A stretch of DNA of 64,000 nucleotides from Rheinheimera texasensis DSM 17496 (GTDB lineage Bacteria > Pseudomonadota > Gammaproteobacteria > Enterobacterales > Alteromonadaceae), in contig NZ_JONU01000007.1 in NCBI RefSeq assembly GCF_000711985.1, positions 1,054,001 to 1,118,000 on the forward strand, given 5' to 3'. The notes under the pieces are model-generated. The model made no database searches. It was not told the DNA's origin and worked only from the letters and a program-made list of their open reading frames with translations. Made by a program: the position numbers and the translations under genes. Below, piece by piece: positions 1-64,000 of this stretch (position 1 is the stretch's first letter; each line of letters starts with the position of its first letter).

Positions 1-86
1 AATAGCAGCCGCGCCTGCACCAGCAGATTGTGCCGGGTGTTGCTCTCCTGCGCCGCAGCTGCGGGACGTCCGGCTTTGATATTCAT
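1..86 (-). CDS. TetR-family regulator, N-terminal start only (partial)
   Basis: Only the first 28 codons lie in the window; the gene continues off the left edge. The start codon is preceded by GGAG at a good distance on the minus strand. The encoded start has a GRPAAAAQESNTR stretch followed by a helix (HNLLVQARLL), which is how many TetR-type repressors begin just ahead of their helix-turn-helix. The ligand-binding half is not visible, so the ligand and targets are unknown. A perfect 12-bp inverted repeat brackets the ribosome-binding site and includes the start codon, which would suit autorepression. Family assignment rests on a very short sequence. Confidence 0.5.
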   Translation of the reverse strand, partial: MNIKAGRPAAAAQESNTRHNLLVQARLL

Positions 87-120
87 CAGCAAGTCTCCAA
101 ATTATCCAGCTGATGAATAT
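79..120. promoter_or_regulatory. 12-bp perfect inverted repeat around the start codon of the TetR-like gene
   Basis: ATATTCATCAGC at 79-90 is repeated as its exact reverse complement at 109-120, with an 18-base spacer that holds the GGAG ribosome-binding site. The left arm contains the start codon. It could be a repressor operator or an mRNA hairpin whose stem contains the start codon. Confidence 0.4.
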
Positions 121-279
121 GCTAGTCGCCGGTGCAACATTAAGCGATGAGATTAATTCTCCGCCGGGGCCGGTTTTGGATAAAAGGCCACGTCGGTTTA
201 CCACTGGTAGATATGATGCAGATGGGCATCATACCAACGCAATTCAGATTGGCGCCCGACAGAGCTGCAACCATAAAAC

Positions 280-807
280 CTATCGCGCCAGCCAGATAGC
301 CTTATCCAACCGGTAAAACACTGTGGCACGAGTCGCACCTGTTGGTGATGTGGTTTCGGTATGGGTATAGACTGCACCCAACTTTTCCACGGCGCGGCGC
401 GAACGCAGGTTCTGTTCTCCAACATGAAACCAGACGGCATCGGCAAAATCGAAAGCATGGTCCAGCATCAGTTGCTTCAGCTCAGTATTGGTCGCCCCGC
501 CCCAACGCGAGCGTACTAAAAAGGTGTAGCCGATCGCCACTTCGCGTTTTGTTGCATCAAACTCGTAATAGCGACTAGTCCCCAGCACTTCGCCGCTTCG
601 TTTGTCACAAATCAGATAAGCGCCGCCGCTGGCGAGGCCACCGTCAAATACCGGCTTGAATATCTCAGGTTTGTAGCGTTCAGGTTCCGGGTGCAAAGTC
701 CAAATCAGTGGATCGCTGGCTGCCTGCATCAGCGCAGGCCAATCATCAGGTTGCAGCGGGCGCAGTAGTATAGTGGAGCCGGTTAAAGGCGTTTGTAAGT
801 GAGTCAT
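280..807 (-). CDS. GNAT-family N-acetyltransferase (RimJ/RimL-like)
   Basis: A 175-residue GNAT protein that would transfer acetyl from acetyl-CoA to an amine; the substrate cannot be told. It has the RimJ/RimL-type layout: LRPLQPDDWPAL near the N-terminus, the RYYEFD and IGYTFL strands in the middle, then the RSRWGGATNTELKQ acetyl-CoA loop and NLRSRRAVEKLG near the end. I chose the ATG at 807 rather than the upstream in-frame one because AGAGA precedes it and the extra 25 residues do not resemble the family. It sits upstream of the TetR-like gene on the same strand, about 190 bp away. Confidence 0.85.
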   Translation of the reverse strand: MTHLQTPLTGSTILLRPLQPDDWPALMQAASDPLIWTLHPEPERYKPEIFKPVFDGGLASGGAYLICDKRSGEVLGTSRYYEFDATKREVAIGYTFLVRSRWGGATNTELKQLMLDHAFDFADAVWFHVGEQNLRSRRAVEKLGAVYTHTETTSPTGATRATVFYRLDKAIWLAR

Positions 808-1003
808 CTCAAGTCTCTGTTTGAATTGTGCGTTAGCATAAACATTGGCAGCAACGCGCTTCAAGTGCAGGTCCGGCAACAAAGTGTTGCTGAATGTAGG
901 TCGCAGTGAGTTATTTCCCGCACCCCGGCTTGCAGAGCGCCAAAACCACTGGCCATACTGTTGAACATTCCCCCCGTTTTTTTATCAGGTTCTGCGGAGT
1001 TGT

Positions 1004-3397
1004 ATGTTTCGGCACATTTTGGCCCAATTAACTACACGACAAGATTTATCCGCTGAACAAATTCAGGCTGTGATCCAGGCGGTGGCTGACGATCAACTCT
1101 CAGACGCTCAGCTTGCCGGCTTTTTGCTGGCATTACTGAATAAAGGCGTCAGTGTTGCCGAAACCATCGCGATTGTGACGGCGATGCGCCGGCAAGCCAT
1201 CCGGATCAACCCCCGCGTGGCAGAACCCTTACTCGACACCTGCGGTACCGGCGGCGGGCTCAGCACTTTTAATATCTCCACCGCCAGCGCTTTTGTCTGC
1301 GCCGCAGCCGGTATTCCGGTCGCCAAACACGGCAGCCGCTCATTAAGCAGCCACTGCGGCAGCGCCGATGTGCTGGAAGCCCTTGGTGTCGCTATTGATT
1401 TACCGCCTGAAGCCGTCTGCCGGCAGATTGAACAGATTGGCCTTGGTTTTTTGCATGCACCGAACTTTCATCCGGTAATGCGGCGTTTGTTGCCGGTCGA
1501 AGCCTCGCTTGGCATCAAAACCATTTTTTATACCTTGATTGGCCCGCTGATTAATCCGGCCGGTGCAAGCCGGCATGTTTTGGGCGTTTATCGCGCTGAC
1601 TTGCTGGAATTAACCCGCGAAGTGCTGCCGGCACTTGAATATCAGGACGTGTTGCTGGTGCATGGCATCGACGGTATTGATGAAATCGCCTTAACCGGGC
1701 AGAGCCGGATTTATCAGTTCGCTCAGGGCCAGCTGCAACACTATCAAATCAGTCCTGAGCAATTTGGTTTAACTTGCTGCACGCTTGATGAGATCCGCTC
1801 CGATGTACCACTGGTCAGTGCCGAATTAATGCGCCAGCTGTTTGCCGGCAATATTAAAGGTGCCAGGCGCGATGCCGTGTTATTGAACAGCGCCGGCGCT
1901 TTAATGCTGTGTGGCCGGGCGGCGGATTTTACTGAAGGCATCAAGCTGGCCGCTAGCTTGCTGGACGAGGGCAAAGCACAGGCAAAGTTACAGCAACTGA
2001 TTGAAAGCTCGCAGGACTTTACCCGTGCGGTGCATCAGCACCGACCGGCTCCCGCAGCACCAGCCATCACACCGATGGAAGCGCCATCAGACCTCAATGC
2101 GGCATTTCAAGCGCTGCAACGCTCTGAGCAAAATAAACGCGCCCGCTTAAAAACCCTGATTGAAACCCTGCCCGACCTGATCTGGCTGACCGATTTGCAA
2201 GGCCATTTATTAAACTGTAATTCCCGTTTTGAACGCTTTGCCGGTTTACCGGAGCTACAACTGAAAGACCTGACATTGCCAGATTTTTTGCCCGCGGATT
2301 TGGCCAGTCAGCTGACCCAATCCGCACAAACCGCGCTGCAGCAACAGCGTGCAGTACTGACACAACAATGGATTTGTTATCAGGGCGACACCGAGCAACA
2401 ATTTGTTGATGTGATCCAGACACCTTTCGTGAACCAGGACGGCAGCATCGAAGGAGTCATGGCGATAGCACGCGATGTCACGGCGTTTAAGCGCACTGAG
2501 CAGGAGCTGCTGCGTCATCGCGACCAGCTGGAGTTTATGGTTGAGGCGCGGACTGCGCAGCTGACCGATGTGATAGCACAGCTTCGTCAGGCCCAGTTAC
2601 AACTGGTGGAAGCCGAGAAACTCAGTGCGCTTGGCGCTATTGTCGCCGGTTTGTCGCACGAGCTGAACACGCCACTTGGCAACATTCTGACGGTGGGCAG
2701 CGCACTCGACACTGAATTGCAGCGGCTACACAGCGAACTGGAACAAGGCCGTTTATCAAAAAGTGGCCTGCAGGATTTTATCAGCCACAATCGGGAGATG
2801 CTGGCTTTGCAACTAAAGGCAGCACACCGCTGCGCCAGTCTTATTAGCGATTTTAAACAATTATCAGCTGACAAAATTGCCGAACGGCGCGGCCATTTTG
2901 ATGCAAGCAAGCTGCTGAAAAATTGTGTTGCCGCCCAGCAAAGCGCGTTCGTAGCCGCCGATATTCAGCTGAGATTAGAATGTCCGGACTCAGTTATTTG
3001 TGACAGTTATCCAGAGACGCTGACGAAAATTATCGGTCATCTGCTGCAAAATGTGGTAATCCACGCCTTTCCTGCAGCTTTTCAGGACAACCGGCAACTG
3101 GAAATTACTGTTGAACGCAGTGGTGACCAACTATTACTGAGCTGTCGTGACAACGGTATTGGCCTGTCCCCTACATCACTGACGCGGGTATTTCATCCGT
3201 TTTTCACCCTGGATATGACGAAAGGTGCCGGCATTGGCCTGCCGCTGTGTAAACGGCTGGCGCTCAGTGTGTTAGGCGGTGATTTGGAAGTCAGCGCCAG
3301 CGCAGGCGCTGGCTGCTGTTTTGTGCTTACGATGCCACTGGTGGCGCCGGGTTATCGCAGTGTGCCGGCAGATTCAACACAAAGCACCGGGCTATAA
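1004..3397 (+). CDS. TrpD-like phosphoribosyltransferase domain fused to PAS-histidine kinase
   Basis: A 797-residue fusion. Residues 1 to about 340 cover a whole anthranilate phosphoribosyltransferase (TrpD) fold: glycine loop at 81-93, KHGSRS at 108-113, FHPVMRR around 155-161, GPLINPA, and the metal pair D226-E227. Next come a short coiled coil, a PAS domain (about 375-490), a coiled coil, a HisKA helix with HELNTP (phospho-acceptor His552) and an HATPase with N, G1 (DNGIG) and G2 (GAGIGLPL) boxes. There is no signal peptide or membrane segment, so it is cytoplasmic. Against Sulfolobus TrpD, N109 is Ser111, R164 is Glu166 and D83 is lost from the glycine loop, while H107 and H154 are kept (His109, His156). 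That argues for a ligand-sensing rather than tryptophan-making role (inference). No response regulator or trp gene is adjacent. GGAG precedes the ATG. Confidence 0.9.
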   Translation: MFRHILAQLTTRQDLSAEQIQAVIQAVADDQLSDAQLAGFLLALLNKGVSVAETIAIVTAMRRQAIRINPRVAEPLLDTCGTGGGLSTFNISTASAFVCAAAGIPVAKHGSRSLSSHCGSADVLEALGVAIDLPPEAVCRQIEQIGLGFLHAPNFHPVMRRLLPVEASLGIKTIFYTLIGPLINPAGASRHVLGVYRADLLELTREVLPALEYQDVLLVHGIDGIDEIALTGQSRIYQFAQGQLQHYQISPEQFGLTCCTLDEIRSDVPLVSAELMRQLFAGNIKGARRDAVLLNSAGALMLCGRAADFTEGIKLAASLLDEGKAQAKLQQLIESSQDFTRAVHQHRPAPAAPAITPMEAPSDLNAAFQALQRSEQNKRARLKTLIETLPDLIWLTDLQGHLLNCNSRFERFAGLPELQLKDLTLPDFLPADLASQLTQSAQTALQQQRAVLTQQWICYQGDTEQQFVDVIQTPFVNQDGSIEGVMAIARDVTAFKRTEQELLRHRDQLEFMVEARTAQLTDVIAQLRQAQLQLVEAEKLSALGAIVAGLSHELNTPLGNILTVGSALDTELQRLHSELEQGRLSKSGLQDFISHNREMLALQLKAAHRCASLISDFKQLSADKIAERRGHFDASKLLKNCVAAQQSAFVAADIQLRLECPDSVICDSYPETLTKIIGHLLQNVVIHAFPAAFQDNRQLEITVERSGDQLLLSCRDNGIGLSPTSLTRVFHPFFTLDMTKGAGIGLPLCKRLALSVLGGDLEVSASAGAGCCFVLTMPLVAPGYRSVPADSTQSTGL

Positions 3398-3414
3398 ATC
3401 AGCATAAATGGCGT

Positions 3415-4059
3415 TTAAGGGCAAAGCCGCTCAATGCTCCAGTGACCATCTGCTTGTTTGCTATACATAAAACGGTCATGCAGACGGTGTTCACCGCCCT
3501 GCCAGAATTCGATTTTATGTGGTTTAACTAAAAACCCGCCCCAGAAACTCGGCACCGGAATTTCGCCGTGTTCGAATTTATGTTTAATCTCGGCAAATTT
3601 TTGCATCAGCGCGAGGCGCGTCGACACCGGCCGGCTTTGCTCAGAAGCCCAGGCCGCCAGCTGGCTTTCTTTTGGTCTGGAGGTGAAATAATGCAGCACC
3701 TGCGACGTTGGCACGCGTTCGGCGATGCCATACACAATGACCTGCCGCTCCAACGGATGCCAGGGAAAATGCAGGCAGACTTTTGGATTACCAGCCAGTT
3801 CCTGCGCTTTACGGCTACCCAGATTGGTATAAAACACAAAACCGTTGCTGCTGACATCTTTAAGCAACACCAGCCGCTGCGACGGCTGGCCGTCGGCATC
3901 CACACTGGCGACACACATGGCCGTCGGGTCCGGCAGTTCAGCGGCGATGGCGTCTTTGAGCCAGGCTTCAAACTGCACAAAAGGATCGGCGTTTAATTTG
4001 TCCAGATCCAATTTATCTTTGACATAACTACGGCGGATATCCGCGACATTGACGCTCAT
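3415..4059 (-). CDS. pdxH: Pyridoxine/pyridoxamine 5'-phosphate oxidase
   Basis: FMN enzyme that oxidises pyridoxine or pyridoxamine 5'-phosphate to pyridoxal 5'-phosphate, the last step of vitamin B6 synthesis and salvage. The product is 214 residues, close to the 218 of E. coli. The FMN-binding RLVLLKDVSSNGFVFYTN stretch is present, as is the family signature IEFWQGGEHRLHDR near the end and the typical C-terminus ERLCP. The ATG at 4059 is preceded by AGAGGA; an upstream in-frame start adds 18 unlike residues. It lies downstream of argS on the same strand, with an argS terminator between, so it is probably transcribed separately. Confidence 0.97.
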   Translation of the reverse strand: MSVNVADIRRSYVKDKLDLDKLNADPFVQFEAWLKDAIAAELPDPTAMCVASVDADGQPSQRLVLLKDVSSNGFVFYTNLGSRKAQELAGNPKVCLHFPWHPLERQVIVYGIAERVPTSQVLHYFTSRPKESQLAAWASEQSRPVSTRLALMQKFAEIKHKFEHGEIPVPSFWGGFLVKPHKIEFWQGGEHRLHDRFMYSKQADGHWSIERLCP

Positions 4060-4144
4060 ACAGATTTCCTCTTCAACCCGGCAGCCCGCAGCGCGCTTGG
4101 CAACTCCAGCCAAGCATTAACGAACTACCAATCATCCCTTGTCA

Positions 4145-4180
4145 TATAAACAAAGGGCCGGTATCGACCAGCCCTTGTTA
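4145..4180 (-). terminator. Probable rho-independent terminator of argS
   Basis: On the minus strand the sequence after the argS stop forms AACAAGGGC-TGGT / ACC-GGCCCTTTGTT with one bulge, followed by TTATAT. It sits within 40 bp of the argS stop codon. Confidence 0.55.
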
Positions 4181-4183
4181 CCG

Positions 4184-5923
4184 TTACATCCGTTCCATCA
4201 CATCGATGCCAAGCAGGTCCAAGCCTTTGGCCAGTAATTTCGCCACCAGAATGCTCAGCATTAAACGGCTGTCGCGCAGCGTCGGTTCAATGCCGTCTTT
4301 TAAAATCGGACAAGCTTCATAGAAGCTCATGTACTGGCTGGCCAGTTCATACAGGTAATTACACAGCAGGTTTGGCTGCGCATCTTTCATCACTTGTTGC
4401 AGCGTTTCTTCAAACTGCAGCACTTTAAGCGCCAGTTGTTTTTCCTGCTGCTCGGCCAGAATCAATGGCGCACTGAAGCTGTCGCTGATGCCGGCGCGGC
4501 GCACAATACTGCTGACGCGGGTATAAGCATATTGCAGGTAAGGCGCTGTGGCACCTTCAAAGCTCAGCATCGCATCCCAGCTGAAGATGTAGTCTGAAGT
4601 GCGGTTTTTCGACAAATCAGCGAATTTCACCGCGCCAATACCGACTTTACGCGCCACTTCTGCGATTTCTTCGGCGCTAAGTTCAGTCGACTTGCCTTTC
4701 ACTACCGCTTCAGCGCGCACCACGGCTTCTTCCAGCAGTTCCGCCAGTTTGACAGTGCCGCCGGTGCGGGTTTTAAACGGTTTGCCGTCTTCGCCCATCA
4801 TAGTGCCGAACGGGCAATGTTCATAAGCAGTTTCCGCGCGCAGCAGGCCGGCTTTACGTGCCACCAGCTCCACTTGTTTAAAGTGCAGTGCCTGACGGGC
4901 GTCAGTGAAAATAATGATGCGGTCAACGTTGAGTTCATGGCTGCGATACTGACAGGCGGCCAGATCTGTGGTGGCATATAAAAAGCCACCGCCGGTTTTT
5001 TGAATGATAAAGGGTGACGGATTGCCTTCTTTGTCCGCCAGTTCCTGCAGGAACACCACTAAAGCACCCTGGTCTTCCACCGCAATGCCACGGGCTTTTA
5101 AATCATCAACAATTGGCTGCAGCATTGGGTTATAGGCCGATTCCGGCTTGATATGCTCATGACCCAAAGTGACATTTAAAGTGCGATACACTTCTTCGCT
5201 GTGCTTGACTGAAGTGTCGATAAACAGCTGCCACAGTTTTTGACAGTGCGCGTCGCCGCCTTGCAGTTTCACCACGTAATCACGCGATTTGTCGGCAAAA
5301 CCGGCTTCATCGTCAAAGCGTTTTTTCGCTTCGCGGTAGAAATCTTCTAAGTCCGCCAGCGCCACAGTTTCTAAATCCACACCGGCAGCCAGCTTATCTT
5401 CCAGATGCGCGATCAGCATGCCAAATTGTGTGCCCCAATCGCCCATGTGGTTTTGCCGGATGACTTTGTCACCCCAGAATTCCAGCGCGCGCACCACGGC
5501 GTCCCCAATAATGGTCGAACGCAGGTGACCGACATGCATTTCTTTGGCGAGGTTTGGTGCTGAATAATCCACCACCACTGTTTGCGGCGCTGTGTTGGCA
5601 CTGACGCCTAAACGTGGGTCAGCAACTGCCTGCTGCAACTGCGTCGCCAGCCAGTCTGGCTTTAACGTCACGTTGATAAAACCAGGCCCTGCAATTTCAA
5701 CTTTGTCAGCGATATCAGCAAGTTCCAACACTTCCACCAGCTGCTGTGCCAACGCGCGTGGGTTGGTTTTTAATAACTTGGCAGCGGCCATAGCGCCGTT
5801 AATCTGGTAATCACCAAATTCTACTTTGGTGCTTTGCGTGACGGCGGTATTGGTATCCGCTGGCAAACCAACTTTGATCATCGCGGCCTGCGTTTTTGCG
5901 GCCAATAACTGTTTGATATTCAT
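4184..5923 (-). CDS. argS: Arginyl-tRNA synthetase
   Basis: Class I aminoacyl-tRNA synthetase that charges tRNA-Arg. At 579 residues it matches the E. coli enzyme (577). It begins with the ArgS-specific N-terminal additional domain, then shows the ATP-binding signature [16 protein letters not shown], with HVGH as the HIGH motif, near residue 130. The C-terminal DALR anticodon-binding domain carries [13 protein letters not shown] and ends with [12 protein letters not shown]. The start ATG has AGGA seven bases upstream. It follows prfC on the minus strand with a 26-bp gap, so the two may be co-transcribed. Confidence 0.98.
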
Positions 5924-5949
5924 TTTAAATCCTGTGTAAAACCTTGTTA

Positions 5950-7548
5950 TTAACCAGCGTGCGCGTGTTCACGGGTTTTATGGAAGCGAATTTTCGGATG
6001 CCGCTCCATCGACAAATTCAGGTTTACCATAGTCGGGGCCAGATAACTTAAGTTATCCCCGCCATCCAGTGCCAGGTTGGTGCTGGCTTTGTTTTTAAAT
6101 TCTTCCAGCGCTTTGGCATCGTCTGAGTAAACCCAACGCGCCGTGCTGACGTTGACGCTCTCGTAAATCGCATCCACGTTGTATTCAGATTTTAACCGGT
6201 GCACGACCACATCAAACTGCAGCACCCCCACAGCACCGACAATCAGGTCGTTGTTATCCAGTGGACGGAACACCTGTACCGCGCCCTCTTCAGATAACTG
6301 CACCAGGCCTTTTAATAATTGTTTTTGTTTCAGCGGGTCACGCAGGCGGATGCGGCGGAACAGCTCAGGCGCGAAGTTTGGAATACCGGTGAAAGTAAAT
6401 TTTTCGCCGGCGGTGAAAGTGTCACCGATCTGAATAGTGCCGTGGTTATGTAAACCGATGATATCGCCCGGGAATGCTTCTTCAACGTGCTCGCGGTCAC
6501 CGGCGAGGAAGGTCAGTGCATGCGGCACCAGTACATCTTTACCGATGCGCACGTGATGCATTTTCATGCCTTTTTCGTATTTGCCGGAACAGATACGTAA
6601 AAACGCCACGCGGTCGCGGTGTTTCGGGTCCATATTCGCCTGAATTTTAAACACAAAGCCCGAAAAGCCTTCTTCAGTCGGTTCGACAGTGCGGCCCGTC
6701 GTCGCTCGGTGTTGTGGCGCCGGCGCCCATTCAGTCAGGCCGTCAAGCATATGGTCGACACCAAAGTTACCCAGTGCAGTACCGAAAAACACCGGCGTTA
6801 ATTCGCCTTTTAAAAATGCGTCGCGGTCAAACTCATGGCTGGCGCCTTGCACCAGCTCCATTTGTTCACGCAGGTCCGCAGCAAAATAACCAATCCGGGC
6901 ATCGAGTTCCGGATTGTTGATGCCTTTGATGATGTCAACTTCCTGAATAGTGTGACCGAAGCCCGATTTATAAAAAATCACTTCATCGCGCAGGATGTGG
7001 TACACGCCTTTAAACTCTTTGCCAGAGCCGATAGGCCAGGTGATAGGTGCACAGGCGATTTTTAAGACGCTTTCTACTTCATCAAGCAAATCAATAGGAT
7101 CGCGGATATCGCGGTCCATTTTGTTCATAAATGTGATGATTGGTGTGTCGCGTAAACGGGTGACTTCCATCAGTTTGATGGTGCGCTCTTCAACACCTTT
7201 AGCGCCGTCGATAACCATCAGACAGCTGTCGACTGCGGTCAGGGTGCGGTAAGTATCTTCCGAGAAGTCTTCGTGACCCGGAGTATCGAGCAGGTTGACC
7301 AGACAATCGGCATACGGGAACTGCATCACAGAAGTAGTCACCGAAATACCGCGCTCTTTCTCCATTTCCATCCAGTCAGACGTGGCGTACTGGCCAGATT
7401 TTTTGCCTTTAACAGTACCGGCTTTTTGGATTAACTGCCCGAATAACAACACTTTTTCGGTAATAGTCGTTTTACCGGCGTCGGGGTGAGAGATGATCGC
7501 AAAGGTTCTGCGTGTACTGACTTCCTGAAGAAATTCTGCGCTGGCCAT
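5950..7548 (-). CDS. prfC: Peptide chain release factor 3
   Basis: GTPase RF3, which recycles RF1 and RF2 from the ribosome after termination. The protein is 532 residues (E. coli 529). The GTP-binding motifs are all present: [10 protein letters not shown] (G1) near residue 18, GISVTTSV (G2), DTPGHEDF (G3) and NKMDRD (G4). The [10 protein letters not shown] segment is typical of RF3 and EF-G. The start codon lies in a 169-bp gap that separates it from rimI, which should hold its promoter. argS follows 26 bp downstream. Confidence 0.98.
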
Positions 7549-7717
7549 GCCTGAGTGAGTTCCGAAGTTAAGCTAAATGGGCGGCCGGTTCTGGCACAGT
7601 GCGAGACTGTGTACCGGGTCCGGCGAAAAATGGCGCAGATTATAGCAGGAACAGCCGCTTTGGCGAAATCGCTTTACCAGTTAATTCGCAGGACTTACAG
7701 GTCAGAACACAGAATGG

Positions 7718-8173
7718 CTAAAGGGATGGCATCGCCAACGACAATGCCATCAGCACGGCATCTTCGTTGCCGCCAGGCGCCGGGTAATATCCGGGCCGCA
7801 CACCAACCTGATGAAAGCCAAGCTGCTGGTATAGCGCTATCGCGGTTTGATTCGACGCCCGCACTTCCAGCCAGCAATCGGTCGCTTGCCGGCGCTCTGC
7901 TTCATCGAGAAAATGGTTTAGTAAGGCTTTGCCAATGCCTTTCCCTTGCAGCCTTGGATGCACCGCAATATCGAACAGGCTGGCTTCGCCGGCAACCAGC
8001 TCACCGATATAAAACCCGGCGATCTGCGCGTCAATAAGCGCCACCGCATTAAAATAGCGTTCGGAAAAACTACTTTGAAACGATGATTCTGCCCAGGGAT
8101 AAGCTGTGGCTGCTTGTTCTGTTGCCAGCATAGCCGGAATATCGTCAGTGGTTGCAGTGCGAATTTGGATCAT
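7718..8173 (-). CDS. rimI: Ribosomal protein S18-alanine N-acetyltransferase
   Basis: GNAT enzyme that acetylates the N-terminal alanine of ribosomal protein S18. The 151-residue product shows IAVHPRLQGKGIGKALL, the acetyl-CoA loop, then LEVRASNQTAIALYQQLGF and RPGYYPAPGGNEDA, which is the RimI signature ending. Its start overlaps the end of holD by four bases (8170-8173), the same arrangement as the holD-rimI operon of enterobacteria, so translation is probably coupled. Confidence 0.95.
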   Translation of the reverse strand: MIQIRTATTDDIPAMLATEQAATAYPWAESSFQSSFSERYFNAVALIDAQIAGFYIGELVAGEASLFDIAVHPRLQGKGIGKALLNHFLDEAERRQATDCWLEVRASNQTAIALYQQLGFHQVGVRPGYYPAPGGNEDAVLMALSLAMPSL

Positions 8174-8607
8174 GTCAGGTCCATATTGATCGGGGCATCT
8201 GCCGCTACATCAAAGGGTAACAACTCACTGAGACGCTGCCAGAGTAGCTTCTTCCGCGCGGGCGTCAGAAAACTAAGGGGCTCGGCGCTATAAAGGCCGG
8301 TATTGGTGAGCCGGATGTCGGAAACGTCTGCCTGATAAAACCACTGGGCACTCACACCTGCTTGCTGCAAACAACAAAACAAATCCTGCACCAGCGGCAA
8401 GCTGACATCTGCCGCCAGCCATTGCTGCGGGAATTCTTCAGCTGTGGCAGATCCTGGTTGCGGCGTCTCGAAAGCAACAGGCACCACTGGCTGGTATTCC
8501 GGTGCAGATAAATGCGTTTGTAACGGTTGGATTTTTAAATGCTGTAAGAACTGCAATTGCAGTTCTGACATGGAAGAAGTGATGTTGTCTGTCACGTCTG
8601 GATTCAT
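8170..8607 (-). CDS. holD: DNA polymerase III psi subunit (HolD-like)
   Basis: Psi links the clamp loader to the single-strand-binding protein through chi. HolD is poorly conserved, and the call rests mainly on its place directly upstream of and overlapping rimI, its size (145 residues; E. coli 137) and general pattern: an N-terminal LQFLQHLKIQPLQ helix, a central VQDLFCCLQQAGV segment, and a C-terminal ARKKLLWQRLSELLP helix that resembles ARAALWQQI of E. coli psi. I used the ATG at 8607, which has AGG upstream; a longer reading frame would run into the tRNA gene. Confidence 0.8.
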   Translation of the reverse strand: MNPDVTDNITSSMSELQLQFLQHLKIQPLQTHLSAPEYQPVVPVAFETPQPGSATAEEFPQQWLAADVSLPLVQDLFCCLQQAGVSAQWFYQADVSDIRLTNTGLYSAEPLSFLTPARKKLLWQRLSELLPFDVAADAPINMDLT

Positions 8608-8640
8608 CTCAGTACCTCGCTGGGTCTTGCCTGAGAGAAT

Positions 8641-8717
8641 TGGCAGGGGCAGAGGGATTCGAACCCCCAACCATCGGTTTTGGAGACCGCTGTTCTACCA
8701 ATTGGAACTATGCCCCT
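8641..8717 (-). tRNA. tRNA-Trp (anticodon CCA)
   Basis: On the minus strand the sequence folds as a complete 77-base tRNA: acceptor AGGGGCA / TGCCCCT, D-arm TAGTTCCAATTGGTAGAAC, anticodon loop TCTCCAAAA with anticodon CCA, T-arm with GGTTCGAATCC, and an encoded CCA end. It is nearly identical to E. coli tRNA-Trp apart from one extra C in the D-loop region. holD begins 33 bp downstream on the same strand. Confidence 0.97.
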
Positions 8718-8731
8718 GTGATTGAGGCGCC

Positions 8732-8759
8732 ATTATACAAAAGGCTTTTTAAAGGTAAA
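8732..8759 (-). promoter_or_regulatory. Promoter of tRNA-Trp
   Basis: On the minus strand there is TTTACC (8759-8754), a 16-bp spacer, then a consensus TATAAT (8737-8732). A GC-rich GGCGCC discriminator follows, as in stringently controlled stable-RNA promoters. The distance to the tRNA 5' end is 14 bp. Confidence 0.75.
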
Positions 8760-8988
8760 GCAAAAATCTCAGACAAAGCAATCAATTGCGCAGAAATCAG
8801 CCAGAACGCTGTGAAAGCAGGCAATTGCAACCGCCAACAATGGGCCAGCCCGGCGGCTCTGTGTAAAAAAGATGCAATAAAGGAACTACTTTGCTAGCAT
8901 GTCGCGCCTCTGCCAATGGCAGGTTGCAGACTTTGGCAACAAAGGCTACAACTTAGGTGCAGGATGTTGGATTACCAAGGATGTTTGC

Positions 8989-9375
8989 ATGAAAATGACC
9001 GACTTTTCCGTTTTGATCATCGATGATGTGCCCTCCGTCAGAGAATACTTACGCCAGACGCTGATGCTGCTCGGTATCACGCATGTCAGCGAAGCTTCTA
9101 ATGGCAGTCTTGGTATCAGCAGTTACACCAAACAGCACCAGGATGTCGTATTCCTCGATATTGAACTGCCGGACTGTGATGGCAAATCTTTGCTACGTCA
9201 GCTAAAAGAAATAAATCCCAACGCCAATGTGGTCATTATGACAGCACACAGCACCGTCGAGAATGTGCAGCAAAGCATTCTGGCCGGCGCCTGTGGTTTT
9301 ATTGCCAAGCCATTTTCCGCCAAGAAAATTGAGTCTGTGCTGATTAAGTGCCAGAAAAAAAGCCTGACGGCCTGA
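8989..9375 (+). CDS. Single-domain CheY-like response regulator
   Basis: A 128-residue stand-alone receiver domain. It has the acidic pair D12-D13, phospho-acceptor D57 in VVFLDIELPD, T85 in IMTAHS and K107 in AKPF, so it should be phosphorylated normally. There is no output domain, so it would act by protein contact, as CheY does. I used the ATG at 8989, with AAGGA eight bases upstream; an earlier in-frame ATG at 8899 lacks a ribosome-binding site. No kinase gene is adjacent, so its partner is unknown. An extended -10 element TGCTAGCAT is visible at 8892-8900. Confidence 0.9.
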   Translation: MKMTDFSVLIIDDVPSVREYLRQTLMLLGITHVSEASNGSLGISSYTKQHQDVVFLDIELPDCDGKSLLRQLKEINPNANVVIMTAHSTVENVQQSILAGACGFIAKPFSAKKIESVLIKCQKKSLTA

Positions 9376-9415
9376 GAGTCCCCGCCAGAGCACAATCGAG
9401 CCTGAACTATAGGGT

Positions 9416-9760
9416 TTAGGCTTTGCCGGTCAACGGTTTGCCATGGAATTCAACGCCATCCCAGCCGGTACGCATAAAATTACGGATATTGGCGTGGTTG
9501 CTGCCTTTGATGTCTGGCAATACTTCCAACCGGTAAAAATCACCAAACAACTGCAAGGTCTGCGGCTCCGACAGCTGATGCAACAAGGCAAACGCCAGGA
9601 TTTTACAGGAGCCGTTATTCTCCCCTGCACCATTAAACTGCTCGCCATTCTGAAAGGCTGTCGGCGTAAAATCATACAAAGCATCAATCAATGCGATAGT
9701 CTGCTGAAAGCTGATGCTTTCCGGATCGGTACTTAACTGACGAAAAAATGTTTCCAACAT
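9416..9760 (-). CDS. HopJ-family type III effector-like protein
   Basis: A 114-residue protein of the HopJ family, named after a Pseudomonas effector but found widely in bacteria with no type III secretion. Diagnostic stretches are YDFTPTAFQNG, NNGSCKILAFALLHQLS, LFGDFYRLEVL and NHANIRNFMRTGWDGVEF. The ATG at 9760 has AGG upstream. There is no signal peptide or membrane segment and no secretion gene nearby, so a housekeeping or stress role is likelier than virulence. The gene is convergent with the CheY-like gene, 40 bp away. Confidence 0.88.
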   Translation of the reverse strand: MLETFFRQLSTDPESISFQQTIALIDALYDFTPTAFQNGEQFNGAGENNGSCKILAFALLHQLSEPQTLQLFGDFYRLEVLPDIKGSNHANIRNFMRTGWDGVEFHGKPLTGKA

Positions 9761-9834
9761 AAGGTTGCCTAAAGTTTGACCAAAACGTGCCGATAGTGCG
9801 TTCAATCAGCCATCAATCCTGATGGGAGGACCCG

Positions 9835-10812
9835 ATGAACGTCATCAGTGCCACACAGGCATTCAGTGCCCGCGAACAGCAGTTATTTCAGCAAAGCCGG
9901 CTCGAAGTTCAGTCTTCACCGCTTTCCCGCCCCACCTCCGCGACTTCGCCAACAGCGCAAGCTGTTGATCCACAGAGCGAAGTCGAGTCTAAGCCATCCG
10001 ACGAACAAAATGAAGATGGTCAGCAATTCAGCGCCAAAGAAAGTATTGGCACCGTCAAACGGATTTTAGAGCAGCTCAGCTGCGGCAAATTACTCAGCTG
10101 GCTCGACGGCACCGCCTTTGACAAAATCCAGGCGCAGCAGCAACAACTGGAAGCAGAAACCGCCCCGTCCCAAGTGCCCGCTGAGCGCACTATCATGGAA
10201 TTTAATTATCGTTATCAAGCGGTTGAAGCAAGTTTCGCCGGCGCTGTGCAATTAGAAGATGGCAGCAGTCAGAGTTTTGCTTTTAGTTTCAGTCTGCAGG
10301 AAAGCTACACCAGTTTTAGCATCCGCCAGGAAGCCGTACTGCAAGACCCATTAATTGTAAGCACCACAGGGCAGAGCTTTCAGTGGACCGGTGCCAGTCA
10401 GGCTTTTGATTTCTTCAGTAACGGCGGAAGTGCTGGGTTACCAACGTTAGCAAATGGCCAATATTACCTGAGTTATGACCGGAATCAGGACGGCCAGATC
10501 AGCCAAGGCAAAGAATTATTTGGGCCAAGCTCCGGCCAGGGATTTACTGAACTCGCTGCTTTGGATGAAGACAAAGACGGCTTTGTCGACAGCAGCGACA
10601 GCGCGTGGCAACAACTGCGCTTGTGGCGGCCGGGTGAAACACCAACCAGCCTGTCCACTGCCGGTATCGGTGCACTTTCAGCGCAATCTGTGGCTACTTC
10701 ATTTGGCTTATATGATGGCGAGGCGCTGCTGGCCCGTATTGCGCGTAGCGGCATCTTTTTATCCGAACAAGGCAAGGTTGGTCTGCTGCAGCAGGTTGAT
10801 TTGAATATCTGA
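9835..10812 (+). CDS. EF-hand-like calcium-binding protein, function unknown
   Basis: A 325-residue protein without a signal peptide. The N-terminal 120 residues are polar and low in complexity. The middle is beta-rich (MEFNYRYQAVEASFAG). Two calcium-loop candidates lie near residue 215 (DRNQDGQIS, followed by QGKELFG) and residue 244 (DEDKDGFVDSSD), followed by WQQLRLWRPGE. The same FG-ELAALD-D-DG-VDSSD-QLRLW order occurs in the C-terminal parts of large RTX-type proteins, so this may be a stand-alone version of that module. Neighbours give no clue. GGAGG precedes the start. Confidence 0.6.
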   Translation: MNVISATQAFSAREQQLFQQSRLEVQSSPLSRPTSATSPTAQAVDPQSEVESKPSDEQNEDGQQFSAKESIGTVKRILEQLSCGKLLSWLDGTAFDKIQAQQQQLEAETAPSQVPAERTIMEFNYRYQAVEASFAGAVQLEDGSSQSFAFSFSLQESYTSFSIRQEAVLQDPLIVSTTGQSFQWTGASQAFDFFSNGGSAGLPTLANGQYYLSYDRNQDGQISQGKELFGPSSGQGFTELAALDEDKDGFVDSSDSAWQQLRLWRPGETPTSLSTAGIGALSAQSVATSFGLYDGEALLARIARSGIFLSEQGKVGLLQQVDLNI

Positions 10813-10818
10813 CAGTGA

Positions 10819-10843
10819 GTGCCGGATCCGGCTGATCCGGCAC
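10819..10843. terminator. Stem-loop after the EF-hand-like gene
   Basis: GTGCCGGATC and GATCCGGCAC form a perfect 10-bp stem with a five-base loop directly after the stop codon. There is no T-run, so it may protect the mRNA 3' end rather than terminate on its own. Confidence 0.4.
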
Positions 10844-10892
10844 AGGACTTCGCGTTACACTGTGCTCAGCTGAATTTGCCGGAGCACTGCCT

Positions 10893-12347
10893 GTGTCCAC
10901 CGAAGTTATCCCTGCCGCAGAAATTTGCCGGCAGGCGCGTTTAAGCCGTGACGCGCGCTTTGACGGGCTGTTTTACATTGCGGTCAACAGCACTGGCATT
11001 TATTGCCGGCCCATCTGTCCGGCGCGTTCGCCGGCTGAACATCAGGTACAATATTTTGCTTCCGCCGCTTCGGCAGCGGCCGCCGGCTTCCGGCCTTGCC
11101 TACGTTGCCGGCCAGACAGTGCGCCCGGCTCACCCGCCTGGCAAGGCAATCAGACCAGCTTGCGCCGTGCGATGAAGCTGATTGATCAGGGCGCCTTGCA
11201 GGACGGCGACCAAACATCCTTATGCGCACGCCTTGGCATCAGCGAGCGGTACCTGCGGAAACTGTTTGCCCAACATCTGGGCGTCTCCCCCAAACAATAT
11301 GCGCTGTATCAGCAAATCCTGTTCGCCAAACAGCTGCTGCACCAAACTAAAATGCCGGTCACAGATATCGCGGCGATGGCGGGTTTTCACAGCCTGCGCC
11401 GCTTCCACGATGCCTTTAAACAACAACTACAACTGACACCAACACAAATACGGGGACAACGTATGGCGCAGCATTCTGCGGTCATTGAACTGGAACTGAG
11501 TTATCGCCCGCCGCTGGCCTGGCATTTATTGCTGGAATTCTGGCAACAACGCACATTAACCGGCCTGGAGTGGCTGCATGGCGAGCATTATGGCCGGCTT
11601 ATTGACTGGCCACCGGGTCATGGCCAGCAACATGGCTGGTTTAACGTCGCCCCTATCGCCGGCAAAAACGCCCTGAAGCTGACATTACATTGGCCGGACC
11701 ATGAAACCCTGCTACCGGTGGTAAAACAAATCCGCCGGTTGCTGGATTTGGACGCCGATTTACAGGTCATTGAACAACATCTGCAAAGCCAGCTTGGCGC
11801 CAGTGTAAAAACCGGCCTGCGCATTCCTGGTGTCTGGTCGGCCTGGGAAGCCGGCATCCGCGCTATTCTCGGCCAGCAAGTCAGTATTGCCGGCGCCCGG
11901 GCCCAGTTGAACCGGCTGCTGGTATTGGGCAACGAACAAACCAAGCCGTCAGCGGTTACGGCTGATACACCAGAACTAACCTGGCGGCAATTTCCCACGC
12001 CGGCACAAGTTGGCGCCGATGAGTTATTGATGCTGAAAGTGCCGGGCGCCCGGCGCCAGACCATTCTGGCACTGGCCGATACCATGTGGGCAGCGCCAGA
12101 ACAACATCCATCGCAGTGGCTGCCAATCAAAGGCATTGGCCCCTGGACTGTGGCATATGCCTGCATGCGCGGTTTATCAGAAACCGATGTCTGGCTTGGC
12201 GGTGATTTGGGCATTCAAAAAGCACTGGCGCGTCAACATGCCGGTTTTGATGCACAAACCCTGTCACCGTGGCGCAGTTATGCCACCTTACAACTTTGGT
12301 TTGGTCTGGCCGACTCACCAACCAGCACAACCGTCCAAGGAGAATAA
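10893..12347 (+). CDS. Ada-type regulator fused to AlkA 3-methyladenine DNA glycosylase
   Basis: A 484-residue bifunctional protein for alkylation damage. Residues 1-80 are an Ada methyl-phosphotriester-accepting zinc domain with Cys38, Cys42, Cys69 and Cys72, the same numbers as in E. coli Ada. An AraC helix-turn-helix spans about 90-185 ([20 protein letters not shown]). From about 195 comes an AlkA N-terminal domain, then the HhH-GPD glycosylase with [23 protein letters not shown] and [12 protein letters not shown], whose Asp matches the AlkA catalytic D238. It should sense methylated DNA, activate transcription and excise alkylated bases. The start is GTG with CGGAG upstream. ogt follows after one base. 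Confidence 0.92.
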
Positions 12348-12348
12348 A

Positions 12349-12921
12349 GTGAAGCAGTCCCCGCAAGTTGCCTATTGTTTGTCCCCGCTCGGCGCGCTGG
12401 AAATTTATGCCAATGCTGCAGGAATTTCGGCCGTGCATTTCCCTGACGTGCAAAAAGATCGCAGTCTGGCCGGAGCCAGGCATCAGGATGTCAATTCGAC
12501 AGCGACACAAAGCGATGATTTCCAACTGCTCTCGGTGCAGGCAGAAGGAGAAATTGCATTGCTGCTGCAACAAGCCGCAGCGCAGCTGGCAGCGTATTTC
12601 GCCGGAGTGCGAAAGAGTTTTGACCTGCCACTGGCGGCCAGCGGCACTGCTTTTCAACAGCAAGTCTGGCAGCAACTGTGCCGGATTCCCTATGGCCAAA
12701 CCCAAAGTTATGGCGAACTGGCACTGCGGCTTGGCAATAAAAATGCGATGCGTGCCGTTGGTGCCGCCAATGGCCGTAATCCCATCGCCATTATCGTGCC
12801 TTGTCATCGCGTCATTGGTGCCGACGGCAAACTGACCGGTTACGCCGGTGGCCTTGACCGCAAAGTTTGGTTGTTACAACATGAACAACGCATCGCCAAT
12901 GTCATTCATTCGAATATTTAG
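12349..12921 (+). CDS. ogt: Methylated-DNA--protein-cysteine methyltransferase
   Basis: Suicide repair enzyme that takes the methyl group from O6-methylguanine. The 190-residue product has the active-site motif IVPCHRV with the acceptor Cys152, then [16 protein letters not shown]. The [24 protein letters not shown] stretch just before is the usual DNA-binding helix-turn-helix. I chose the GTG at 12349: AAGGAG precedes it and it starts one base after the Ada/AlkA stop codon, so both are in one operon. Together they complete an adaptive response, with the Ada methyltransferase activity in a separate protein. Confidence 0.95.
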
Positions 12922-12960
12922 AATAAATAGCGGGATTCATTGCAATATTAATTCGATAAG

Positions 12961-12993
12961 ATTTAAGGTTTACTAAGCGTGTACACCTTAAAT
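12961..12993. promoter_or_regulatory. 9-bp inverted repeat upstream of the pirin gene
   Basis: ATTTAAGGT at 12961-12969 and ACCTTAAAT at 12985-12993 are perfect reverse complements 15 bases apart, just ahead of the CTGGAG ribosome-binding site of the pirin gene. Operator or leader hairpin; nothing in the sequence decides which. Confidence 0.45.
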
Positions 12994-13007
12994 TCTGGAG
13001 CCCGCTG

Positions 13008-13892
13008 ATGAAACTACGTACTCTCGCCCAACTCTGGCCTGCCAAACAAGTCTCTGACGGTGCAGGCGTTAAAATCCGCCGCAGTATTGGCCTGCAGCCA
13101 CAGTGGCGGCTTGACCCTTTTCTGATGCTGGATTGTTTTGGCTCCGATGAAGCCGCCGACTATATTGCCGGCTTCCCACCGCATCCGCATCGTGGCTTTG
13201 AAACAGTCACATACATGCTGGACGGCCATATGCTGCATCAGGATCACCTGGGCAATCAGGGCCACCTGAAAAGCGGCGGCGTGCAATGGATGACGGCCGG
13301 TCGCGGCATAATTCACTCCGAAATGCCACAACAGGAATCTGGTCTGATGCGTGGTTTTCAGCTGTGGCTGAACCTGCCGGCGGCGGAAAAAATGCAGGAA
13401 CCGGCTTATCTGGATTTAGACCCGGCACAAATTCCGGCTGTGGTTATTCCACAAGGCCAAATCAAAGTCATCGCCGGTACCTTACAAAGCCCGGCCGAAA
13501 GCGAGCCACTGCTGCCAGTCACCACAGGGCCAATCCGTGCGGTATCAACGCAGCCTTTATATCTGGACCTGCAGCTGCATAGTGCAGCCACGCTGGCACT
13601 GGCCGTACCGGCCGGCCATAACGCGCTGGTTTATCCCTATGAAGGTGAAGTCTGGCTAGGCACCCACCGGGTGCCGCTGCATCATGCCGGTGTACTCACC
13701 AACGGTGACAGCCTGGAACTTCGTACTGAAGGCCCGGCCCGGGTGATTGTGCTTGCCGGAAAACCACTGCAGGAACCAGTGGTGCAATACGGCCCTTTTG
13801 TGATGAACACAGTGGCAGAGATTGAGCAAGCCATTGCCGATTATCAGCAAGGTAAACTGACAGACCGCGCCGCTAAAGTCCTACAAATTTAA
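13008..13892 (+). CDS. Pirin-family protein
   Basis: A bicupin of 294 residues. The N-terminal cupin has the metal-binding pattern HPHRGFETVTYML, then H-D-GN-G and VQWMTAGRGIIHSE, giving the usual three His and one Glu ligands. The C-terminal cupin (about 150-240) is less conserved, as in the family. Pirins bind iron; some act as quercetinases, others as regulators, so the substrate is open. The gene stands alone between ogt and mtnN. TGGAG lies upstream of the ATG, and the 9-bp dyad just before it may be its operator. Confidence 0.92.
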   Translation: MKLRTLAQLWPAKQVSDGAGVKIRRSIGLQPQWRLDPFLMLDCFGSDEAADYIAGFPPHPHRGFETVTYMLDGHMLHQDHLGNQGHLKSGGVQWMTAGRGIIHSEMPQQESGLMRGFQLWLNLPAAEKMQEPAYLDLDPAQIPAVVIPQGQIKVIAGTLQSPAESEPLLPVTTGPIRAVSTQPLYLDLQLHSAATLALAVPAGHNALVYPYEGEVWLGTHRVPLHHAGVLTNGDSLELRTEGPARVIVLAGKPLQEPVVQYGPFVMNTVAEIEQAIADYQQGKLTDRAAKVLQI

Positions 13893-13942
13893 GCTACAGT
13901 ACCCGGCGCGAAATCGCGCTGGGACATTGTCCGGCCTGCTTG

Positions 13943-13948
13943 TATAAT
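13943..13948 (+). promoter_or_regulatory. -10 element for mtnN
   Basis: A consensus TATAAT lies 28 bp before the mtnN start codon. The -35 position (about 13920) has only TGGGAC, a weak match. Confidence 0.5.
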
Positions 13949-13975
13949 GCCGTTTTTTGTCACAGGATTTTCCTC

Positions 13976-14674
13976 ATGCAATTAATCGGCATTATCGGCG
14001 CAATGGAACAGGAAGTTGCCATCCTCAAAGCGCAACTGAATCAGATTGAAACCACCCGCGTCGCCAGTTTTGAATTTCACCGTGGCCAGTTACAGGGCCG
14101 CGATGTGGTGCTGGTGCAGTCCGGCATCGGCAAAGTGACTGCCGCTATCGCAACTACTCTACTAATCCAGTTATTTCAGCCATCGGCCGTGATTAACACC
14201 GGTTCGGCCGGTGGTTTTGACCCTGAACTCAATGTCGGCGACATCGTCGTGTCGACTGAATTACGCCATCATGATGTCGACGTGACTGCTTTTGGTTATG
14301 AACCGGGCCAACTGCCGCGTCTGCCGGCCGCTTTCACTGCAGATCCGGCTTTAGTGGCCGCCGCGGTGCGCAGTATACAAACACTCGGGTTTTGCCAGAC
14401 CAAAACCGGCCTTATCACCACTGGTGACGTGTTTATGTGTGATCCGGAGCGCATCAACAAAACCCGCGCCACTTTCCCGCAAATGCTGGCGGTGGAAATG
14501 GAAGGCGCGGCGATTGCGCAGGTGTGTTATCAGCTCGAGACACCTTTTGTGGTGATCCGCAGTTTAAGTGACATTGCCGGCAAAGAGTCGCCGACGTCGT
14601 TTGAAGCCTATCTGGAGATCGCCTCGAAAAACAGCAGTGCTATGGTGCTGGAACTGCTGCGGCAGTTAGCTTAA
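13976..14674 (+). CDS. mtnN: 5'-methylthioadenosine/S-adenosylhomocysteine nucleosidase
   Basis: Cleaves methylthioadenosine and S-adenosylhomocysteine to adenine plus the thioribose product, feeding methionine salvage and the activated methyl cycle. The product is 232 residues, the same length as in E. coli. It starts MQLIGIIGAMEQEV, which holds the N-terminal catalytic Glu. VEMEGAAIAQV contains the ribose-binding Met-Glu and RSLSDIAG the catalytic Asp. The ATG at 13976 has AGGA upstream. A CbiB-like gene follows 13 bp downstream, an arrangement I associate with related Alteromonadales. Confidence 0.97.
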   Translation: MQLIGIIGAMEQEVAILKAQLNQIETTRVASFEFHRGQLQGRDVVLVQSGIGKVTAAIATTLLIQLFQPSAVINTGSAGGFDPELNVGDIVVSTELRHHDVDVTAFGYEPGQLPRLPAAFTADPALVAAAVRSIQTLGFCQTKTGLITTGDVFMCDPERINKTRATFPQMLAVEMEGAAIAQVCYQLETPFVVIRSLSDIAGKESPTSFEAYLEIASKNSSAMVLELLRQLA

Positions 14675-14687
14675 ACGGCCTGATTTC

Positions 14688-15680
14688 GTGCCATTCGCTA
14701 TGCAGCAATATTGGTCTGCCCTGCAGCAAACGCCGGTGTTTGAACCCGGCCTGTTGTTATTACTGACTCTTTTGCTGGCGCGTTACGCCGCGCTGCCGCT
14801 GCAATATCAGCCCTGGCCCTTATTGCGGCTGCTCGCAGAACGTGTCGCCGCTAAAGTGAACAAGCCGTCGGACAGCCCGGCGCAGCAGCGCCTGGCCGGC
14901 ATGTTGGCGCTGCTGGTTGTGATTTTGCCGCTGCTGACGCTGGCCTGGACCTTCCGGCACTTATCTGAATGGCCTGCCGGTTTTGACGCTTTGCTGCTGT
15001 ACCTTTGTTTAGACCACCGTTATTTCAGTAGTCAGGTCGCCACTGTGGCCGGCAGTCTGCAACGCCAGCAGCTGCAGCTGGCCAAAGACCAGCTCCAACC
15101 GCTGCTGCGACGTGATTGCGGTCAGCTCTCTGCAACCGGATTAGCCAAGGCCGGCATCGAAGTGTTGGCGCAGCGTCAGCTGCGACATTTTGCCGCGGTC
15201 CTGTTCTGGTTTCTTGTCGGCGGCGCAATAGCTGCGCTGCTCTGGCGGTTAATGGTTGAATTACAGCAGGCCTGGTCTGGTAAAATCAGTCAGCAGCGTG
15301 TGTTTGGCAGTGCAGTCGGCAAGGTTGGCCGACTGATGTTGTGGCCGGTTTGCTGGTTACAGGGGGCGCTGGTTGCACTATTGTTCCGGTTTGCGCCAAG
15401 TGTGCGGTATTTTCGCGCCAGTCAGCAGGCTGGTTTGCCGGCGGCAGAGCGCTGGTATTTATCGGCCTGGAGTGCTGGGCTACAGCGCAATCTGGCCGGG
15501 CCCATGATGTATCAGGGCGTGAAAATCCGTCGCGACCGGATTGGGCCCGAACAGGCGCCGGCACTGGCCGATTTGTTGCTAGCGCAAGTGATGGAACAGC
15601 AAATTCTGCGGGCACAATGGTTGTTGTGTTGCAGTAGTGTTGCTTTGATTTTACTCTATCAATGGCCACATTCACTCTGA
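14688..15680 (+). CDS. CobD/CbiB-family membrane protein
   Basis: A 330-residue integral membrane protein resembling adenosylcobinamide-phosphate synthase (CobD/CbiB), which attaches aminopropanol in cobalamin assembly. Visible signs are LLLARYAALPLQYQPWPLLRLL, LLLYLCLDHRYFSSQV, FWFLVGGAIAALLWRLM, and four or five hydrophobic helices. No other cobalamin gene is in the window, so the function is uncertain; AmpE-like proteins of related fold are the alternative. The start is GTG at 14688 or ATG at 14700. The end overlaps the next gene's longest frame by 19 bases. Confidence 0.7.
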   Translation: MPFAMQQYWSALQQTPVFEPGLLLLLTLLLARYAALPLQYQPWPLLRLLAERVAAKVNKPSDSPAQQRLAGMLALLVVILPLLTLAWTFRHLSEWPAGFDALLLYLCLDHRYFSSQVATVAGSLQRQQLQLAKDQLQPLLRRDCGQLSATGLAKAGIEVLAQRQLRHFAAVLFWFLVGGAIAALLWRLMVELQQAWSGKISQQRVFGSAVGKVGRLMLWPVCWLQGALVALLFRFAPSVRYFRASQQAGLPAAERWYLSAWSAGLQRNLAGPMMYQGVKIRRDRIGPEQAPALADLLLAQVMEQQILRAQWLLCCSSVALILLYQWPHSL

Positions 15681-18600
15681 TGATACAGGCTGGACTTTTC
15701 AGCAGATTCTGCGTTATGTTCGCCGCCACAGGTCAACAACAGGGCAATCTATTGGCTACAAATATCGCTGGGTTTCGCCACAAATTAAGCCAGTTCCTGC
15801 GTTGTTGCCTCTGCAGTCTGTTGTTGCTTCCGGCTGTTTTTGCTAACGAACTGCAAAATCCACCACCGTTATTACAGCCATTGACCACCGCTCAGGGCCT
15901 CAGCAGTGGTGTCGTGAATAAAGTCATGATCGACCATAGTGGTTTTTTATGGCTGGCGACTGACCGTGGCCTGAATCGTTTTGACGCCAACCAGATCAGG
16001 CAGTTGCCACTGGTCGATGACAGTCAGGTTGAGCTCAATGTATCGGCGCTGTTGGAAGACAGCCAGCGCCGGCTGTTTATCGCAGCGCAGCAACAAGGGC
16101 TGTATCTGCTTGACCGCAACACTGCCGCCGCCGAGTTGTTAACCCCACTGCAACAACTGGAAAGCGATACCATTCCGTTGCTACACGATGTGATTGAGCA
16201 ACAACCGGATTTATTGCTACTGGCCATTAATAAAGCGGTTTATCAGTTGCAGTTACCAGGCCGTCAACTGAAGCAAATCTTTGAGTTTGATGGTGGCAAC
16301 AGCCTGATGTCCCGGGTGCGGATCTTAAAGAAACTCAATCAGTTGCTGCTGATTGGCACCTCGCGTGGCTTGTTTATTTACGACCTGAAAACTCAACAGC
16401 ACTGGCCGCTACAACTGGCTAATAGCGGACAAGGCCGCTTTGACAATCTGGTCAGAACCCTTGAAATCATCGACAACCAACTGTATTTGTCGCTCGGTTC
16501 CGGCTTGTACCGGCTGAACGAAGCCGAGCTGCGCCTCGCAGCGACACAACAGCTGACGATGACCCCGATGCTGCAGGAGCTGCAGATCAGTAAAATCCTG
16601 CCACGCCCACAAGGCTTGCTGTTGGGCACCAATAAAGGTCTGTTCCAGCTCGATCATGGCCAGCAGCAACCGCGATTGTTATGGCGCTTCACTGATAGCC
16701 AATACGAAGTGGATCAGGACAGCATTACCGATCTGGCGGCGACACCGGACGGTGGCTTTTGGGTGACGAGCCGCCTGCAAGGTGCGTATTACTGGCATCC
16801 GCGCAGCACCCACTTTCAACACCTGAAATTACCAATGCCAGCTGCATCAGGTCAGATACTACAGGCCGGTTATAGCCCCAGAGCTGTGCTGGCGCTGGCT
16901 GAAAGTCCGGCCAATCAGTTGCTGCTCAGTACTCTCAACGGCTTAAAACGCTTTGATCTCAACTCAGGCAACCTGACCGATATTCCCTATCCCCCAACTT
17001 TACCGGCCAACTTCTCAACCGTTGTGGCGCGAATTTATCCGGACCATGCGGAAAAACTCTGGCTGCGTAACGGCAATGCCTTACATCTGTTTTCTACCCA
17101 GACTCAGCAATTCCTGCCACTGCCGTTGCAGGACGAGACGCAGCAATCGCTGATCCAACTGAACGCGCGTGGTCACTGGCGCGATGACGATGGCGTCTTT
17201 TGGTTTTACAACGCAGAAGATTATTACCGCTACCAGCCGGCAGACGGCTCACTGCAGGCGATGCCGGAACTCCGCCAGGCCGAACCGACCCACCGAGCAG
17301 GCCGCTTTCTAGGGCCACATCCGCAGCACAAAGAGTGGATGTTTTTCAGCGCAGCTGACCGGCTCTGGCTGTACGACCAACAAAAACGCCAGGTGCGGAA
17401 AATCTATGAGGCGATGCCATATCAGCCCGGCCTCGCCCGCACCGCAGACAAAATGTGTGTTGATGGCCATGGCAACCTTTGGTTTACCGTGCGCGGTCTT
17501 GGACTGCTGAGTTTTGATGGCGCCAGCCTGCAACTGAAACATCATCTGCATAAACAAAATGGCCTGCAAAATAATGCAATTTACTCCTGTGAGGCCGACA
17601 GCGACGGACACTTGTGGTTTGCCAGCCAACAGGGTCTGACCCGGTTGGATCCGGACACATTGCGGCTGGAACCTTTTGACAAAGGCGACGGTTTGTCCGG
17701 CAGCGATTTCAGTTATGCCGCCAGTCTGAAGCTATCCAATGGTGTGCTGGCCTATGGCACGAATTCAGGCCTGACCTGGTTTAATCCTGCCGAACTGGCC
17801 GAGACGGCACAGGCACCGAATATCGCTATTACCGGCATCGGCGCGATGAATCAGGCCACTTCCACGACACTGGACAATCTCGACGGCCAGTCTTTCCGCT
17901 TTGCCTACGACAGTCTGGGCATTGAGGTCAGTTTCTCGGCACTGAATTTTCGCGACAGCGATAAAATTCAGTACAAATTCTGGCTGGAAGGCCATCGCGA
18001 GATCCGTTTCCCGCAACAAAATAACGCCAGCGTGACTTTCCCGCAGCTTGACCCCGGCCAATACACTTTTCACGTCAAAGCGCTGACGCCGCACAATGGC
18101 AAAGAAAGCCAAACCGCCACTTTAACACTTCGCATCGAACCAGCCCCCTGGTATTCGACCACTGCGTTAGTCAGTTATGCCGTGCTGGGCCTTATTTTGC
18201 TGTTTATCTGGCAACACAACCGGCTGGCACAAAAACGCTTGTTGGCGCAGGCGCACTATAAAGTGCGCGCCAGCGAACAACGCTTAAAACAGGCACTGGA
18301 GGCGGTGAACAGCGGGGTCTGGGATTATCTGGTGCAGAAAAACAGCATGTACGCACAGCGTGTGCATGCCATGCTGGGCTATAGCGAAGAACTGAATCCG
18401 CTGTCGATGCAACAACATCTGGCATTGATCCACCCGGATGATCGAGACAGTTATCAGCAAACCTGGCAACGTTTTATTGCCGCGCCGGAGCGCAGCTTTG
18501 ATTTCACCTTCCGCATGCAGCATAAAGATGGCAGCTGGCTGTGGTTTCGCGATATTGGCAAAGTGACAGAAACCCAGGGCGATAAGGCGCTGCGTGTCAT

Positions 18601-20296
18601 CGGCACCTACAGCAATATCACTGAAACCCGCGCCACCAAAGAAAAAGCCCGCTTGTTTGGCGAAGCTTTCCAGCAAACCCGGGACTGGGTGGTGTTGCTG
18701 GACCCGGAACAACGGGTGCTGGCCGCCAATCAGTCGTTTGCTGACGTGTTTGGCAATATGGATGACTATCTATCCAATCCACGTGTGCATGAACTCGGCA
18801 TCAGTTTGTCGCGCCGGCGTTTTTATACGCGTTTATTAAGCGGCATGACAGCTAACCAGCACTGGCAGGGCGAAGAAATAGTATTGAGCCCGGATGGTAC
18901 TGAGCGCCCTACTTTGCTCAACATCAGCGCAGTCGGCGACGAAAACGGCGTCGATTTTTATGTCTTGGTATTTACCGATATCACGGCGCAAAAACAGGCC
19001 GAAGATGATTTGCGTTACCTCGCCAATTATGACGCTTTAACCGGTCTGCCTAACCGCGCTTTACTGATGGACCGCATTCTGCACGGCATTGAAACAGCAA
19101 AACGTGAGAAACGTTCGCTCGCGCTGTGTTTTATCGATTTGGATCGCTTTAAACAAATTAACGACAGTCTCGGCCACGATATCGGCGATATGCTGCTGAA
19201 ACAAGTCGCCAAACGTCTGACGTCGATTTTACGGCTGACCGATACTGTCGCCCGCCTTGGTGGTGACGAATTTGTTGTTTTGCTGGAAAGCTATAAAAAT
19301 GACGACAATATCAGCCATGTCGCACGTAAAATGCTGAAATCCATCGCCGAACCCATGTCGCTGGGCGGCCATTCCGTCAGCGTTTCGCCCAGCATCGGCA
19401 TTGCGGTGTATCCGGAAGACGCCGCTGATGCCACCGAATTACTCAAACATGCCGATGTGGCGATGTATCACGCCAAAGATTTAGGCCGTAACAACTTCCA
19501 GTTTTTTATTCAGGAAATGAATGACAAAGCCCAGATGCAATTAGCTCGGGAAACGCGGCTCAGAAGCGCCTGGCAACACAATGAATTCCTAAACTATTAC
19601 CAGCCGATTTATGACAGCCTGCAGCAAAAAATTGTTGGTGTGGAAGTGCTGATGCGCTGGCAGGATGCCGACCGGCTGGTACCGCCGAACGATTTTATCC
19701 CGCTGGCGGAAGATCTGCGGCTGATAGTCCCTATGACACAAGCCCTGTTGGTGCGGGCGCTGGCTGATTTGCAGCAATGGCATCAGGCCGGTTATCCGCT
19801 TTACGTTTCAGTAAACCTGTCGCCGCGTCATCTGGAGCAACAAAATCTGGCGCTGGAGACCTCAGCCTTGCTGGCACAGTACCAGTTGCCACCGAGCTGT
19901 CTGCGGTTCGAAGTGACCGAAAGTGCGCTGATGCAGGACCATCACAGTGCCATTGCCACTATGCTGGCACTGAGTGAACTCGGCGTGCAGCTGGCGCTGG
20001 ATGATTTTGGCACTGGTTACTCTTCACTGAAGTACTTAAAAGAGCTGCCGATTGACGGGATCAAAATCGACCGGAGTTTTGTCAAAGACATTGGCATCGA
20101 CCGCAACGATGAAACCATCATCGACGCGATGCTCAGTATGGCCAGCAGTCTTGGCATGTATTGCATCGCGGAGGGTGTTGAAACCGAACAACAGCTGGCG
20201 TTTTTCAGTCAGCGCGGCTGTCATCTGATCCAGGGTTACCTGTTTGGCAAACCGATGGCCGCAGCGCAATTGCTGCAAAGCCTGCAACAGCATTAA
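15662..20296 (+). CDS. Periplasmic propeller sensor with PAS-PAS-GGDEF-EAL (c-di-GMP enzyme)
   Basis: A 1544-residue receptor for cyclic di-GMP turnover. A signal segment ends at about 62 (LLLLPAVFA). A large beta-propeller of two-component-regulator repeats follows (about 65-700; LTTAQGLSSGVVNKVMIDHSG, WLATDRGLNRFD), then a Y_Y_Y domain (about 720-800) and a membrane helix (about 832-852). The cytoplasmic part has two PAS domains, a GGDEF domain with intact GGDEF (1200-1204) and the RLTD inhibitory site five residues before it, and an EAL domain with EVL in place of EAL near 1327 and DDFGTGYSSLKYL near 1447. Both activities look possible. The true start may be an internal ATG (about 15716), since the frame overlaps the previous gene. 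Confidence 0.93.
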   Translation: MATFTLMIQAGLFSRFCVMFAATGQQQGNLLATNIAGFRHKLSQFLRCCLCSLLLLPAVFANELQNPPPLLQPLTTAQGLSSGVVNKVMIDHSGFLWLATDRGLNRFDANQIRQLPLVDDSQVELNVSALLEDSQRRLFIAAQQQGLYLLDRNTAAAELLTPLQQLESDTIPLLHDVIEQQPDLLLLAINKAVYQLQLPGRQLKQIFEFDGGNSLMSRVRILKKLNQLLLIGTSRGLFIYDLKTQQHWPLQLANSGQGRFDNLVRTLEIIDNQLYLSLGSGLYRLNEAELRLAATQQLTMTPMLQELQISKILPRPQGLLLGTNKGLFQLDHGQQQPRLLWRFTDSQYEVDQDSITDLAATPDGGFWVTSRLQGAYYWHPRSTHFQHLKLPMPAASGQILQAGYSPRAVLALAESPANQLLLSTLNGLKRFDLNSGNLTDIPYPPTLPANFSTVVARIYPDHAEKLWLRNGNALHLFSTQTQQFLPLPLQDETQQSLIQLNARGHWRDDDGVFWFYNAEDYYRYQPADGSLQAMPELRQAEPTHRAGRFLGPHPQHKEWMFFSAADRLWLYDQQKRQVRKIYEAMPYQPGLARTADKMCVDGHGNLWFTVRGLGLLSFDGASLQLKHHLHKQNGLQNNAIYSCEADSDGHLWFASQQGLTRLDPDTLRLEPFDKGDGLSGSDFSYAASLKLSNGVLAYGTNSGLTWFNPAELAETAQAPNIAITGIGAMNQATSTTLDNLDGQSFRFAYDSLGIEVSFSALNFRDSDKIQYKFWLEGHREIRFPQQNNASVTFPQLDPGQYTFHVKALTPHNGKESQTATLTLRIEPAPWYSTTALVSYAVLGLILLFIWQHNRLAQKRLLAQAHYKVRASEQRLKQALEAVNSGVWDYLVQKNSMYAQRVHAMLGYSEELNPLSMQQHLALIHPDDRDSYQQTWQRFIAAPERSFDFTFRMQHKDGSWLWFRDIGKVTETQGDKALRVIGTYSNITETRATKEKARLFGEAFQQTRDWVVLLDPEQRVLAANQSFADVFGNMDDYLSNPRVHELGISLSRRRFYTRLLSGMTANQHWQGEEIVLSPDGTERPTLLNISAVGDENGVDFYVLVFTDITAQKQAEDDLRYLANYDALTGLPNRALLMDRILHGIETAKREKRSLALCFIDLDRFKQINDSLGHDIGDMLLKQVAKRLTSILRLTDTVARLGGDEFVVLLESYKNDDNISHVARKMLKSIAEPMSLGGHSVSVSPSIGIAVYPEDAADATELLKHADVAMYHAKDLGRNNFQFFIQEMNDKAQMQLARETRLRSAWQHNEFLNYYQPIYDSLQQKIVGVEVLMRWQDADRLVPPNDFIPLAEDLRLIVPMTQALLVRALADLQQWHQAGYPLYVSVNLSPRHLEQQNLALETSALLAQYQLPPSCLRFEVTESALMQDHHSAIATMLALSELGVQLALDDFGTGYSSLKYLKELPIDGIKIDRSFVKDIGIDRNDETIIDAMLSMASSLGMYCIAEGVETEQQLAFFSQRGCHLIQGYLFGKPMAAAQLLQSLQQH

Positions 20297-20328
20297 ACTA
20301 TACAGCCCTAGCGCCTGTACCGGAGTCG

Positions 20329-21186
20329 ATGGTGCCTGTTTCCCGTTTATATCTGGCTGCGGCCTTGTTGTTACTGGCCGAAGCCTGTTTTGCCGGTATT
20401 GGCGCTTTGGTCAAACTGACCAGCGAGTCGGCCAGTCAGGTGCAGGTAGTGTTTTTCCGCAATTTCTTTGCCTTGCTGGTGATGCTGCCATGGATTTACC
20501 TGCAGGGGGCGCAAATTCTCAAAACCAAACGCTGGTATCTGCACTTAAGCCGCGCCAGCACCGGCATCATCTCGATGTATTGTTTTTTCTATGTCATCAG
20601 CCAGTTACCTTTAGCGCAGGCCATGCTGGTGCTGTTGCTGTCACCTTTTGTCGTGCCGGTTATTGCCCGGTTCTGGCTCAATGAACGCCCCAGTAAACTG
20701 ACGCTGTTTGCTATTGCGCTGGGGTTTGTCGGCGTATTTATTGCCATTCCGCTGAACGAAAGCCCGGGCAACTGGCTGATGCTGGCGATTGGATTACTGT
20801 CTGCGGTGTTGGTCGCGGTGACCAAAACTACGATCCGCTATATGTCCGACACCGAACCCGCAGCCCGCATCGTTTTTTATTTTTCGTTGCTGACTGCCAT
20901 GATCTCGTTTATTCCGGTGCCATTTGACTGGCATCCATTACCGGCCATCGCCTGGTGGGCTTTTGCCGGTATGGGCGTATTGGCTGCAGCCGGACAGATG
21001 GCAATGACCCGCGCTTATGCGCTGGCACCTGCCAGTGACATCGGCATGTGGACCTATAGTAGTGTGATCTTTGCCGGACTATTTGGTTACTTGTTCTGGC
21101 AGGAGCCGGTAACAATGGCCTGGTTTGCCGGCGTGCTGATTATCTTTTACGCCGGTTATGTCACCAGCCGGCAGCGCTTGTTCTGA
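20329..21186 (+). CDS. EamA/DMT-family transporter
   Basis: A 285-residue drug/metabolite transporter family protein with ten hydrophobic helices in two EamA repeats. The first repeat has FFRNFFALLVMLPW and SPFVVPVIARFWLNERPS; the second ends GLFGYLFWQEPVTMAWFAGVLIIFYAGYV. Such proteins export small molecules, often amino acids or nucleosides, but the substrate cannot be read from sequence. CGGAG lies upstream of the ATG. It starts 32 bp after the propeller-GGDEF-EAL gene and could be read through from it. Confidence 0.88.
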   Translation: MVPVSRLYLAAALLLLAEACFAGIGALVKLTSESASQVQVVFFRNFFALLVMLPWIYLQGAQILKTKRWYLHLSRASTGIISMYCFFYVISQLPLAQAMLVLLLSPFVVPVIARFWLNERPSKLTLFAIALGFVGVFIAIPLNESPGNWLMLAIGLLSAVLVAVTKTTIRYMSDTEPAARIVFYFSLLTAMISFIPVPFDWHPLPAIAWWAFAGMGVLAAAGQMAMTRAYALAPASDIGMWTYSSVIFAGLFGYLFWQEPVTMAWFAGVLIIFYAGYVTSRQRLF

Positions 21187-21206
21187 GCGCTGCCAGAGTG
21201 CGGTGA

Positions 21207-22352
21207 TTAAAACACCCGGTCATAACTGAGACTAATCGCATTTGCATCGCCATAAGTCTGTTTAAACCAGTCGCCACTGTTGTCTTGCCAATGGTCCAAC
21301 TGAACTTTCACCGCGGCCGAGGAGCTGACATCAAACCGCACGACAAGAGATGATAACCGGTGTTTTTCCTGATCAGCTTCGTCAGTAAGTTCCAGTGGGT
21401 TATCTGCATAGATTTTCTGCTGATAGAGGCCATGCGTCAGATACCAGGTCCAACCATCCAGGCGTTTACCAGCCGTCAGGGTATATGCTAAGTCCCGACC
21501 GTATGATTCGGTGCGATCTGAGAAAAACAGCTCAGCACTGACAATCCAATCCTGATAATCAATTAAACCAGATGCACCAAACAACATTTGTTCTGCTGGT
21601 GCCGACCAGTCTTCATTGTCACTGACCAGGCGACTTTGGGTATCAGATTTCATCAGCATCAGACGCCCTTCAAACCAGTCGCGGTTCATCAGTAATTCGG
21701 CACCGAAAATGTTGCGCCACTTTGTGTCGGTTTCACTGTCGATACCGTTATAAATTTTCATGTAATCATTATCTTTGCGCGTTTCGCTGCCGGCAAAAGT
21801 ATTGATCAGGCCACTCCAGTCACCAGCCTGAAAACTGTGATTCCAGTTGATGCCGTTGTAATTCACCGCTTCCCAGCCATAAGTTTGTGGTGGCAGGTGC
21901 ACCCAGGGGTAGGTGAAACTGACATCCTGTTGTTCTGAATAATAAAATAACGGTAAGCGTTTACGGCCCACCTGCAACAAGTCGTTGTCTCCTAGCTGCC
22001 AGCCGGCATAGACCCATTCTAAGTTAAGGTCCCAGTCACGAGCCCCCCGGCTCACGACCTGCGCGGTCAGACTAAGCTGATCAGAAATCTGTAAATTCCC
22101 CTGCAAACCGACTTTTGAATCTGCCGCAAAGTCCCAGCTGCTGTCGATCACTCCCGACTGGGAAAAGTCAGAAATCATGCACGGGCAATCAATGCCAATT
22201 TCATTTTTGCCTTCAATTGAGCCGCTGATCGTTTTGCCAGCAGCCAGAGTCATAAAACCACTCCAGTTAAACTCTGTGGCTTGGGCGTTCGCAACGAACA
22301 ATGCACATACCAACAACGGCAAAGACCGCTGCATAGGATTTAGCCAATTCAT
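21207..22352 (-). CDS. Outer-membrane porin-like beta-barrel protein
   Basis: A 381-residue protein with a signal peptide (cleavage near VANAQA-TEF), alternating hydrophobic strands throughout and a C-terminal phenylalanine (SLSYDRVF), all features of outer-membrane barrels. LGDNDLLQVGRKRLPLFYYSEQQDVSF is the type of segment seen in OprP/OprO-like or DcaP-like porins. It contains a CPC pair early on. GGAG precedes the ATG. It lies 38 bp downstream of a PstS-like gene on the same strand, which suggests a two-gene uptake unit; phosphate is a plausible but unproved substrate. Confidence 0.75.
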   Translation of the reverse strand: MNWLNPMQRSLPLLVCALFVANAQATEFNWSGFMTLAAGKTISGSIEGKNEIGIDCPCMISDFSQSGVIDSSWDFAADSKVGLQGNLQISDQLSLTAQVVSRGARDWDLNLEWVYAGWQLGDNDLLQVGRKRLPLFYYSEQQDVSFTYPWVHLPPQTYGWEAVNYNGINWNHSFQAGDWSGLINTFAGSETRKDNDYMKIYNGIDSETDTKWRNIFGAELLMNRDWFEGRLMLMKSDTQSRLVSDNEDWSAPAEQMLFGASGLIDYQDWIVSAELFFSDRTESYGRDLAYTLTAGKRLDGWTWYLTHGLYQQKIYADNPLELTDEADQEKHRLSSLVVRFDVSSSAAVKVQLDHWQDNSGDWFKQTYGDANAISLSYDRVF

Positions 22353-22390
22353 GTTGTTTACTCCGGAAAGAAGATAACCCGCTGTACGCC

Positions 22391-22798
22391 TCAGAAAGTC
22401 GCCAGCACTTTAACTTTATCCGTGACTGAGGCCTTATCGATATACCCAATCACGCTAGGATTCTGGCTGACCAGCTCCAGCATTTCCGCGTCGCTGCTGA
22501 TTTCTTTTGGCGGGGTGCCTTTGCCGGTGAACACCAGTTTCGACCAATAAGCTTTGATTTGACTACCGGATTTATTCAGCACTTTCTGATTGAACATTTC
22601 TGTCGTTTTACTGCCTTCCGGCAAGCCTAAGGGCAATGCAGCCTTACCATCAGGGAAGCTTTTACTACGACCGAGATAAATTTGCGCGATGGCTTCAGGG
22701 TTTAATGCCGCAGCATTGGAAGGATGCACCACGACTGCGATTTCTGCCGCCACTGACAGACTAAACAGTGCCAACGGCACCAACAGGATTTTTTTCAT
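22391..22798 (-). CDS. Small PstS-like periplasmic substrate-binding protein
   Basis: A 135-residue secreted protein (signal MKKILLVPLALFSLSVAA). EIAVVVHPSNAAALNPEAIAQIYLGRSKSFPDG and KAYWSKLVFTGKG match the short phosphate-binding-like proteins related to half of PstS. WSKLVFTG, PSVIGYID and the IYLGR motif are typical. It lacks the second lobe of a full-length PstS, so it may not bind ligand in the usual clamshell way. The ATG at 22798 has GGAG upstream. No transporter membrane or ATPase genes are adjacent; the next gene on this strand is a porin-like protein. Confidence 0.82.
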   Translation of the reverse strand: MKKILLVPLALFSLSVAAEIAVVVHPSNAAALNPEAIAQIYLGRSKSFPDGKAALPLGLPEGSKTTEMFNQKVLNKSGSQIKAYWSKLVFTGKGTPPKEISSDAEMLELVSQNPSVIGYIDKASVTDKVKVLATF

Positions 22799-23002
22799 CG
22801 ACTCACTCCACTTTGGCCTTACAACTTTTAACAAGTGTAGACCAGTATTCTGAAGCGATTGAACTGACAGCAAAATTTACAAAACTTGCCCATTTTGGCC
22901 CCGGCAGTTCAGGATTTGGCTGCGCAACACTGGTACTTGAGCAGGGTGTCAGTTAAAATACGCGCCATTTTTCCGTCCGACTGTTACAGGCAAATTCTGA
23001 CC

Positions 23003-24439
23003 ATGAGTAAAAAGCTGCACATCAAAACCTGGGGCTGCCAGATGAACGAATACGATTCATCAAAAATGGCTGACTTATTGGATGCCACTCATGGCTATAC
23101 CCTGACTGAAGAAGCCGAAGACGCCGATGTAATATTGTTAAACACCTGCTCCATCCGCGAAAAAGCCCAGGAAAAAGTCTTCCACCAGCTGGGTCGCTGG
23201 CGCCCGCTGAAAAAGAAAAACCCGAATTTAATCATTGGTGTCGGCGGTTGTGTCGCCTCACAGGAAGGCGCTGCCATCCGCGAACGCGCGCCTTTTGTCG
23301 ACATCGTGTTTGGCCCGCAAACACTGCACCGCCTGCCGGAAATGATCAACGCAGTGCGCGGCGACCGTTCACCGGTGGTTGACGTATCTTTCCCTGAAAT
23401 TGAAAAGTTTGACCGCCTGCCAGAGCCAAAAGCCGAAGGCCCGACCGCTTTTGTGTCCATTATGGAAGGCTGTTCCAAATACTGTACTTTCTGCGTGGTG
23501 CCTTACACCCGCGGCGAAGAAGTCAGCCGGCCACTGGATGACGTGCTGCTGGAAATCGCCCAACTGGCTGAACAGGGTGTACGTGAAGTCAACCTGCTGG
23601 GGCAGAACGTCAACGCTTATCGCGGTGAGACCCACGATGGTCAAATCTGTCATTTCTCCGAGCTGTTGCGCTTAGTTGCCGCCATCGACGGCATCGACCG
23701 TATCCGTTACACCACATCACATCCGGTTGAATTTACTGACGATATTATCGAAGTATACCGTGACGTGCCGGAACTGGTTGACCATCTGCATTTACCGGTG
23801 CAAAGCGGTTCAGACCGCATTCTGACGCTGATGAAACGCAATCATACGGCGCTTGAATACAAAGCCAAGATCCGCAAACTGAAAAAGATCCGGCCGAATT
23901 TGTCGATGTCATCGGACTTTATCATCGGCTTCCCGGGTGAAACCGCTGAAGATTTTGCCCAAACGATGGAGCTTATCAGCAGCATCGGTTTTGATATGAG
24001 CTTCAGTTTTATCTACAGCGCCCGTCCGGGTACGCCGGCAGCCGACCTGCCGGATGACGTACCGGAAGAAGAGAAAAAACAACGGTTGTATATCCTGCAG
24101 GACCGCATCAACCAGCAATCGCTGCAAATTGCCCGTGGCATGCTCGGCACTGAACAAAGAATTCTGGTTGAAGGCCCGTCGAAAAAAGATTTGATGGAAC
24201 TGACCGGCCGTACCGAAAACAACCGGGTGGTGAATTTCGAAGGTACGCCTGATATGATTGGCCAGTTCGTGGACGTGCGCATCACAGACGTATTCACCAA
24301 CTCATTGAAGGGCGTCGTGGTTCGCACTGAAGCCGAGATGGGCCTGCGCCGTGAAATATCGCCGCAACAAATTATGGCGCGCCAGCAAAAGCCGGATAGC
24401 GCGCCAAATGCCTTGGGTGTAGCGACTTATCAGCCTTGA
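23003..24439 (+). CDS. miaB: tRNA-2-methylthio-N6-dimethylallyladenosine synthase
   Basis: Radical-SAM methylthiotransferase that adds the 2-methylthio group to i6A37 of tRNAs. The 478-residue product (E. coli 474) has the N-terminal UPF0004 domain with three cluster cysteines ([31 protein letters not shown]), the radical-SAM motif CSKYCTFC, and a C-terminal TRAM domain (about 375-440). The start is the ATG before [11 protein letters not shown]; only a distant AGG is visible upstream. ybeZ follows after an apparent terminator, an order conserved in gammaproteobacteria. Confidence 0.98.
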
Positions 24440-24478
24440 TCCAAAGACATAAATACGGCAGTCTTTAGTTTTCCCCAG

Positions 24479-24508
24479 CAAGTCCGGTTTTTCTGCCGGA
24501 CTTGTTTT
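24479..24508 (+). terminator. Rho-independent terminator after miaB
   Basis: CAAGTCCGG and CCGGACTTG form a perfect 9-bp stem around an 8-base loop, followed by TTTTAT. It lies 40 bp after the miaB stop and just upstream of ybeZ, so ybeZ probably has its own promoter or depends on partial read-through. Confidence 0.8.
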
Positions 24509-24531
24509 ATCTGACGATGAGAGAAGGACAT

Positions 24532-25641
24532 TTGGACAACCCAATCAGTAGCCTCGAATTCAACTTATCCCCGGCCGATCATCAACGCCTTGCCTTGCTG
24601 TGTGGGCCTTTTGACGACCACCTGCACCAGATTGAACGCCGTTTCCGCGTACAAATTCAAAACCGCGAAGACAAATTCCGTTTACTCGGCCTGACCGAGC
24701 AGCTGCCTTTAGTACGTCAGTTATTGGAAAGCCTTTATCTGGATACTGTCACTGCGGCCGGTAAATTGCAGCCGTTAACACCTGAGCAAGTGCACTTAGC
24801 GCTCAGCAGCATTGAAAACCCAAACTCACTGGTCAGCGTCGATGCCGGCACGCAGGAAGTGAGTATTAAAACCAAAAAAGGGTTGATTAAAGGCCGCAAT
24901 GCCAATCAAAGCCGCTATGTCGCCAATGTGCTAACCCATGATGTAACTTTTGGTATTGGCCCCGCCGGTACCGGCAAAACCTATCTGGCGGTCGCCTGCG
25001 CCGTCGATGCGCTGGAAAAACAGCAGGTCCGGCGTATTGTGCTGACCCGCCCTGCCGTCGAAGCCGGTGAAAAACTCGGTTTCCTGCCAGGCGACCTGAC
25101 GCAAAAAGTCGACCCTTACCTGCGTCCTTTATACGACGCTTTGTTTGATATGCTCGGTTTTGAAAAGGTCGAAAAATATTTAGAGCGTGGCACCATCGAA
25201 ATCGCGCCACTGGCCTTTATGCGCGGCCGCACCTTAAGCGATGCCTTTATCATTCTGGATGAAAGCCAAAACACCACAGTTGAACAGATGAAAATGTTCC
25301 TGACCCGGATTGGTTTTAATTCCAAAGCGGTGATCACCGGTGATGTGACCCAGGTGGATTTGCCGCGCGGTCAGTATTCGGGCCTGAAACACGCCATTGA
25401 TGTGTTGTCTCAGGTCGATGCGCTTAGTTTTAACTATTTCACTGCCAAAGATGTGGTACGCCATCCGGTCGTGCAAAAAATTGTCATGGCCTATGAAGCA
25501 CACGACAAAGCCGTGGCAGAAGCCAAAGCCGCAGCGCGTGCCGCTGAACAGGCATTGGCAGCAGCGCAGGAAGCAGCCAATCAAGAAGCGCCTGCCGCGC
25601 CCGCAGAAAAACCGGCGCGCCGGCGCAGCAAAGAGGTATAA
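24532..25641 (+). CDS. ybeZ: PhoH-like ATPase YbeZ
   Basis: PhoH-family ATPase that works with YbeY in RNA and ribosome maturation. The 369-residue product has Walker A GPAGTGKTYLA, Walker B AFIILDESQN and ITGDVTQVDLP. I chose the TTG at 24532: AGAAGGA sits five to six bases upstream and the product then begins DNPISSLEFNLSPADHQRL like its relatives, whereas earlier frames start inside the miaB terminator. The C-terminus is an alanine-rich charged tail. Its stop codon directly abuts the ybeY start. Confidence 0.95.
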   Translation: MDNPISSLEFNLSPADHQRLALLCGPFDDHLHQIERRFRVQIQNREDKFRLLGLTEQLPLVRQLLESLYLDTVTAAGKLQPLTPEQVHLALSSIENPNSLVSVDAGTQEVSIKTKKGLIKGRNANQSRYVANVLTHDVTFGIGPAGTGKTYLAVACAVDALEKQQVRRIVLTRPAVEAGEKLGFLPGDLTQKVDPYLRPLYDALFDMLGFEKVEKYLERGTIEIAPLAFMRGRTLSDAFIILDESQNTTVEQMKMFLTRIGFNSKAVITGDVTQVDLPRGQYSGLKHAIDVLSQVDALSFNYFTAKDVVRHPVVQKIVMAYEAHDKAVAEAKAAARAAEQALAAAQEAANQEAPAAPAEKPARRRSKEV

Positions 25642-26097
25642 ATGGCGATTATTCTGGATTTACAGCAAGCCAGTACAGCAACAGATTTACCAACCGAAGC
25701 CGAACTGCAACGGGTGCTGGACGCCGCAGTAACACCTTTTCAGGCCGATGCGGAAGTGACTATCCGGATTGTTGATGAAGCGGAAAGTCAGCAATTGAAC
25801 TTTGATTATCGGGAAAAAGACAAACCGACCAACGTGCTGAGTTTTCCGTTTCAGTGTCCACCCGGCATTGAACTGCCGCTGCTGGGTGATTTGGTGATTT
25901 GTGCCCAGGTGGTAGCCCGTGAAGCGGCAGAGCAAGGTAAGACGCTGCAGGCGCATTGGGCGCATATGGTGGTGCATGGCAGCTTGCATTTGCTGGGCTT
26001 TGACCATATAAATGAAGCTGATGCCGAGGAAATGGAAGCCGAAGAGATCCAAATCCTGCACGACCTTGGTTTTCCCAATCCTTATCTGATTGACTGA
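25642..26097 (+). CDS. ybeY: Endoribonuclease YbeY
   Basis: Zinc-dependent endoribonuclease for 16S rRNA 3'-end maturation and ribosome quality control. The 151-residue product has the signature [11 protein letters not shown], whose three histidines bind the metal, and the upstream [10 protein letters not shown] segment with the conserved arginine region [16 protein letters not shown] lies upstream. It starts immediately after the ybeZ stop codon and is followed 21 bp later by the corC-like gene, the usual ybeZ-ybeY-ybeX-lnt operon. Confidence 0.97.
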
Positions 26098-26118
26098 ACA
26101 TGGAGCTGATCTGAAGTC

Positions 26119-26985
26119 ATGAGTGACGACAATCCACACTCGGGACGCGGTTCTGCCGCGAAATCCTGGCTAGAACGCATTGCCGCGATTTTTACTGCAG
26201 AACCCCAAGACCTGACTGATTTAGAAGCCATTATTTCTGAGGCCAACACCAGGCAGCTGATCGACACCGATACTAAAGGCATGTTGCAGGGTGTGTTGGC
26301 AATTTCCAAAATGCGCGCCCGCGACATCATGGTGCCGCGCTCACAAATGGCCACTATCGATATCGACCAGCCGCTGGAAGAATATCTGCCAATCCTGTTG
26401 GAAAACAATCATAGCCGTTACCCGGTGGTCAATGAAGATAAAGACCATATTGAAGGCATTCTGATTGTCAAAGACATCCTGCAATACGCGTTAAAACCAC
26501 AGACCGAATGGCAGTTACGCGATTTACTGCGCCCGGCGGTGATTATTCCGGAGAGTAAAAGAGTCGATGCCCTGCTCAAAGACTTCCGCCAGCAGCGTTA
26601 CCACATGGCCATCGTCGTCGACGAATATGGCGGCGTGTCGGGTCTTATCACCATCGAAGATATCCTCGAACAAATCGTCGGTGAAATTGACGACGAACAT
26701 GACGAAGTGGAAGGCTCAGATATCCGCAAACTCGGCAGTCATGTGTATTTAGTCAGTGCCTTAACACCACTGGATGAATTTAACGAGGCTTTTGCCACCG
26801 GTTTTGATGAGGCAGAAGCCAGCACCATTGGTGGTATTGTACTGCACGCCTTTGGCCATATGCCGGTGAAAGGCGAAAGTATCAATCTCGGCGGTCTGAC
26901 GTTTAAAGTCAATAAAGCCAATAGCCGCCGGCTGGTGCAGCTACAAGTGATTAAACCTAAAATCGAAACTACCCATGACGAGTAA
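26119..26985 (+). CDS. ybeX: CorC/YbeX-family CBS-domain protein
   Basis: A 288-residue cytoplasmic protein of the CorC/HlyC group, linked to magnesium and cobalt efflux and, more recently, ribosome metabolism. It carries two CBS domains (about 70-190; [47 protein letters not shown]) and a C-terminal transporter-associated domain (about 205-285; [16 protein letters not shown]). No membrane segment is present. It belongs to the ybeZYX-lnt operon. The acidic DDEHDE linker is typical. Confidence 0.95.
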
Positions 26986-27006
26986 CGGCGCCACAGGATA
27001 AATTCA

Positions 27007-28731
27007 GTGCTATTCAGAATCTCTGCCCGGACCGGGCTCACGAGCCTGCTGCTGATTGGCGCAGGTCTAATCAATACTTTTGCTTTTGCACCTTATGACT
27101 GGCACACGCTGCCGTTGTTGACCCTGACCATTCTGGCGGTGGCACTGCGTCAAAGCCAAAGTCCGGCGCAGGCCGCCTGGCTGGCGTTTTGTTATGGCCT
27201 TGGCTGGTTTGGTCTTGGCGTCAGCTGGGTACACGTCAGTATCGCCACTTTCGGCGGGATGCCACTGATTGCCAGTCTCGGCATTATGGCGCTACTGGTC
27301 GCTTATCTTTCGCTGTTTCCGGCGCTGGCCGCTTATCTGGCAGCACGCCTTGCTAAAGGCCAACCCAGTTACTGGCCTTTACTGCTGGCTGTGTGCTGGA
27401 CCTTTGCCGAAAATCTGCGTTCCTGGCTGTTCACCGGCTTTCCATGGTTATCAGTGGGCTACAGTCAGACCGATGGCTGGCTCAGCAGTTACGCCCCACT
27501 GATTGGCGAAACCGGTATAACTTTTATCCTGGTATTCGCAGCCGGCAGCTTTGCTGCTTTTTTCCGCCTGTCACGCAAACGCAGTCGTTTGAATCCACCT
27601 GACAGTCCAAACAACCTGCTGCAGCGCAGCGAGCAGGCTCAACTCGCCGTCGTCGTGTTATCGCTGGCACTGGCGCCAGTGCTTAACGTATTAAAAGGCT
27701 GGCAGCCAACGGGCGCGCAGGCCAGTGTCGCGCTGGTGCAGGGGAACATCCGGCAGGAGCTGCGCTGGGCACCAGAGCAAGAACTGCCGACGATGAAAAA
27801 GTATATGCAGCTGACACGGCCACAGCTTGCCAATCGTCTGGTGATTTGGCCGGAAGCAGCTATCCCGCAGCTGGAACCGGATGCACAGGCGTATTTGTTT
27901 AATCTGGACATGCTGGCAGCGGAAAATCAAGCGGCCGTTATTAGCGGTATTCTTGATGTAAAACGCAATGGCGATGCCTACAATGGGATGATTGTGCTTG
28001 GCGATACCGGCGTGAAAGGCCAGATTTATCATTATGAAACCCGCAATCGCTATCAAAAACATCACCTGCTGCCGATTGGTGAGTTTGTGCCATTCGAGCG
28101 CTTCCTGCGTGATGTTGCACCATTTTTTGACTTACCCAACAGCTCCTTCGCCCGCGGCGAATGGTTACAACCTAATCTGCAGGCCAAGGGTTATCAGCTG
28201 CTGGCGGCTTTATGCTTTGAAATCGCTTTTCCGCGTCAAATCCGCGCCAATTTCAGCGCTGACACCAACTTATTACTGACCGTCAGTAACGACGCCTGGT
28301 TTGGTGATTCACACGGCCCCTGGCAACATCTGGAAATTGCCCGGATGCGCGCGCTGGAATTTGGCCGGCCGCTACTGCGCGCCACCAACAACGGCGTGAC
28401 TGCGGCGATTGACGCTGATGGCAAAGTACTGGGCCAGCTGCCGCAGTTTCAGGATGGCGTTTTAACGCTGGATGTGCCGTTAACGCAAGGTCGTACGCTG
28501 TATAGCGTGGTGGGCGACTGGCCGCTGTACCTCTTGTGCCTTGCCGCAGCAGCAATGCTGTTCTGGCGCAAGCGCCAACTGACTGTCAGTACAAGCAGCA
28601 ATGCACCGACGCAACCCGCTGCACCTGCAGAGACAGCGGATGTTTCGGTCAAAACGACTGATGCCACATTTACGGCAGATCAGCCGGAGGCAAATACAGC
28701 GCCAAAAGATCGTATCGAACCGCATTTCTAA
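27007..28731 (+). CDS. lnt: Apolipoprotein N-acyltransferase
   Basis: Inner-membrane enzyme that adds the third acyl chain to lipoproteins. About seven N-terminal hydrophobic helices precede a nitrilase-type domain with the catalytic Glu in WPEAAIP, Lys in RYQKHHLLPIGEFVPFE and Cys in ALCFEIAFP. At 574 residues it is about 60 longer than E. coli Lnt (512); the excess is a low-complexity Ala/Thr/Pro tail after the last helix. The start is GTG at 27007. It ends the ybeZ operon and is followed by a strong terminator. Confidence 0.96.
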   Translation: MLFRISARTGLTSLLLIGAGLINTFAFAPYDWHTLPLLTLTILAVALRQSQSPAQAAWLAFCYGLGWFGLGVSWVHVSIATFGGMPLIASLGIMALLVAYLSLFPALAAYLAARLAKGQPSYWPLLLAVCWTFAENLRSWLFTGFPWLSVGYSQTDGWLSSYAPLIGETGITFILVFAAGSFAAFFRLSRKRSRLNPPDSPNNLLQRSEQAQLAVVVLSLALAPVLNVLKGWQPTGAQASVALVQGNIRQELRWAPEQELPTMKKYMQLTRPQLANRLVIWPEAAIPQLEPDAQAYLFNLDMLAAENQAAVISGILDVKRNGDAYNGMIVLGDTGVKGQIYHYETRNRYQKHHLLPIGEFVPFERFLRDVAPFFDLPNSSFARGEWLQPNLQAKGYQLLAALCFEIAFPRQIRANFSADTNLLLTVSNDAWFGDSHGPWQHLEIARMRALEFGRPLLRATNNGVTAAIDADGKVLGQLPQFQDGVLTLDVPLTQGRTLYSVVGDWPLYLLCLAAAAMLFWRKRQLTVSTSSNAPTQPAAPAETADVSVKTTDATFTADQPEANTAPKDRIEPHF

Positions 28732-28755
28732 GTCGCGCCCTCAGCTCTCATCAAC

Positions 28756-28785
28756 GAAGCCGCTAAATTAGCGGCTTCTTGTTTT
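28756..28785 (+). terminator. Rho-independent terminator after lnt
   Basis: GAAGCCGCTAA and TTAGCGGCTTC form a perfect 11-bp inverted repeat around a single A, followed by TTGTTTTA. It lies 25 bp after the lnt stop. Confidence 0.88.
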
Positions 28786-28854
28786 ATTCAGCTTCCATCC
28801 AGTTTCAGCCAGTTAGTCTGCGGTCAAGTCAGTCGGACTTTTTCGGAGAATTTT

Positions 28855-29403
28855 ATGAGCAAGATGATGATGATTGGGTCTATGTTAGGCGCTGCCGCTA
28901 TTACCGCTTTAGGTGCAGTGGCCACCAATTACAACAGCCAAAAAGACAGTCAGCCGCAATGGGTTGAGATCGTCGGCAGCAAAGCCTTAACCGAAACCAG
29001 CACTGAACCGCAACAACAATGCACCACGAAAAAAATCGCCAAAACCGCCCCGGTTGAGGACCAGCACGAAATTGCCGGTACTGTGATTGGTGCTGTGGTG
29101 GGTGGCGTGCTCGGTAATCAGGTCGGCGGTGGTTCCGGCAAAAAACTGGCCACTGTCGCCGGTGCTGCAGCCGGCGGTTATGCCGGTAAACAAGTACAGG
29201 AAGACATGCAGCGTAAAGATGTGAGCTACGAGGAGCGGCAAGTCTGTAAAACGGTGCAAAAGACTGTGGAGAAAACTATCGGTTATGAAGTGCGTTACCT
29301 GCACGATGGTGAGCTGAAAACCACACAAGTGAGCCAAAAACCCACAGGCCGGATGTTATTACAGGATGGCAAGCTGATGGCGGTGGAACCCGCAAGTTCC
29401 TAA
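28855..29403 (+). CDS. Glycine-zipper 2TM-domain protein
   Basis: A 182-residue envelope protein. An N-terminal hydrophobic segment (MIGSMLGAAAITALGAVAT) is followed by a glycine zipper, EIAGTVIGAVVGGVLGNQVGG then LATVAGAAAGGYAGKQVQ (about 77-120), as in the Rickettsia 17-kDa antigen and SlyB/YmgG-like proteins. The remainder, with QVCKTVQKTVEKTIGYEVRY, is the usual C-terminal part. It probably sits in the outer membrane or periplasm; the precise role is unknown. TCGGAG precedes the ATG. Transcribed alone after the lnt terminator. Confidence 0.85.
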   Translation: MSKMMMIGSMLGAAAITALGAVATNYNSQKDSQPQWVEIVGSKALTETSTEPQQQCTTKKIAKTAPVEDQHEIAGTVIGAVVGGVLGNQVGGGSGKKLATVAGAAAGGYAGKQVQEDMQRKDVSYEERQVCKTVQKTVEKTIGYEVRYLHDGELKTTQVSQKPTGRMLLQDGKLMAVEPASS

Positions 29404-29443
29404 CAGTTTTTGCAGTTCCCGGCAGCGCTCTGGTCATCAACAG

Positions 29444-29713
29444 CTAGGGCGTGTTGACGTTTGGTGGTTGAGTTTTGTTCGAGTTGGTGGCGTTTGGGGC
29501 GCGAAACGAGGCGCGTGGCATAGTGATTCTATGTGAGCAACGAGTGACAAAGCCCAAAGCGCCGCCAAACGAACCCGCAGGGCAGCGTTTGGCAGCTCTT
29601 TCTGCTGCGTTAGTGCTCGTTTGTGTAGAATTACTACACGGCTCTCGCACTGCCTTGCATAAAAAGCTGCCAAACTGCTGCAAAAACAAACACCAAACAT
29701 CAACACGCCCTAG
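29444..29713. mobile_element. MITE-like element with 23-bp terminal inverted repeats
   Basis: A 270-bp stretch with no credible gene, in the only gap over 300 bp (29404-29755). CTAGGGCGTGTTGACGTTTG and three further bases at 29444-29466 recur inverted at 29691-29713 with one mismatch. CTAG at both tips may be a 4-bp target duplication or part of the repeat. Inside are further hairpins: CATAG/CTATG near 29519-29533, GTGTAG/CTACAC near 29622-29638, and an 11-bp perfect pair GTTTGGCAGCT (29587-29597) / AGCTGCCAAAC (29665-29675). No transposase frame is present, so it would be non-autonomous. It ends 42 bp before the halogenase gene. Confidence 0.72.
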
Positions 29714-29755
29714 TTGGCTGACTCCATTTTTGCGAGGCAAAGCAGGAAGTACCCG

Positions 29756-31348
29756 ATGCAATCTCAGCACAACAACAATAACACTGCAGAGCAACCTATT
29801 CAGACCGTGGTGATTGTCGGTGGTGGCAATGCCGGTTGGCTGACCGCCGGACGCATTGCGGCTAAACATAACTGTCAGGCCGGAGCGCTCCGCGTCGTGC
29901 TGATCGAATCCCCCGGTGTGCCGCCGATTGGCGTTGGCGAAGGCACCTGGCCAACGATGCGCAGCACTTTACTGGCGCTTGGCATCAGTGAAACCGAATT
30001 TATCCGCGAATGTGACGCCACTTTTAAACAAGGCGCTAAGTTTGCCCGTTGGGTCAACGGCGCGACCGACGATTTTTATTACCATCCGCTGGTGCTGCCG
30101 CAGGGCTTTGGCAAAGCGGATATGGCGGCGTATTGGCTACACGGCAAAACCGCGGCCGATCTAGCCGGCCCGCTCAGTTCCTTTTCCAACGATTTATGTT
30201 ATCAGGAAGCCATTTGTGAGCAGGGGCTGGCACCGAAGACCATCCGGCACGCTGAATATGCGGCGGTTGCCAATTACGCCTATCACCTGGATTCCGGCAA
30301 GTTTGGCCTGTTTTTGCAGCGCCACTGCATCGAAAAACTCGGTGTGGAACATATTCAGGATGACGTCATTGCCGTGCAAAGCGCTGCCAATGGCGATATT
30401 GCCGCTGTGCAAACGCAAAACCATGGCCTGATCGCCGGTGATTTGTTTGTCGATTGCACCGGCTTTAAATCACTGCTGCTCGGTGAGCATTATCAGGTGC
30501 CGTTTAAGCGCTGCGACGACGTGTTGTTTATCGATACGGCGCTTGCGGTACAGGTGCCTTATCAAAACCCCGATGCGCCTATTGCCTCCCATACCATTTC
30601 GACCGCACAGGATTGTGGCTGGATTTGGGATATTGGCCTGCAACACCGCCGTGGGGTTGGTTATGTCTATGCCAGCCGCTATTGCACGGAACAACAGGCG
30701 CGCGACACTTTAGCGGCCTATGTCGGGCCGAAAATCGCTGACCTTGCGGTGCGCAAGATCCCGATTGTCAGTGGCCATCGCCAGCACTTCTGGCAAAACA
30801 ACTGTGTCGCGGTGGGCTTGTCAGCCGGTTTCCTCGAACCTTTGGAAGCCTCAGCGCTGGTGCTGGTGGAAATGTCCGCGCAGATGATTGCCGAACAATT
30901 GCCGGCCACCCGTGGCGTGATGGATATAGTCGCGCGGCGTTTTAATCAAACCTTTTTATACCGCTGGGACAAAATCATCGATTTTCTGAAGCTGCATTAC
31001 ATTCTGAGCCAACGCGATGACAGCGCGTTCTGGCGCGACAACCGCGACCCGGCGACGATTCCGCAAAGCCTGCAGGACCTGATGCAGCTGTGGGCGCACC
31101 GTGCACCGGGCGATTTGGATTTCACCAGCAATAATGAGGTGTTCCCGGCGGCCAGCTATCAGTATGTGCTGTACGGCATGGGTTTTCGCAGCGACACCAC
31201 CAGGTTGCAGCATCAGCTGAATAATTGGGATTTCGCCAAGGCTCAGTTGCAGCAAAACCGCAAAATGATCGATCAGGCGCTGACGTCACTGCCGACGCAC
31301 CGCGAGCTTATCAACAAAATTCGTCAGTATGGTTTTCAGACCATCTGA
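29756..31348 (+). CDS. FAD-dependent tryptophan-halogenase-family protein
   Basis: A 530-residue flavin-dependent halogenase-like enzyme. The Rossmann motif VVIVGGGNAGWLTA is near the start, followed by GVGEGTWPTMRSTL, the ATFKQGAKFARW segment that holds the lysine used to relay hypohalous acid, VDCTGFKSLL, and GWIWDIG, which replaces the usual WxWxIP with a glycine. GLSAGFLEPLEASAL is the conserved flavin-side loop. This subfamily is typical of TonB-receptor-linked loci and its substrate is generally unknown. AGGA precedes the ATG at 29756. SapC and DUF6445 genes follow closely on the same strand. Confidence 0.9.
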   Translation: MQSQHNNNNTAEQPIQTVVIVGGGNAGWLTAGRIAAKHNCQAGALRVVLIESPGVPPIGVGEGTWPTMRSTLLALGISETEFIRECDATFKQGAKFARWVNGATDDFYYHPLVLPQGFGKADMAAYWLHGKTAADLAGPLSSFSNDLCYQEAICEQGLAPKTIRHAEYAAVANYAYHLDSGKFGLFLQRHCIEKLGVEHIQDDVIAVQSAANGDIAAVQTQNHGLIAGDLFVDCTGFKSLLLGEHYQVPFKRCDDVLFIDTALAVQVPYQNPDAPIASHTISTAQDCGWIWDIGLQHRRGVGYVYASRYCTEQQARDTLAAYVGPKIADLAVRKIPIVSGHRQHFWQNNCVAVGLSAGFLEPLEASALVLVEMSAQMIAEQLPATRGVMDIVARRFNQTFLYRWDKIIDFLKLHYILSQRDDSAFWRDNRDPATIPQSLQDLMQLWAHRAPGDLDFTSNNEVFPAASYQYVLYGMGFRSDTTRLQHQLNNWDFAKAQLQQNRKMIDQALTSLPTHRELINKIRQYGFQTI

Positions 31349-31366
31349 GCAGCAGGAAGGCAAATC

Positions 31367-32095
31367 ATGGCTCATTTAGTTGCAGTAGAACCGGCCCGGC
31401 ATCAGCATTTGTATGTGGTGCCGGAGCAGATTGAAACCCATGCCGCCGGGCAAAACCTTATTCCGGTAGTGCCAGCCGAGCTGACCCATGTGGCGACACA
31501 GCTGCCGTTGGTGCTGGCGAAAAATGGCCAGACCGGCCAGTTCGTACTTGCAGCGCTGACGGGGTTTGCGCCAAATGAAAACTTAATGGTGCAGCAGGGC
31601 CAATGGCAGGGGATGTATCTGCCACTACAAATCCAGCGCCAGCCATTTTTTGTCGGCAAAGCAGCGCCGGAAGCCAACGATTATGTGGTCTGTATTGATT
31701 TGGATAGTCCGGCCACCGGTCAAACCCAGCCAGTACCGGCCGGCGCTGAGCCGCTGTTTTTAGCCGATGGCAGCGAAACGGACTTCTACCGGCAGGCCAA
31801 ACAGCGGCTGGTGCAGCTGCTGCAGGGCGAACAGCAACGCGATGCGCTGATTGAAGCGCTGCTGCAATGCCAGCTGTTGCAGCCGATGTCACTCGACATC
31901 ACTTTTGCCGATCAAAGTACCACCCGACTAAACGGCCTCTACACCATCGATGCCGACAAGCTGGCGGCCCTGGCGCCAGAGCAGGTGGTGCACCTGCATC
32001 AACAGGGGCATTTGGCGGCGATCTACGCCATTCTCGGATCGGCCGCACAAATCTACGGCCTGATCGCGCGTAAAAATCAGCAGTTAGTCGGCTAA
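31367..32095 (+). CDS. SapC-family protein
   Basis: A 242-residue protein of the SapC family (Pfam PF07277). The name comes from a Campylobacter S-layer locus, but members in this setting are cytoplasmic proteins of unknown role beside tryptophan-halogenase-like genes. Visible pattern: LIPVVPAELTHVATQLPLVLA, FVLAALTGFAPNENLMV, WQGMYLPLQIQRQPFFVG and LNGLYTIDADKLAAL. GCAGGAAGG lies upstream of the ATG. It sits 18 bp after the halogenase and 4 bp before the DUF6445 gene, so the three form an operon. Confidence 0.9.
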   Translation: MAHLVAVEPARHQHLYVVPEQIETHAAGQNLIPVVPAELTHVATQLPLVLAKNGQTGQFVLAALTGFAPNENLMVQQGQWQGMYLPLQIQRQPFFVGKAAPEANDYVVCIDLDSPATGQTQPVPAGAEPLFLADGSETDFYRQAKQRLVQLLQGEQQRDALIEALLQCQLLQPMSLDITFADQSTTRLNGLYTIDADKLAALAPEQVVHLHQQGHLAAIYAILGSAAQIYGLIARKNQQLVG

Positions 32096-32099
32096 ACCG

Positions 32100-32804
32100 A
32101 TGCAGAGCGCAGCTCCTGTAGTGCCCAAACCAGCGGTGGTATGTCAGCTGATTGGCACCGAGCAGACGCCGTTATTGGTGATTGATCAGCTGTTTCCCGC
32201 GTCGGATTGGTTATGGCAACAAGCACAGCACGGCGTTTATCAGGCCGACCCGGCCAATTTTTATCCGGGTGTGCGGGCGCCGACGCCACAGTCATATCAG
32301 GACGCGCTGCAAAACCTGTTGCCCCTGCTACAACAAGTGTACGCACCACAGGCGCAGCAAGTCCGGGTGCTCAGTTCGGCGTTTTCGCTGGCCTGTACGC
32401 CACCGGAGCAGCTAAAACCTATTCAGATGCTGCCGCATTTTGATACGGTGGAGCCGCTGCAACTGGCGATGGTGCATTATTTGTGTGATGCCCGGCAGGG
32501 TGGTACGGCATTTTATCGCCATCGTTATACCGGTTTTGAACGGATCAGCGCGCAGCGTCTGCAAAGTTATGGCCCGGTGTTAAAACAACAAGCGATGGCT
32601 GCCCGGCTGCATGAAGCGCCGGGGTATATGCAAGGCAGTACGGCGCTGTTTCAGCAAATTGCCCAGGTCGATGCCCGTTTTAACCGGGCGGTAATTTACC
32701 CGGGTAATTTGTTGCATTCGGGGGAGATCAGGCAAATCACGGCGCAAGCGGCAGATCCGGCGCAGGGCCGGCTGACCATCAGTAGTTTTTTGCAATTATT
32801 TTAA
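32100..32804 (+). CDS. DUF6445-family protein (2-oxoglutarate/Fe(II)-oxygenase-like)
   Basis: A 234-residue protein I assign to DUF6445. The pattern MLPHFDTVEPLQLAMVHYL gives an H-x-D pair, LLHSGEI a later His and GRLTISSFL an Arg. These are the positions of the metal and 2-oxoglutarate ligands in prolyl-hydroxylase-type oxygenases, so an oxygenase role is likely but unproved. It follows sapC by 4 bp and closes the halogenase operon. The next gene, an ECF sigma factor, begins 133 bp downstream. Confidence 0.78.
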   Translation: MQSAAPVVPKPAVVCQLIGTEQTPLLVIDQLFPASDWLWQQAQHGVYQADPANFYPGVRAPTPQSYQDALQNLLPLLQQVYAPQAQQVRVLSSAFSLACTPPEQLKPIQMLPHFDTVEPLQLAMVHYLCDARQGGTAFYRHRYTGFERISAQRLQSYGPVLKQQAMAARLHEAPGYMQGSTALFQQIAQVDARFNRAVIYPGNLLHSGEIRQITAQAADPAQGRLTISSFLQLF

Positions 32805-32937
32805 AAATATTTACGCTGGCACTGGCGGATTTTCCCCGGCTGTTTCGTCTGTCTTTACAGCGCAGATTCGTTGCAAAGAACAACAACTGTGAAGTCTTGG
32901 CCTGACTACCAATAAAAAAGCAAAAAAACGGGGAAAA

Positions 32938-33513
32938 ATGTCAAACGATTCATTGTTTTATAAAATCTATCTGGCATCGCGGCGTGGCATTTACCGCGCG
33001 GTGTCGAGGATAGTGCCGCCGCACGAAATCGAAGATATCGTGCAGGAAACTTATGTGCGGATTTGCCAGATTGAAGATAAGACGCAAATCAGCTCGCCGA
33101 AATCTTTTATGTTTACCGTTGCGCGCAATCTGGCGCTGGATTATCACAAACAGGCCAATGTGCGCCATGTGGACCATGTAGAAGACGCTGAACTGTTGGA
33201 CCAGCTATTATCTGACAACTGCCGGGACGAAGTGTATGACCAGGTGTTGTCGGGTAGCGAGTTTGGCCATTTTTGTGAAGCGGTACGGCAGTTGCCACTG
33301 CAATGCCGCAAAGTATTTGTATTGAAAAAGGTTTATGGTTATTCGCAGCGTGAAATTGCGGCGAATTTGCGCATCAGCGAAAGCACAGTAGAAAAACATA
33401 TCGCCACCGGCTTAAAAAGTTGCACGCTGTTTATGCGTAAAGCAACAGGTGGTGAAACCGGACAGGGCCAGCAACTCGCGAAGCGACAATCAAGAGGAGG
33501 ATCCTATGAGTAA
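32938..33513 (+). CDS. ECF-type RNA polymerase sigma factor (FecI-like)
   Basis: A 191-residue extracytoplasmic-function sigma factor. Region 2 has EIEDIVQETYVRICQIEDK and SPKSFMFTVARNLALDYHK; region 4 has LPLQCRKVFVLKKVYGYSQREIAANLRISESTVEKHIA, a helix-turn-helix that reads the -35 element. It overlaps the fecR-type gene by eight bases, so sigma and anti-sigma are co-expressed. By analogy with FecI, a TonB-dependent receptor would send the signal, but none lies in this window. GGGGAAAA precedes the ATG. Confidence 0.93.
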   Translation: MSNDSLFYKIYLASRRGIYRAVSRIVPPHEIEDIVQETYVRICQIEDKTQISSPKSFMFTVARNLALDYHKQANVRHVDHVEDAELLDQLLSDNCRDEVYDQVLSGSEFGHFCEAVRQLPLQCRKVFVLKKVYGYSQREIAANLRISESTVEKHIATGLKSCTLFMRKATGGETGQGQQLAKRQSRGGSYE

Positions 33514-34594
33514 TATTCACCAGATCCATCTGCAGTCGAAACGCCGGCAATCATTGCTGGAAGCGCAGCGTCTGGAGCAGGCCTGTGAGTGGATCGCCCG
33601 GCTGGACCGGGAACTGCAAGATGAAGAAAAACTGGCGCTGCAGCAATGGCTGGCGGCGTCAGCGCTGAATCAGCAAGAGTTATTAGCAGTCGCCAAACTG
33701 TGGGACAAAATGGACGCGCTCAGCCGGTTGTCGGCATTGTTCCCGGCGGTGGAGCCGAAGATCAGTCAGCAGCGCCGGCCACTGAGTGGTTTGGCAATGG
33801 CCGCGTCTGCAGCGGCCCTGCTGCTACTTGGCGCGCTGTTCTATCGTGGTGACCTGAGCCCGCTGAATACGACGCCAGCTTCTGCGGTAGTGGCGATGCA
33901 AGCGACTTATCAAACCCGTATCGGTGAAAACAATACCATCGAGCTGCCGGATAAAAGCAAACTGGTGCTGAATACTAATAGCTTTGTGGTGGTGCGTTAT
34001 ACCGCTGGCGCCCGCGTGATTGAGCTGCAGCGCGGAGAGATCAATATCGACGTGGCACATGATACCTCCAGGCCGCTCAGCGTGATTGCCGGTGGCAAAA
34101 TCATTCAGGCGGTGGGTACGGCTTTTAACGTCGATCTGCGCCAGGACCATGTCGAACTGATTGTCACCGACGGCAAAGTGCTGGTCGGCAGCAATAGTGA
34201 TAAAGAGCTGCCGACAGCACAGACGCTGGCCAAGCGTCTACCGCAATCGTCGTTGGCGATCTCCAAAGGCGAACGGGTTGATCTGGACCCTCGTGGCAAA
34301 ACTCGCGAACAGGTGCAGAAAATCGATGCGGTGGAACTTGCTGCAAGCCTGTCTTGGCGCTCCGGTAACCTGATTTTCCGTGGCGAAAATTTACAGGATG
34401 CGCTGGCTGAGATCAGTCGTTACACCGATATTCAGTTTGAACTGGCCGATGATGCGAAACTGAAAAAAATCCATGTCGCCGGTATGTTCAAAACCGGAGA
34501 TGTCGACGGCTTGCTGGAGATCTTCCGCAGCAATTTTAATATCAGTCATGAACGCCTGAGTGGCGACAAAATTCTGCTGAAATACGCGGGTTAA
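33506..34594 (+). CDS. FecR-family anti-sigma/signal transducer
   Basis: A 362-residue single-pass inner-membrane regulator. The N-terminal DUF4880 segment (EQACEWIARLDRELQDEEKLALQQWL) would hold the sigma factor. A membrane helix follows at about 95-112 (LAMAASAAALLLLGALFY), then the periplasmic FecR domain (LVLNTNSFVVVRY, IELQRGEINIDVAHD, VGTAFNVDLRQDHVELIVTDGKV) and a C-terminal secretin/STN-like DUF4974 part (DIQFELADDA). The ATG at 33506 has GAGGAGG upstream and overlaps the end of the sigma gene. Confidence 0.93.
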   Translation: MSNIHQIHLQSKRRQSLLEAQRLEQACEWIARLDRELQDEEKLALQQWLAASALNQQELLAVAKLWDKMDALSRLSALFPAVEPKISQQRRPLSGLAMAASAAALLLLGALFYRGDLSPLNTTPASAVVAMQATYQTRIGENNTIELPDKSKLVLNTNSFVVVRYTAGARVIELQRGEINIDVAHDTSRPLSVIAGGKIIQAVGTAFNVDLRQDHVELIVTDGKVLVGSNSDKELPTAQTLAKRLPQSSLAISKGERVDLDPRGKTREQVQKIDAVELAASLSWRSGNLIFRGENLQDALAEISRYTDIQFELADDAKLKKIHVAGMFKTGDVDGLLEIFRSNFNISHERLSGDKILLKYAG

Positions 34595-34601
34595 CCGTCA
34601 G

Positions 34602-34629
34602 GGCCGGACCGGTATCAAGCGGTCCGGCC
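34602..34629. other. 10-bp stem-loop between fecR and the sugar porter
   Basis: GGCCGGACCG and CGGTCCGGCC are perfect complements around GTATCAAG, seven bases after the fecR stop. No T-run follows. It may be an attenuating or mRNA-protecting hairpin separating sigma/anti-sigma from the transporter. Confidence 0.45.
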
Positions 34630-34672
34630 ATTGATATTCAGTAGCCAGGTTCCAATACGAGGAAAATATCCG

Positions 34673-36112
34673 ATGACGCAGTCCGTCACTGGCGCGCAGT
34701 CGCGCCCGCATGTTGTTTATGCTGCCAGCTCCGGCGGCACGCTGTTGTATATCACTTTTATCTCAGCAGTCGCCGCGATTGGCGGTTTCCTGTTTGGTTT
34801 TGACTCTGGCGTGATCAACGGCACAGTCACTGCGCTTAGTAAGGCGTTTCAGTCAGATGCCGTTGCCACTGGTTTTAACGTGGCGTCGGTGTTACTGGGC
34901 TGCGCGCTCGGCGCTTTACTGGCAGGGCCGGCTGCCGATCGCTTGGGTCGCAAACCCGTGATGTTAATCACCGCACTGGTGTTTGCCATCAGCGCCTGGG
35001 GCTCGGGTGATGCTGACTCTGCGACTGCATTTATCTGGTACCGTCTATTAGGCGGTCTGGGTATTGGCGCGGCCTCCGTATTGGCGCCGGCCTATATCTC
35101 TGAAGTGGCGCCGCCGGCTTACCGCGGCCGACTGGCGACTTTGCAGCAATTAGCAATTGTACTGGGCTTGTTTGCCGCTTTTGTCAGTAATTATCTGATT
35201 GCCGCCAGTGCCGGTAGTGCCGAAGCGCTGTTCTGGCTCGGTTTGCCGGCCTGGCGCTGGATGTTCTGGATGGAATTGTTGCCGTCGTTGTTGTTTTTAC
35301 TTGGCGTGTTTTTTATTCCGGAATCGCCGCGGTATCTGGTGGCACAAGGTCAGCTGGTGCAGGCGCAACAAGTATTCAGCCGGATCTGTCCGGGTAGCGA
35401 AGCAGAACAAATTGCGTTGGTGCAGCAATCTTTGGCCGGTGAAACCAAACCGGGTCTGGCGGATTTCCTGATCGCTGGCAGCCGCAAACTGCAGCCGGTG
35501 ATCTGGATTGGTATTGCATTGTCGGTATTTCAGCAGTTTGTTGGGATTAACGTGGTGTTTTATTACGGCGCGGAATTATGGCAGGCTGCCGGTTTTGACG
35601 AGTCGCAGTCGTTATTTATCAATGTGTTGGCGGGCACTACGAACATTGTGTCGACTTTTATTGCCATCGCACTGATAGATAAAATTGGCCGCAGACCCCT
35701 GCTGCTTGTCGGCAGTCTGGGCATGTTTATCAGCCTGACTGTGCTGGCGATTTTGTTTGGTACCGCTGGTTTGGACGACGCCGGCAAACTGCAACTGACG
35801 GACCAGACAGGTTTGGTCGCCCTGGTGACTGCCAATTTATTTGTGGTGTTTTTTGGTATCAGCTGGGGGCCGGTGGTCTGGGTGTTACTTGGTGAGATGT
35901 TTAACAACCGCATCCGTGGCGCCGCATTGGCGGTGGCAGCCAGTGCACAGTGGCTGGCGAACTTTGCTATTACCATGACCTTTCCCATTTTACTGGGGTC
36001 GGTTGGTCTCGCCGGGGCTTATGGCTTCTATGCCTTCTCAGCCATGGTTAGCCTGTGGTTTGTGCTGCGTTATGTCGGTGAAACGCGTGGCAAACAGTTA
36101 GAAGAAATGTAA
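34673..36112 (+). CDS. MFS sugar porter (XylE/GalP family)
   Basis: A 479-residue sugar:proton symporter of the major facilitator superfamily with twelve predicted helices. Family motifs are GGFLFGFDSGVI in helix 1, DRLGRKP after helix 2, YISEVAPPAYRGRL, PESPRYL at the central loop, QQFVGINVVFYYG and KIGRRPLL, and WVLLGEMFNNRIRG. The substrate cannot be fixed but should be a mono- or disaccharide. The ATG at 34673 has AGGA upstream. Its position after halogenase, SapC and FecIR suggests import of a sugar released by a TonB-linked uptake system. Confidence 0.93.
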   Translation: MTQSVTGAQSRPHVVYAASSGGTLLYITFISAVAAIGGFLFGFDSGVINGTVTALSKAFQSDAVATGFNVASVLLGCALGALLAGPAADRLGRKPVMLITALVFAISAWGSGDADSATAFIWYRLLGGLGIGAASVLAPAYISEVAPPAYRGRLATLQQLAIVLGLFAAFVSNYLIAASAGSAEALFWLGLPAWRWMFWMELLPSLLFLLGVFFIPESPRYLVAQGQLVQAQQVFSRICPGSEAEQIALVQQSLAGETKPGLADFLIAGSRKLQPVIWIGIALSVFQQFVGINVVFYYGAELWQAAGFDESQSLFINVLAGTTNIVSTFIAIALIDKIGRRPLLLVGSLGMFISLTVLAILFGTAGLDDAGKLQLTDQTGLVALVTANLFVVFFGISWGPVVWVLLGEMFNNRIRGAALAVAASAQWLANFAITMTFPILLGSVGLAGAYGFYAFSAMVSLWFVLRYVGETRGKQLEEM

Positions 36113-36128
36113 GTACTGGCAGGGTCTA

Positions 36129-36159
36129 GCAGGCGTCAGGGTTGGGACCTGACGCCTGC
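36129..36159. terminator. 12-bp stem-loop between the sugar porter and mbnH-like genes
   Basis: GCAGGCGTCAGG and CCTGACGCCTGC are perfect complements around a 7-base loop. The structure overlaps the last codons and stop of the mbnH-like gene and sits between convergent genes, so it may stop transcription from both sides. No T-run is visible. Confidence 0.5.
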
Positions 36160-37317
36160 CGCTTGTAGCGCCGGCCAAGGGTCGGCATAGGCCGGGTTAG
36201 TGACAAAATGTGCATCGGTCAGGCTGTGCAAAAAGGCCAGCACGGCGGCGCGTTCTTCTGGCGTTAAATCAAAGCCTTTAACGAAGTTACTTTTGGCCGG
36301 ATGCAAACGGCCGTCGCCCTGCCATGGCCCTTGTGTGTTGTTGCGGCCACCTTGCTGATACAAATCCAGCACTTGTTCCAGCGTCGCCACGCTGCCGTCG
36401 TGCATATAAGGCGCAGTCAGCGCGATGTTTCTCAAGGTCGGCGCGCGAAACCGACCGTCATCGCCGGGTTGCATGGTCAGTTCTGCCAGGCCACGGTCTT
36501 TGTCAGGGTACCCAAGCCCTTCCACTTGCTGGCGGGCGGTAAAATACAAACCGGTGTTATGAAAAGGCCGGCGGTCCAGCGGTTGTTTTTCATGGCTGGT
36601 CGACTGGGTGAAATTAAAGCCACCATGGCAATGGTGACACTCGAGCCGCTCAGAGAAAAACAGGTTCATACCGTTGATTTGCTCTGGCGTTAAGGCGTTG
36701 TCGTCGCCCTGATAGGCGTAGCGGTCAAAAGGCGATTGTAGCGAAATCAGGCTGCGGACAAAGCTGGCGAGGGCCTGCGTCACAAGTTGAAAACTCACTT
36801 CTTCATCACCAAACGCAGCGTCGAATAACGCCGGATAAGGTTCACGCTGCAGTTGTTGCAGCACTTGCGCTTCATGGCCGCTGATCCCAAGTTCAACCGG
36901 CTGCTCGCCAAACATCGGAATGAGCAGCTGCTGCTCGATGTGTTGCAGCTCCGGATGGGCCCAGGTCAGGGTTTTGTTATAAGCCACATTTACCAGCGCT
37001 AAGGCGTTACGCCGGTGTTTCTCGCCGGTGCTGCCGGTGGAAACGCTGCTCGGTTCGGCAAATGCGCTGGCCTGCTGATGGCAACTGGCACAGCTTTGCT
37101 GACCATTCCCGGATAACGCTTTGTCGTAAAACAGATAGCGGCCCAATTCGGCTTTGGCAGCGGACATCGGATTGTCCGCCGGCACTGCGGGTTTGGGGAA
37201 ACCTTCTGGCAACGGCCACTGGTAAGGCTGAGGGGCCGGCGTGCAGCTCAGCAGCCCGGTCAACGCCAGCACCACAGCGGCTTTTGTCAGCGCAAACCGT
37301 CCTAGTGTTATTGCCAT
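36136..37317 (-). CDS. MbnH-like di-heme cytochrome c peroxidase-family enzyme
   Basis: A 393-residue periplasmic lipoprotein candidate (MAITLGRFALTKAAVVLALTGLLSC). Two c-type heme sites are present: CASCH (N-terminal) and CHHCH (C-terminal). APYMHDGSVATLEQVLDLY and RFRAPTLRNIALTAPYMH are the di-heme peroxidase/MauG-family signatures. Paired with an MbnP-like gene, it is best read as MbnH, the enzyme that in methanotrophs converts a tryptophan of MbnP to kynurenine. The ATG at 37317 lies inside the end of the mbnP-like gene with GGAAGG upstream, so the two are translationally coupled. Confidence 0.88.
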   Translation of the reverse strand: MAITLGRFALTKAAVVLALTGLLSCTPAPQPYQWPLPEGFPKPAVPADNPMSAAKAELGRYLFYDKALSGNGQQSCASCHQQASAFAEPSSVSTGSTGEKHRRNALALVNVAYNKTLTWAHPELQHIEQQLLIPMFGEQPVELGISGHEAQVLQQLQREPYPALFDAAFGDEEVSFQLVTQALASFVRSLISLQSPFDRYAYQGDDNALTPEQINGMNLFFSERLECHHCHGGFNFTQSTSHEKQPLDRRPFHNTGLYFTARQQVEGLGYPDKDRGLAELTMQPGDDGRFRAPTLRNIALTAPYMHDGSVATLEQVLDLYQQGGRNNTQGPWQGDGRLHPAKSNFVKGFDLTPEERAAVLAFLHSLTDAHFVTNPAYADPWPALQAAGVRSQP

Positions 37318-38051
37318 AAGCCTTCCACTGCTGAAGCCGTAACTCCAAGCCGCGGCAATAGCTGCTGGCAACTGCGGGTTTGTGGGTCAGACATACAGGA
37401 ATTCTCCCCGTTTGCCCCAAAATCCTGCAGCAGCGGCGCCAGATCCAAAACCAGCTGTTGCTGGCCGCTATACTGCAATTGGACTTGCAGCTGATTGGGC
37501 TGCTGACATGGCGTGCTGGGAGCCCGCATCACACTGGGGCCTTTGCAGCCGGTCGAGCCCAGATGCAGCGACCAGTTGGCATGGCCGGTTAAATCCAGCC
37601 GCAGGAATTTATAGCCGTGTTGCCAGCTCCAGTGCATATCGGTTTGTTGCAATGGCGGCGTGGCCAACAATGGGTTTTGATGGTTCAGGTCAGCCGGCAC
37701 TCCCAGTGTGAAGTTGAGTGGCCCTGGAGTTAAGGCAGTGGCCAGCGGGATCTGCCATTGGCCGAGGTCATTGCTCTGGCAGTCAATACCCAGCAACACC
37801 AGCCGGTCATTACTGTACGGGCCGGGCGTTAGAGCGATAGGTTTGGTCTGGTGGAAATCGCTTAAAAACAACTGTAATTGCGAGAGCTGAAAAGTCTGGC
37901 CGGCCAGCGTCATGGGCGAATCGCAGCGCAGCGGCTGGCCTTGCCACTGCAGTTGTAGTTGCAGCGGTGCCGGGTGCTGCGGTTGGCAACCGCCCAGCAC
38001 AACCAGCAGAAAAATTGCGCAAAAATTAATAATTTGTTTACTGTTTTGCAT
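37308..38051 (-). CDS. MbnP-like metal-binding lipoprotein (metallo-mystery pair partner)
   Basis: A 247-residue secreted protein with a lipobox (LLVVLGGC). It has the family features of MbnP: FQLSQLQLFLSDFH, LTPGPLNFTLGVPADLNHQNPLL, MHWSWQHGYKFLRLD and six further cysteines. In the known system MbnP binds copper after its partner MbnH modifies a tryptophan; WSWQHGYKF is where I would look for it here (inference). It is upstream of and overlaps the mbnH-like gene by ten bases. No methanobactin precursor or biosynthesis gene is near, so the pair probably serves general copper or other metal handling. Confidence 0.85.
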   Translation of the reverse strand: MQNSKQIINFCAIFLLVVLGGCQPQHPAPLQLQLQWQGQPLRCDSPMTLAGQTFQLSQLQLFLSDFHQTKPIALTPGPYSNDRLVLLGIDCQSNDLGQWQIPLATALTPGPLNFTLGVPADLNHQNPLLATPPLQQTDMHWSWQHGYKFLRLDLTGHANWSLHLGSTGCKGPSVMRAPSTPCQQPNQLQVQLQYSGQQQLVLDLAPLLQDFGANGENSCMSDPQTRSCQQLLPRLGVTASAVEGLWQ

Positions 38052-38139
38052 TTTCGTATTTATATATGATGGTCAGAGCCACCTTAACAAATAGCGGATA
38101 AAACGCAACGTTTTTACCTGCTGTGCCGGAGTCGGAACC

Positions 38140-40845
38140 ATGCCACATCGCCCAGCTTTTTGCCTGTTCAGGCTCAAACAGCTCCCCCTGCTCACCAGCC
38201 TGCTGTTCAGTGCTGCAGCACTCAGCCACGCTGAACATGACCGCGCCCGTTTTGTCGCGCCAACCGGTAAAGATGCAGGCCGCTGTGACAGCCCGGTACG
38301 CGCCTGCCAGAGCATCAGTTATGCCGTGCAGCAGGCCAGTAAAGGCGACCGGGTGCTGGTCGCTGAAGGACAATACAAAGTACAAAATGCCGACGATTTA
38401 TTTTATCTGACCAGCAAATTAGTGCCGGTGTTGGGCGGTTACAACAAGTTTGACCATTTCCTCGATCAGGCGCCGGGCATCAACAGCACCATTCTGACCG
38501 GGGTGCCGGATGCATACATCGGCCAGCTACAACTGCAGGGTTTTGTGGTGGTCAATGACGGTTTTTCGCAGCGTTTTGCTGATAGTGCCGCCCTGGAACA
38601 AACTCAGCAACAGCTTCAGCAAAGCCAGGGCCCGACGCCTTGTGTGGATGGTAAGGCCGGTATTTATCCTTGTAAAAACATTGATTTGGTCAGCCACGTG
38701 GCGCTGGCGGATATCAGCCTCAAACCTGGCGCAGCCAACGATATCTGGGGCCATACCGACCTCAATACCGGCACTGAATACGCCATTATTGGTCTCAATA
38801 ATGGCACTGCAGTGTTTAGCCTGGCTGACCCGGCCGCACCAAAAGAAGTGGGCGCTATTGCCGGCAGCCGTACGTCCTGGCGCGACATCAAAGTGCTGCA
38901 ATATTACGACGACAGTCTGGCGCGCTGGCGGGCTTATGCTTACGTCAGCTCGGAAGGCTCGGACAATATTCAAATTCTCGATTTAAACCAATTACCAGGC
39001 TCGGTACGGCTGGTCGCTGCTGACAAAGCTGTAACTTCAGCACACAACGTCTATATCAGCCATGTCGACTACACCACCAACACCGCGCTCGATGGCCTGG
39101 AACCAACGCTGCATATTGTCGGGCAAAAAACCGTTGGCGGCGCTTTTACCACTTATGGCCTGAAAAATCCGGAAGCGCTGACGCCTTATTATCTGCACAG
39201 CAATGGCGTACGCAGTGACTATACCCATGACGCAGCGTCGATGGTGGTTGACGACAACAGGGCGCAACAAGGTTGCCAGCGCAACAGCTGTACCGTACTG
39301 ATGGATTTTAACGAACAGTCGGTGCGGTTATGGGATATCACCACCCTGACCGGCGCCGGCGCGCTCGCTGATTTAACCTACCCGAATGCGAGTTATGTCC
39401 ATTCCGGCTGGTGGAGTGAAGACAAACGTTTTGTGTTTATTCACGACGAACTGGATGAACGTGATTTTGGCCTCAATACCACAGTGCGGGTGATGAATGT
39501 TGATAACCTGAAGCAGCCGGTCATTGTCAAAGAATGGACCGGGCCGACCGGCGCCATCGACCACAACGGTTATACCCGTGGTAATCGGTATTACATTTCG
39601 AATTATCAGCGCGGCACCACCATTTTGGATATCACCAACCCGGCCAATCCGGTTGAAGCCGGCTTTTTTGATTCTTTCCCATCCAGCGATAGTGCGGCTT
39701 TTAATGGCGTCTGGGGCACTTATCCGTATTTACCTTCTGGCCTGGTGATTTCGGCAGATATTAACAGTGGCCTGTTTGTGCTGCGGGATCAGACTAAACA
39801 AAGCACAGCCGGTCAGGTCAGTTTTGTCACGCCAGCCAGCAACCTGAAGGCTGGTGAAACGGCCGTGCTGAAAGTGCGCCGGCCCTCTGGCAGCGGTGCA
39901 GTCAGTGTCGGCTGGGAAACCCTGAACGGTTTTGGTATCGGGCAAAATACTCAGCTTGGCAAAGGCCGGCTGAATTGGGCGGCGGATGATTTCGCCGACA
40001 AAGAGATCCGCATTGCCGGTAATACGCAGTGGGCGGCACATGCCAGTTATTTTGTCCGGCTGTTTGACCCGCAAAACGGCCTGACGTTGGGCTCACCTTC
40101 TTATCATCAGGTGACCATCGGCAGTACTGGTGCCCAGCTGGGCGCCGCTGGTTTTCAGCTCAGTACTGTCACGCTGGAAGAAAACGGCGGCCCGGTCAGC
40201 GTCAAAATCGGCCGCTTTGCCGGCAGCAGCGGCGCGCTGACCGTGAGCTATCAACTGAAAGATGATAGCGCTAAAACCGGCAGCGATATTCAGCAAAGCA
40301 GCGGCACATTGAGTTGGGCTGACGGCGATACGGCAGATAAAACCGTCACTTTGACGCCAATCGATGACAGTTTGCTGGAGAGCGAGGAGCAACTCACCTT
40401 GCAACTGAGCGGCACTGTGGTGACGGAGCGCGCCAGCTTGCTGATAAAAATTCGCGATAATGAACAAAACCGTAAACCTGAAGTACAGGTTGGTTTTCCG
40501 GCAGAAGTAAACGCCGGCGCTCAGGTCAGCTTAAAAGCGCAAGCGACAGATCCGGACGGTGATACGCTGACTTACAGCTGGACCCAAGTCAGCGGCGACA
40601 CAGTGAGCCTCAGCAATGCATCGACTGACAGCGCCAGCTTTATCGCGCCAAACCGCGACGCCGATCTGCAGTTCAGTGTCAGCGTGATGGATAGCCGCGG
40701 CTTGGGCACATCGGTCACCTTCGGCATTAAAGTCAAAGGCACAGTGACGACCACCACGCCGGTCAATAACGGCAGTTCCGGTGGTTCTGGCGGTGTGGTC
40801 GGGTTCACACTGCTCGGTTTGTTGTTGCTGCGGCGCCGGCCTTAA
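38140..40845 (+). CDS. Choice-of-anchor B secreted protein with Calx-beta and GlyGly-CTERM tail
   Basis: A 901-residue exported protein (signal ending LLFSAAALSHA). An early region (about 35-125) has a pectate-lyase-like look (GKDAGRCDSPVRACQSISYAVQQA). LVIVD-like repeats follow to about 560 (WGHTDLNTGTEYAIIGLNNGTAVFSL, LFVLRDQTKQ), matching the choice-of-anchor B family. A Calx-beta domain lies at about 675-770, then a PKD/Ig-like domain (NRKPEVQVGFPAEVNAGAQV, about 780-870). The end, GGSGGVVGFTLLGLLLLRRRP, is a GlyGly-CTERM sorting signal for rhombosortase. It is divergent from the mbnP-like gene, 88 bp away, and may share its regulation. Function unknown. Confidence 0.85.
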   Translation: MPHRPAFCLFRLKQLPLLTSLLFSAAALSHAEHDRARFVAPTGKDAGRCDSPVRACQSISYAVQQASKGDRVLVAEGQYKVQNADDLFYLTSKLVPVLGGYNKFDHFLDQAPGINSTILTGVPDAYIGQLQLQGFVVVNDGFSQRFADSAALEQTQQQLQQSQGPTPCVDGKAGIYPCKNIDLVSHVALADISLKPGAANDIWGHTDLNTGTEYAIIGLNNGTAVFSLADPAAPKEVGAIAGSRTSWRDIKVLQYYDDSLARWRAYAYVSSEGSDNIQILDLNQLPGSVRLVAADKAVTSAHNVYISHVDYTTNTALDGLEPTLHIVGQKTVGGAFTTYGLKNPEALTPYYLHSNGVRSDYTHDAASMVVDDNRAQQGCQRNSCTVLMDFNEQSVRLWDITTLTGAGALADLTYPNASYVHSGWWSEDKRFVFIHDELDERDFGLNTTVRVMNVDNLKQPVIVKEWTGPTGAIDHNGYTRGNRYYISNYQRGTTILDITNPANPVEAGFFDSFPSSDSAAFNGVWGTYPYLPSGLVISADINSGLFVLRDQTKQSTAGQVSFVTPASNLKAGETAVLKVRRPSGSGAVSVGWETLNGFGIGQNTQLGKGRLNWAADDFADKEIRIAGNTQWAAHASYFVRLFDPQNGLTLGSPSYHQVTIGSTGAQLGAAGFQLSTVTLEENGGPVSVKIGRFAGSSGALTVSYQLKDDSAKTGSDIQQSSGTLSWADGDTADKTVTLTPIDDSLLESEEQLTLQLSGTVVTERASLLIKIRDNEQNRKPEVQVGFPAEVNAGAQVSLKAQATDPDGDTLTYSWTQVSGDTVSLSNASTDSASFIAPNRDADLQFSVSVMDSRGLGTSVTFGIKVKGTVTTTTPVNNGSSGGSGGVVGFTLLGLLLLRRRP

Positions 40846-40868
40846 TCATCTGTCGCCTTGTGCTCCGC

Positions 40869-40901
40869 GCTCAGTCGCTGATTTCCTGCGATTGAGCGCT
40901 G
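40869..40901. other. Imperfect stem-loop after the choice-of-anchor B gene
   Basis: GCGCTCA-G-TCGC pairs with GCGA-T-TGAGCGC around TGATTTCCT, about 25 bp after the stop. There is no T-run; possible 3'-end or terminator structure. Confidence 0.35.
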
Positions 40902-40982
40902 CAGCTGCTGTGACTGCCCTGGAGTCACTGCGGTAAATCAGCGGCTATGGTAAGCTCGTGGTTTTTGCCGGAGCGCCATCCC

Positions 40983-41858
40983 TTGTCCCATACCACCCAA
41001 CCGCAGGACCATCCAATCAAAGGCATTCTGGCGATGTTGCTGGCGGTGCTGATGTTTTCCGGTATGGATGCGGCGATGAAGACGCTGACCGAACATTACA
41101 GCGCCATGCAAATTACCTTTTTCCGCGCTGCGTGTGCCTGGCCTTTTATCGTGGTCTGGCTGGCTACGACAGGCCGGTTGCAACATTTGTTGCAGGCGCG
41201 CTGGTCGCTGCATCTGCTGCGCGCGGTGCTCGGCATTGTGATGCTGGCGTCGTTTATTTATGCCGTCAGCGTGCTGTCGCTGGCCGACACTTACAGTATT
41301 TTCTTCGCAGCGCCGTTGCTTATTACGCTGTTGTCGGTCTGGTGGTTAAAAGATCATGTCAACAGCCGGCAATGGCTGGCCATTGTGGTGGGCCTAGCCG
41401 CAGTGATTTACATGTTAAAGCCGTCCGGAGATGGCTTGTTAAGCCTCGGCGCGCTGATGGCATTGCTGTCGGCACTCTGTTATGCCATTTCCGCCATCAC
41501 GGTGCGGGTGCTGGCGAAATCAGATTATGCCGGCAACATGGTGTTCTGGTTAATGACGATGATTGGCATCGGTGCCGGTTTACTGGCGCTGCCAGACTGG
41601 CAACCGCTGCAATGGGCTTTGTGGCCGTATTTTCTGGCGATTGGCATCACCGGCGCTATTGGTCAGGTGTTTATCACTGAAGCGTTCCGGCTGGCGCCGC
41701 CTTCAGTGATCGCACCTTTTGAATACACAGCTTTAGTCTGGGGCTTAGGTTTTGATATTGTGCTGTGGCAGGTCTGGCCGACCGCCAGCATGTTGCTGGG
41801 GGCGGCCGTGATCATGTTAAGCGGGCTTTACCTGATTTGGCAGCAACAGCGCAGTTAA
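40983..41858 (+). CDS. EamA/DMT-family transporter
   Basis: Ten-helix DMT exporter, 291 residues from the TTG at 40983 (CGGAG upstream) or 303 from an ATG at 40947. I prefer the TTG because the protein then begins SHTTQPQDHPIKGILAMLLAV, and the ATG lies in what looks like a -10 element (TATGGT). Typical segments: KGILAMLLAVLMFSGMDAAMKTL, ITFFRAACAWPF, FAAPLLITLLSVWWLKD and ITEAFRLAPPSVIAPFEYTALVWG. Substrate unknown. The stop codon overlaps the convergent GST stop in a shared TTAA. Confidence 0.87.
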   Translation: MSHTTQPQDHPIKGILAMLLAVLMFSGMDAAMKTLTEHYSAMQITFFRAACAWPFIVVWLATTGRLQHLLQARWSLHLLRAVLGIVMLASFIYAVSVLSLADTYSIFFAAPLLITLLSVWWLKDHVNSRQWLAIVVGLAAVIYMLKPSGDGLLSLGALMALLSALCYAISAITVRVLAKSDYAGNMVFWLMTMIGIGAGLLALPDWQPLQWALWPYFLAIGITGAIGQVFITEAFRLAPPSVIAPFEYTALVWGLGFDIVLWQVWPTASMLLGAAVIMLSGLYLIWQQQRS

Positions 41859-42544
41859 ACGCTGGCGTGCCGCAAATCTGCGGTTAAAACGCCATGGTTG
41901 AGTGGTGCTGCTTCATGCGATGCTTCGCGATAAGGGTCTGCCAATGCCGCTTGTTGCCAGGCCACCATACCCTGCAGGCTCAGCAGTTGCTCAATATAGG
42001 CCTGAGCTGCCGCTGGTAAAGGCAAACCGTAACTCTGCACCCGAAACGCTACCGGTGCAAAAAAGGCGTCGACAGCAGTAAAAACGCTACCGGCCAGAAA
42101 AGGGCCGCCAAAACGTTGTAATCCCTGTTGCCAAAGCTCGCTGAGTCGGTCTAAATCGGCCTGCAATGCCGGGCTGATTTGATGCAGTTGTACCCGAATG
42201 CCGACACTCATCGGGCAGGTGCCACGTAAAGTGGTAAAACCGGCATGCATTTCACTGGCGGCACAACGGGCAAAAGCCCGGGCTTTGGCATCCGTCGGCC
42301 AGACGCCGGCATGCCGCTCAGCCAGATATTCGACAATCGCCAGCGACTCCCAAATCACTTCGCCGTCATGGTGCAAACAAGGCACTTTGCCGTTTGGCGC
42401 GAAGTTGCGGAATTTCTGCCGGTTATCAGGCCCGTCAAAACGGCTATGTTGCTCGTTAAAAGGGATGCCAAGCTCTGTCAGCAGTAACCAGGGCCGCAGG
42501 CTCCAGGATGAATAGTTTTTGTCGGCGATAAAGAGTTGATACAT
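41855..42544 (-). CDS. Glutathione S-transferase family protein
   Basis: A 229-residue GST. The thioredoxin-like N-domain starts MYQLFIADKNYSSWSLRPWLLLTELGIPF, with the SSWS pattern of zeta/beta-like bacterial GSTs. GKVPCLHHDGEVIWESLAIVEYLAE gives the cis-proline and the Glu-Ser glutathione contacts. The helical C-domain spans about 85-220. Physiological substrate unknown. I used the ATG at 42544 with AGGG upstream. It is convergent with the DMT gene and the stop codons share four bases. Confidence 0.9.
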   Translation of the reverse strand: MYQLFIADKNYSSWSLRPWLLLTELGIPFNEQHSRFDGPDNRQKFRNFAPNGKVPCLHHDGEVIWESLAIVEYLAERHAGVWPTDAKARAFARCAASEMHAGFTTLRGTCPMSVGIRVQLHQISPALQADLDRLSELWQQGLQRFGGPFLAGSVFTAVDAFFAPVAFRVQSYGLPLPAAAQAYIEQLLSLQGMVAWQQAALADPYREASHEAAPLNHGVLTADLRHASV

Positions 42545-42622
42545 CACGCTGCCCTGCAAATGTTATTGTGTTGTAACAGAACATACCCGCCGCACCTGCC
42601 AGATTCAAGAGTGCCGGCCGAA

Positions 42623-43348
42623 TTAAAACACCGGATCCGGCCGTTGCAAAGCCGGATAACGCTGATAAAACGCCTGCATCTGACCATTTTGCCATAACAG
42701 CCTAACTCTTTGATCCCAGTATGTTTTTAATTGGCGTCCTTGTTCGGTCGGGCTAAAGCCGACGTAAACCGGTACTTCTGCCAGCCAATGTTGATGTAAG
42801 CCGGCGTCTCTAAGTTGTTTCTCGACTGCTGTTAAATCGCCGGATTCGGCCAGATAGACTTCAATACGGCCGGCTTGCAGGAGCTGAATGGCGTGGGCCG
42901 GATTTTGCACTTCAAAGCCCTGTGCCTCGAACCCCAGCGCCGCCGCATAGTTATAAGCTTTCTCCCAGCCAAGTTGTAGGGTTGGCAGTCGCGCCAAAGT
43001 TAAGTCTGTACGTGCCAGCCGGTCTGGCCGATAGACCGCGATTATCGTATCGGTATCATAAGCTAAAGTAGAGGATTCCAGCCCAAAGCTGTGGATATCA
43101 GCATGAGTCAGACCAAAGGTTAAATCTGCCTGACCACGTTTTACCGCGAGCCAGGCGCGACCCAAATCGTTGGGTTTAATCACCAGCGGATATTGGTCTT
43201 GCGGCAGCACCAAACGGGCTAACGCAAAATAAGCCCCGGAGCCGTCGGCGTTGGTAAAGCCCGGCCACAGACTGGTTTCAATAATGACAGGTCGTGCAGC
43301 TAAAAAACTGCTCAGACACAACAGCAGAACGCTGCAAAGTAGTTTCAT
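42623..43348 (-). CDS. Periplasmic substrate-binding protein, family 3-like
   Basis: A 241-residue secreted protein (signal MKLLCSVLLLCLSSFLAA) with the two-lobe pattern of family-3 solute-binding proteins: VIIETSLWPGFTNADGSGAYFAL, LGRAWLAVKRGQADLTFGLTH and LLQAGRIEVYLAESGDL. No permease or ATPase genes are adjacent, so it may be a stand-alone sensor or scavenger, a common type in this group of bacteria. CCGGAG precedes the ATG. The ligand is not predictable. Confidence 0.8.
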   Translation of the reverse strand: MKLLCSVLLLCLSSFLAARPVIIETSLWPGFTNADGSGAYFALARLVLPQDQYPLVIKPNDLGRAWLAVKRGQADLTFGLTHADIHSFGLESSTLAYDTDTIIAVYRPDRLARTDLTLARLPTLQLGWEKAYNYAAALGFEAQGFEVQNPAHAIQLLQAGRIEVYLAESGDLTAVEKQLRDAGLHQHWLAEVPVYVGFSPTEQGRQLKTYWDQRVRLLWQNGQMQAFYQRYPALQRPDPVF

Positions 43349-43392
43349 TGCCGGCTCCGGCAGCGCACAAGGAGCAATGAAACAAGCATAGC

Positions 43393-43420
43393 CGGCCGTG
43401 GATGACCACGGCCGTTTTAT
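43393..43420. terminator. Strong stem-loop downstream of the DUF2059 gene
   Basis: CGGCCGTGG and CCACGGCCG form a 9-bp stem with an ATGA loop. TTTTAT follows on the plus side. On the minus strand, the direction of the adjacent genes, the tail is GCTATGCTTGTTTC, so minus-strand termination is likely but weaker. Confidence 0.6.
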
Positions 43421-43426
43421 CGGGGA

Positions 43427-43930
43427 TCACTGCGAACTTTTTTGCTGTGCGGCTTTGCGGGCAGCATGCTGCTTTTCAGTCAGAGCTTTGATTTTTGGCA
43501 TCAGGTTTTGCATTTGTTCCTGCATCATCACCATAGTGCCCTGAATGAGCTCTGGCTGGCGCTTCAGCATTTTCTGACCGGCTGGCGACTGATAAAACTC
43601 AATAATGTCCTGCAGTTCGGCTTCACTGAACACGTTGCCATATAAGGCGATCAGCGGTTCTTCCAGCTTGTCCCAAGACATCTCGGCACGCACCAGAGCA
43701 TTCATTTCCTGCATATCTTTCTGAATTTGCGGATCTTTTTCGACATCAAGGCCACTGCTTGCCAGCATCTGGGCCGTCATTTGGTCCATATTCTGATAGG
43801 CCTGATCCATCATGTTGGCGGCCTCAGTGACCTGCAGGAATTTTTCAATAGTGGCGCGGGTGGCTGGTTCGGCTTGTGCCTGCAGACTGAATAACAGCGC
43901 TGCGGCGCAGCTGAGTAATTTGATACGCAT
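43427..43930 (-). CDS. DUF2059-domain periplasmic protein
   Basis: A 167-residue secreted protein (signal MRIKLLSCAAALLFSLQAQA). The DUF2059 domain is seen as LIALYGNVFSEAELQDIIEFYQSPAGQKMLKRQPELIQ, with the usual Met-rich helices (MMDQAYQNMDQMTAQML, TMVMMQEQMQNLMPK). The function of this family is unknown. It is transcribed alone, with a stem-loop after its stop. Confidence 0.9.
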   Translation of the reverse strand: MRIKLLSCAAALLFSLQAQAEPATRATIEKFLQVTEAANMMDQAYQNMDQMTAQMLASSGLDVEKDPQIQKDMQEMNALVRAEMSWDKLEEPLIALYGNVFSEAELQDIIEFYQSPAGQKMLKRQPELIQGTMVMMQEQMQNLMPKIKALTEKQHAARKAAQQKSSQ

Positions 43931-44000
43931 AACGACATTTCCTTATCTGTGGGTTGCCACCACCACTTTGCGGAAAAATAAACAAATTTGCAACCATTTG

Positions 44001-44885
44001 TCAGCGCTGTAGTCGCTGTTGTAACAGCTCGACAAAACGCCGCACTTTTAGTGGCCGGTGTGAACCGGGTGGATATACGGCATAGATGCCGCCGGCTGGC
44101 AGTTGCCACTGTGGCAGGACATGCACCAGCTGGCCGCTGGCGATGAGTGGCCGTGCCGTGTAGTCGGTTAAAATCCCTAATCCGGCATGTTGCAACAGCA
44201 ATGCCTGAATGCTGGCGGTGGCGCTGACGGTAAAACGACTGCGAAATTGCACTTCCACTTGTTGCCCGACGTGACTGAAATTCCAGTGCAGCGGTGCACG
44301 CAGCTGATTAAATGCGATCAGCGGATGCGCCGCTAAATCAGCCGGCTTTGTGATCTCTGCATGCTGCGCCAGGTATTGTGGTGTCGCCAGCAGCCACTGG
44401 CCAAAGTCACCGAGTTTATGCGCTTTTAGACTGGAATCGCGCAGCCAGCCGCCACGAATAGCGAGGTCAATCCCCTCTCGGACTAAGTCGCGCACCTGGT
44501 CACTGCTGTGTAGTTCGATGTCGAGTTGCGGATGTGACTGGCTGAATTCTAATAACACCGGCAGCAAAATCTGATTGGCATAGTCCTCAGGCGCGGTCAG
44601 CACCAGTTTGCCGCTCAGCACACTGTCTTGCTGTTGCAACTGCTGCAGTTCAAGCTGCAGCTGTTCATACAATGGCAGACACTGTGCCACTAACTGCTCA
44701 CCAGCGCTGGTCAGGCTGACCTGGCGCGTGGTGCGGCGAAACAATGCCACACCCAGTTGTTGTTCCAGCGCTTTAATTTGCAGGCTGATTTTAGTTTTGG
44801 TACAGCCGAGCCGTTCTGCCGCCGCAGTGAAACTGCCGCTGTAGGCCAATGCCTGCACCAGTTGCAGACTGTTTAAATCCAGCAT
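44001..44885 (-). CDS. LysR-family transcriptional regulator
   Basis: A 294-residue LTTR. The N-terminal winged helix-turn-helix is LVQALAYSGSFTAAAERLGCTKTKISLQIKALEQQLG; the rest is a periplasmic-binding-like effector domain (LDIELHSSDQVRDLVREGIDLAIRGG). The LysR substitution pattern is of the DsdC/AaeR-like type in which HTH contacts are CTKTKIS rather than SQSAVS. I used the ATG at 44885 with GGA upstream rather than the GTG four codons earlier. It is divergent from a NAD(P)-binding protein gene, which is its likely target. Confidence 0.92.
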   Translation of the reverse strand: MLDLNSLQLVQALAYSGSFTAAAERLGCTKTKISLQIKALEQQLGVALFRRTTRQVSLTSAGEQLVAQCLPLYEQLQLELQQLQQQDSVLSGKLVLTAPEDYANQILLPVLLEFSQSHPQLDIELHSSDQVRDLVREGIDLAIRGGWLRDSSLKAHKLGDFGQWLLATPQYLAQHAEITKPADLAAHPLIAFNQLRAPLHWNFSHVGQQVEVQFRSRFTVSATASIQALLLQHAGLGILTDYTARPLIASGQLVHVLPQWQLPAGGIYAVYPPGSHRPLKVRRFVELLQQRLQR

Positions 44886-44962
44886 GTTCAAATCCACTTA
44901 ATTGTTTTAATTATCATGACAGTGAATTGTGAATTAGGCTATTTTTCGATGTTAATCATAGG

Positions 44963-45028
44963 CCGATAATAACGTCCATCCCGGCCGGCATCGACAGGAT
45001 GCCAGCCGACCTTTCAGACTATTATCGG
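44963..45028. promoter_or_regulatory. Nested inverted repeats in the LysR/NAD(P)-protein divergent region
   Basis: CCGATAATA (44963-44971) is repeated inverted as TATTATCGG (45020-45028), where it runs into the CGGAG ribosome-binding site of the downstream gene. Between them GGCATC/GATGCC (44987-44992 and 44998-45003), extended by CGGC/GCCG, form a tight hairpin with loop GACAG. GATAAT may also be a -10 element. Confidence 0.4.
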
Positions 45029-45037
45029 AGCAAAACT

Positions 45038-45691
45038 ATGCAAATCGTCATTATTGGTGCCAGTGGTTTTATCGGCAGTGCGTTAACAACAGAAGCGTTG
45101 CAGCGCGGTCATCAGGTGCGCGCGTTGGTGCGGGATGCCGGCAAACTGACTGCGTTGCAGCAACAATATCCGCAGCAGCTGGAAGTGATCAGCGTGGACG
45201 TGCTGGACAGCGCGGCGTTATTAGCCGCTCTGGCGCAACCACAGTTAGTGATCAGTGCGTTCAGCGGCCACAGCGACGCCGACGTTGCCGGTTATTACCA
45301 ACGCGGTTTTGCCAATATACTGGCTGCGGTGAAACAAAGTGCAGCGGAACGTTTTCTGCTGGTCGGCGGTGCGGCTTCATTGTTGTTGCCGGATGGCAGC
45401 AAGTTACTGGACAGTCCGGATTTCCCGGCGGCATATCGCGGAACAGCAGAAAGCGCTTATGCCGCCCTGCAACAGCTGCGTGCAGAAACTACGTTGAACT
45501 GGAGCTACTTATCGCCGGCAGCGGAGATTTTCCCGGGCCCTGCAACGGGTCAGTTCCGCATCGGTGGCGACCTGCTGCTGACCGACGCCGAAGGCCGCAG
45601 CCGGATCTCGACCGGTGATTATGCTATTGCCCTGCTGAATGAAGCAGAGCAGCCGCAGCACAGTCGTCAGCGTTTCAGCGTGGCTTATTGA
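45038..45691 (+). CDS. NAD(P)H-binding NmrA/SDR-like protein
   Basis: A 217-residue atypical short-chain-dehydrogenase fold protein. It starts with the dinucleotide motif IVIIGASGFIGSALTTEAL, followed by VRALVRDAGKL, LVISAFSG and FLLVGGAASLLL, as in the YwnB/BLVRB-like NAD(P)H-binding group. Likely an oxidoreductase or redox sensor; substrate unknown. The ATG at 45038 has CGGAG upstream. Divergent from the LysR gene, which probably controls it. CAGCCCCG/CGGGGCTG (45774-45797) after it forms a stem-loop in the leader of the next gene. Confidence 0.85.
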   Translation: MQIVIIGASGFIGSALTTEALQRGHQVRALVRDAGKLTALQQQYPQQLEVISVDVLDSAALLAALAQPQLVISAFSGHSDADVAGYYQRGFANILAAVKQSAAERFLLVGGAASLLLPDGSKLLDSPDFPAAYRGTAESAYAALQQLRAETTLNWSYLSPAAEIFPGPATGQFRIGGDLLLTDAEGRSRISTGDYAIALLNEAEQPQHSRQRFSVAY

Positions 45692-45773
45692 GGACTGAGC
45701 TGACCTCCACCTCCCGGAGAGCGCAGATTTGATCCGGTCTGCTAGGATAACAGTATTGCTTGTCCTTCACTGA

Positions 45774-45797
45774 CAGCCCCGTGGTCGCGCGGGGCTG
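45774..45797. other. Stem-loop in the leader of the MCP gene
   Basis: CAGCCCCG and CGGGGCTG form a perfect 8-bp stem around TGGTCGCG, ending 17 bp before the MCP start codon and just before the CCGGAG ribosome-binding site. It could be the terminator of the preceding gene or a leader structure. Confidence 0.4.
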
Positions 45798-45814
45798 CGT
45801 TATCCGGAGTTTGT

Positions 45815-47305
45815 ATGCAATATCATTTCCGTGCCGAAGCTTTCCAAATCGCTAATTACGTCAACATCGGGCTTTTTGTGCTGAGCCTGGTGTTTAGTTT
45901 TGTCTTTGCCAGCTGGTTACCAACTTTGCTGATTGGTCTGCCGGCGGCGCTGGTGCCCTGGTTTTTGTTGCAATCGCTGGGTGATCAGGCGCTTACCCGC
46001 ATCTCCTATGGCATCAGTTATATGTTATTTGCTGCGCTGCATATTCATTTAGCGCAGGGCATGCTGGAAATGCACTTTGGTATTTTTGTGCTGCTCGCCA
46101 TTCTGATCGCATTTCGTGATTATCTGGTGGTGCTGGTCGCCGCAGGTTTTATTGCGGTGCATCATTTGTTGTTTATGTGGCTGCAAGCCGGTGGTAGTGC
46201 GGTCTTTGTGTTGCCGCCGAATGAACTCAGTTTTGACATTGTGCTGTTGCATGCTGCTTATGTCGTGGCCGAAACCGTGGTGTTGGTGTTGATTTGCCGC
46301 AATAGCTTAAAAGAAGCGCAGCAGGCGGAATTCTTCCTACAAAGCACTGAACAGATGCTCGATGATGATGGGCGTATTTGGTTACAAAGCAGCAAACCAG
46401 AAGCAGAAACCCGCCTGACACGTAACTTTGGCAAAGTGATACAGACCTTGCAACAAACCGTGACCACTATTAATTCAGCCGTCACCACGCTGACTAAAGA
46501 AACTGAAACTCTGGTGTATGAGGGTAGTACCTTATCCAATCGCATCAGCAATAAACTGCAGGAAGTGGAACGGATTGCGACTGCAACTGAACAAATGTCG
46601 ATGTCGATTCAGGAACTCGGTGAATCGGCCCGCGAGGTGTTGGTGCTGGCGCAGGATTCATCCGGTGCCGCCAATGACGGCAAATCGGTGGTTGATAAAA
46701 CCATCAACAATATCAATAGTTTGTCTGGCACGTTGGAGCAAACCAAAGTCAAGGTCAACAGCATGGCCAGCTCCACTTCGGAGATTAAAGGCGTGCTGGA
46801 TGTGATCCAGTCGATTGCTGAACAAACCAATTTGCTGGCGCTCAATGCTGCGATTGAAGCGGCGCGAGCCGGTGAACAAGGCCGTGGTTTTGCCGTGGTG
46901 GCTGACGAAGTGCGTAATCTGGCGTCGAAAACCCACAAATCTACCGATGAAATTAAGCAGATGATCGCCCGGCTGGTGCAAAGCAGTAATGAATCGGTGT
47001 CCGCGGTGGAACAATCGCTGCAGGAATTGCAGGCGACCGTCAACACGGCCGGCGAAAGTCATCAGGTGCTGAGCGGTATTCAGCAGCGGGTGGAACAAGT
47101 GCTGGGGTCTGCCGATCTAATGTCCAGAACGCTGGAGCAACAAGGCCTGGCCAGCGCCGAAATCGCCCGTTCCACTGCAGAGCTCATCACCTTAGCGAGC
47201 GAACAACAGGTGCAGGGCGCTAAAGTCACTGATATTGCTCATCATGTTGAAGCGATCACTGGTGAACTCAGTGAAAAAGCCGAGCGTTTTGTTGTTAAAC
47301 ATTAA
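45815..47305 (+). CDS. Methyl-accepting chemotaxis protein with membrane-embedded sensor
   Basis: A 496-residue chemoreceptor. Instead of a periplasmic ligand domain, the first 180 residues are five or six hydrophobic helices ([55 protein letters not shown]) with several His residues. There is no clear HAMP domain. From about 220 comes the MCP signalling coiled coil, with the hairpin tip [20 protein letters not shown] and [15 protein letters not shown]. It may sense a membrane-borne or redox signal through these helices (inference). CCGGAG precedes the ATG. A DUF6436-like gene overlaps its end. Confidence 0.92.
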
Positions 47306-47777
47306 ACGCCAATGGCTGCTTGGGTTAGGGCTGGCCTGTTGGGCACTGATCTCACTGTCTGTATTGGCGGTGTTTGAGCAACAACGTTATGGCGTGTTTG
47401 ATCCAACAGGACGGCTGCAACAACTGCAGCCACGCGCGGCAATGCCTGCTGGCAATTTGCTGGTTGCCGTTATAGATCCACATTGTAGTTGTGCCCGCGC
47501 AGCACGGGCCCATTTGCAACAACTGAAGCAACAAAACCCTGGACTGGTATTGCAAGAATTGACGCCGGCGCAGTGGCGTCAGTATGGCACTGCCTTACCT
47601 GCTACACCTGCGGTGTTGTGGTATCAGCAACAACAATTGCGTTATGCAGGCCCGCTGGCGCAAGGCCCCTTGTGTGCCAGCAGCAGTGATTTATTGCTGC
47701 CTTTGCTGCAGGGGAAGCAACAACTGGCCGGGGTCTGGTTGAATTCAGAAACTGTTGCTTGCCGGTGTCTGTCGTGA
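47271..47777 (+). CDS. DUF6436-like membrane-anchored thioredoxin-fold protein
   Basis: About 168 residues. A single N-terminal membrane helix ([20 protein letters not shown]) is followed by a periplasmic part with [20 protein letters not shown], a CSC pair at the place of a thioredoxin CxxC, and [20 protein letters not shown], where the Pro-Ala-Thr-Pro resembles the cis-proline loop. The C-terminus has CRC. I assign DUF6436 with moderate confidence. The start is uncertain: GTG at 47271 (GGTGA upstream) or TTG at 47289/47292. Either way it overlaps the MCP gene, so the two are translated together. Confidence 0.68.
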
Positions 47778-47870
47778 GCGGGTGAAAATTGCCACGTCCT
47801 GACCCTTCCCGCTCTGTTATTCTGCAGATTGTTACGGCATGCTGGCTAGACCAATCAACAGGAGTGACTG

Positions 47871-48488
47871 ATGCGCTACCCTCAACTGAAGTTATTTCAT
47901 AACCCACAAAGTCGCTCTGCCGGTGTAAGGATTTTGCTGGAAGAGCTGGCTATTCCCGCCGAGTTTGAGCTGGTCGATTTTAAAGCGCCGGAAAAAAGCG
48001 CTGCGTTAATGGCTGCCAATCCGCTTGGCAAAGTGCCGACGCTGATCGCTGATGGTGCTGTGGTGACAGAACAAGTGGCAATTTATCAGTTTCTGGCCGA
48101 ACTGAACCCGGCAGCGGGTTTAAGCCCGGCGGTCGGTGATGCGCTGCGGGGCCCTTATCTGCGTGCACTGGCGTTTTATGGCAGCAGTTTTGAACCGGCG
48201 ATGATCGACAAAGCGTTGAAACGCGACAGCGGTCAGCCCGGCATGAGCCCATATGGCAATCAGGCGGCGGTCGAGCAATGGGTGCGTAGCCAGTTGCAAG
48301 CAGGCCCCTGGTTTTTGGGTGAACAATTCACTGCGGTGGATTGCCTGTGGGGCACGGCGCTCGGCTGGATGACCCGTTTTGGCTTAATCGAAGCCACGCC
48401 GGAGATTGCCGCATATCTGGAAAGATTTGCCGCCCGGCCGGCGGTGCAACGTGCCCGCGCTTTAGATCAGGCGCTGCTTGCCGGCTAA
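47871..48488 (+). CDS. Glutathione S-transferase family protein
   Basis: A 205-residue GST. The N-domain begins LKLFHNPQSRSAGVRILLEELAIPAEFELVDF, with Ser residues (PQSRS) at the glutathione-activating position. NPLGKVPTLIADGAVVTEQVAIYQFLAE holds the cis-proline and glutathione contacts. The helical C-domain ends with the VDCLWGTALGWM segment, where the conserved Asp caps a helix. Substrate unknown. It lies alone between the DUF6436 gene and a convergent monooxygenase gene. Confidence 0.9.
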   Translation: MRYPQLKLFHNPQSRSAGVRILLEELAIPAEFELVDFKAPEKSAALMAANPLGKVPTLIADGAVVTEQVAIYQFLAELNPAAGLSPAVGDALRGPYLRALAFYGSSFEPAMIDKALKRDSGQPGMSPYGNQAAVEQWVRSQLQAGPWFLGEQFTAVDCLWGTALGWMTRFGLIEATPEIAAYLERFAARPAVQRARALDQALLAG

Positions 48489-48507
48489 GCAGGCGGATGC
48501 GCCGGAT

Positions 48508-48855
48508 TTATAACACCGGCGCATCAAACTGTTCCGGCTCGTCGCTGTAGACACAGACGTTCCAGTCGGCTGCCAGACCATCTTCTGCCAGGCAATAAGT
48601 TTGGAAAAACTGTTGGATCTCCGCGCGCTGACAATGCGCTTCAAACGCTGCCATGTCGGCCCAGATCTCATTAAACACAATCGGAAAGCCCGAACCAGGC
48701 GCAAAGTCAGACTGGATCTGTCGGGTCACCCGATACTGCAGGCAGCCATCTTCGCGTAATGTATTGGGTTCCAGACTTTGTAACACACGGAATAACTCGA
48801 CGGCTTTGCCCGGTTTGGGCTTAAACTCAGCAAGACAATAGACTTTTTTTGACAT
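48508..48855 (-). CDS. ABM-family (antibiotic biosynthesis monooxygenase-like) protein
   Basis: A 115-residue dimeric alpha/beta-barrel protein of the ABM family: VYCLAEFKPKPGKAVELFRVL, REDGCLQYRVTRQ, FNEIWADMAAFEAHCQRAEIQQFF. Members include quinol monooxygenases such as YgiN and heme-degrading enzymes. The usual heme-degradation residues are not evident, so a small quinone-type substrate is more likely. The gene is convergent with the GST and divergent from the thioesterase gene. Confidence 0.85.
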   Translation of the reverse strand: MSKKVYCLAEFKPKPGKAVELFRVLQSLEPNTLREDGCLQYRVTRQIQSDFAPGSGFPIVFNEIWADMAAFEAHCQRAEIQQFFQTYCLAEDGLAADWNVCVYSDEPEQFDAPVL

Positions 48856-48958
48856 GACGGGTTCCTTATCGGGACGAAATTCGGCAGGCTAATGGCCGGT
48901 TAAACTGGTATGGCCAGCACAAAATGCTGCGTGTTGGCGAAAAGTGGAGAAATTTAGC

Positions 48959-49750
48959 ATGAAGTTTCAGGATGTGATGCAACAATTCGCCGCCACTGCG
49001 GCCGATGAACGGCTGATTGAGGTGCCGGCGCATTGGGGTCAGGGCCGCGCTGTGTTTGGCGGCATGGCCGCGGCATTGGCGATGGCGCATCTGCAAAGCG
49101 TTATTCCGGCCGGGATGCCGCTGCGTTCGGTATCGGTGTCATTTGTTGCGCCACTGAACGGCGGCGAAGCTGTGGTGCGTCGCCGCATTCTGCGTCAGGG
49201 CAAATCAGTGCTGCAGGCGCAGGTGGAAATTGAGCAGGCCGGTCAGGTGGCCTTAGTGGCGCTGGCCAGTTTTGGTGCGTCGCGGCCGTCGCAGCTCAGT
49301 GTCAGTGCCGTCACAGCACCCGTCTGGACTACACCAGGCATCTGTTTGCCAGACAGTGAGATGGCGCCGGAATTCACCCGCCATTTTGATTATCAAATTC
49401 AGCAAGGCAACGCGCCATTCAGCGGTGGCAAAAGCCGTACGCTGGGTGGTGCCATCCGCTTTCGCGGCGAATTTTCTGAACAAGTGGGCGTGCCGGAACT
49501 GCTGGCGCTGGTCGACGCCTGGCCGCCGGTTAGTCTGGGATTGATGTCAGGCCCGGCACCGGCCAGCTCCCTGACCTGGACGCTGGAATTATTGCCGCAG
49601 GCCCAGACTTTCAGCGGCAGTGACTGGTGGAGTTATCTGGCGAATATCGAACATGGCGCCGACGGTTATCATCATATCGAAGCCAAATGCTGGGCACCTG
49701 ATGGTTCTTTAATCGCCATTAGTCGCCAGACTGTGACGGTATTTGCCTGA
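48959..49750 (+). CDS. Hot-dog-fold acyl-CoA thioesterase (TesB-like/4HBT)
   Basis: A 263-residue double hot-dog thioesterase-like protein. The first half has GQGRAVFGGMAAALAMAHL and MPLRSVSVSFVAPLNGGEAVVRRRILRQGKSVLQAQVEI, the typical first module; the second module has DYQIQQGNAPFSGG, WPPVSLGLMSGPAPASSLTWTLELLP and DGYHHIEAKCWAPDGSLIAISRQTV. It probably hydrolyses acyl-CoA; chain length cannot be read. I used the ATG at 48959 with GGAG upstream, rather than the GTG five codons earlier. Confidence 0.87.
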   Translation: MKFQDVMQQFAATAADERLIEVPAHWGQGRAVFGGMAAALAMAHLQSVIPAGMPLRSVSVSFVAPLNGGEAVVRRRILRQGKSVLQAQVEIEQAGQVALVALASFGASRPSQLSVSAVTAPVWTTPGICLPDSEMAPEFTRHFDYQIQQGNAPFSGGKSRTLGGAIRFRGEFSEQVGVPELLALVDAWPPVSLGLMSGPAPASSLTWTLELLPQAQTFSGSDWWSYLANIEHGADGYHHIEAKCWAPDGSLIAISRQTVTVFA

Positions 49751-49819
49751 CCTGTTAGGAAAGCAGCGTCGCTAAGGCGCTGAATTTGTTATGCTTGGCA
49801 GCGTTTTCATGGAGGATGT

Positions 49820-50698
49820 ATGACGCTGTTTGCATTTGTCACGCTGGCACTAGCGCTGCTGACGCCCGGATTTCAGCTGCGGTTTCAATCTGCGACTGTG
49901 CCTGTTTGCTCTGTGGGTTTTGCTTTGCTGGCTTTAGGGTTGGCCTGGCAGGCCAACCTGGTCAGCCTGATCGCCGCAGTGCTGCTGTTACTGCAACTGG
50001 CGCTGGCGCTTTGGCTGAGAACAGGCCCTGCGCCTCGTTGGTTAACAGGTTCCGGCTGGGTGCTGCTGGTCTTACTGGCGCTGGCAACTGCTCTGCATTG
50101 GCTGCCCGGTATCCGGAATCCGTTATTGGTGGATGCGCAGCAACTGACGCCGGACGCTATTCCTTACACGCTTTACGCCAATTTCGATAAAGGCTGGGCC
50201 GGCTTGTGCCTGCTGCTGGCACTATGGCCCAACCAGCAACAAGGTGATTTATGGCAGTGTTACCGACGCGGTTTTTGGCCGGTGTTGCCATTGACGGTGT
50301 TTGCGGCACTGGGGTTGGCGATTGGTCTTGGTCTGGTGCAGCTGGCACCGAAATGGCCGGATTTCTGGTTGAGTTTTATCGCCTGCAATGTGCTGCTGAC
50401 TTGTGTGGCGGAAGAAGCGTTGTTTCGCGGTGTATTGCAGCGCACGCTGCGGGATTGGCTGGCGCTGCGCGGGCACACTGCGCAAAACGCCAGCTGGCTG
50501 GCGATAGCACTGATCAGTGTGTTATTTGGGCTGGCCCACCTCGCGGGCGGCTGGGCTTATGCAGGTGTCGCCGCCGTCGCCAGTATTGGTTATGGCTGGG
50601 CTTATCAGCGCAGTGGCCGGCTTGAAGTGGCAGTGCTGACCCATTTTGCCGTCAACCTGCTGCATTTTGGTCTGCTGACCTATCCGATGCTGCGCTGA
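49820..50698 (+). CDS. CPBP (Abi/CAAX-type) intramembrane metalloprotease
   Basis: A 292-residue polytopic membrane protein. The C-terminal half carries the CPBP signature: EEALFRGVLQRTL with the two Glu and Arg, then FGLAHLAGG and LTHFAVNLLHFG with the His ligands. These form the metal site of the Rce1-like glutamic/metal intramembrane proteases. Eight or so helices are predicted by eye. Substrate unknown; bacterial relatives are linked to bacteriocin immunity or anti-sigma processing. GGAGG precedes the ATG. sbcD follows 60 bp downstream. Confidence 0.88.
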   Translation: MTLFAFVTLALALLTPGFQLRFQSATVPVCSVGFALLALGLAWQANLVSLIAAVLLLLQLALALWLRTGPAPRWLTGSGWVLLVLLALATALHWLPGIRNPLLVDAQQLTPDAIPYTLYANFDKGWAGLCLLLALWPNQQQGDLWQCYRRGFWPVLPLTVFAALGLAIGLGLVQLAPKWPDFWLSFIACNVLLTCVAEEALFRGVLQRTLRDWLALRGHTAQNASWLAIALISVLFGLAHLAGGWAYAGVAAVASIGYGWAYQRSGRLEVAVLTHFAVNLLHFGLLTYPMLR

Positions 50699-50758
50699 TC
50701 TGCAGCCTTCAGGTATCATCGGGGTTTTGCCCCGCTTCTGACAGGGAATTTCCGGCTG

Positions 50759-52024
50759 ATGTTGCGCATCCTGCATACTTCTGACTGGCATTTAGGCCAG
50801 TTTTTTATCGGTAAAAGCCGCGAGGCGGAACATCGGGCATTTTTCCGCTGGTTGTGTGACACCATCAAAACACAGCAGATTGATGTGATGCTGGTAGCCG
50901 GCGATATTTTTGATACCACCACGCCGCCGAGTTATGCCCGTGAGCTGTACCATCAGCTGATTGTCGATATGCAGCCGCTTGGCGCACAGCTGGTGCTGTT
51001 AGGTGGCAATCACGACTCAGTCGCTGTGCTTAACGAAAGCGCCGAATTGCTGCGTTGCCTCAATACCTCAGTGGTGCCGGGTTATGTCACTGAGATTTCC
51101 AACCATCTGCTGACTTTACACAACAAAGCCGGTGAGCCGGCAGCGGTGCTGGCTGCTGTGCCTTTTTTACGGCCACGCGATTTGTCGCAGCGGGCCGATT
51201 TTCGTAGCAGTAGTGGTGTGGAAGCAGCCGAAAAACAGCTGCAATTACAGCACCAAATCAGTCAGGTGTATCAGGAACTCTATCAGGCGGCGCTGCAGCA
51301 GGCCGACGCTTTATCGCCCGGAGCGCCCTTGCCGGTGATTGCCAGCGGCCACTTAACCACAGTTGGTGCCAGCAGCACGGAATCGGTGCGGGAGATTTAC
51401 ATCGGCACGCTGGACGCTTTGCCAGCCAGTGCATTTCCGCCTTTTGCCTATATTGCGCTGGGTCATATTCATCAGGCGCAAAAAGTGGGTGGCAGCGAAT
51501 TTATCCGCTATAGCGGCTCGCCTTTGGCGCTCAGTTTTGATGAAGCGCGGCAGCAGAAATATTGCCTGTTGATCACGCTCGACGCCGGCACCGATACAAA
51601 TACCGTGCAGGTCGAGGCCTTGCCGTTGCCGCGTTTTCAGCCACTGTGTTCGGTCAAATCTGATCTGGCGAGCTTACCGGCGTTATTAACGCCGGAACTC
51701 CAGAACTTAGCCGACGGCCAGCGTTTATGGCTGGAGCTGGTGCTCTGCGGCGACAGTGCCTTGTTATCCGACGTACAACTGCAGCTGGAACAATTACTGG
51801 CGCCTTTGCCGGTTGATTTATTGCGGCTGCGTCGTGAAAGGCCAGTCACTGCCGCCGGCATCACTGACAGTGGTCTCAGTCTGCAGGAACTGACGCCAGC
51901 GGATGTATTCGCTGCCCGGCTGGCGCAGGAAGAATTGTCCGATGAGATGCAGCAGCGCATGGAGCAGCTGCATCGGGAAGCGCTCGATTTGCTACAGCAG
52001 GCTGAATCTGAGGAGCAACCCTGA
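50759..52024 (+). CDS. sbcD: Exonuclease SbcCD subunit D
   Basis: Mn-dependent Mre11-type nuclease subunit that, with SbcC, cleaves hairpins and protein-blocked DNA ends. At 421 residues it is close to the family norm. The metallophosphatase motifs are all present: HTSDWHLGQ, VAGDIFDT, LLGGNHDS, ASGHLTT and YIALGHIHQ. The C-terminal capping domain ends with an acidic/Gln-rich tail. AGGGA lies upstream of the ATG. The TGATG at the end shows a one-base overlap with sbcC, so the subunits are translated together. Confidence 0.97.
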   Translation: MLRILHTSDWHLGQFFIGKSREAEHRAFFRWLCDTIKTQQIDVMLVAGDIFDTTTPPSYARELYHQLIVDMQPLGAQLVLLGGNHDSVAVLNESAELLRCLNTSVVPGYVTEISNHLLTLHNKAGEPAAVLAAVPFLRPRDLSQRADFRSSSGVEAAEKQLQLQHQISQVYQELYQAALQQADALSPGAPLPVIASGHLTTVGASSTESVREIYIGTLDALPASAFPPFAYIALGHIHQAQKVGGSEFIRYSGSPLALSFDEARQQKYCLLITLDAGTDTNTVQVEALPLPRFQPLCSVKSDLASLPALLTPELQNLADGQRLWLELVLCGDSALLSDVQLQLEQLLAPLPVDLLRLRRERPVTAAGITDSGLSLQELTPADVFAARLAQEELSDEMQQRMEQLHREALDLLQQAESEEQP

Positions 52025-55000
52025 TGCGGATTTTGTCGGTACGGCTGCAAAACCTCAATTCCTTACGCGGCGAATGGACAGTCGATTTTCGTGATCCGGC
52101 CTTTGCGCAAAGTAACTTATTTGCCATCACAGGCCCAACCGGTGCCGGCAAAAGTACCTTGCTTGATGCGATTTGCCTGGCGTTATATCACCAGACACCA
52201 AGGTTAAAAGTATTAAGCCAGACCAGCAATGAGCTGATGAGTCGCCACACCGCCGAATGTCTGGCCGAAGTCGAATTTTCGGTGCGCGACCAGCAGTACC
52301 GCGCCTTCTGGAGTCAGCGCCGCTCGCGTGGTGCGGTCGATGGCAATTTGCAGGCGGCGAAAGTTGAGCTGGCGAAGGCAGATGGTGAGATCCTCACCGA
52401 TAAATCCAATGAAAAACTTAAATTAACTGAGCAACTGACCGGTCTCGATTTTGCCCGCTTTACCCGCTCGATGTTGTTGTCGCAAGGCAATTTCGCTGCG
52501 TTTTTAAATGCCAGCGCCAATGAACGGGCGGAGCTGTTAGAAGAGCTGACCGGCACCGAAATTTATGGTCAGCTGTCGATGCAGGTGTTTGAACAATGCC
52601 GCACGCTGAAACAACAACAAGAGGTGCTACAGGCGCAGCTGCAGGGCATCAGCCTGTTGTCAGCTGAGCAGCTCGCGCTGTTGGAACAGCAGCAACAACA
52701 GTTATTGACGGAGCATCAACACAGTCAACAAGAGCTGGAGCAGCTACGCCTGGCACAGCAATGGCAGCTGCAACTGGCGCAAAGTCAGGCACAGCAACAA
52801 CAGGCCAGTGTGCAGCTTCAGGCTGCAGAGGCTCAGGCAGAAGCCGGCAAAGTCGGTCTTGCCAAACTGGCGCTGCATCAGCAGGTGTTGCAGCTACGAC
52901 CTTTGTATCAACAGCTGCTGCAGGCGCGCGAACAACGCGGTCAGGCGGAGCAGGAACTGCATGCTACTCAAAGTAAGTTACAGCAACTGTATCCGTTGTT
53001 TTCCGCTGGCCGGGCCTTGGGGCTGGCGGATAGTCAGCAACAAGTTCAGACGCTACAACAACAGCTGCAGCAACAGGACAGCACGCTGCAGCAACTGAGT
53101 ATGCAGCTCAGTGCTTCGCCGGACGCGACAGTGCTGGCTACACAGCTGGCGCAGCAGCAAGCGGGCATCGATACAGTGCAGCGTCAGCAGCAGGAATTAC
53201 AGACGCTGCAACAACAGCAACCCGCGCTGGAACAACAACTACAAGATTGTGTCGCTCAGGCCGAACAGTTGAAAACTGCTCTACCGCAGGCTGAAGCCCG
53301 GCTGTCAGAGGCGCAGCAGCAGGCAAAGCAGCTGGCCGTGCAGCTGCAGAGGTTAGCGCCTGCTCAGATCCAGCAACAACTGCAGTTGTTACACCCTCAA
53401 CTGCAACAATTGCAAAAAGCTGCGCTACAGGCGGCGCAAGGCTGGCAACTGCAACAGCAATTACTCGTGCTGGGCAGCGAACAGGCTGAGTTGCAGCAAC
53501 AACTGGTGGAAAAACGTCAACAATACAAAGCGCTGCAGGCGGTGTTGCAGGATAAAGAAACCATTCTGGCGCAACAGCAGCTGATCAAAGAACTCAGTGA
53601 ATACCGCGCGGCATTAAAAGCCGGAGAAGCCTGTCCTTTGTGTGGCAGCACAGACCATCCGGCGGTGACGCATTATCAGCAGCTGGAGCCAACAGCGCAG
53701 CAACAACAGGTGCTGCAGCTGCGGCAACAACTGGAGCAGCTCAGTAATGATGGGGCGGCTTTCAGTGCCCGGCAGCAAGCGCTGACCCAGCAACAACAGC
53801 AGTTCCAGCAGCAGTTGAACAGCTTGCTAACCGGCCTGACAGCAGTGCAGCAACAGTGGTTTGCGCAGGGAACCGGCGTTGAGTTCAGCAACGCAGTAAC
53901 TGAATTACAGCAGCAAATCAGTGCCTTACAACAGCAAGCCGATCAGGCGCAACAGCTGCAGGCGCAGCAGCTTGTAAAGCAAACAGATGTACAACAGGCG
54001 CAGCAACAGCTGCAACATGGTCAGGCCGCGCTGGAGCTGCAGCGTCAGCGCTACAAACAGTTGCAACAGCAACAAAAGCAGTTAGAGATACAGATCAGAC
54101 AGTTACAGCAGAGCGTGACCCAGGTGCTACAACAATTGGCGACAGCACTGGGCTGTACTGCAGAGGTGACAGTATGCATACAGGCACTCGACGCTGGTCG
54201 CGCGGAACTGCAGCACATTCAGCAGCTGCAACTGCAACAACAACAGACGCAGCAGCAATTGCAGCACCTTCAGCAGCAAGGGCAACAAGCCGGTTCGCTG
54301 TTGACGCAGTGGCAGCAACTACAGCAGCTGCAGTTGCCAGAACTGGCGACATTGTCGGAACGGCCGCAGCCACAAAGCCTGCAACTTTGTCAGCAGCAGG
54401 CACAGCAGATCGAACGATTGCAGGCTAATGCCATATTACAACAGCAGCAGTTCAGCAAATGGCAACAACAAAGTGCCACGCTGCAGCAGGACTGGCTGAC
54501 ACAGGCGCAGCATGCTGGTTTTGCCAGTGAAACGGCCTATTTAATGGCGCAGCTCAGCGAAGCGCAAAAAGCTGAATTAGAGTTGCAACAACAACAGATC
54601 CTGCAGGCGCGGACTGAGGCCAACGCCTTGCTGGTGCAGGCGCAGCAGCAAGAGCAACAATTACGCGCACAGCCGCCGGTTGATGCCGAAGCCACGGATC
54701 TGGCCAGCCGGATAGAACAGGCACAGCTGCGCCAACAGCAGCAGCAACAGCAACTGGGCGAGCTGAATCAGCAACTCAAACAGCAGCAGGAACTGGCGCA
54801 ACAACAGGCTGGCCTCTATCAGCAAATTCAGGCGCAGCAGGCGCTTTATCAGGACTGGCAACAGCTGAACAGTCTGATTGGCTCGGCCGACGGCGCCAAA
54901 TACCGCCGTTTTGCCCAGGGGCTGACGCTGGCACAGCTGGTGCAGCTCGCCAACCGGCAGTTGCAGCAGCTGCACAGCCGCTATCAGCTGGCGCGTAAAG

Positions 55001-55362
55001 CCGACAGCGAGCTGGAACTGCAGGTGCTGGACAGCTGGCAGGCCGACAGCGCACGTGACACCAAAACCTTATCCGGTGGTGAGAGTTTTCTGGTCAGTCT
55101 GGCGCTGGCGTTGGCTTTGTCGGAGCTGGTCAGCCATAAAACCCGGCTCGAGTCGCTATTTCTAGATGAAGGTTTTGGCACTTTGGACCCGGACACACTG
55201 GAAAGCGCTTTAGCGGCGCTCGATCAGCTGCAGTCCGGCGGTAAGATGATCGGCATCATCAGCCATGTCGAAGCGTTGAAAGAACGCATTCCGGTGCAGA
55301 TTAAAGTGCATAAACAAGCGGGTGCCGGCTGGAGTACGCTGGAGTTGCCGCAAGTCTGGTGA
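52024..55362 (+). CDS. sbcC: Exonuclease SbcCD subunit C, extremely glutamine-rich
   Basis: Rad50-like ATPase of the SbcCD complex, 1112 residues. Walker A is ITGPTGAGKST near residue 37; the C-terminal lobe has the ABC signature LSGGESFLVSLALALALS and Walker B LFLDEGFGTLDPDTLESAL. Between them are two long coiled coils around a zinc hook (Cys537-Pro-Leu-Cys540). The coiled coils are packed with glutamine, including a run of seven Gln after QLR in the second half. Gln replaces much of the usual Lys/Glu, so its coiled coil is unusually uncharged. The heptad pattern is still kept. sbcD is directly upstream. Confidence 0.97.
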   Translation: MRILSVRLQNLNSLRGEWTVDFRDPAFAQSNLFAITGPTGAGKSTLLDAICLALYHQTPRLKVLSQTSNELMSRHTAECLAEVEFSVRDQQYRAFWSQRRSRGAVDGNLQAAKVELAKADGEILTDKSNEKLKLTEQLTGLDFARFTRSMLLSQGNFAAFLNASANERAELLEELTGTEIYGQLSMQVFEQCRTLKQQQEVLQAQLQGISLLSAEQLALLEQQQQQLLTEHQHSQQELEQLRLAQQWQLQLAQSQAQQQQASVQLQAAEAQAEAGKVGLAKLALHQQVLQLRPLYQQLLQAREQRGQAEQELHATQSKLQQLYPLFSAGRALGLADSQQQVQTLQQQLQQQDSTLQQLSMQLSASPDATVLATQLAQQQAGIDTVQRQQQELQTLQQQQPALEQQLQDCVAQAEQLKTALPQAEARLSEAQQQAKQLAVQLQRLAPAQIQQQLQLLHPQLQQLQKAALQAAQGWQLQQQLLVLGSEQAELQQQLVEKRQQYKALQAVLQDKETILAQQQLIKELSEYRAALKAGEACPLCGSTDHPAVTHYQQLEPTAQQQQVLQLRQQLEQLSNDGAAFSARQQALTQQQQQFQQQLNSLLTGLTAVQQQWFAQGTGVEFSNAVTELQQQISALQQQADQAQQLQAQQLVKQTDVQQAQQQLQHGQAALELQRQRYKQLQQQQKQLEIQIRQLQQSVTQVLQQLATALGCTAEVTVCIQALDAGRAELQHIQQLQLQQQQTQQQLQHLQQQGQQAGSLLTQWQQLQQLQLPELATLSERPQPQSLQLCQQQAQQIERLQANAILQQQQFSKWQQQSATLQQDWLTQAQHAGFASETAYLMAQLSEAQKAELELQQQQILQARTEANALLVQAQQQEQQLRAQPPVDAEATDLASRIEQAQLRQQQQQQQLGELNQQLKQQQELAQQQAGLYQQIQAQQALYQDWQQLNSLIGSADGAKYRRFAQGLTLAQLVQLANRQLQQLHSRYQLARKADSELELQVLDSWQADSARDTKTLSGGESFLVSLALALALSELVSHKTRLESLFLDEGFGTLDPDTLESALAALDQLQSGGKMIGIISHVEALKERIPVQIKVHKQAGAGWSTLELPQVW

Positions 55363-55409
55363 CTTAGACCTGTACTGGCAGACTTGCACGGCCGGACCAG
55401 CGTTCTGGC

Positions 55410-55769
55410 TTACTCTTTAAAGCGGTTTTGGTAGCGCAGCCGCCAGATCAGCAGGCCACAAAGGCACAAAATAAACGCTGAGGGGTATAAAAATTCGTTG
55501 TCGAAGCGGAAAAACAGAAAGGTACCGCTGCCGAAATATAAAAAAGGTTGCAGTTCATATAACCAGAAAGGAATATGGAACAGCCCATCTCCGCCGGATT
55601 TTGCGTTCAGCCTGCGACGTTCTGCCCGCATGATCCATACCAAAGCCCCCGAATTGATGAACAATACACCCGCCCAGGCGCCCAGCGGATGCGGTAACAG
55701 GGCAAAACAGGCGACCCCTGCCAGTAAATAAAGATAGGGCAAACTTTCATACATCTGCGACGGTAACAT
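55410..55769 (-). CDS. Hypothetical inner-membrane protein
   Basis: A 119-residue protein with four hydrophobic helices (LYLLAGVACFALLP, AGVLFINSGALVWIM, FLYFGSGTFLFF, LYPSAFILCLCGLLIWRL) and a charged MRAERRRLNAKSGG loop between the second and third. I do not recognise a family. Single gene; it is convergent with sbcC and divergent from the Spo0M gene. Confidence 0.7.
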   Translation of the reverse strand: MLPSQMYESLPYLYLLAGVACFALLPHPLGAWAGVLFINSGALVWIMRAERRRLNAKSGGDGLFHIPFWLYELQPFLYFGSGTFLFFRFDNEFLYPSAFILCLCGLLIWRLRYQNRFKE

Positions 55770-55885
55770 CTGAATACCTCAGGCGGCGATGACTAAACCT
55801 CCAGTCTTGTACTGTAATCTGACATAAAAGTAAAATCTGTTAACAATTCAGTTGCTTTGCACTCTTGATCATTGATTTGCCAGGC

Positions 55886-55897
55886 CTCAGATCTGAG
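55886..55897. promoter_or_regulatory. 12-bp palindrome upstream of the Spo0M gene
   Basis: CTCAGATCTGAG is a perfect palindrome 41 bp before the Spo0M start codon, in the 169-bp divergent region. It could be an operator; no regulator is identifiable. Confidence 0.3.
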
Positions 55898-55938
55898 ATA
55901 ACCTGAATTTTAACGATGTTTTACCAAGGGAATTTTAA

Positions 55939-56673
55939 ATGCTGAAACAACTTCTGGCGTCTGCAGGCATCGGGGCCTGCAAAATCGATACACAGCTGCA
56001 GTCGAATCAATGTGAGCCTGGCGGGAGCCTGAAAGGTCAGATCCTGATCCAGGGCGGCGCGGTCGCGCAACAAATCAATGGCTTTAGTCTGGCGCTGATG
56101 ACGCGGGTTAAAGTCAGCACTGACAACGGCGAGCATTACCAGAATTTCTGTCTGCAACGTTTTCGACTCAGTGACGCCATGCAGGTCGAGCCTGGCAGCC
56201 AGCACCGCATTCCGTTTGAATTGCGCCTGAGCGCGGAAATTCCGGTGACGCATTTGCCACATCACACCGTTGGCAAAGTCTGGCTGTGCACTGAAGCTGA
56301 TATAACCATGGCGCTGGATCCGTCCGACAACGACTTATTGCGTATCGACGCCTCGCCGCTGGTGCTGAACAGCATCAGTGCGATGCTGGAGCTTGGGTAT
56401 CAGCTGCAAAAAGTTGATGTCGAAAAAGGTTATCTGCAGGTGCCTGGCAAACGCAGCCAAAGTGGCTGTTATCAGGAATTTGAGTTCCGGCCGCGCCAGT
56501 GGTTGTCCGGCGTGAAAGAAGTCGAGTTGTCTTTTATTCCGGACGGCGCCGACACATTACTGCTGGTCGAAGTAGACCGGACTTTCCGTGGTGACAGTTA
56601 CCGTACGGTGCGGTTGTCGCCACAAGCCAGCACCTCACAAATCCAGCAGGCACTACGCGGCATTCTGGGCTAA
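55939..56673 (+). CDS. Sporulation-control protein Spo0M family (arrestin-like)
   Basis: A 244-residue soluble protein of the Spo0M family, present in many non-sporulating bacteria. It has an arrestin-like double beta-sandwich pattern: CKIDTQLQSNQCEPGGSLKGQILIQGG, FRLSDAMQVEPGSQHRIPFEL, HHTVGKVWLCTEADI and a C-terminal VEVDRTFRGDSYRTVRL strand. Function outside Bacillus is unknown; a role with the cell envelope or cytoskeleton is proposed for Spo0M. AAGGG lies upstream of the ATG. Confidence 0.88.
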   Translation: MLKQLLASAGIGACKIDTQLQSNQCEPGGSLKGQILIQGGAVAQQINGFSLALMTRVKVSTDNGEHYQNFCLQRFRLSDAMQVEPGSQHRIPFELRLSAEIPVTHLPHHTVGKVWLCTEADITMALDPSDNDLLRIDASPLVLNSISAMLELGYQLQKVDVEKGYLQVPGKRSQSGCYQEFEFRPRQWLSGVKEVELSFIPDGADTLLLVEVDRTFRGDSYRTVRLSPQASTSQIQQALRGILG

Positions 56674-56760
56674 GCCGGGGGCAGACCTGAGACTTGCACC
56701 GCAGCCTTTTCACCGGTACAACTAACAGCATGATCTGTTTTGCTGCCGGTGGAAACGCGG

Positions 56761-57120
56761 ATGCGCTACCTGTTGTTGTTTGTCCTGCTATTGCCTGCCG
56801 TTGCCAGCGCGGCTGAGTTTGTGCTGACGCCGCTGATTTGCGTGCAGCAAAAACACCACAGTTGCGCCATCACCCTCAAAGTGCGCTGGCAACAAAACGC
56901 CCCGGCCTGTTTGTTTTTACCGCCGCAAAAGGAACCGCTGCTGTGCGGTCCGGCCGGGTTGCAACAAGAACTGGCGCTACAGCTCAACAAAGACAGCCGG
57001 TTTGAACTACGCACGGCAGACAGCAAGCAAATGCTGGCCGAGCGCACCATCAAAGTGTTGACCATCGATTTTAATGCCGGCGACAAATTACTAAAACGCA
57101 GCCGTTGGGGCAGCCAATGA
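56761..57120 (+). CDS. DUF3019-domain periplasmic protein
   Basis: A 119-residue exported protein (signal MRYLLLFVLLLPAVASA). The DUF3019 pattern is LTPLICVQQKHHSCAITLKVRWQ, CLFLPPQKEPLLC and FELRTADSKQMLAERTIKVL, with four cysteines that could form two disulfides. Function unknown. The ATG at 56761 has GGA upstream. It overlaps the response-regulator gene by four bases (ATGA), and a kinase follows, so it is probably an accessory or sensor partner of that two-component system. Confidence 0.85.
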   Translation: MRYLLLFVLLLPAVASAAEFVLTPLICVQQKHHSCAITLKVRWQQNAPACLFLPPQKEPLLCGPAGLQQELALQLNKDSRFELRTADSKQMLAERTIKVLTIDFNAGDKLLKRSRWGSQ

Positions 57121-57818
57121 GCCGGCAACATATTCTGCTGGTCGAAGATGACCAGGAACTGGCGAAGCTGGTGGCGGATTATCTGCAAAGTGAAGACTAC
57201 AGCGTCGTGGTGTGCAGCAATACGCTAAAAGCGAAAAAACTGCTTGCCACACAAGGCTTTGACCTGATGATTTGTGATGTGATGTTGCCCGGCAGCAGCG
57301 GTTTTGCGCTGGTCCAGCAAATTCGCAGCCAGTTTAAAGGCCCGATTTTGTTTATGACGGCGCAGACCACAGTGACAGCTCAGCTGCATGGCCTCGAGCT
57401 CGGCGCGCAGGATTATCTGCTCAAACCAATAGACCCGAGGTTGCTGCTGGCAAAAATCCGCGTGTTTTTACCACTGCCGCAACAACAAGGGCTAGCCAAT
57501 CCGGTATTGCAACAAGACAACCTGCGGATAGACCGGCTGTCCGGTCAGGTTAGCCTCGCCGGTTCGCCGCTCAATCTGACCAACGCCGAACTGCAGTTAC
57601 TGATCACATTGCTAGAGCATTTTCCGCTCGCAGTGTGCCGGGAACGGCTGTTTCGCGAACAGCTCAATCGTGAATATGATGGCGCCGATCGCACTATCGA
57701 CGGCCGGGCCTCTCGCTTACGCAAAAAACTGCAGGCGGTGGACCCGCGCTGGAATATCCGAAATGTCTGGGGCCAGGGCTACAGCATCAGCGTCAGCACA
57801 GCCGGAGATGCCGGATGA
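57117..57818 (+). CDS. OmpR-family response regulator
   Basis: A 233-residue regulator. The receiver has EDD (10-12), phospho-acceptor D54 (LMICDVMLPG), Thr in LFMTAQ and Lys in YLLKPID. A winged-helix DNA-binding domain follows from about 130 (LNLTNAELQLLITLLEHFP, DRTIDGRASRLRKKLQAVDP, IRNVWGQGYSI). Its start overlaps the DUF3019 stop and its end overlaps the kinase start by four bases, so the three genes are translationally coupled. The regulon is unknown; the operon promoter upstream of 56761 is the first place to look. Confidence 0.95.
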   Translation: MSRQHILLVEDDQELAKLVADYLQSEDYSVVVCSNTLKAKKLLATQGFDLMICDVMLPGSSGFALVQQIRSQFKGPILFMTAQTTVTAQLHGLELGAQDYLLKPIDPRLLLAKIRVFLPLPQQQGLANPVLQQDNLRIDRLSGQVSLAGSPLNLTNAELQLLITLLEHFPLAVCRERLFREQLNREYDGADRTIDGRASRLRKKLQAVDPRWNIRNVWGQGYSISVSTAGDAG

Positions 57819-59047
57819 GTGCAACCTTACTGCGTTTTTATCTGGCGGTGGTGCTGATGGTGCTGCTGTTATTTTTCAGCCTGAACCAGCTGTATAGCTG
57901 GGTCTATCAGGGCGACCACATGACCGTAGCCGCCCGCACTATGCTGCACAACGTGTATCAGCACAGTCAGGCTGACCATCAGCTCAGTTGCCGCCTCAGT
58001 ATCGACAACGATTGCGCCGGCAGTCTTTATATGGTGATCCCAAAAGATCTATGGCAACCGCAGCCAGGTGTCAGTTATAGCATTGAAGTGTTGCGCGACG
58101 GCGACGGCAATGCTTCGATGTGTGCCGAAATGGCCAACGGCGACCTGATGTGTTTAAGTGAGCTCAATCTGCCGCAAGGTGCTGATTTTACGATTGATTT
58201 GGTGCATGTATTTCTGGTGTTGCTGCTGTTGGCGCTGTTTTGGTTCAGCCGCAATGTATTTAAAGATGTGGAAACTTTGCGCGTTAGTGCGCTGAAAGAA
58301 GTACGGCAGGGCCGCTTGCCGGATTTTCGCCTCAGTAAACAATCTTACCTGCAACCGCTGGCCCGCTCCCTGACACGGATGAACCAGACCATCACCAATC
58401 TCAATCAGCTGCAGCGTGAAATGGCGGATACGGTTTGCCACGACATCAAAACCCCACTGGCACGGTTGCGCTTTATTTTGCATGGCATGGAAAGCCGGAT
58501 GAGTGATGGTCAATATGCCCAGGTTCAGCGCAATCTGCAGGAAATTGAAGACAATGTGTATGATTACCTGCGCCTGGCGCAGCAGGATTTTCGCGCCGAT
58601 CTGGAGTTGAGTCAGGTGCAGCTCAGTGCTGTGGTGGCCGAATTGCTGGAAAAATTTCGCGCCAACACCGAGCACGAACTGAGCTGGGACGGCGACAGCA
58701 GCCTGATCATTCAGGCCGACGCCAAATTGTTAGCCCGGGCTTTGTCGAATTTGCTCAGCAACGCGCTGCGCCATTGTGCGCATCAGGTCCGCGTTGAACT
58801 GAGCCGGCATGGTAGTGACTGCAGGATTGATATCAGCGACGACGGTGCCGGCTGGCAGCAGGCGGTGCACCGCAACGATCAGGTGCCGCATCACGGCATT
58901 GGCCTCGCTATAGTGCGGCGGGTTGCGCATCAGCATGGCGGTGAACTGTTGCAGTTGGAGCGGCCGGGCGGCGGTGCTATCGCCCGCTTACAGTTGCCGG
59001 TAGGGAACAATACCGACACTGGTACAGCGGCGCCTGCTAAGCAATAA
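57815..59047 (+). CDS. Sensor histidine kinase (DUF3019-system)
   Basis: A 410-residue membrane kinase. Two hydrophobic helices (about 5-28 and 130-150) bracket a periplasmic sensor of about 100 residues. HAMP-like residues follow, then HisKA with TVCHDIKTPLARL (His209) and a HATPase domain with LLSNALRHCAHQV (N box), ISDDGAGW (G1) and HGIGLAIVRRVA. The sensor domain has two cysteine-containing segments (SCRLSIDNDCAG, MCAEMANGDLMC). It is partner to the preceding regulator by coupled translation. The ligand may be DUF3019-bound, an inference from operon order. Confidence 0.93.
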   Translation: MSATLLRFYLAVVLMVLLLFFSLNQLYSWVYQGDHMTVAARTMLHNVYQHSQADHQLSCRLSIDNDCAGSLYMVIPKDLWQPQPGVSYSIEVLRDGDGNASMCAEMANGDLMCLSELNLPQGADFTIDLVHVFLVLLLLALFWFSRNVFKDVETLRVSALKEVRQGRLPDFRLSKQSYLQPLARSLTRMNQTITNLNQLQREMADTVCHDIKTPLARLRFILHGMESRMSDGQYAQVQRNLQEIEDNVYDYLRLAQQDFRADLELSQVQLSAVVAELLEKFRANTEHELSWDGDSSLIIQADAKLLARALSNLLSNALRHCAHQVRVELSRHGSDCRIDISDDGAGWQQAVHRNDQVPHHGIGLAIVRRVAHQHGGELLQLERPGGGAIARLQLPVGNNTDTGTAAPAKQ

Positions 59048-59097
59048 TGACCGCTGGGCCCGGTGCGCATGCCGGTATGCTTCGGCAGGAGATCAAG

Positions 59098-59970
59098 TTG
59101 TACAGAAACGCTCTGACGCATTTTGTTGCCTTTTGTTTGGCGTGGTTTGGGTTGCTGGCTCCGGGCGGGGTGATTGCGGCAGCAGGTTCTGCTGTGCAAA
59201 CCGTGTATTACCATGGCGTGGCGCGTCAGGATTATTACACTGAGCTCCTGCAGCTGGCGCTGAGTTACCCAAGCGGCAAAGCATATCAGCTGAAGGCTTC
59301 CGGCCTGTTTATGCCGAAACAACGGGCTTTTGATCTGATGAATGCCCGAGGTGGCATTGATGTGCTGTTCGGCAGCGTCAGCCATGAGCGTTTGCAGCAT
59401 TACCGCGGTGTCCCTTTTGCTATTTTAAAAGGTTATAACGGCTGGCGGGTGGCGCTGATTAACCGGCAAACACCGGATATCCTCAAAGGCATCCACAGTA
59501 AACAGCACCTTAGACGGCTTACCGCGGGTCAGTTTCTGACCTGGAGTGACACGCAGATCCTGCGCAGTAATGACCTTAAAGTCGAAACCAGCGCCGACGG
59601 CCATGGTTTGTATGGCATGCTGGAGCGTCGTCGTATCGATTATTTCCCGCTTTCCGTGTTGGAAGTCGCCTATGAGCTCAGCCTCCACCAGAATTCCCAT
59701 CTGATGATAGACCCGCATCTGCTGTTGATATACCCCACCGCCACCTGGTTTTATGTTGCCAAAGACAATAACGCGCTGGCGGACGCCTTGCTGCAGGGCT
59801 TGCAGCAGGCCGAGCGCGACGGCAGCTTCGAGCGCCTGTTTCAGCGCCATTTTGGCGCCGCGCTGCAACAGCTGAATCTGGATACCCGCAGTCGCATTCT
59901 GTTGGACAATCCGCAATTGCCGGCAAACCTCAGCACAACACGACAGTCAGGCGCCATCCCTCAGCGTTAG
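59098..59970 (+). CDS. Periplasmic substrate-binding-like protein of the DUF3019 operon
   Basis: About 290 residues from a TTG at 59098, which has AGGAG five bases upstream. An alternative ATG at 59047 overlaps the kinase stop but lacks a ribosome-binding site. A signal-like segment (VAFCLAWFGLLAPGGVIA) is followed by the two-lobe pattern of family-3 solute-binding proteins: VYYHGVARQDYYTELLQLAL, ARGGIDVLFGSV, FAILKGYNGWRVALINR and the last lobe AKDNNALADALLQGL. No transporter genes follow. It may feed ligand to the adjacent kinase (inference). It ends convergent with an ATP-grasp gene, the stops sharing TTAG. Confidence 0.75.
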   Translation: MYRNALTHFVAFCLAWFGLLAPGGVIAAAGSAVQTVYYHGVARQDYYTELLQLALSYPSGKAYQLKASGLFMPKQRAFDLMNARGGIDVLFGSVSHERLQHYRGVPFAILKGYNGWRVALINRQTPDILKGIHSKQHLRRLTAGQFLTWSDTQILRSNDLKVETSADGHGLYGMLERRRIDYFPLSVLEVAYELSLHQNSHLMIDPHLLLIYPTATWFYVAKDNNALADALLQGLQQAERDGSFERLFQRHFGAALQQLNLDTRSRILLDNPQLPANLSTTRQSGAIPQR

Positions 59971-61055
59971 GCCCTTAACGCATAAAACGGCTGAACCACC
60001 GGGGCGAAACCTCTGGTATGCGCGACCTGCAGCGCGTCGATATCATAACGCCAGTTTGCTTCGACCACCCAGACCTCATCTGGACCCACCGCAATATCCC
60101 AGCCGACAGTTTTCAAAAATGGCATGGTTTTGTGGACGCCAGCGACTGTCGCCAGCACTTTTTGCCAGCACGGCAGCACAAAAAGCTGCAAATTGACGCC
60201 AGTCTCCGGGTGTCGGCTGATTTCTGTCATGACAGGCCAGTGTCGATTGCACACACATTTCGTCGACAACAGGCAACCGTTGTTAACGTCCACTGCCGCA
60301 ATCAGGTTGCCGCTGGCACCGTGACAAAAATTGTCGGTTTGATTTTGACCGCAGATGATGCGAAAAAAAGAGCCGATGGCCCGAACTTCGCCCTGTTCGA
60401 TCACAGAGACGACCCGAATAGTCGACAGATGCGGTGATCCTGTGAGTTGACGGATCTCCGGATGATTCACCAGCTGCGGCTGTACCAGCAGCGTAATACC
60501 ACGTTGTACTAACTGAAATGTCTGCTCGGCAAAATCTGTTATGTTGCAGTAGCCCTGTGCCGTCATGATTTTGTCGCCCTGCCGTTCAAAGGCAAAGGCG
60601 TTCTGACCATGGGAGCCGCTGCGTGGTTTGGTAAAGTAACGACCATCGGGCAAATACTGCACCAGTTGGCTGGCACAATGGAGTTGCGGTACGTCTGTTG
60701 TCTGTTCATGGTCGGGTCTGCATAGCAGGCAGCTAACCTTTGGCGTCGCGACATCGAAATGCATGCAATGTTGGTAAAATGCGAACTTGTCGTCTGAGAG
60801 TAAACGCCCCTGCACTGAAGCCTGGCTGGCCAGCACATGTTTAAAGGGTTCATTTTTGAGAAATTGCGCCCAGTCTTTGACAGCGACTCTGGGCAATTGA
60901 TAAATCGTGAAATCGCGGGCACCAATACCATATTTCAACCGGCAGTAGACAGGTGCAGCGATGAGCCAGAGCGTACTGAACCCACGAATTTGACTGCAAG
61001 CGTAAAGGGTGGCGTGCAGATAATCCCGCAGTATCCAAATCCATTGATGTTTCAT
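59967..61055 (-). CDS. Sugar-transfer-associated ATP-grasp protein
   Basis: A 362-residue ATP-grasp enzyme. The N-terminal half has few landmarks (YCRLKYGIGARDFTIYQL). ATP-grasp features are KPRSGSHGQNAFAF, RGITLLVQPQLVNHPEI, STIRVVSVIEQGEVRAIGSFFRI and VGWDIAVGPDEVWVVEANW, whose Asp and Glu bind the metal. The GWDIA pattern is that of the ATP-grasp proteins found near capsule and exopolysaccharide genes. None of those is in this window. The ATG at 61055 is used. It is divergent from a DesK-like kinase with a 270-bp gap. Confidence 0.75.
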   Translation of the reverse strand: MKHQWIWILRDYLHATLYACSQIRGFSTLWLIAAPVYCRLKYGIGARDFTIYQLPRVAVKDWAQFLKNEPFKHVLASQASVQGRLLSDDKFAFYQHCMHFDVATPKVSCLLCRPDHEQTTDVPQLHCASQLVQYLPDGRYFTKPRSGSHGQNAFAFERQGDKIMTAQGYCNITDFAEQTFQLVQRGITLLVQPQLVNHPEIRQLTGSPHLSTIRVVSVIEQGEVRAIGSFFRIICGQNQTDNFCHGASGNLIAAVDVNNGCLLSTKCVCNRHWPVMTEISRHPETGVNLQLFVLPCWQKVLATVAGVHKTMPFLKTVGWDIAVGPDEVWVVEANWRYDIDALQVAHTRGFAPVVQPFYALRA

Positions 61056-61218
61056 GCGACACTCCATCGTCCTGGTTAATTTTTATCCACACACCAGTGT
61101 AGCCAACACAGCTGAATTGGCGAGTGGAGGCAACAACATCTGGACGCTCGCAGGTCCTCTGGTCCGTTGCTGTTGAAGTGTTGTTGTCAGGCTGATTGGG
61201 TTGCCAGCGCCGTAGAGC

Positions 61219-61232
61219 ATGACAAATGTCAT
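61219..61232. promoter_or_regulatory. Dyad ATGACA-AA-TGTCAT upstream of the DesK-like kinase
   Basis: A perfect 6-2-6 inverted repeat, 94 bp before the kinase start codon in the 270-bp divergent gap 61056-61325. It has the size and form of a binding site for a NarL/DesR-type dimer, so it is a candidate operator for the response regulator two genes on. The rest of the gap shows nothing I can name. Confidence 0.45.
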
Positions 61233-61325
61233 TCTGCTTTGCTGACAACACAGACTATTCCCTGCGTCCTGGCTCGGTTAAGCTGTGTCCAATCGTGCAA
61301 ATCCAGACTCGGCGTGGAGGCAATA

Positions 61326-62393
61326 ATGACAGTGCAGTTAGACGGCAAGTGGAGCTGGGTTTATCTGGTGAATCTGGTGTTTTATCTGGTGCCGTTGTTT
61401 TATCTGCCGCTGGCGCCGTGGCAAATCGCCGTCGCAGTTACTGTGCTAGCGGCTTTTGTCTGGTGTTATTTCTGGGCCTACCGGGTGCCGACGGCGCGAA
61501 TGCAATGGCCAGTGCTGTGTATGCTGGTGCTGGCGATTGGCGTGACACCGCTCAATCCCGGCAGCATTTCTTTATTTGCATATATTGGCTTTTTCCTCGG
61601 CTTTGCCTGGCCGTTACGTCAGGCCATAGCTGCAGTAACTGCTGTGCTGTTGATCATGGTTGCTCTGAATAGCTGGCTGGGTTTTAAGGGGCCGTATTTC
61701 CTGCTCTATGGTGGTTTATTGCTGGTGGCGGTCGCGAGTTTTGGTTTGCTGGAGCGGCAGCGGCAAATGCGGCTGCGCCAGCAACAACGTAGTCAGGAAG
61801 AAATCACCCAGCTGGCACAAATGGTCGAGCGCGAACGTATTGCGCGGGATTTACATGACATCATGGGCCACAGCTTATCGAGTATTGTGCTCAAGGCAGA
61901 TCTGGCCAAAGCCTTACTGAAAGCCGGCCACAGTGAAGAGGCGGCTTTACATCTGACTGAGCTTGCTCAGGTCGCGCGTGATTCGTTATCACAGGTACGG
62001 CAGACCGTTTCAGGTTATAAACACAAAGGGCTGTTGGCGGAAGTCAGCACTCTGGCACAGCGCCTGCGCGAACATGGTTTTGCCGTGACGTTGGAAGGCG
62101 AAGTGCCAAAGCTGGCGGCGCGCGAAGAGTCGGCCTTGATCCTGGTACTGACTGAACTGGTCACCAACATTTTGCGTCACAGCAAAGGTGACAGCTGCCG
62201 CATTAGTTTTCGTGAACAGGATCAAGGTGTTGTGATGGAAGTGGCCGACAATGGCGAAGTGAAAAACTTCGGCTTTGGCAACGGTCTGACCGGGGTCACT
62301 GAACGGCTGCACGCGCTGCAGGCTAAGCTGGACTATCAACTGGATGCCGGCTGTCAGTTAAAAATCTGGCTGCCAAACGCCAACAGCCGCTAA
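61326..62393 (+). CDS. DesK-like sensor histidine kinase
   Basis: A 355-residue NarL-type kinase. Four or five hydrophobic helices occupy the first 130 residues (VYLVNLVFYLVPLFYLPL, ISLFAYIGFFLGFAW, LLYGGLLLVAVASFGLL) with no periplasmic domain. A coiled-coil linker follows, then HisKA_3 with IARDLHDIMGHSLSSI (His177) and a HATPase ending LTGVTERLHALQAKLDY. This is the layout of DesK, the membrane-fluidity sensor of Bacillus. GGAGG precedes the ATG at 61326. The DesR-like regulator follows 11 bp later. Confidence 0.9.
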   Translation: MTVQLDGKWSWVYLVNLVFYLVPLFYLPLAPWQIAVAVTVLAAFVWCYFWAYRVPTARMQWPVLCMLVLAIGVTPLNPGSISLFAYIGFFLGFAWPLRQAIAAVTAVLLIMVALNSWLGFKGPYFLLYGGLLLVAVASFGLLERQRQMRLRQQQRSQEEITQLAQMVERERIARDLHDIMGHSLSSIVLKADLAKALLKAGHSEEAALHLTELAQVARDSLSQVRQTVSGYKHKGLLAEVSTLAQRLREHGFAVTLEGEVPKLAAREESALILVLTELVTNILRHSKGDSCRISFREQDQGVVMEVADNGEVKNFGFGNGLTGVTERLHALQAKLDYQLDAGCQLKIWLPNANSR

Positions 62394-62404
62394 GGGAACT
62401 AAAT

Positions 62405-63001
62405 ATGCGAATTTTACTGGCGGAAGATCAGGCTATGGTGCGCGGCGCGTTGGCCTCGCTGTTAAAACTATCCAGCAATCATGAACTGGTCGAAGCGGCC
62501 GACGGCGACAGTGCACTAAAGTTACTCAAAGCCGAACATTTTGATGTGTTGCTGACCGACATTGAGATGCCGGGCCGCAGCGGGCTGGAACTCGCAGCCT
62601 GGCTGCAGCAACAACAGAGTAAAACCAAGGTTATCGTCATTACCACTTTTGGCCGCAGCGGTTATGTGCGCCGTGCGCTGGATTGCGGCGTCAGCGGTTT
62701 TTTGCTCAAAGACGCGCCGGTGGATGATTTACTGGCGGCTATCGACAAAGTACTGGCCGGTAAACGTGTGATCGACAGCGAACTGGCGCTGCTGGCGCTG
62801 GGTGAACAGGACCCGCTCAGCGACAAAGAACGCCGCGCGCTGCGGCTGGCCGGTGAAGGCAAATCCACCGCGGAAATTGCCGGTATATTGTTTATTGCCG
62901 AAGGCACAGTGCGCAATTATCTGTCTGAGGCGATGGCGAAACTCAATGCAGTGAACCGGGTGGAAGCTGCCCGCATCGCCCAGCAAAAAGGCTGGCTCTG
63001 A
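62405..63001 (+). CDS. DesR-like NarL-family response regulator
   Basis: A 198-residue regulator partnered with the upstream DesK-like kinase. The receiver has E7-D8, phospho-acceptor D52 (LLTDIEMPGRSG), Thr in VITTFG and Lys in FLLKDAP. A LuxR-type helix-turn-helix ends the protein (GKSTAEIAGILFIAEGTVRNYLSEAMAKL). The target genes are not known; the dyad ATGACA-AA-TGTCAT at 61219 would fit autoregulation. A lipid desaturase, the classical target, is not in the window. Confidence 0.93.
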   Translation: MRILLAEDQAMVRGALASLLKLSSNHELVEAADGDSALKLLKAEHFDVLLTDIEMPGRSGLELAAWLQQQQSKTKVIVITTFGRSGYVRRALDCGVSGFLLKDAPVDDLLAAIDKVLAGKRVIDSELALLALGEQDPLSDKERRALRLAGEGKSTAEIAGILFIAEGTVRNYLSEAMAKLNAVNRVEAARIAQQKGWL

Positions 63002-63024
63002 GTAGTCAAATGGCGCGCCCCGTG

Positions 63025-63045
63025 TTAACTTGAAGTTAATATAAT
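63025..63045 (+). promoter_or_regulatory. Palindrome plus -10 element of the carboxypeptidase gene
   Basis: TTAACTT-G-AAGTTAA, a 15-bp dyad at 63025-63039, runs straight into a consensus TATAAT at 63040-63045, 14 bp before the start codon. No good -35 is visible, so a bound regulator may be needed for, or block, transcription. Confidence 0.4.
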
Positions 63046-63058
63046 GCAGGGGTAAGCC

Positions 63059-64000
63059 ATGTTGATTTCTTCACTGGCAGCCGTCTGGCTGAATGCCGGA
63101 CTGGCTGCAGCGCCGCACCAATCCGCCGCGCAGCTGCAGCAGTTACAACAACTGAGCAGCGACAATGCCCGCATCGTCCGTTTTGCCAGCCCGGAACAAG
63201 CCCGGCTGGCGGCGATCAGTCTGCATGACGCGCTGCTTGGCGGGCGCTGGCAGGACAGTAGTCTGATCCTGCAGCTGGATGCTGCAACAGAGGCCCGGTT
63301 AGCGCCTTATGCCGAGTCGATCCATCCTGCTTATCTCTGGCAACAGCAACAGGCTGCCACAGCGGCGCAACCGCTGACAGACAGCGCCCAGAGCATTCCG
63401 GGCTACGCCTGTTATCCCACGGTGGAAGAAACCTACAGTCAGGCCGAACAGCTGGTGCGCGATTATCCCGACTACGCCAGCTGGCACAAGATCGGCAGTG
63501 GCTGGGCTAAAACCAAAACCGGCACTGGTTATGACCTGTATGTGCTGAAAATTACCAATCGCAACAGCGGCGCGGCCAACAAAGCCAAGTTGCTGGTCAA
63601 TAGCGCCATCCATGCCCGCGAATATGCCACAGCAGCGCTGACGCTGGAATTTGCCAAAGACCTGCTGGGTAAAGCCGGCAAAGATGCGGATGTCGACTGG
63701 ATGCTGGCACAAAACGAAGTGCATCTGGTGCTGCAGACCAATCCGGAAGGGCGGAAAATTGCCGAAACCGGTGTGTCCTGGCGCAAAAATATCAACGATA
63801 CCGCCTGTAACAGCGCCACCTTTGGTGTCGATCTGAACCGCAATTTCAGCTTTGGCTGGTTCGCTATCCCGAATGGCAGCAGCGGCAACAGCTGCGATTT
63901 AACCTACCGTGGGGTCAGTGCCGGTTCAGAGCCTGAAGTACAGGCGCTGGAGCAATATGCCCGCAGCCTGTACCCGGATAAACGCGGGCCGGCGCGCACC
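63059..64000 (+). CDS. M14-family zinc carboxypeptidase (partial, runs off the right edge)
   Basis: The first 314 codons of a secreted metallocarboxypeptidase. A signal peptide (LISSLAAVWLNAGLAAA) and a propeptide-like region (about 20-115) precede the peptidase domain, which begins near YPTVEETYSQAEQLVRDYP. The zinc motif IHAREY (H-x-x-E) is present, followed by TNPEGR, WRKNIND and GVDLNRNF (substrate-binding Arg/Asn). The second zinc His and the catalytic Glu should lie beyond 64000. GGGG precedes the ATG. Confidence 0.93.
   Translation, partial: MLISSLAAVWLNAGLAAAPHQSAAQLQQLQQLSSDNARIVRFASPEQARLAAISLHDALLGGRWQDSSLILQLDAATEARLAPYAESIHPAYLWQQQQAATAAQPLTDSAQSIPGYACYPTVEETYSQAEQLVRDYPDYASWHKIGSGWAKTKTGTGYDLYVLKITNRNSGAANKAKLLVNSAIHAREYATAALTLEFAKDLLGKAGKDADVDWMLAQNEVHLVLQTNPEGRKIAETGVSWRKNINDTACNSATFGVDLNRNFSFGWFAIPNGSSGNSCDLTYRGVSAGSEPEVQALEQYARSLYPDKRGPART

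Follow-up and report, generated by a model that had tools for sequence, protein, structure and literature searches.

The 64,000-nucleotide stretch of Rheinheimera texasensis DNA analyzed here (hereafter the window) carries on its forward strand, at positions 1004-3397, a gene whose product joins a TrpD-like domain to PAS, HisKA, and HATPase domains. In our judgement there is about an even chance that this protein is a soluble, cytoplasmic PAS histidine kinase with a ligand-responsive N-terminal input module drawn from a divergent lineage of TrpD proteins (here termed TrpD'), in which the acceptor pocket had already changed. The fusion architecture itself is real, rare, and apparently undescribed.

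The gene is a single unbroken frame running from ATG to TAA (stop codon checked) and encoding 797 amino acids, and Pfam confirmed the preliminary description of it as a full TrpD fold followed by PAS, HisKA, and HATPase domains. The TrpD-like domain (residues 1-335, positions 1004-2008) comprises a helical bundle, matched by Glycos_trans_3N at residues 4-65 (E 3.2e-15), and a phosphoribosyltransferase a/b domain, matched by Glycos_transf_3 at residues 75-325 (E 1.6e-76); the NCBIfam trpD model TIGR01245 scores 353 bits on the fusion against a cut-off of 199.05. The PAS domain occupies residues 381-492 (positions 2144-2479, E 7.3e-12). The HisKA dimerisation and phosphoacceptor region (residues 543-621, positions 2630-2866) scores 26.0 bits (E 9.8e-6), slightly below the cut-off of 26.9, while its homologue in genome G150 reaches 29.7 bits; it includes the phosphoacceptor H box, HELNTP, with His552. 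The HATPase_c domain (residues 671-779, positions 3014-3340, E 6.4e-18, 65.6 bits against a cut-off of 26.4) contains LLQNVV at 680, DNGIGL at 716, and GAGIGL at 741, which we take to be the N, G1, and G2 boxes, respectively. The profile for thymidine phosphorylase (DeoA, PRK05820) gave 60 bits on the fusion, far under its cut-off of 269. In a Kyte-Doolittle hydropathy analysis, only two 19-residue segments of the fusion (40 and 763) reached 1.6, both within the TrpD or HATPase fold, and none did so in the G150 protein. Comparison of the PAS domain with solved structures returned weak matches and no hint of a ligand. Two structure prediction models, each based on three alignment rows only, had mean pLDDT values of 40.5 and 35.6 and were unusable.

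The preliminary description had itself raised the possibility that this gene is the genomic trpD, or an artefact joining two frames, and neither is the case. The R. texasensis genome has three PF00591 genes, including the fusion and a separate trpD within the run trpE, trpG, trpD, trpCF, trpB, trpA (genes named by eye), and G150 has a second TrpD match besides its fusion. A search for the same fusion across genomes located it in three of 22 genomes of the genus, namely R. texasensis, G150, and G154. The G150 gene is intact and encodes 901 amino acids with the identical domain order and one extra PAS domain; this matching architecture excludes an artefact. The copy in G154, a Rheinheimera MAG (L004:7989-10185; G154 and L004, SSFI01000027.1, were taken as one record), is broken: one deletion disrupts its frame, and two further deletions and an insertion are in frame. 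Given so many sites, an assembly error is unlikely to account for these breaks.

Beyond the genus, the TrpD-domain profile was used to search overlapping genome samples, all of them thresholded. Four of 395 genomes of the family matched at E 1e-75, namely the three with the fusion and one with a 344-aa frame; among 394 genomes of the order, R. texasensis was the only match at 1e-88. Eight of 369 genomes of the class matched at 1e-88, with a frame longer than 600 aa in R. texasensis only, and 171 of 398 genomes of the phylum at 1e-75, where the matches listed included one other frame of this length (G745), which proved to be an ordinary TrpD. Fusions with a TrpD part of the canonical type would be detectable only by frame length, at genus-level sampling and in one other listing. 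Long TrpD frames in the family relatives G082 and G044 (L060:3602-6034 and L061:3026-5467, encoding 810 and 813 aa) are, by eye, TrpD-TrpCF proteins and not kinase fusions, and that in G019 consists of separate genes within one open frame. At least five frames of 520-557 aa from the phylum search have lengths that suit TrpG-TrpD. None of 2146 matching plasmid records covered 80% of the protein at one place, and a defence library gave no match to the fusion.

To describe the pocket, 78 aligned TrpD hits were reduced to 68 by dropping identical rows and those shorter than 250 aa. Four of these are of the fusion type, one of them duplicating the sequence from the window; the 64 other TrpDs are redundant, with 41 remaining at less than 80% identity. 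Forty-two columns hold the same residue in 63 or all 64 of the other TrpDs. Both intact fusions retain 34 of these columns, among them GTGG with the N and S after it, KHG, SS, GPL-NP, and the metal-binding DE pair (D226-E227, positions 1679-1684). The Asp of the GTGGD loop (D83), which is Asp in 63 of the other TrpDs and Ala in one, is deleted in both intact fusions, leaving GTGGG at residues 81-85 of the window protein (positions 1244-1258). Arg164, present in all 64, is replaced by Glu in both (E166, positions 1499-1501, within PVEASL beginning at 1493). Asn109 (61 of 64, Gly in the other three) is Ser in all fusions (S111, within KHGSR at residues 108-112, positions 1325-1339). The Asn that follows F175 in all 64 has given way to Tyr-Thr (Y176-T177) with a one-residue insertion in both intact fusions (IFYTL, residues 174-178, positions 1523-1537). 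The replacement of Arg164, the loss of D83, the Ser at Asn109, and the insertion are each absent from all 64 other TrpDs. In addition, both intact fusions have Lys for R172 (K172; Arg in 63 of 64) and changes at two otherwise invariant columns of the helical bundle (residues 30 and 49), whereas changes at the His154 site and at an Ala (205) are each confined to one fusion. The decayed G154 copy has Gly at the Glu166 site.

These alignments bear out the residue mapping of the preliminary description for the window protein, which has S111 for N109 and E166 for R164, lacks D83, and keeps K108, H109, H156, and D226-E227; the Y176-T177 insertion and K172 are additions to that mapping. Its statement that His154 is kept holds for the window protein (H156) and fails for the G150 fusion, which has Asn at this site. 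Likewise, the anthranilate site is altered as proposed, with most PRPP-site residues staying in place, but the phosphate-binding frame had been called untouched, and since D83 belongs to the phosphate-binding GTGGD loop, that frame is not wholly so.

Published work gives weight to some of these exchanges over others. In the Mycobacterium enzyme, R193 and N138 hold the carboxylate of anthranilate (PMC9835598), and this Arg is R164 in SsTrpD and R193 in MtuAnPRT (PMC9835598, PMC10520873). Replacing R164 by Ala raised the Km for anthranilate 700-fold and lowered kcat 7-fold, and Ala at His154 or His107 changed little. Several plant enzymes naturally have Ser at the Asn site, and N215S raised Km 1.2-fold and lowered kcat by 34% (PMC10520873). 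GTGGD is considered the TrpD signature motif (PMC5537072). Because the published effect of R164A is large and Ser at the Asn site is cheap, the Arg to Glu exchange is, by analogy with these mutants, the weightiest change in the pocket, and N109S alone means little. Because Glu is acidic, its presence at this site suggests that the acceptor bears an amine or amide instead of a carboxylate.

The same features occur outside the fusions. In the class search, a gene of genome G891 scored 358 bits, the other rows listed in the class and phylum searches (R. texasensis apart) reaching at most 306 bits; ten such rows that were compared (L069-L075, L113-L115) lack the TrpD' signature. The G891 gene (L112) is a free-standing frame of 382 aa that has GTGG-G and KHGS, a Glu in place of Arg164, and FFT with the insertion. 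Trees of 44 rows were calculated, leaving out 28 near-identical family rows and adding four further TrpDs and the second TrpD of G891. The fusions and the G891 protein form one clade with support of 100/99, and the signature is common to its three intact members and absent from all 40 other TrpDs. The clade stays at SH-aLRT 95 in a quick tree from which the signature regions were cut out, in which the G891 protein lies by path slightly nearer to a Peptoclostridium TrpD (1.96) than to a fusion (2.02); with these regions removed, it is most identical (42%) to the ordinary TrpD of G891 itself. The TrpDs of the bacterial family to which the fusions belong form a clade that leaves out the fusion domains, and an origin from the family's own trpD was therefore rejected.

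Since a free-standing TrpD' that groups with the fusions has the same signature, the pocket probably changed before the domain was fused to the kinase, perhaps for another acceptor. The preliminary description had assumed the reverse, namely that an ordinary TrpD lost anthranilate binding after the fusion, upon becoming a sensor. An altered pocket beside intact kinase motifs would fit that order, and a fusion stripped of its kinase could have given rise to the G891 gene. This account is weakened, however, by the occurrence of all four changes in the free-standing relative, which lies in a trp-like cluster and in one clade with the fusions, and by the position of the fusion domains away from the TrpDs of their own family; we regard it as unlikely.

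The G891 gene lies in a second, divergent trp-like cluster (L116:9015-13588, contig C146), with TrpD', TrpC', and TrpF' on the forward strand and TrpB' and TrpA' on the reverse strand. G891 also has an ordinary TrpD on another contig, with a TrpC match beside it. In TrpC', the Lys, Glu, Asn, and Ser that we take to be catalytic are all retained. The trpB model accepts TrpB' by a narrow margin (397.1 bits against 392.45). By our assignment of positions, TrpB' has His for the PLP lysine and Ala for the active-site Glu, and thus looks like a pseudo-subunit. The eudicot TSB-like pseudoenzyme, which activates TrpA (PMC12727527), likewise has Ala at what we take to be the corresponding Glu; the putative pseudo-subunit of G891 differs in having His at the presumed PLP-lysine position as well. 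About 2 kb before the cluster there is a gene of the MbnB/TglH/ChrH family (RiPP modification; L116:6224-7072). Since the G891 genome, source of the sole free-standing TrpD' encountered, has 6% contamination, the host of the cluster is uncertain, while the existence of the cluster is not. No further TrpD' was found in 78 genomes of the class of G448 at E 1e-105, a search that had no positive control; for the order of G891, the search covered G891 itself.

This setting brings in a second account, in which the fusion is a working enzyme tethered to a kinase, with TrpD' transferring phosphoribosyl to another acceptor and the kinase reporting turnover or being merely linked. A catalytic frame that is mostly kept, the DE pair included, would suit an enzyme, as would the place of the free-standing TrpD' beside TrpC'- and TrpF'-like genes. 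On the other hand, the GTGGD Asp is gone, and a TrpC' search at E 0.001 gave just a single match in each of R. texasensis, G150, and G154, located beside the ordinary TrpD match, so that these genomes have no TrpC' to act downstream. We consider the tethered enzyme improbable, if still deserving of attention. A wider proposal, which is possible and which we put forward tentatively, is that TrpD' transfers phosphoribosyl to an acceptor not yet described. In G891 it would belong to a parallel trp-like pathway, with the TrpB pseudo-subunit letting TrpA' release an indole-like product, and in the Rheinheimera group it would be wired to a kinase that reads the acceptor or the phosphoribosyl adduct.

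Conservation was compared between the two intact fusions and between R. texasensis and the broken copy. The intact proteins are 63% identical in TrpD' and 61% in the PAS domain (residues 373-500 against the matching G150 stretch), versus 47% in HisKA and 44% in HATPase. Residues 76-113, which include both active-site loops, are letter-identical between the two TrpD' domains. Histidine kinases are dimers. TrpD enzymes are homodimers too, and their active site lies at the hinge that joins the two domains (PMC9835598); TrpD' might accordingly be a ligand-free dimerisation scaffold that leaves the PAS domain, itself well conserved, as the sole sensor. A scaffold would have no need of letter-identical loops in domains of 63% overall identity; these loops, together with the better conservation of TrpD' and PAS, favour a ligand, and the scaffold appears quite doubtful to us.

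Relative to the broken copy, dN/dS is 0.13 for the TrpD part, 0.07 for the PAS domain with its adjoining coil, and 0.17 for HATPase, compared with 0.011 for pdxH, 0.022 for argS, and 0.12 for the neighbouring GNAT gene. Judged by these ratios, the fusion gene is constrained, less than the housekeeping genes pdxH and argS and to a degree similar to the GNAT gene. That it is a dispensable gene on its way out, without a present function, would agree with its presence in only three of the 22 genus genomes and with its breakage in G154, but the gene is intact in two diverged genomes and its dN/dS lies well below one, which makes this very unlikely.

The fusion gene stands alone between the GNAT gene and pdxH (both named by eye), which are on the opposite strand. 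Of the 20 genomes in which pdxH was located, every one has it next to argS, and two have the fusion beside it (1.5-kb flanks); the G150 fusion is on a contig other than that of pdxH. Genes for an ABC exporter, an HlyD-like protein, and a TetR-like protein (by eye; L064:1168-5093) lie upstream of the R. texasensis GNAT gene and are missing there in L004. Base composition gives no sign of recent foreign DNA in the window, with a G+C content of 53.8% for both gene and window, and the G150 fusion has 53.6% against 51.1% for its 16-kb locus. A promoter scan at the fusion found no sigma-70-like sites (1.9 expected), and eight terminator-like sites were counted where 4.1 (sd 2.1) were expected, at least seven of them within the coding frame. 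The nearest response regulator gene (8899-9375, forward strand; single-domain by eye) is found at 87% identity or more in ten of the 22 genus genomes, seven of which have no fusion, and it is therefore not a dedicated partner. Other signalling genes were noted. The strongest other match to the kinase half within the R. texasensis genome (36%; L104:2-3370) is a large protein that by eye resembles propeller sensors, and the window also encodes, at 15662-20296 on the forward strand, a 1544-aa protein with propeller, PAS, GGDEF, and EAL regions by eye.

Our preferred reading, that a TrpD' of alternative specificity was recruited as the input module of a PAS kinase, would imply the following course of events. 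TrpD' would retain the binding of PRPP or a phosphoribosyl compound, alongside some acceptor that is not anthranilate, or would bind the product of the two, and the ligand would close the hinge of the dimeric module. This movement would pass through the linker, the PAS domain, and a helical coil to switch autophosphorylation of His552, from which the phosphate would go to a response regulator encoded elsewhere.

Several known systems resemble parts of the fusion. With TrpD (EC 2.4.2.18, TIGR01245) it has in common both domains, the majority of the PRPP-site residues, and the metal-binding DE. It differs in the deleted GTGGD Asp, the exchanges of Arg164 to Glu and Asn109 to Ser, the insertion, a location outside the trp operon, and the attached kinase. 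Soluble PAS-HisKA-HATPase kinases (among the best solved matches are ZraS, 9jfj, and the FixL-kinase constructs 8a3u and 4gcz) have the same PAS domain, HELNTP motif, and N, G1, and G2 boxes, but not the enzyme-derived N-terminal input domain. TrpD is also joined to a second protein in TrpD-TrpCF fusions; these, like TrpG-TrpD, unite steps of the tryptophan pathway, and the former have no signalling domain. The DNA-binding TrpD2/YbiB proteins have a TrpD-like fold with another job, and a neighbourhood study of the family assigned TrpD, DeoA, and YbiB-like functions (PMC5445326). The YbiB profile, however, remains far under its cut-off on the G150 TrpD domain (45.9 bits against 185), and for the window protein YbiB is absent from the best 25 of 84 families. 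The earlier remark that no kinase with such a sensor is described agrees with the literature matches listed, none of which describes a kinase with a TrpD domain, most subscription papers lying outside that search.

From the TrpD' clade comes a signature made up of GTGG-G, KHGS, FxT, and a Glu where TrpD has its Arg; the clade also points to a second trp-like gene cluster, that of G891. Because the trpD model accepts TrpD' proteins well over its cut-off despite their changed acceptor site, they are probably mislabelled in databases. If the preferred reading is true, a class IV phosphoribosyltransferase fold would serve as the input of a histidine kinase, which raises the question of whether two-component systems let bacteria sense phosphoribosyl metabolites.
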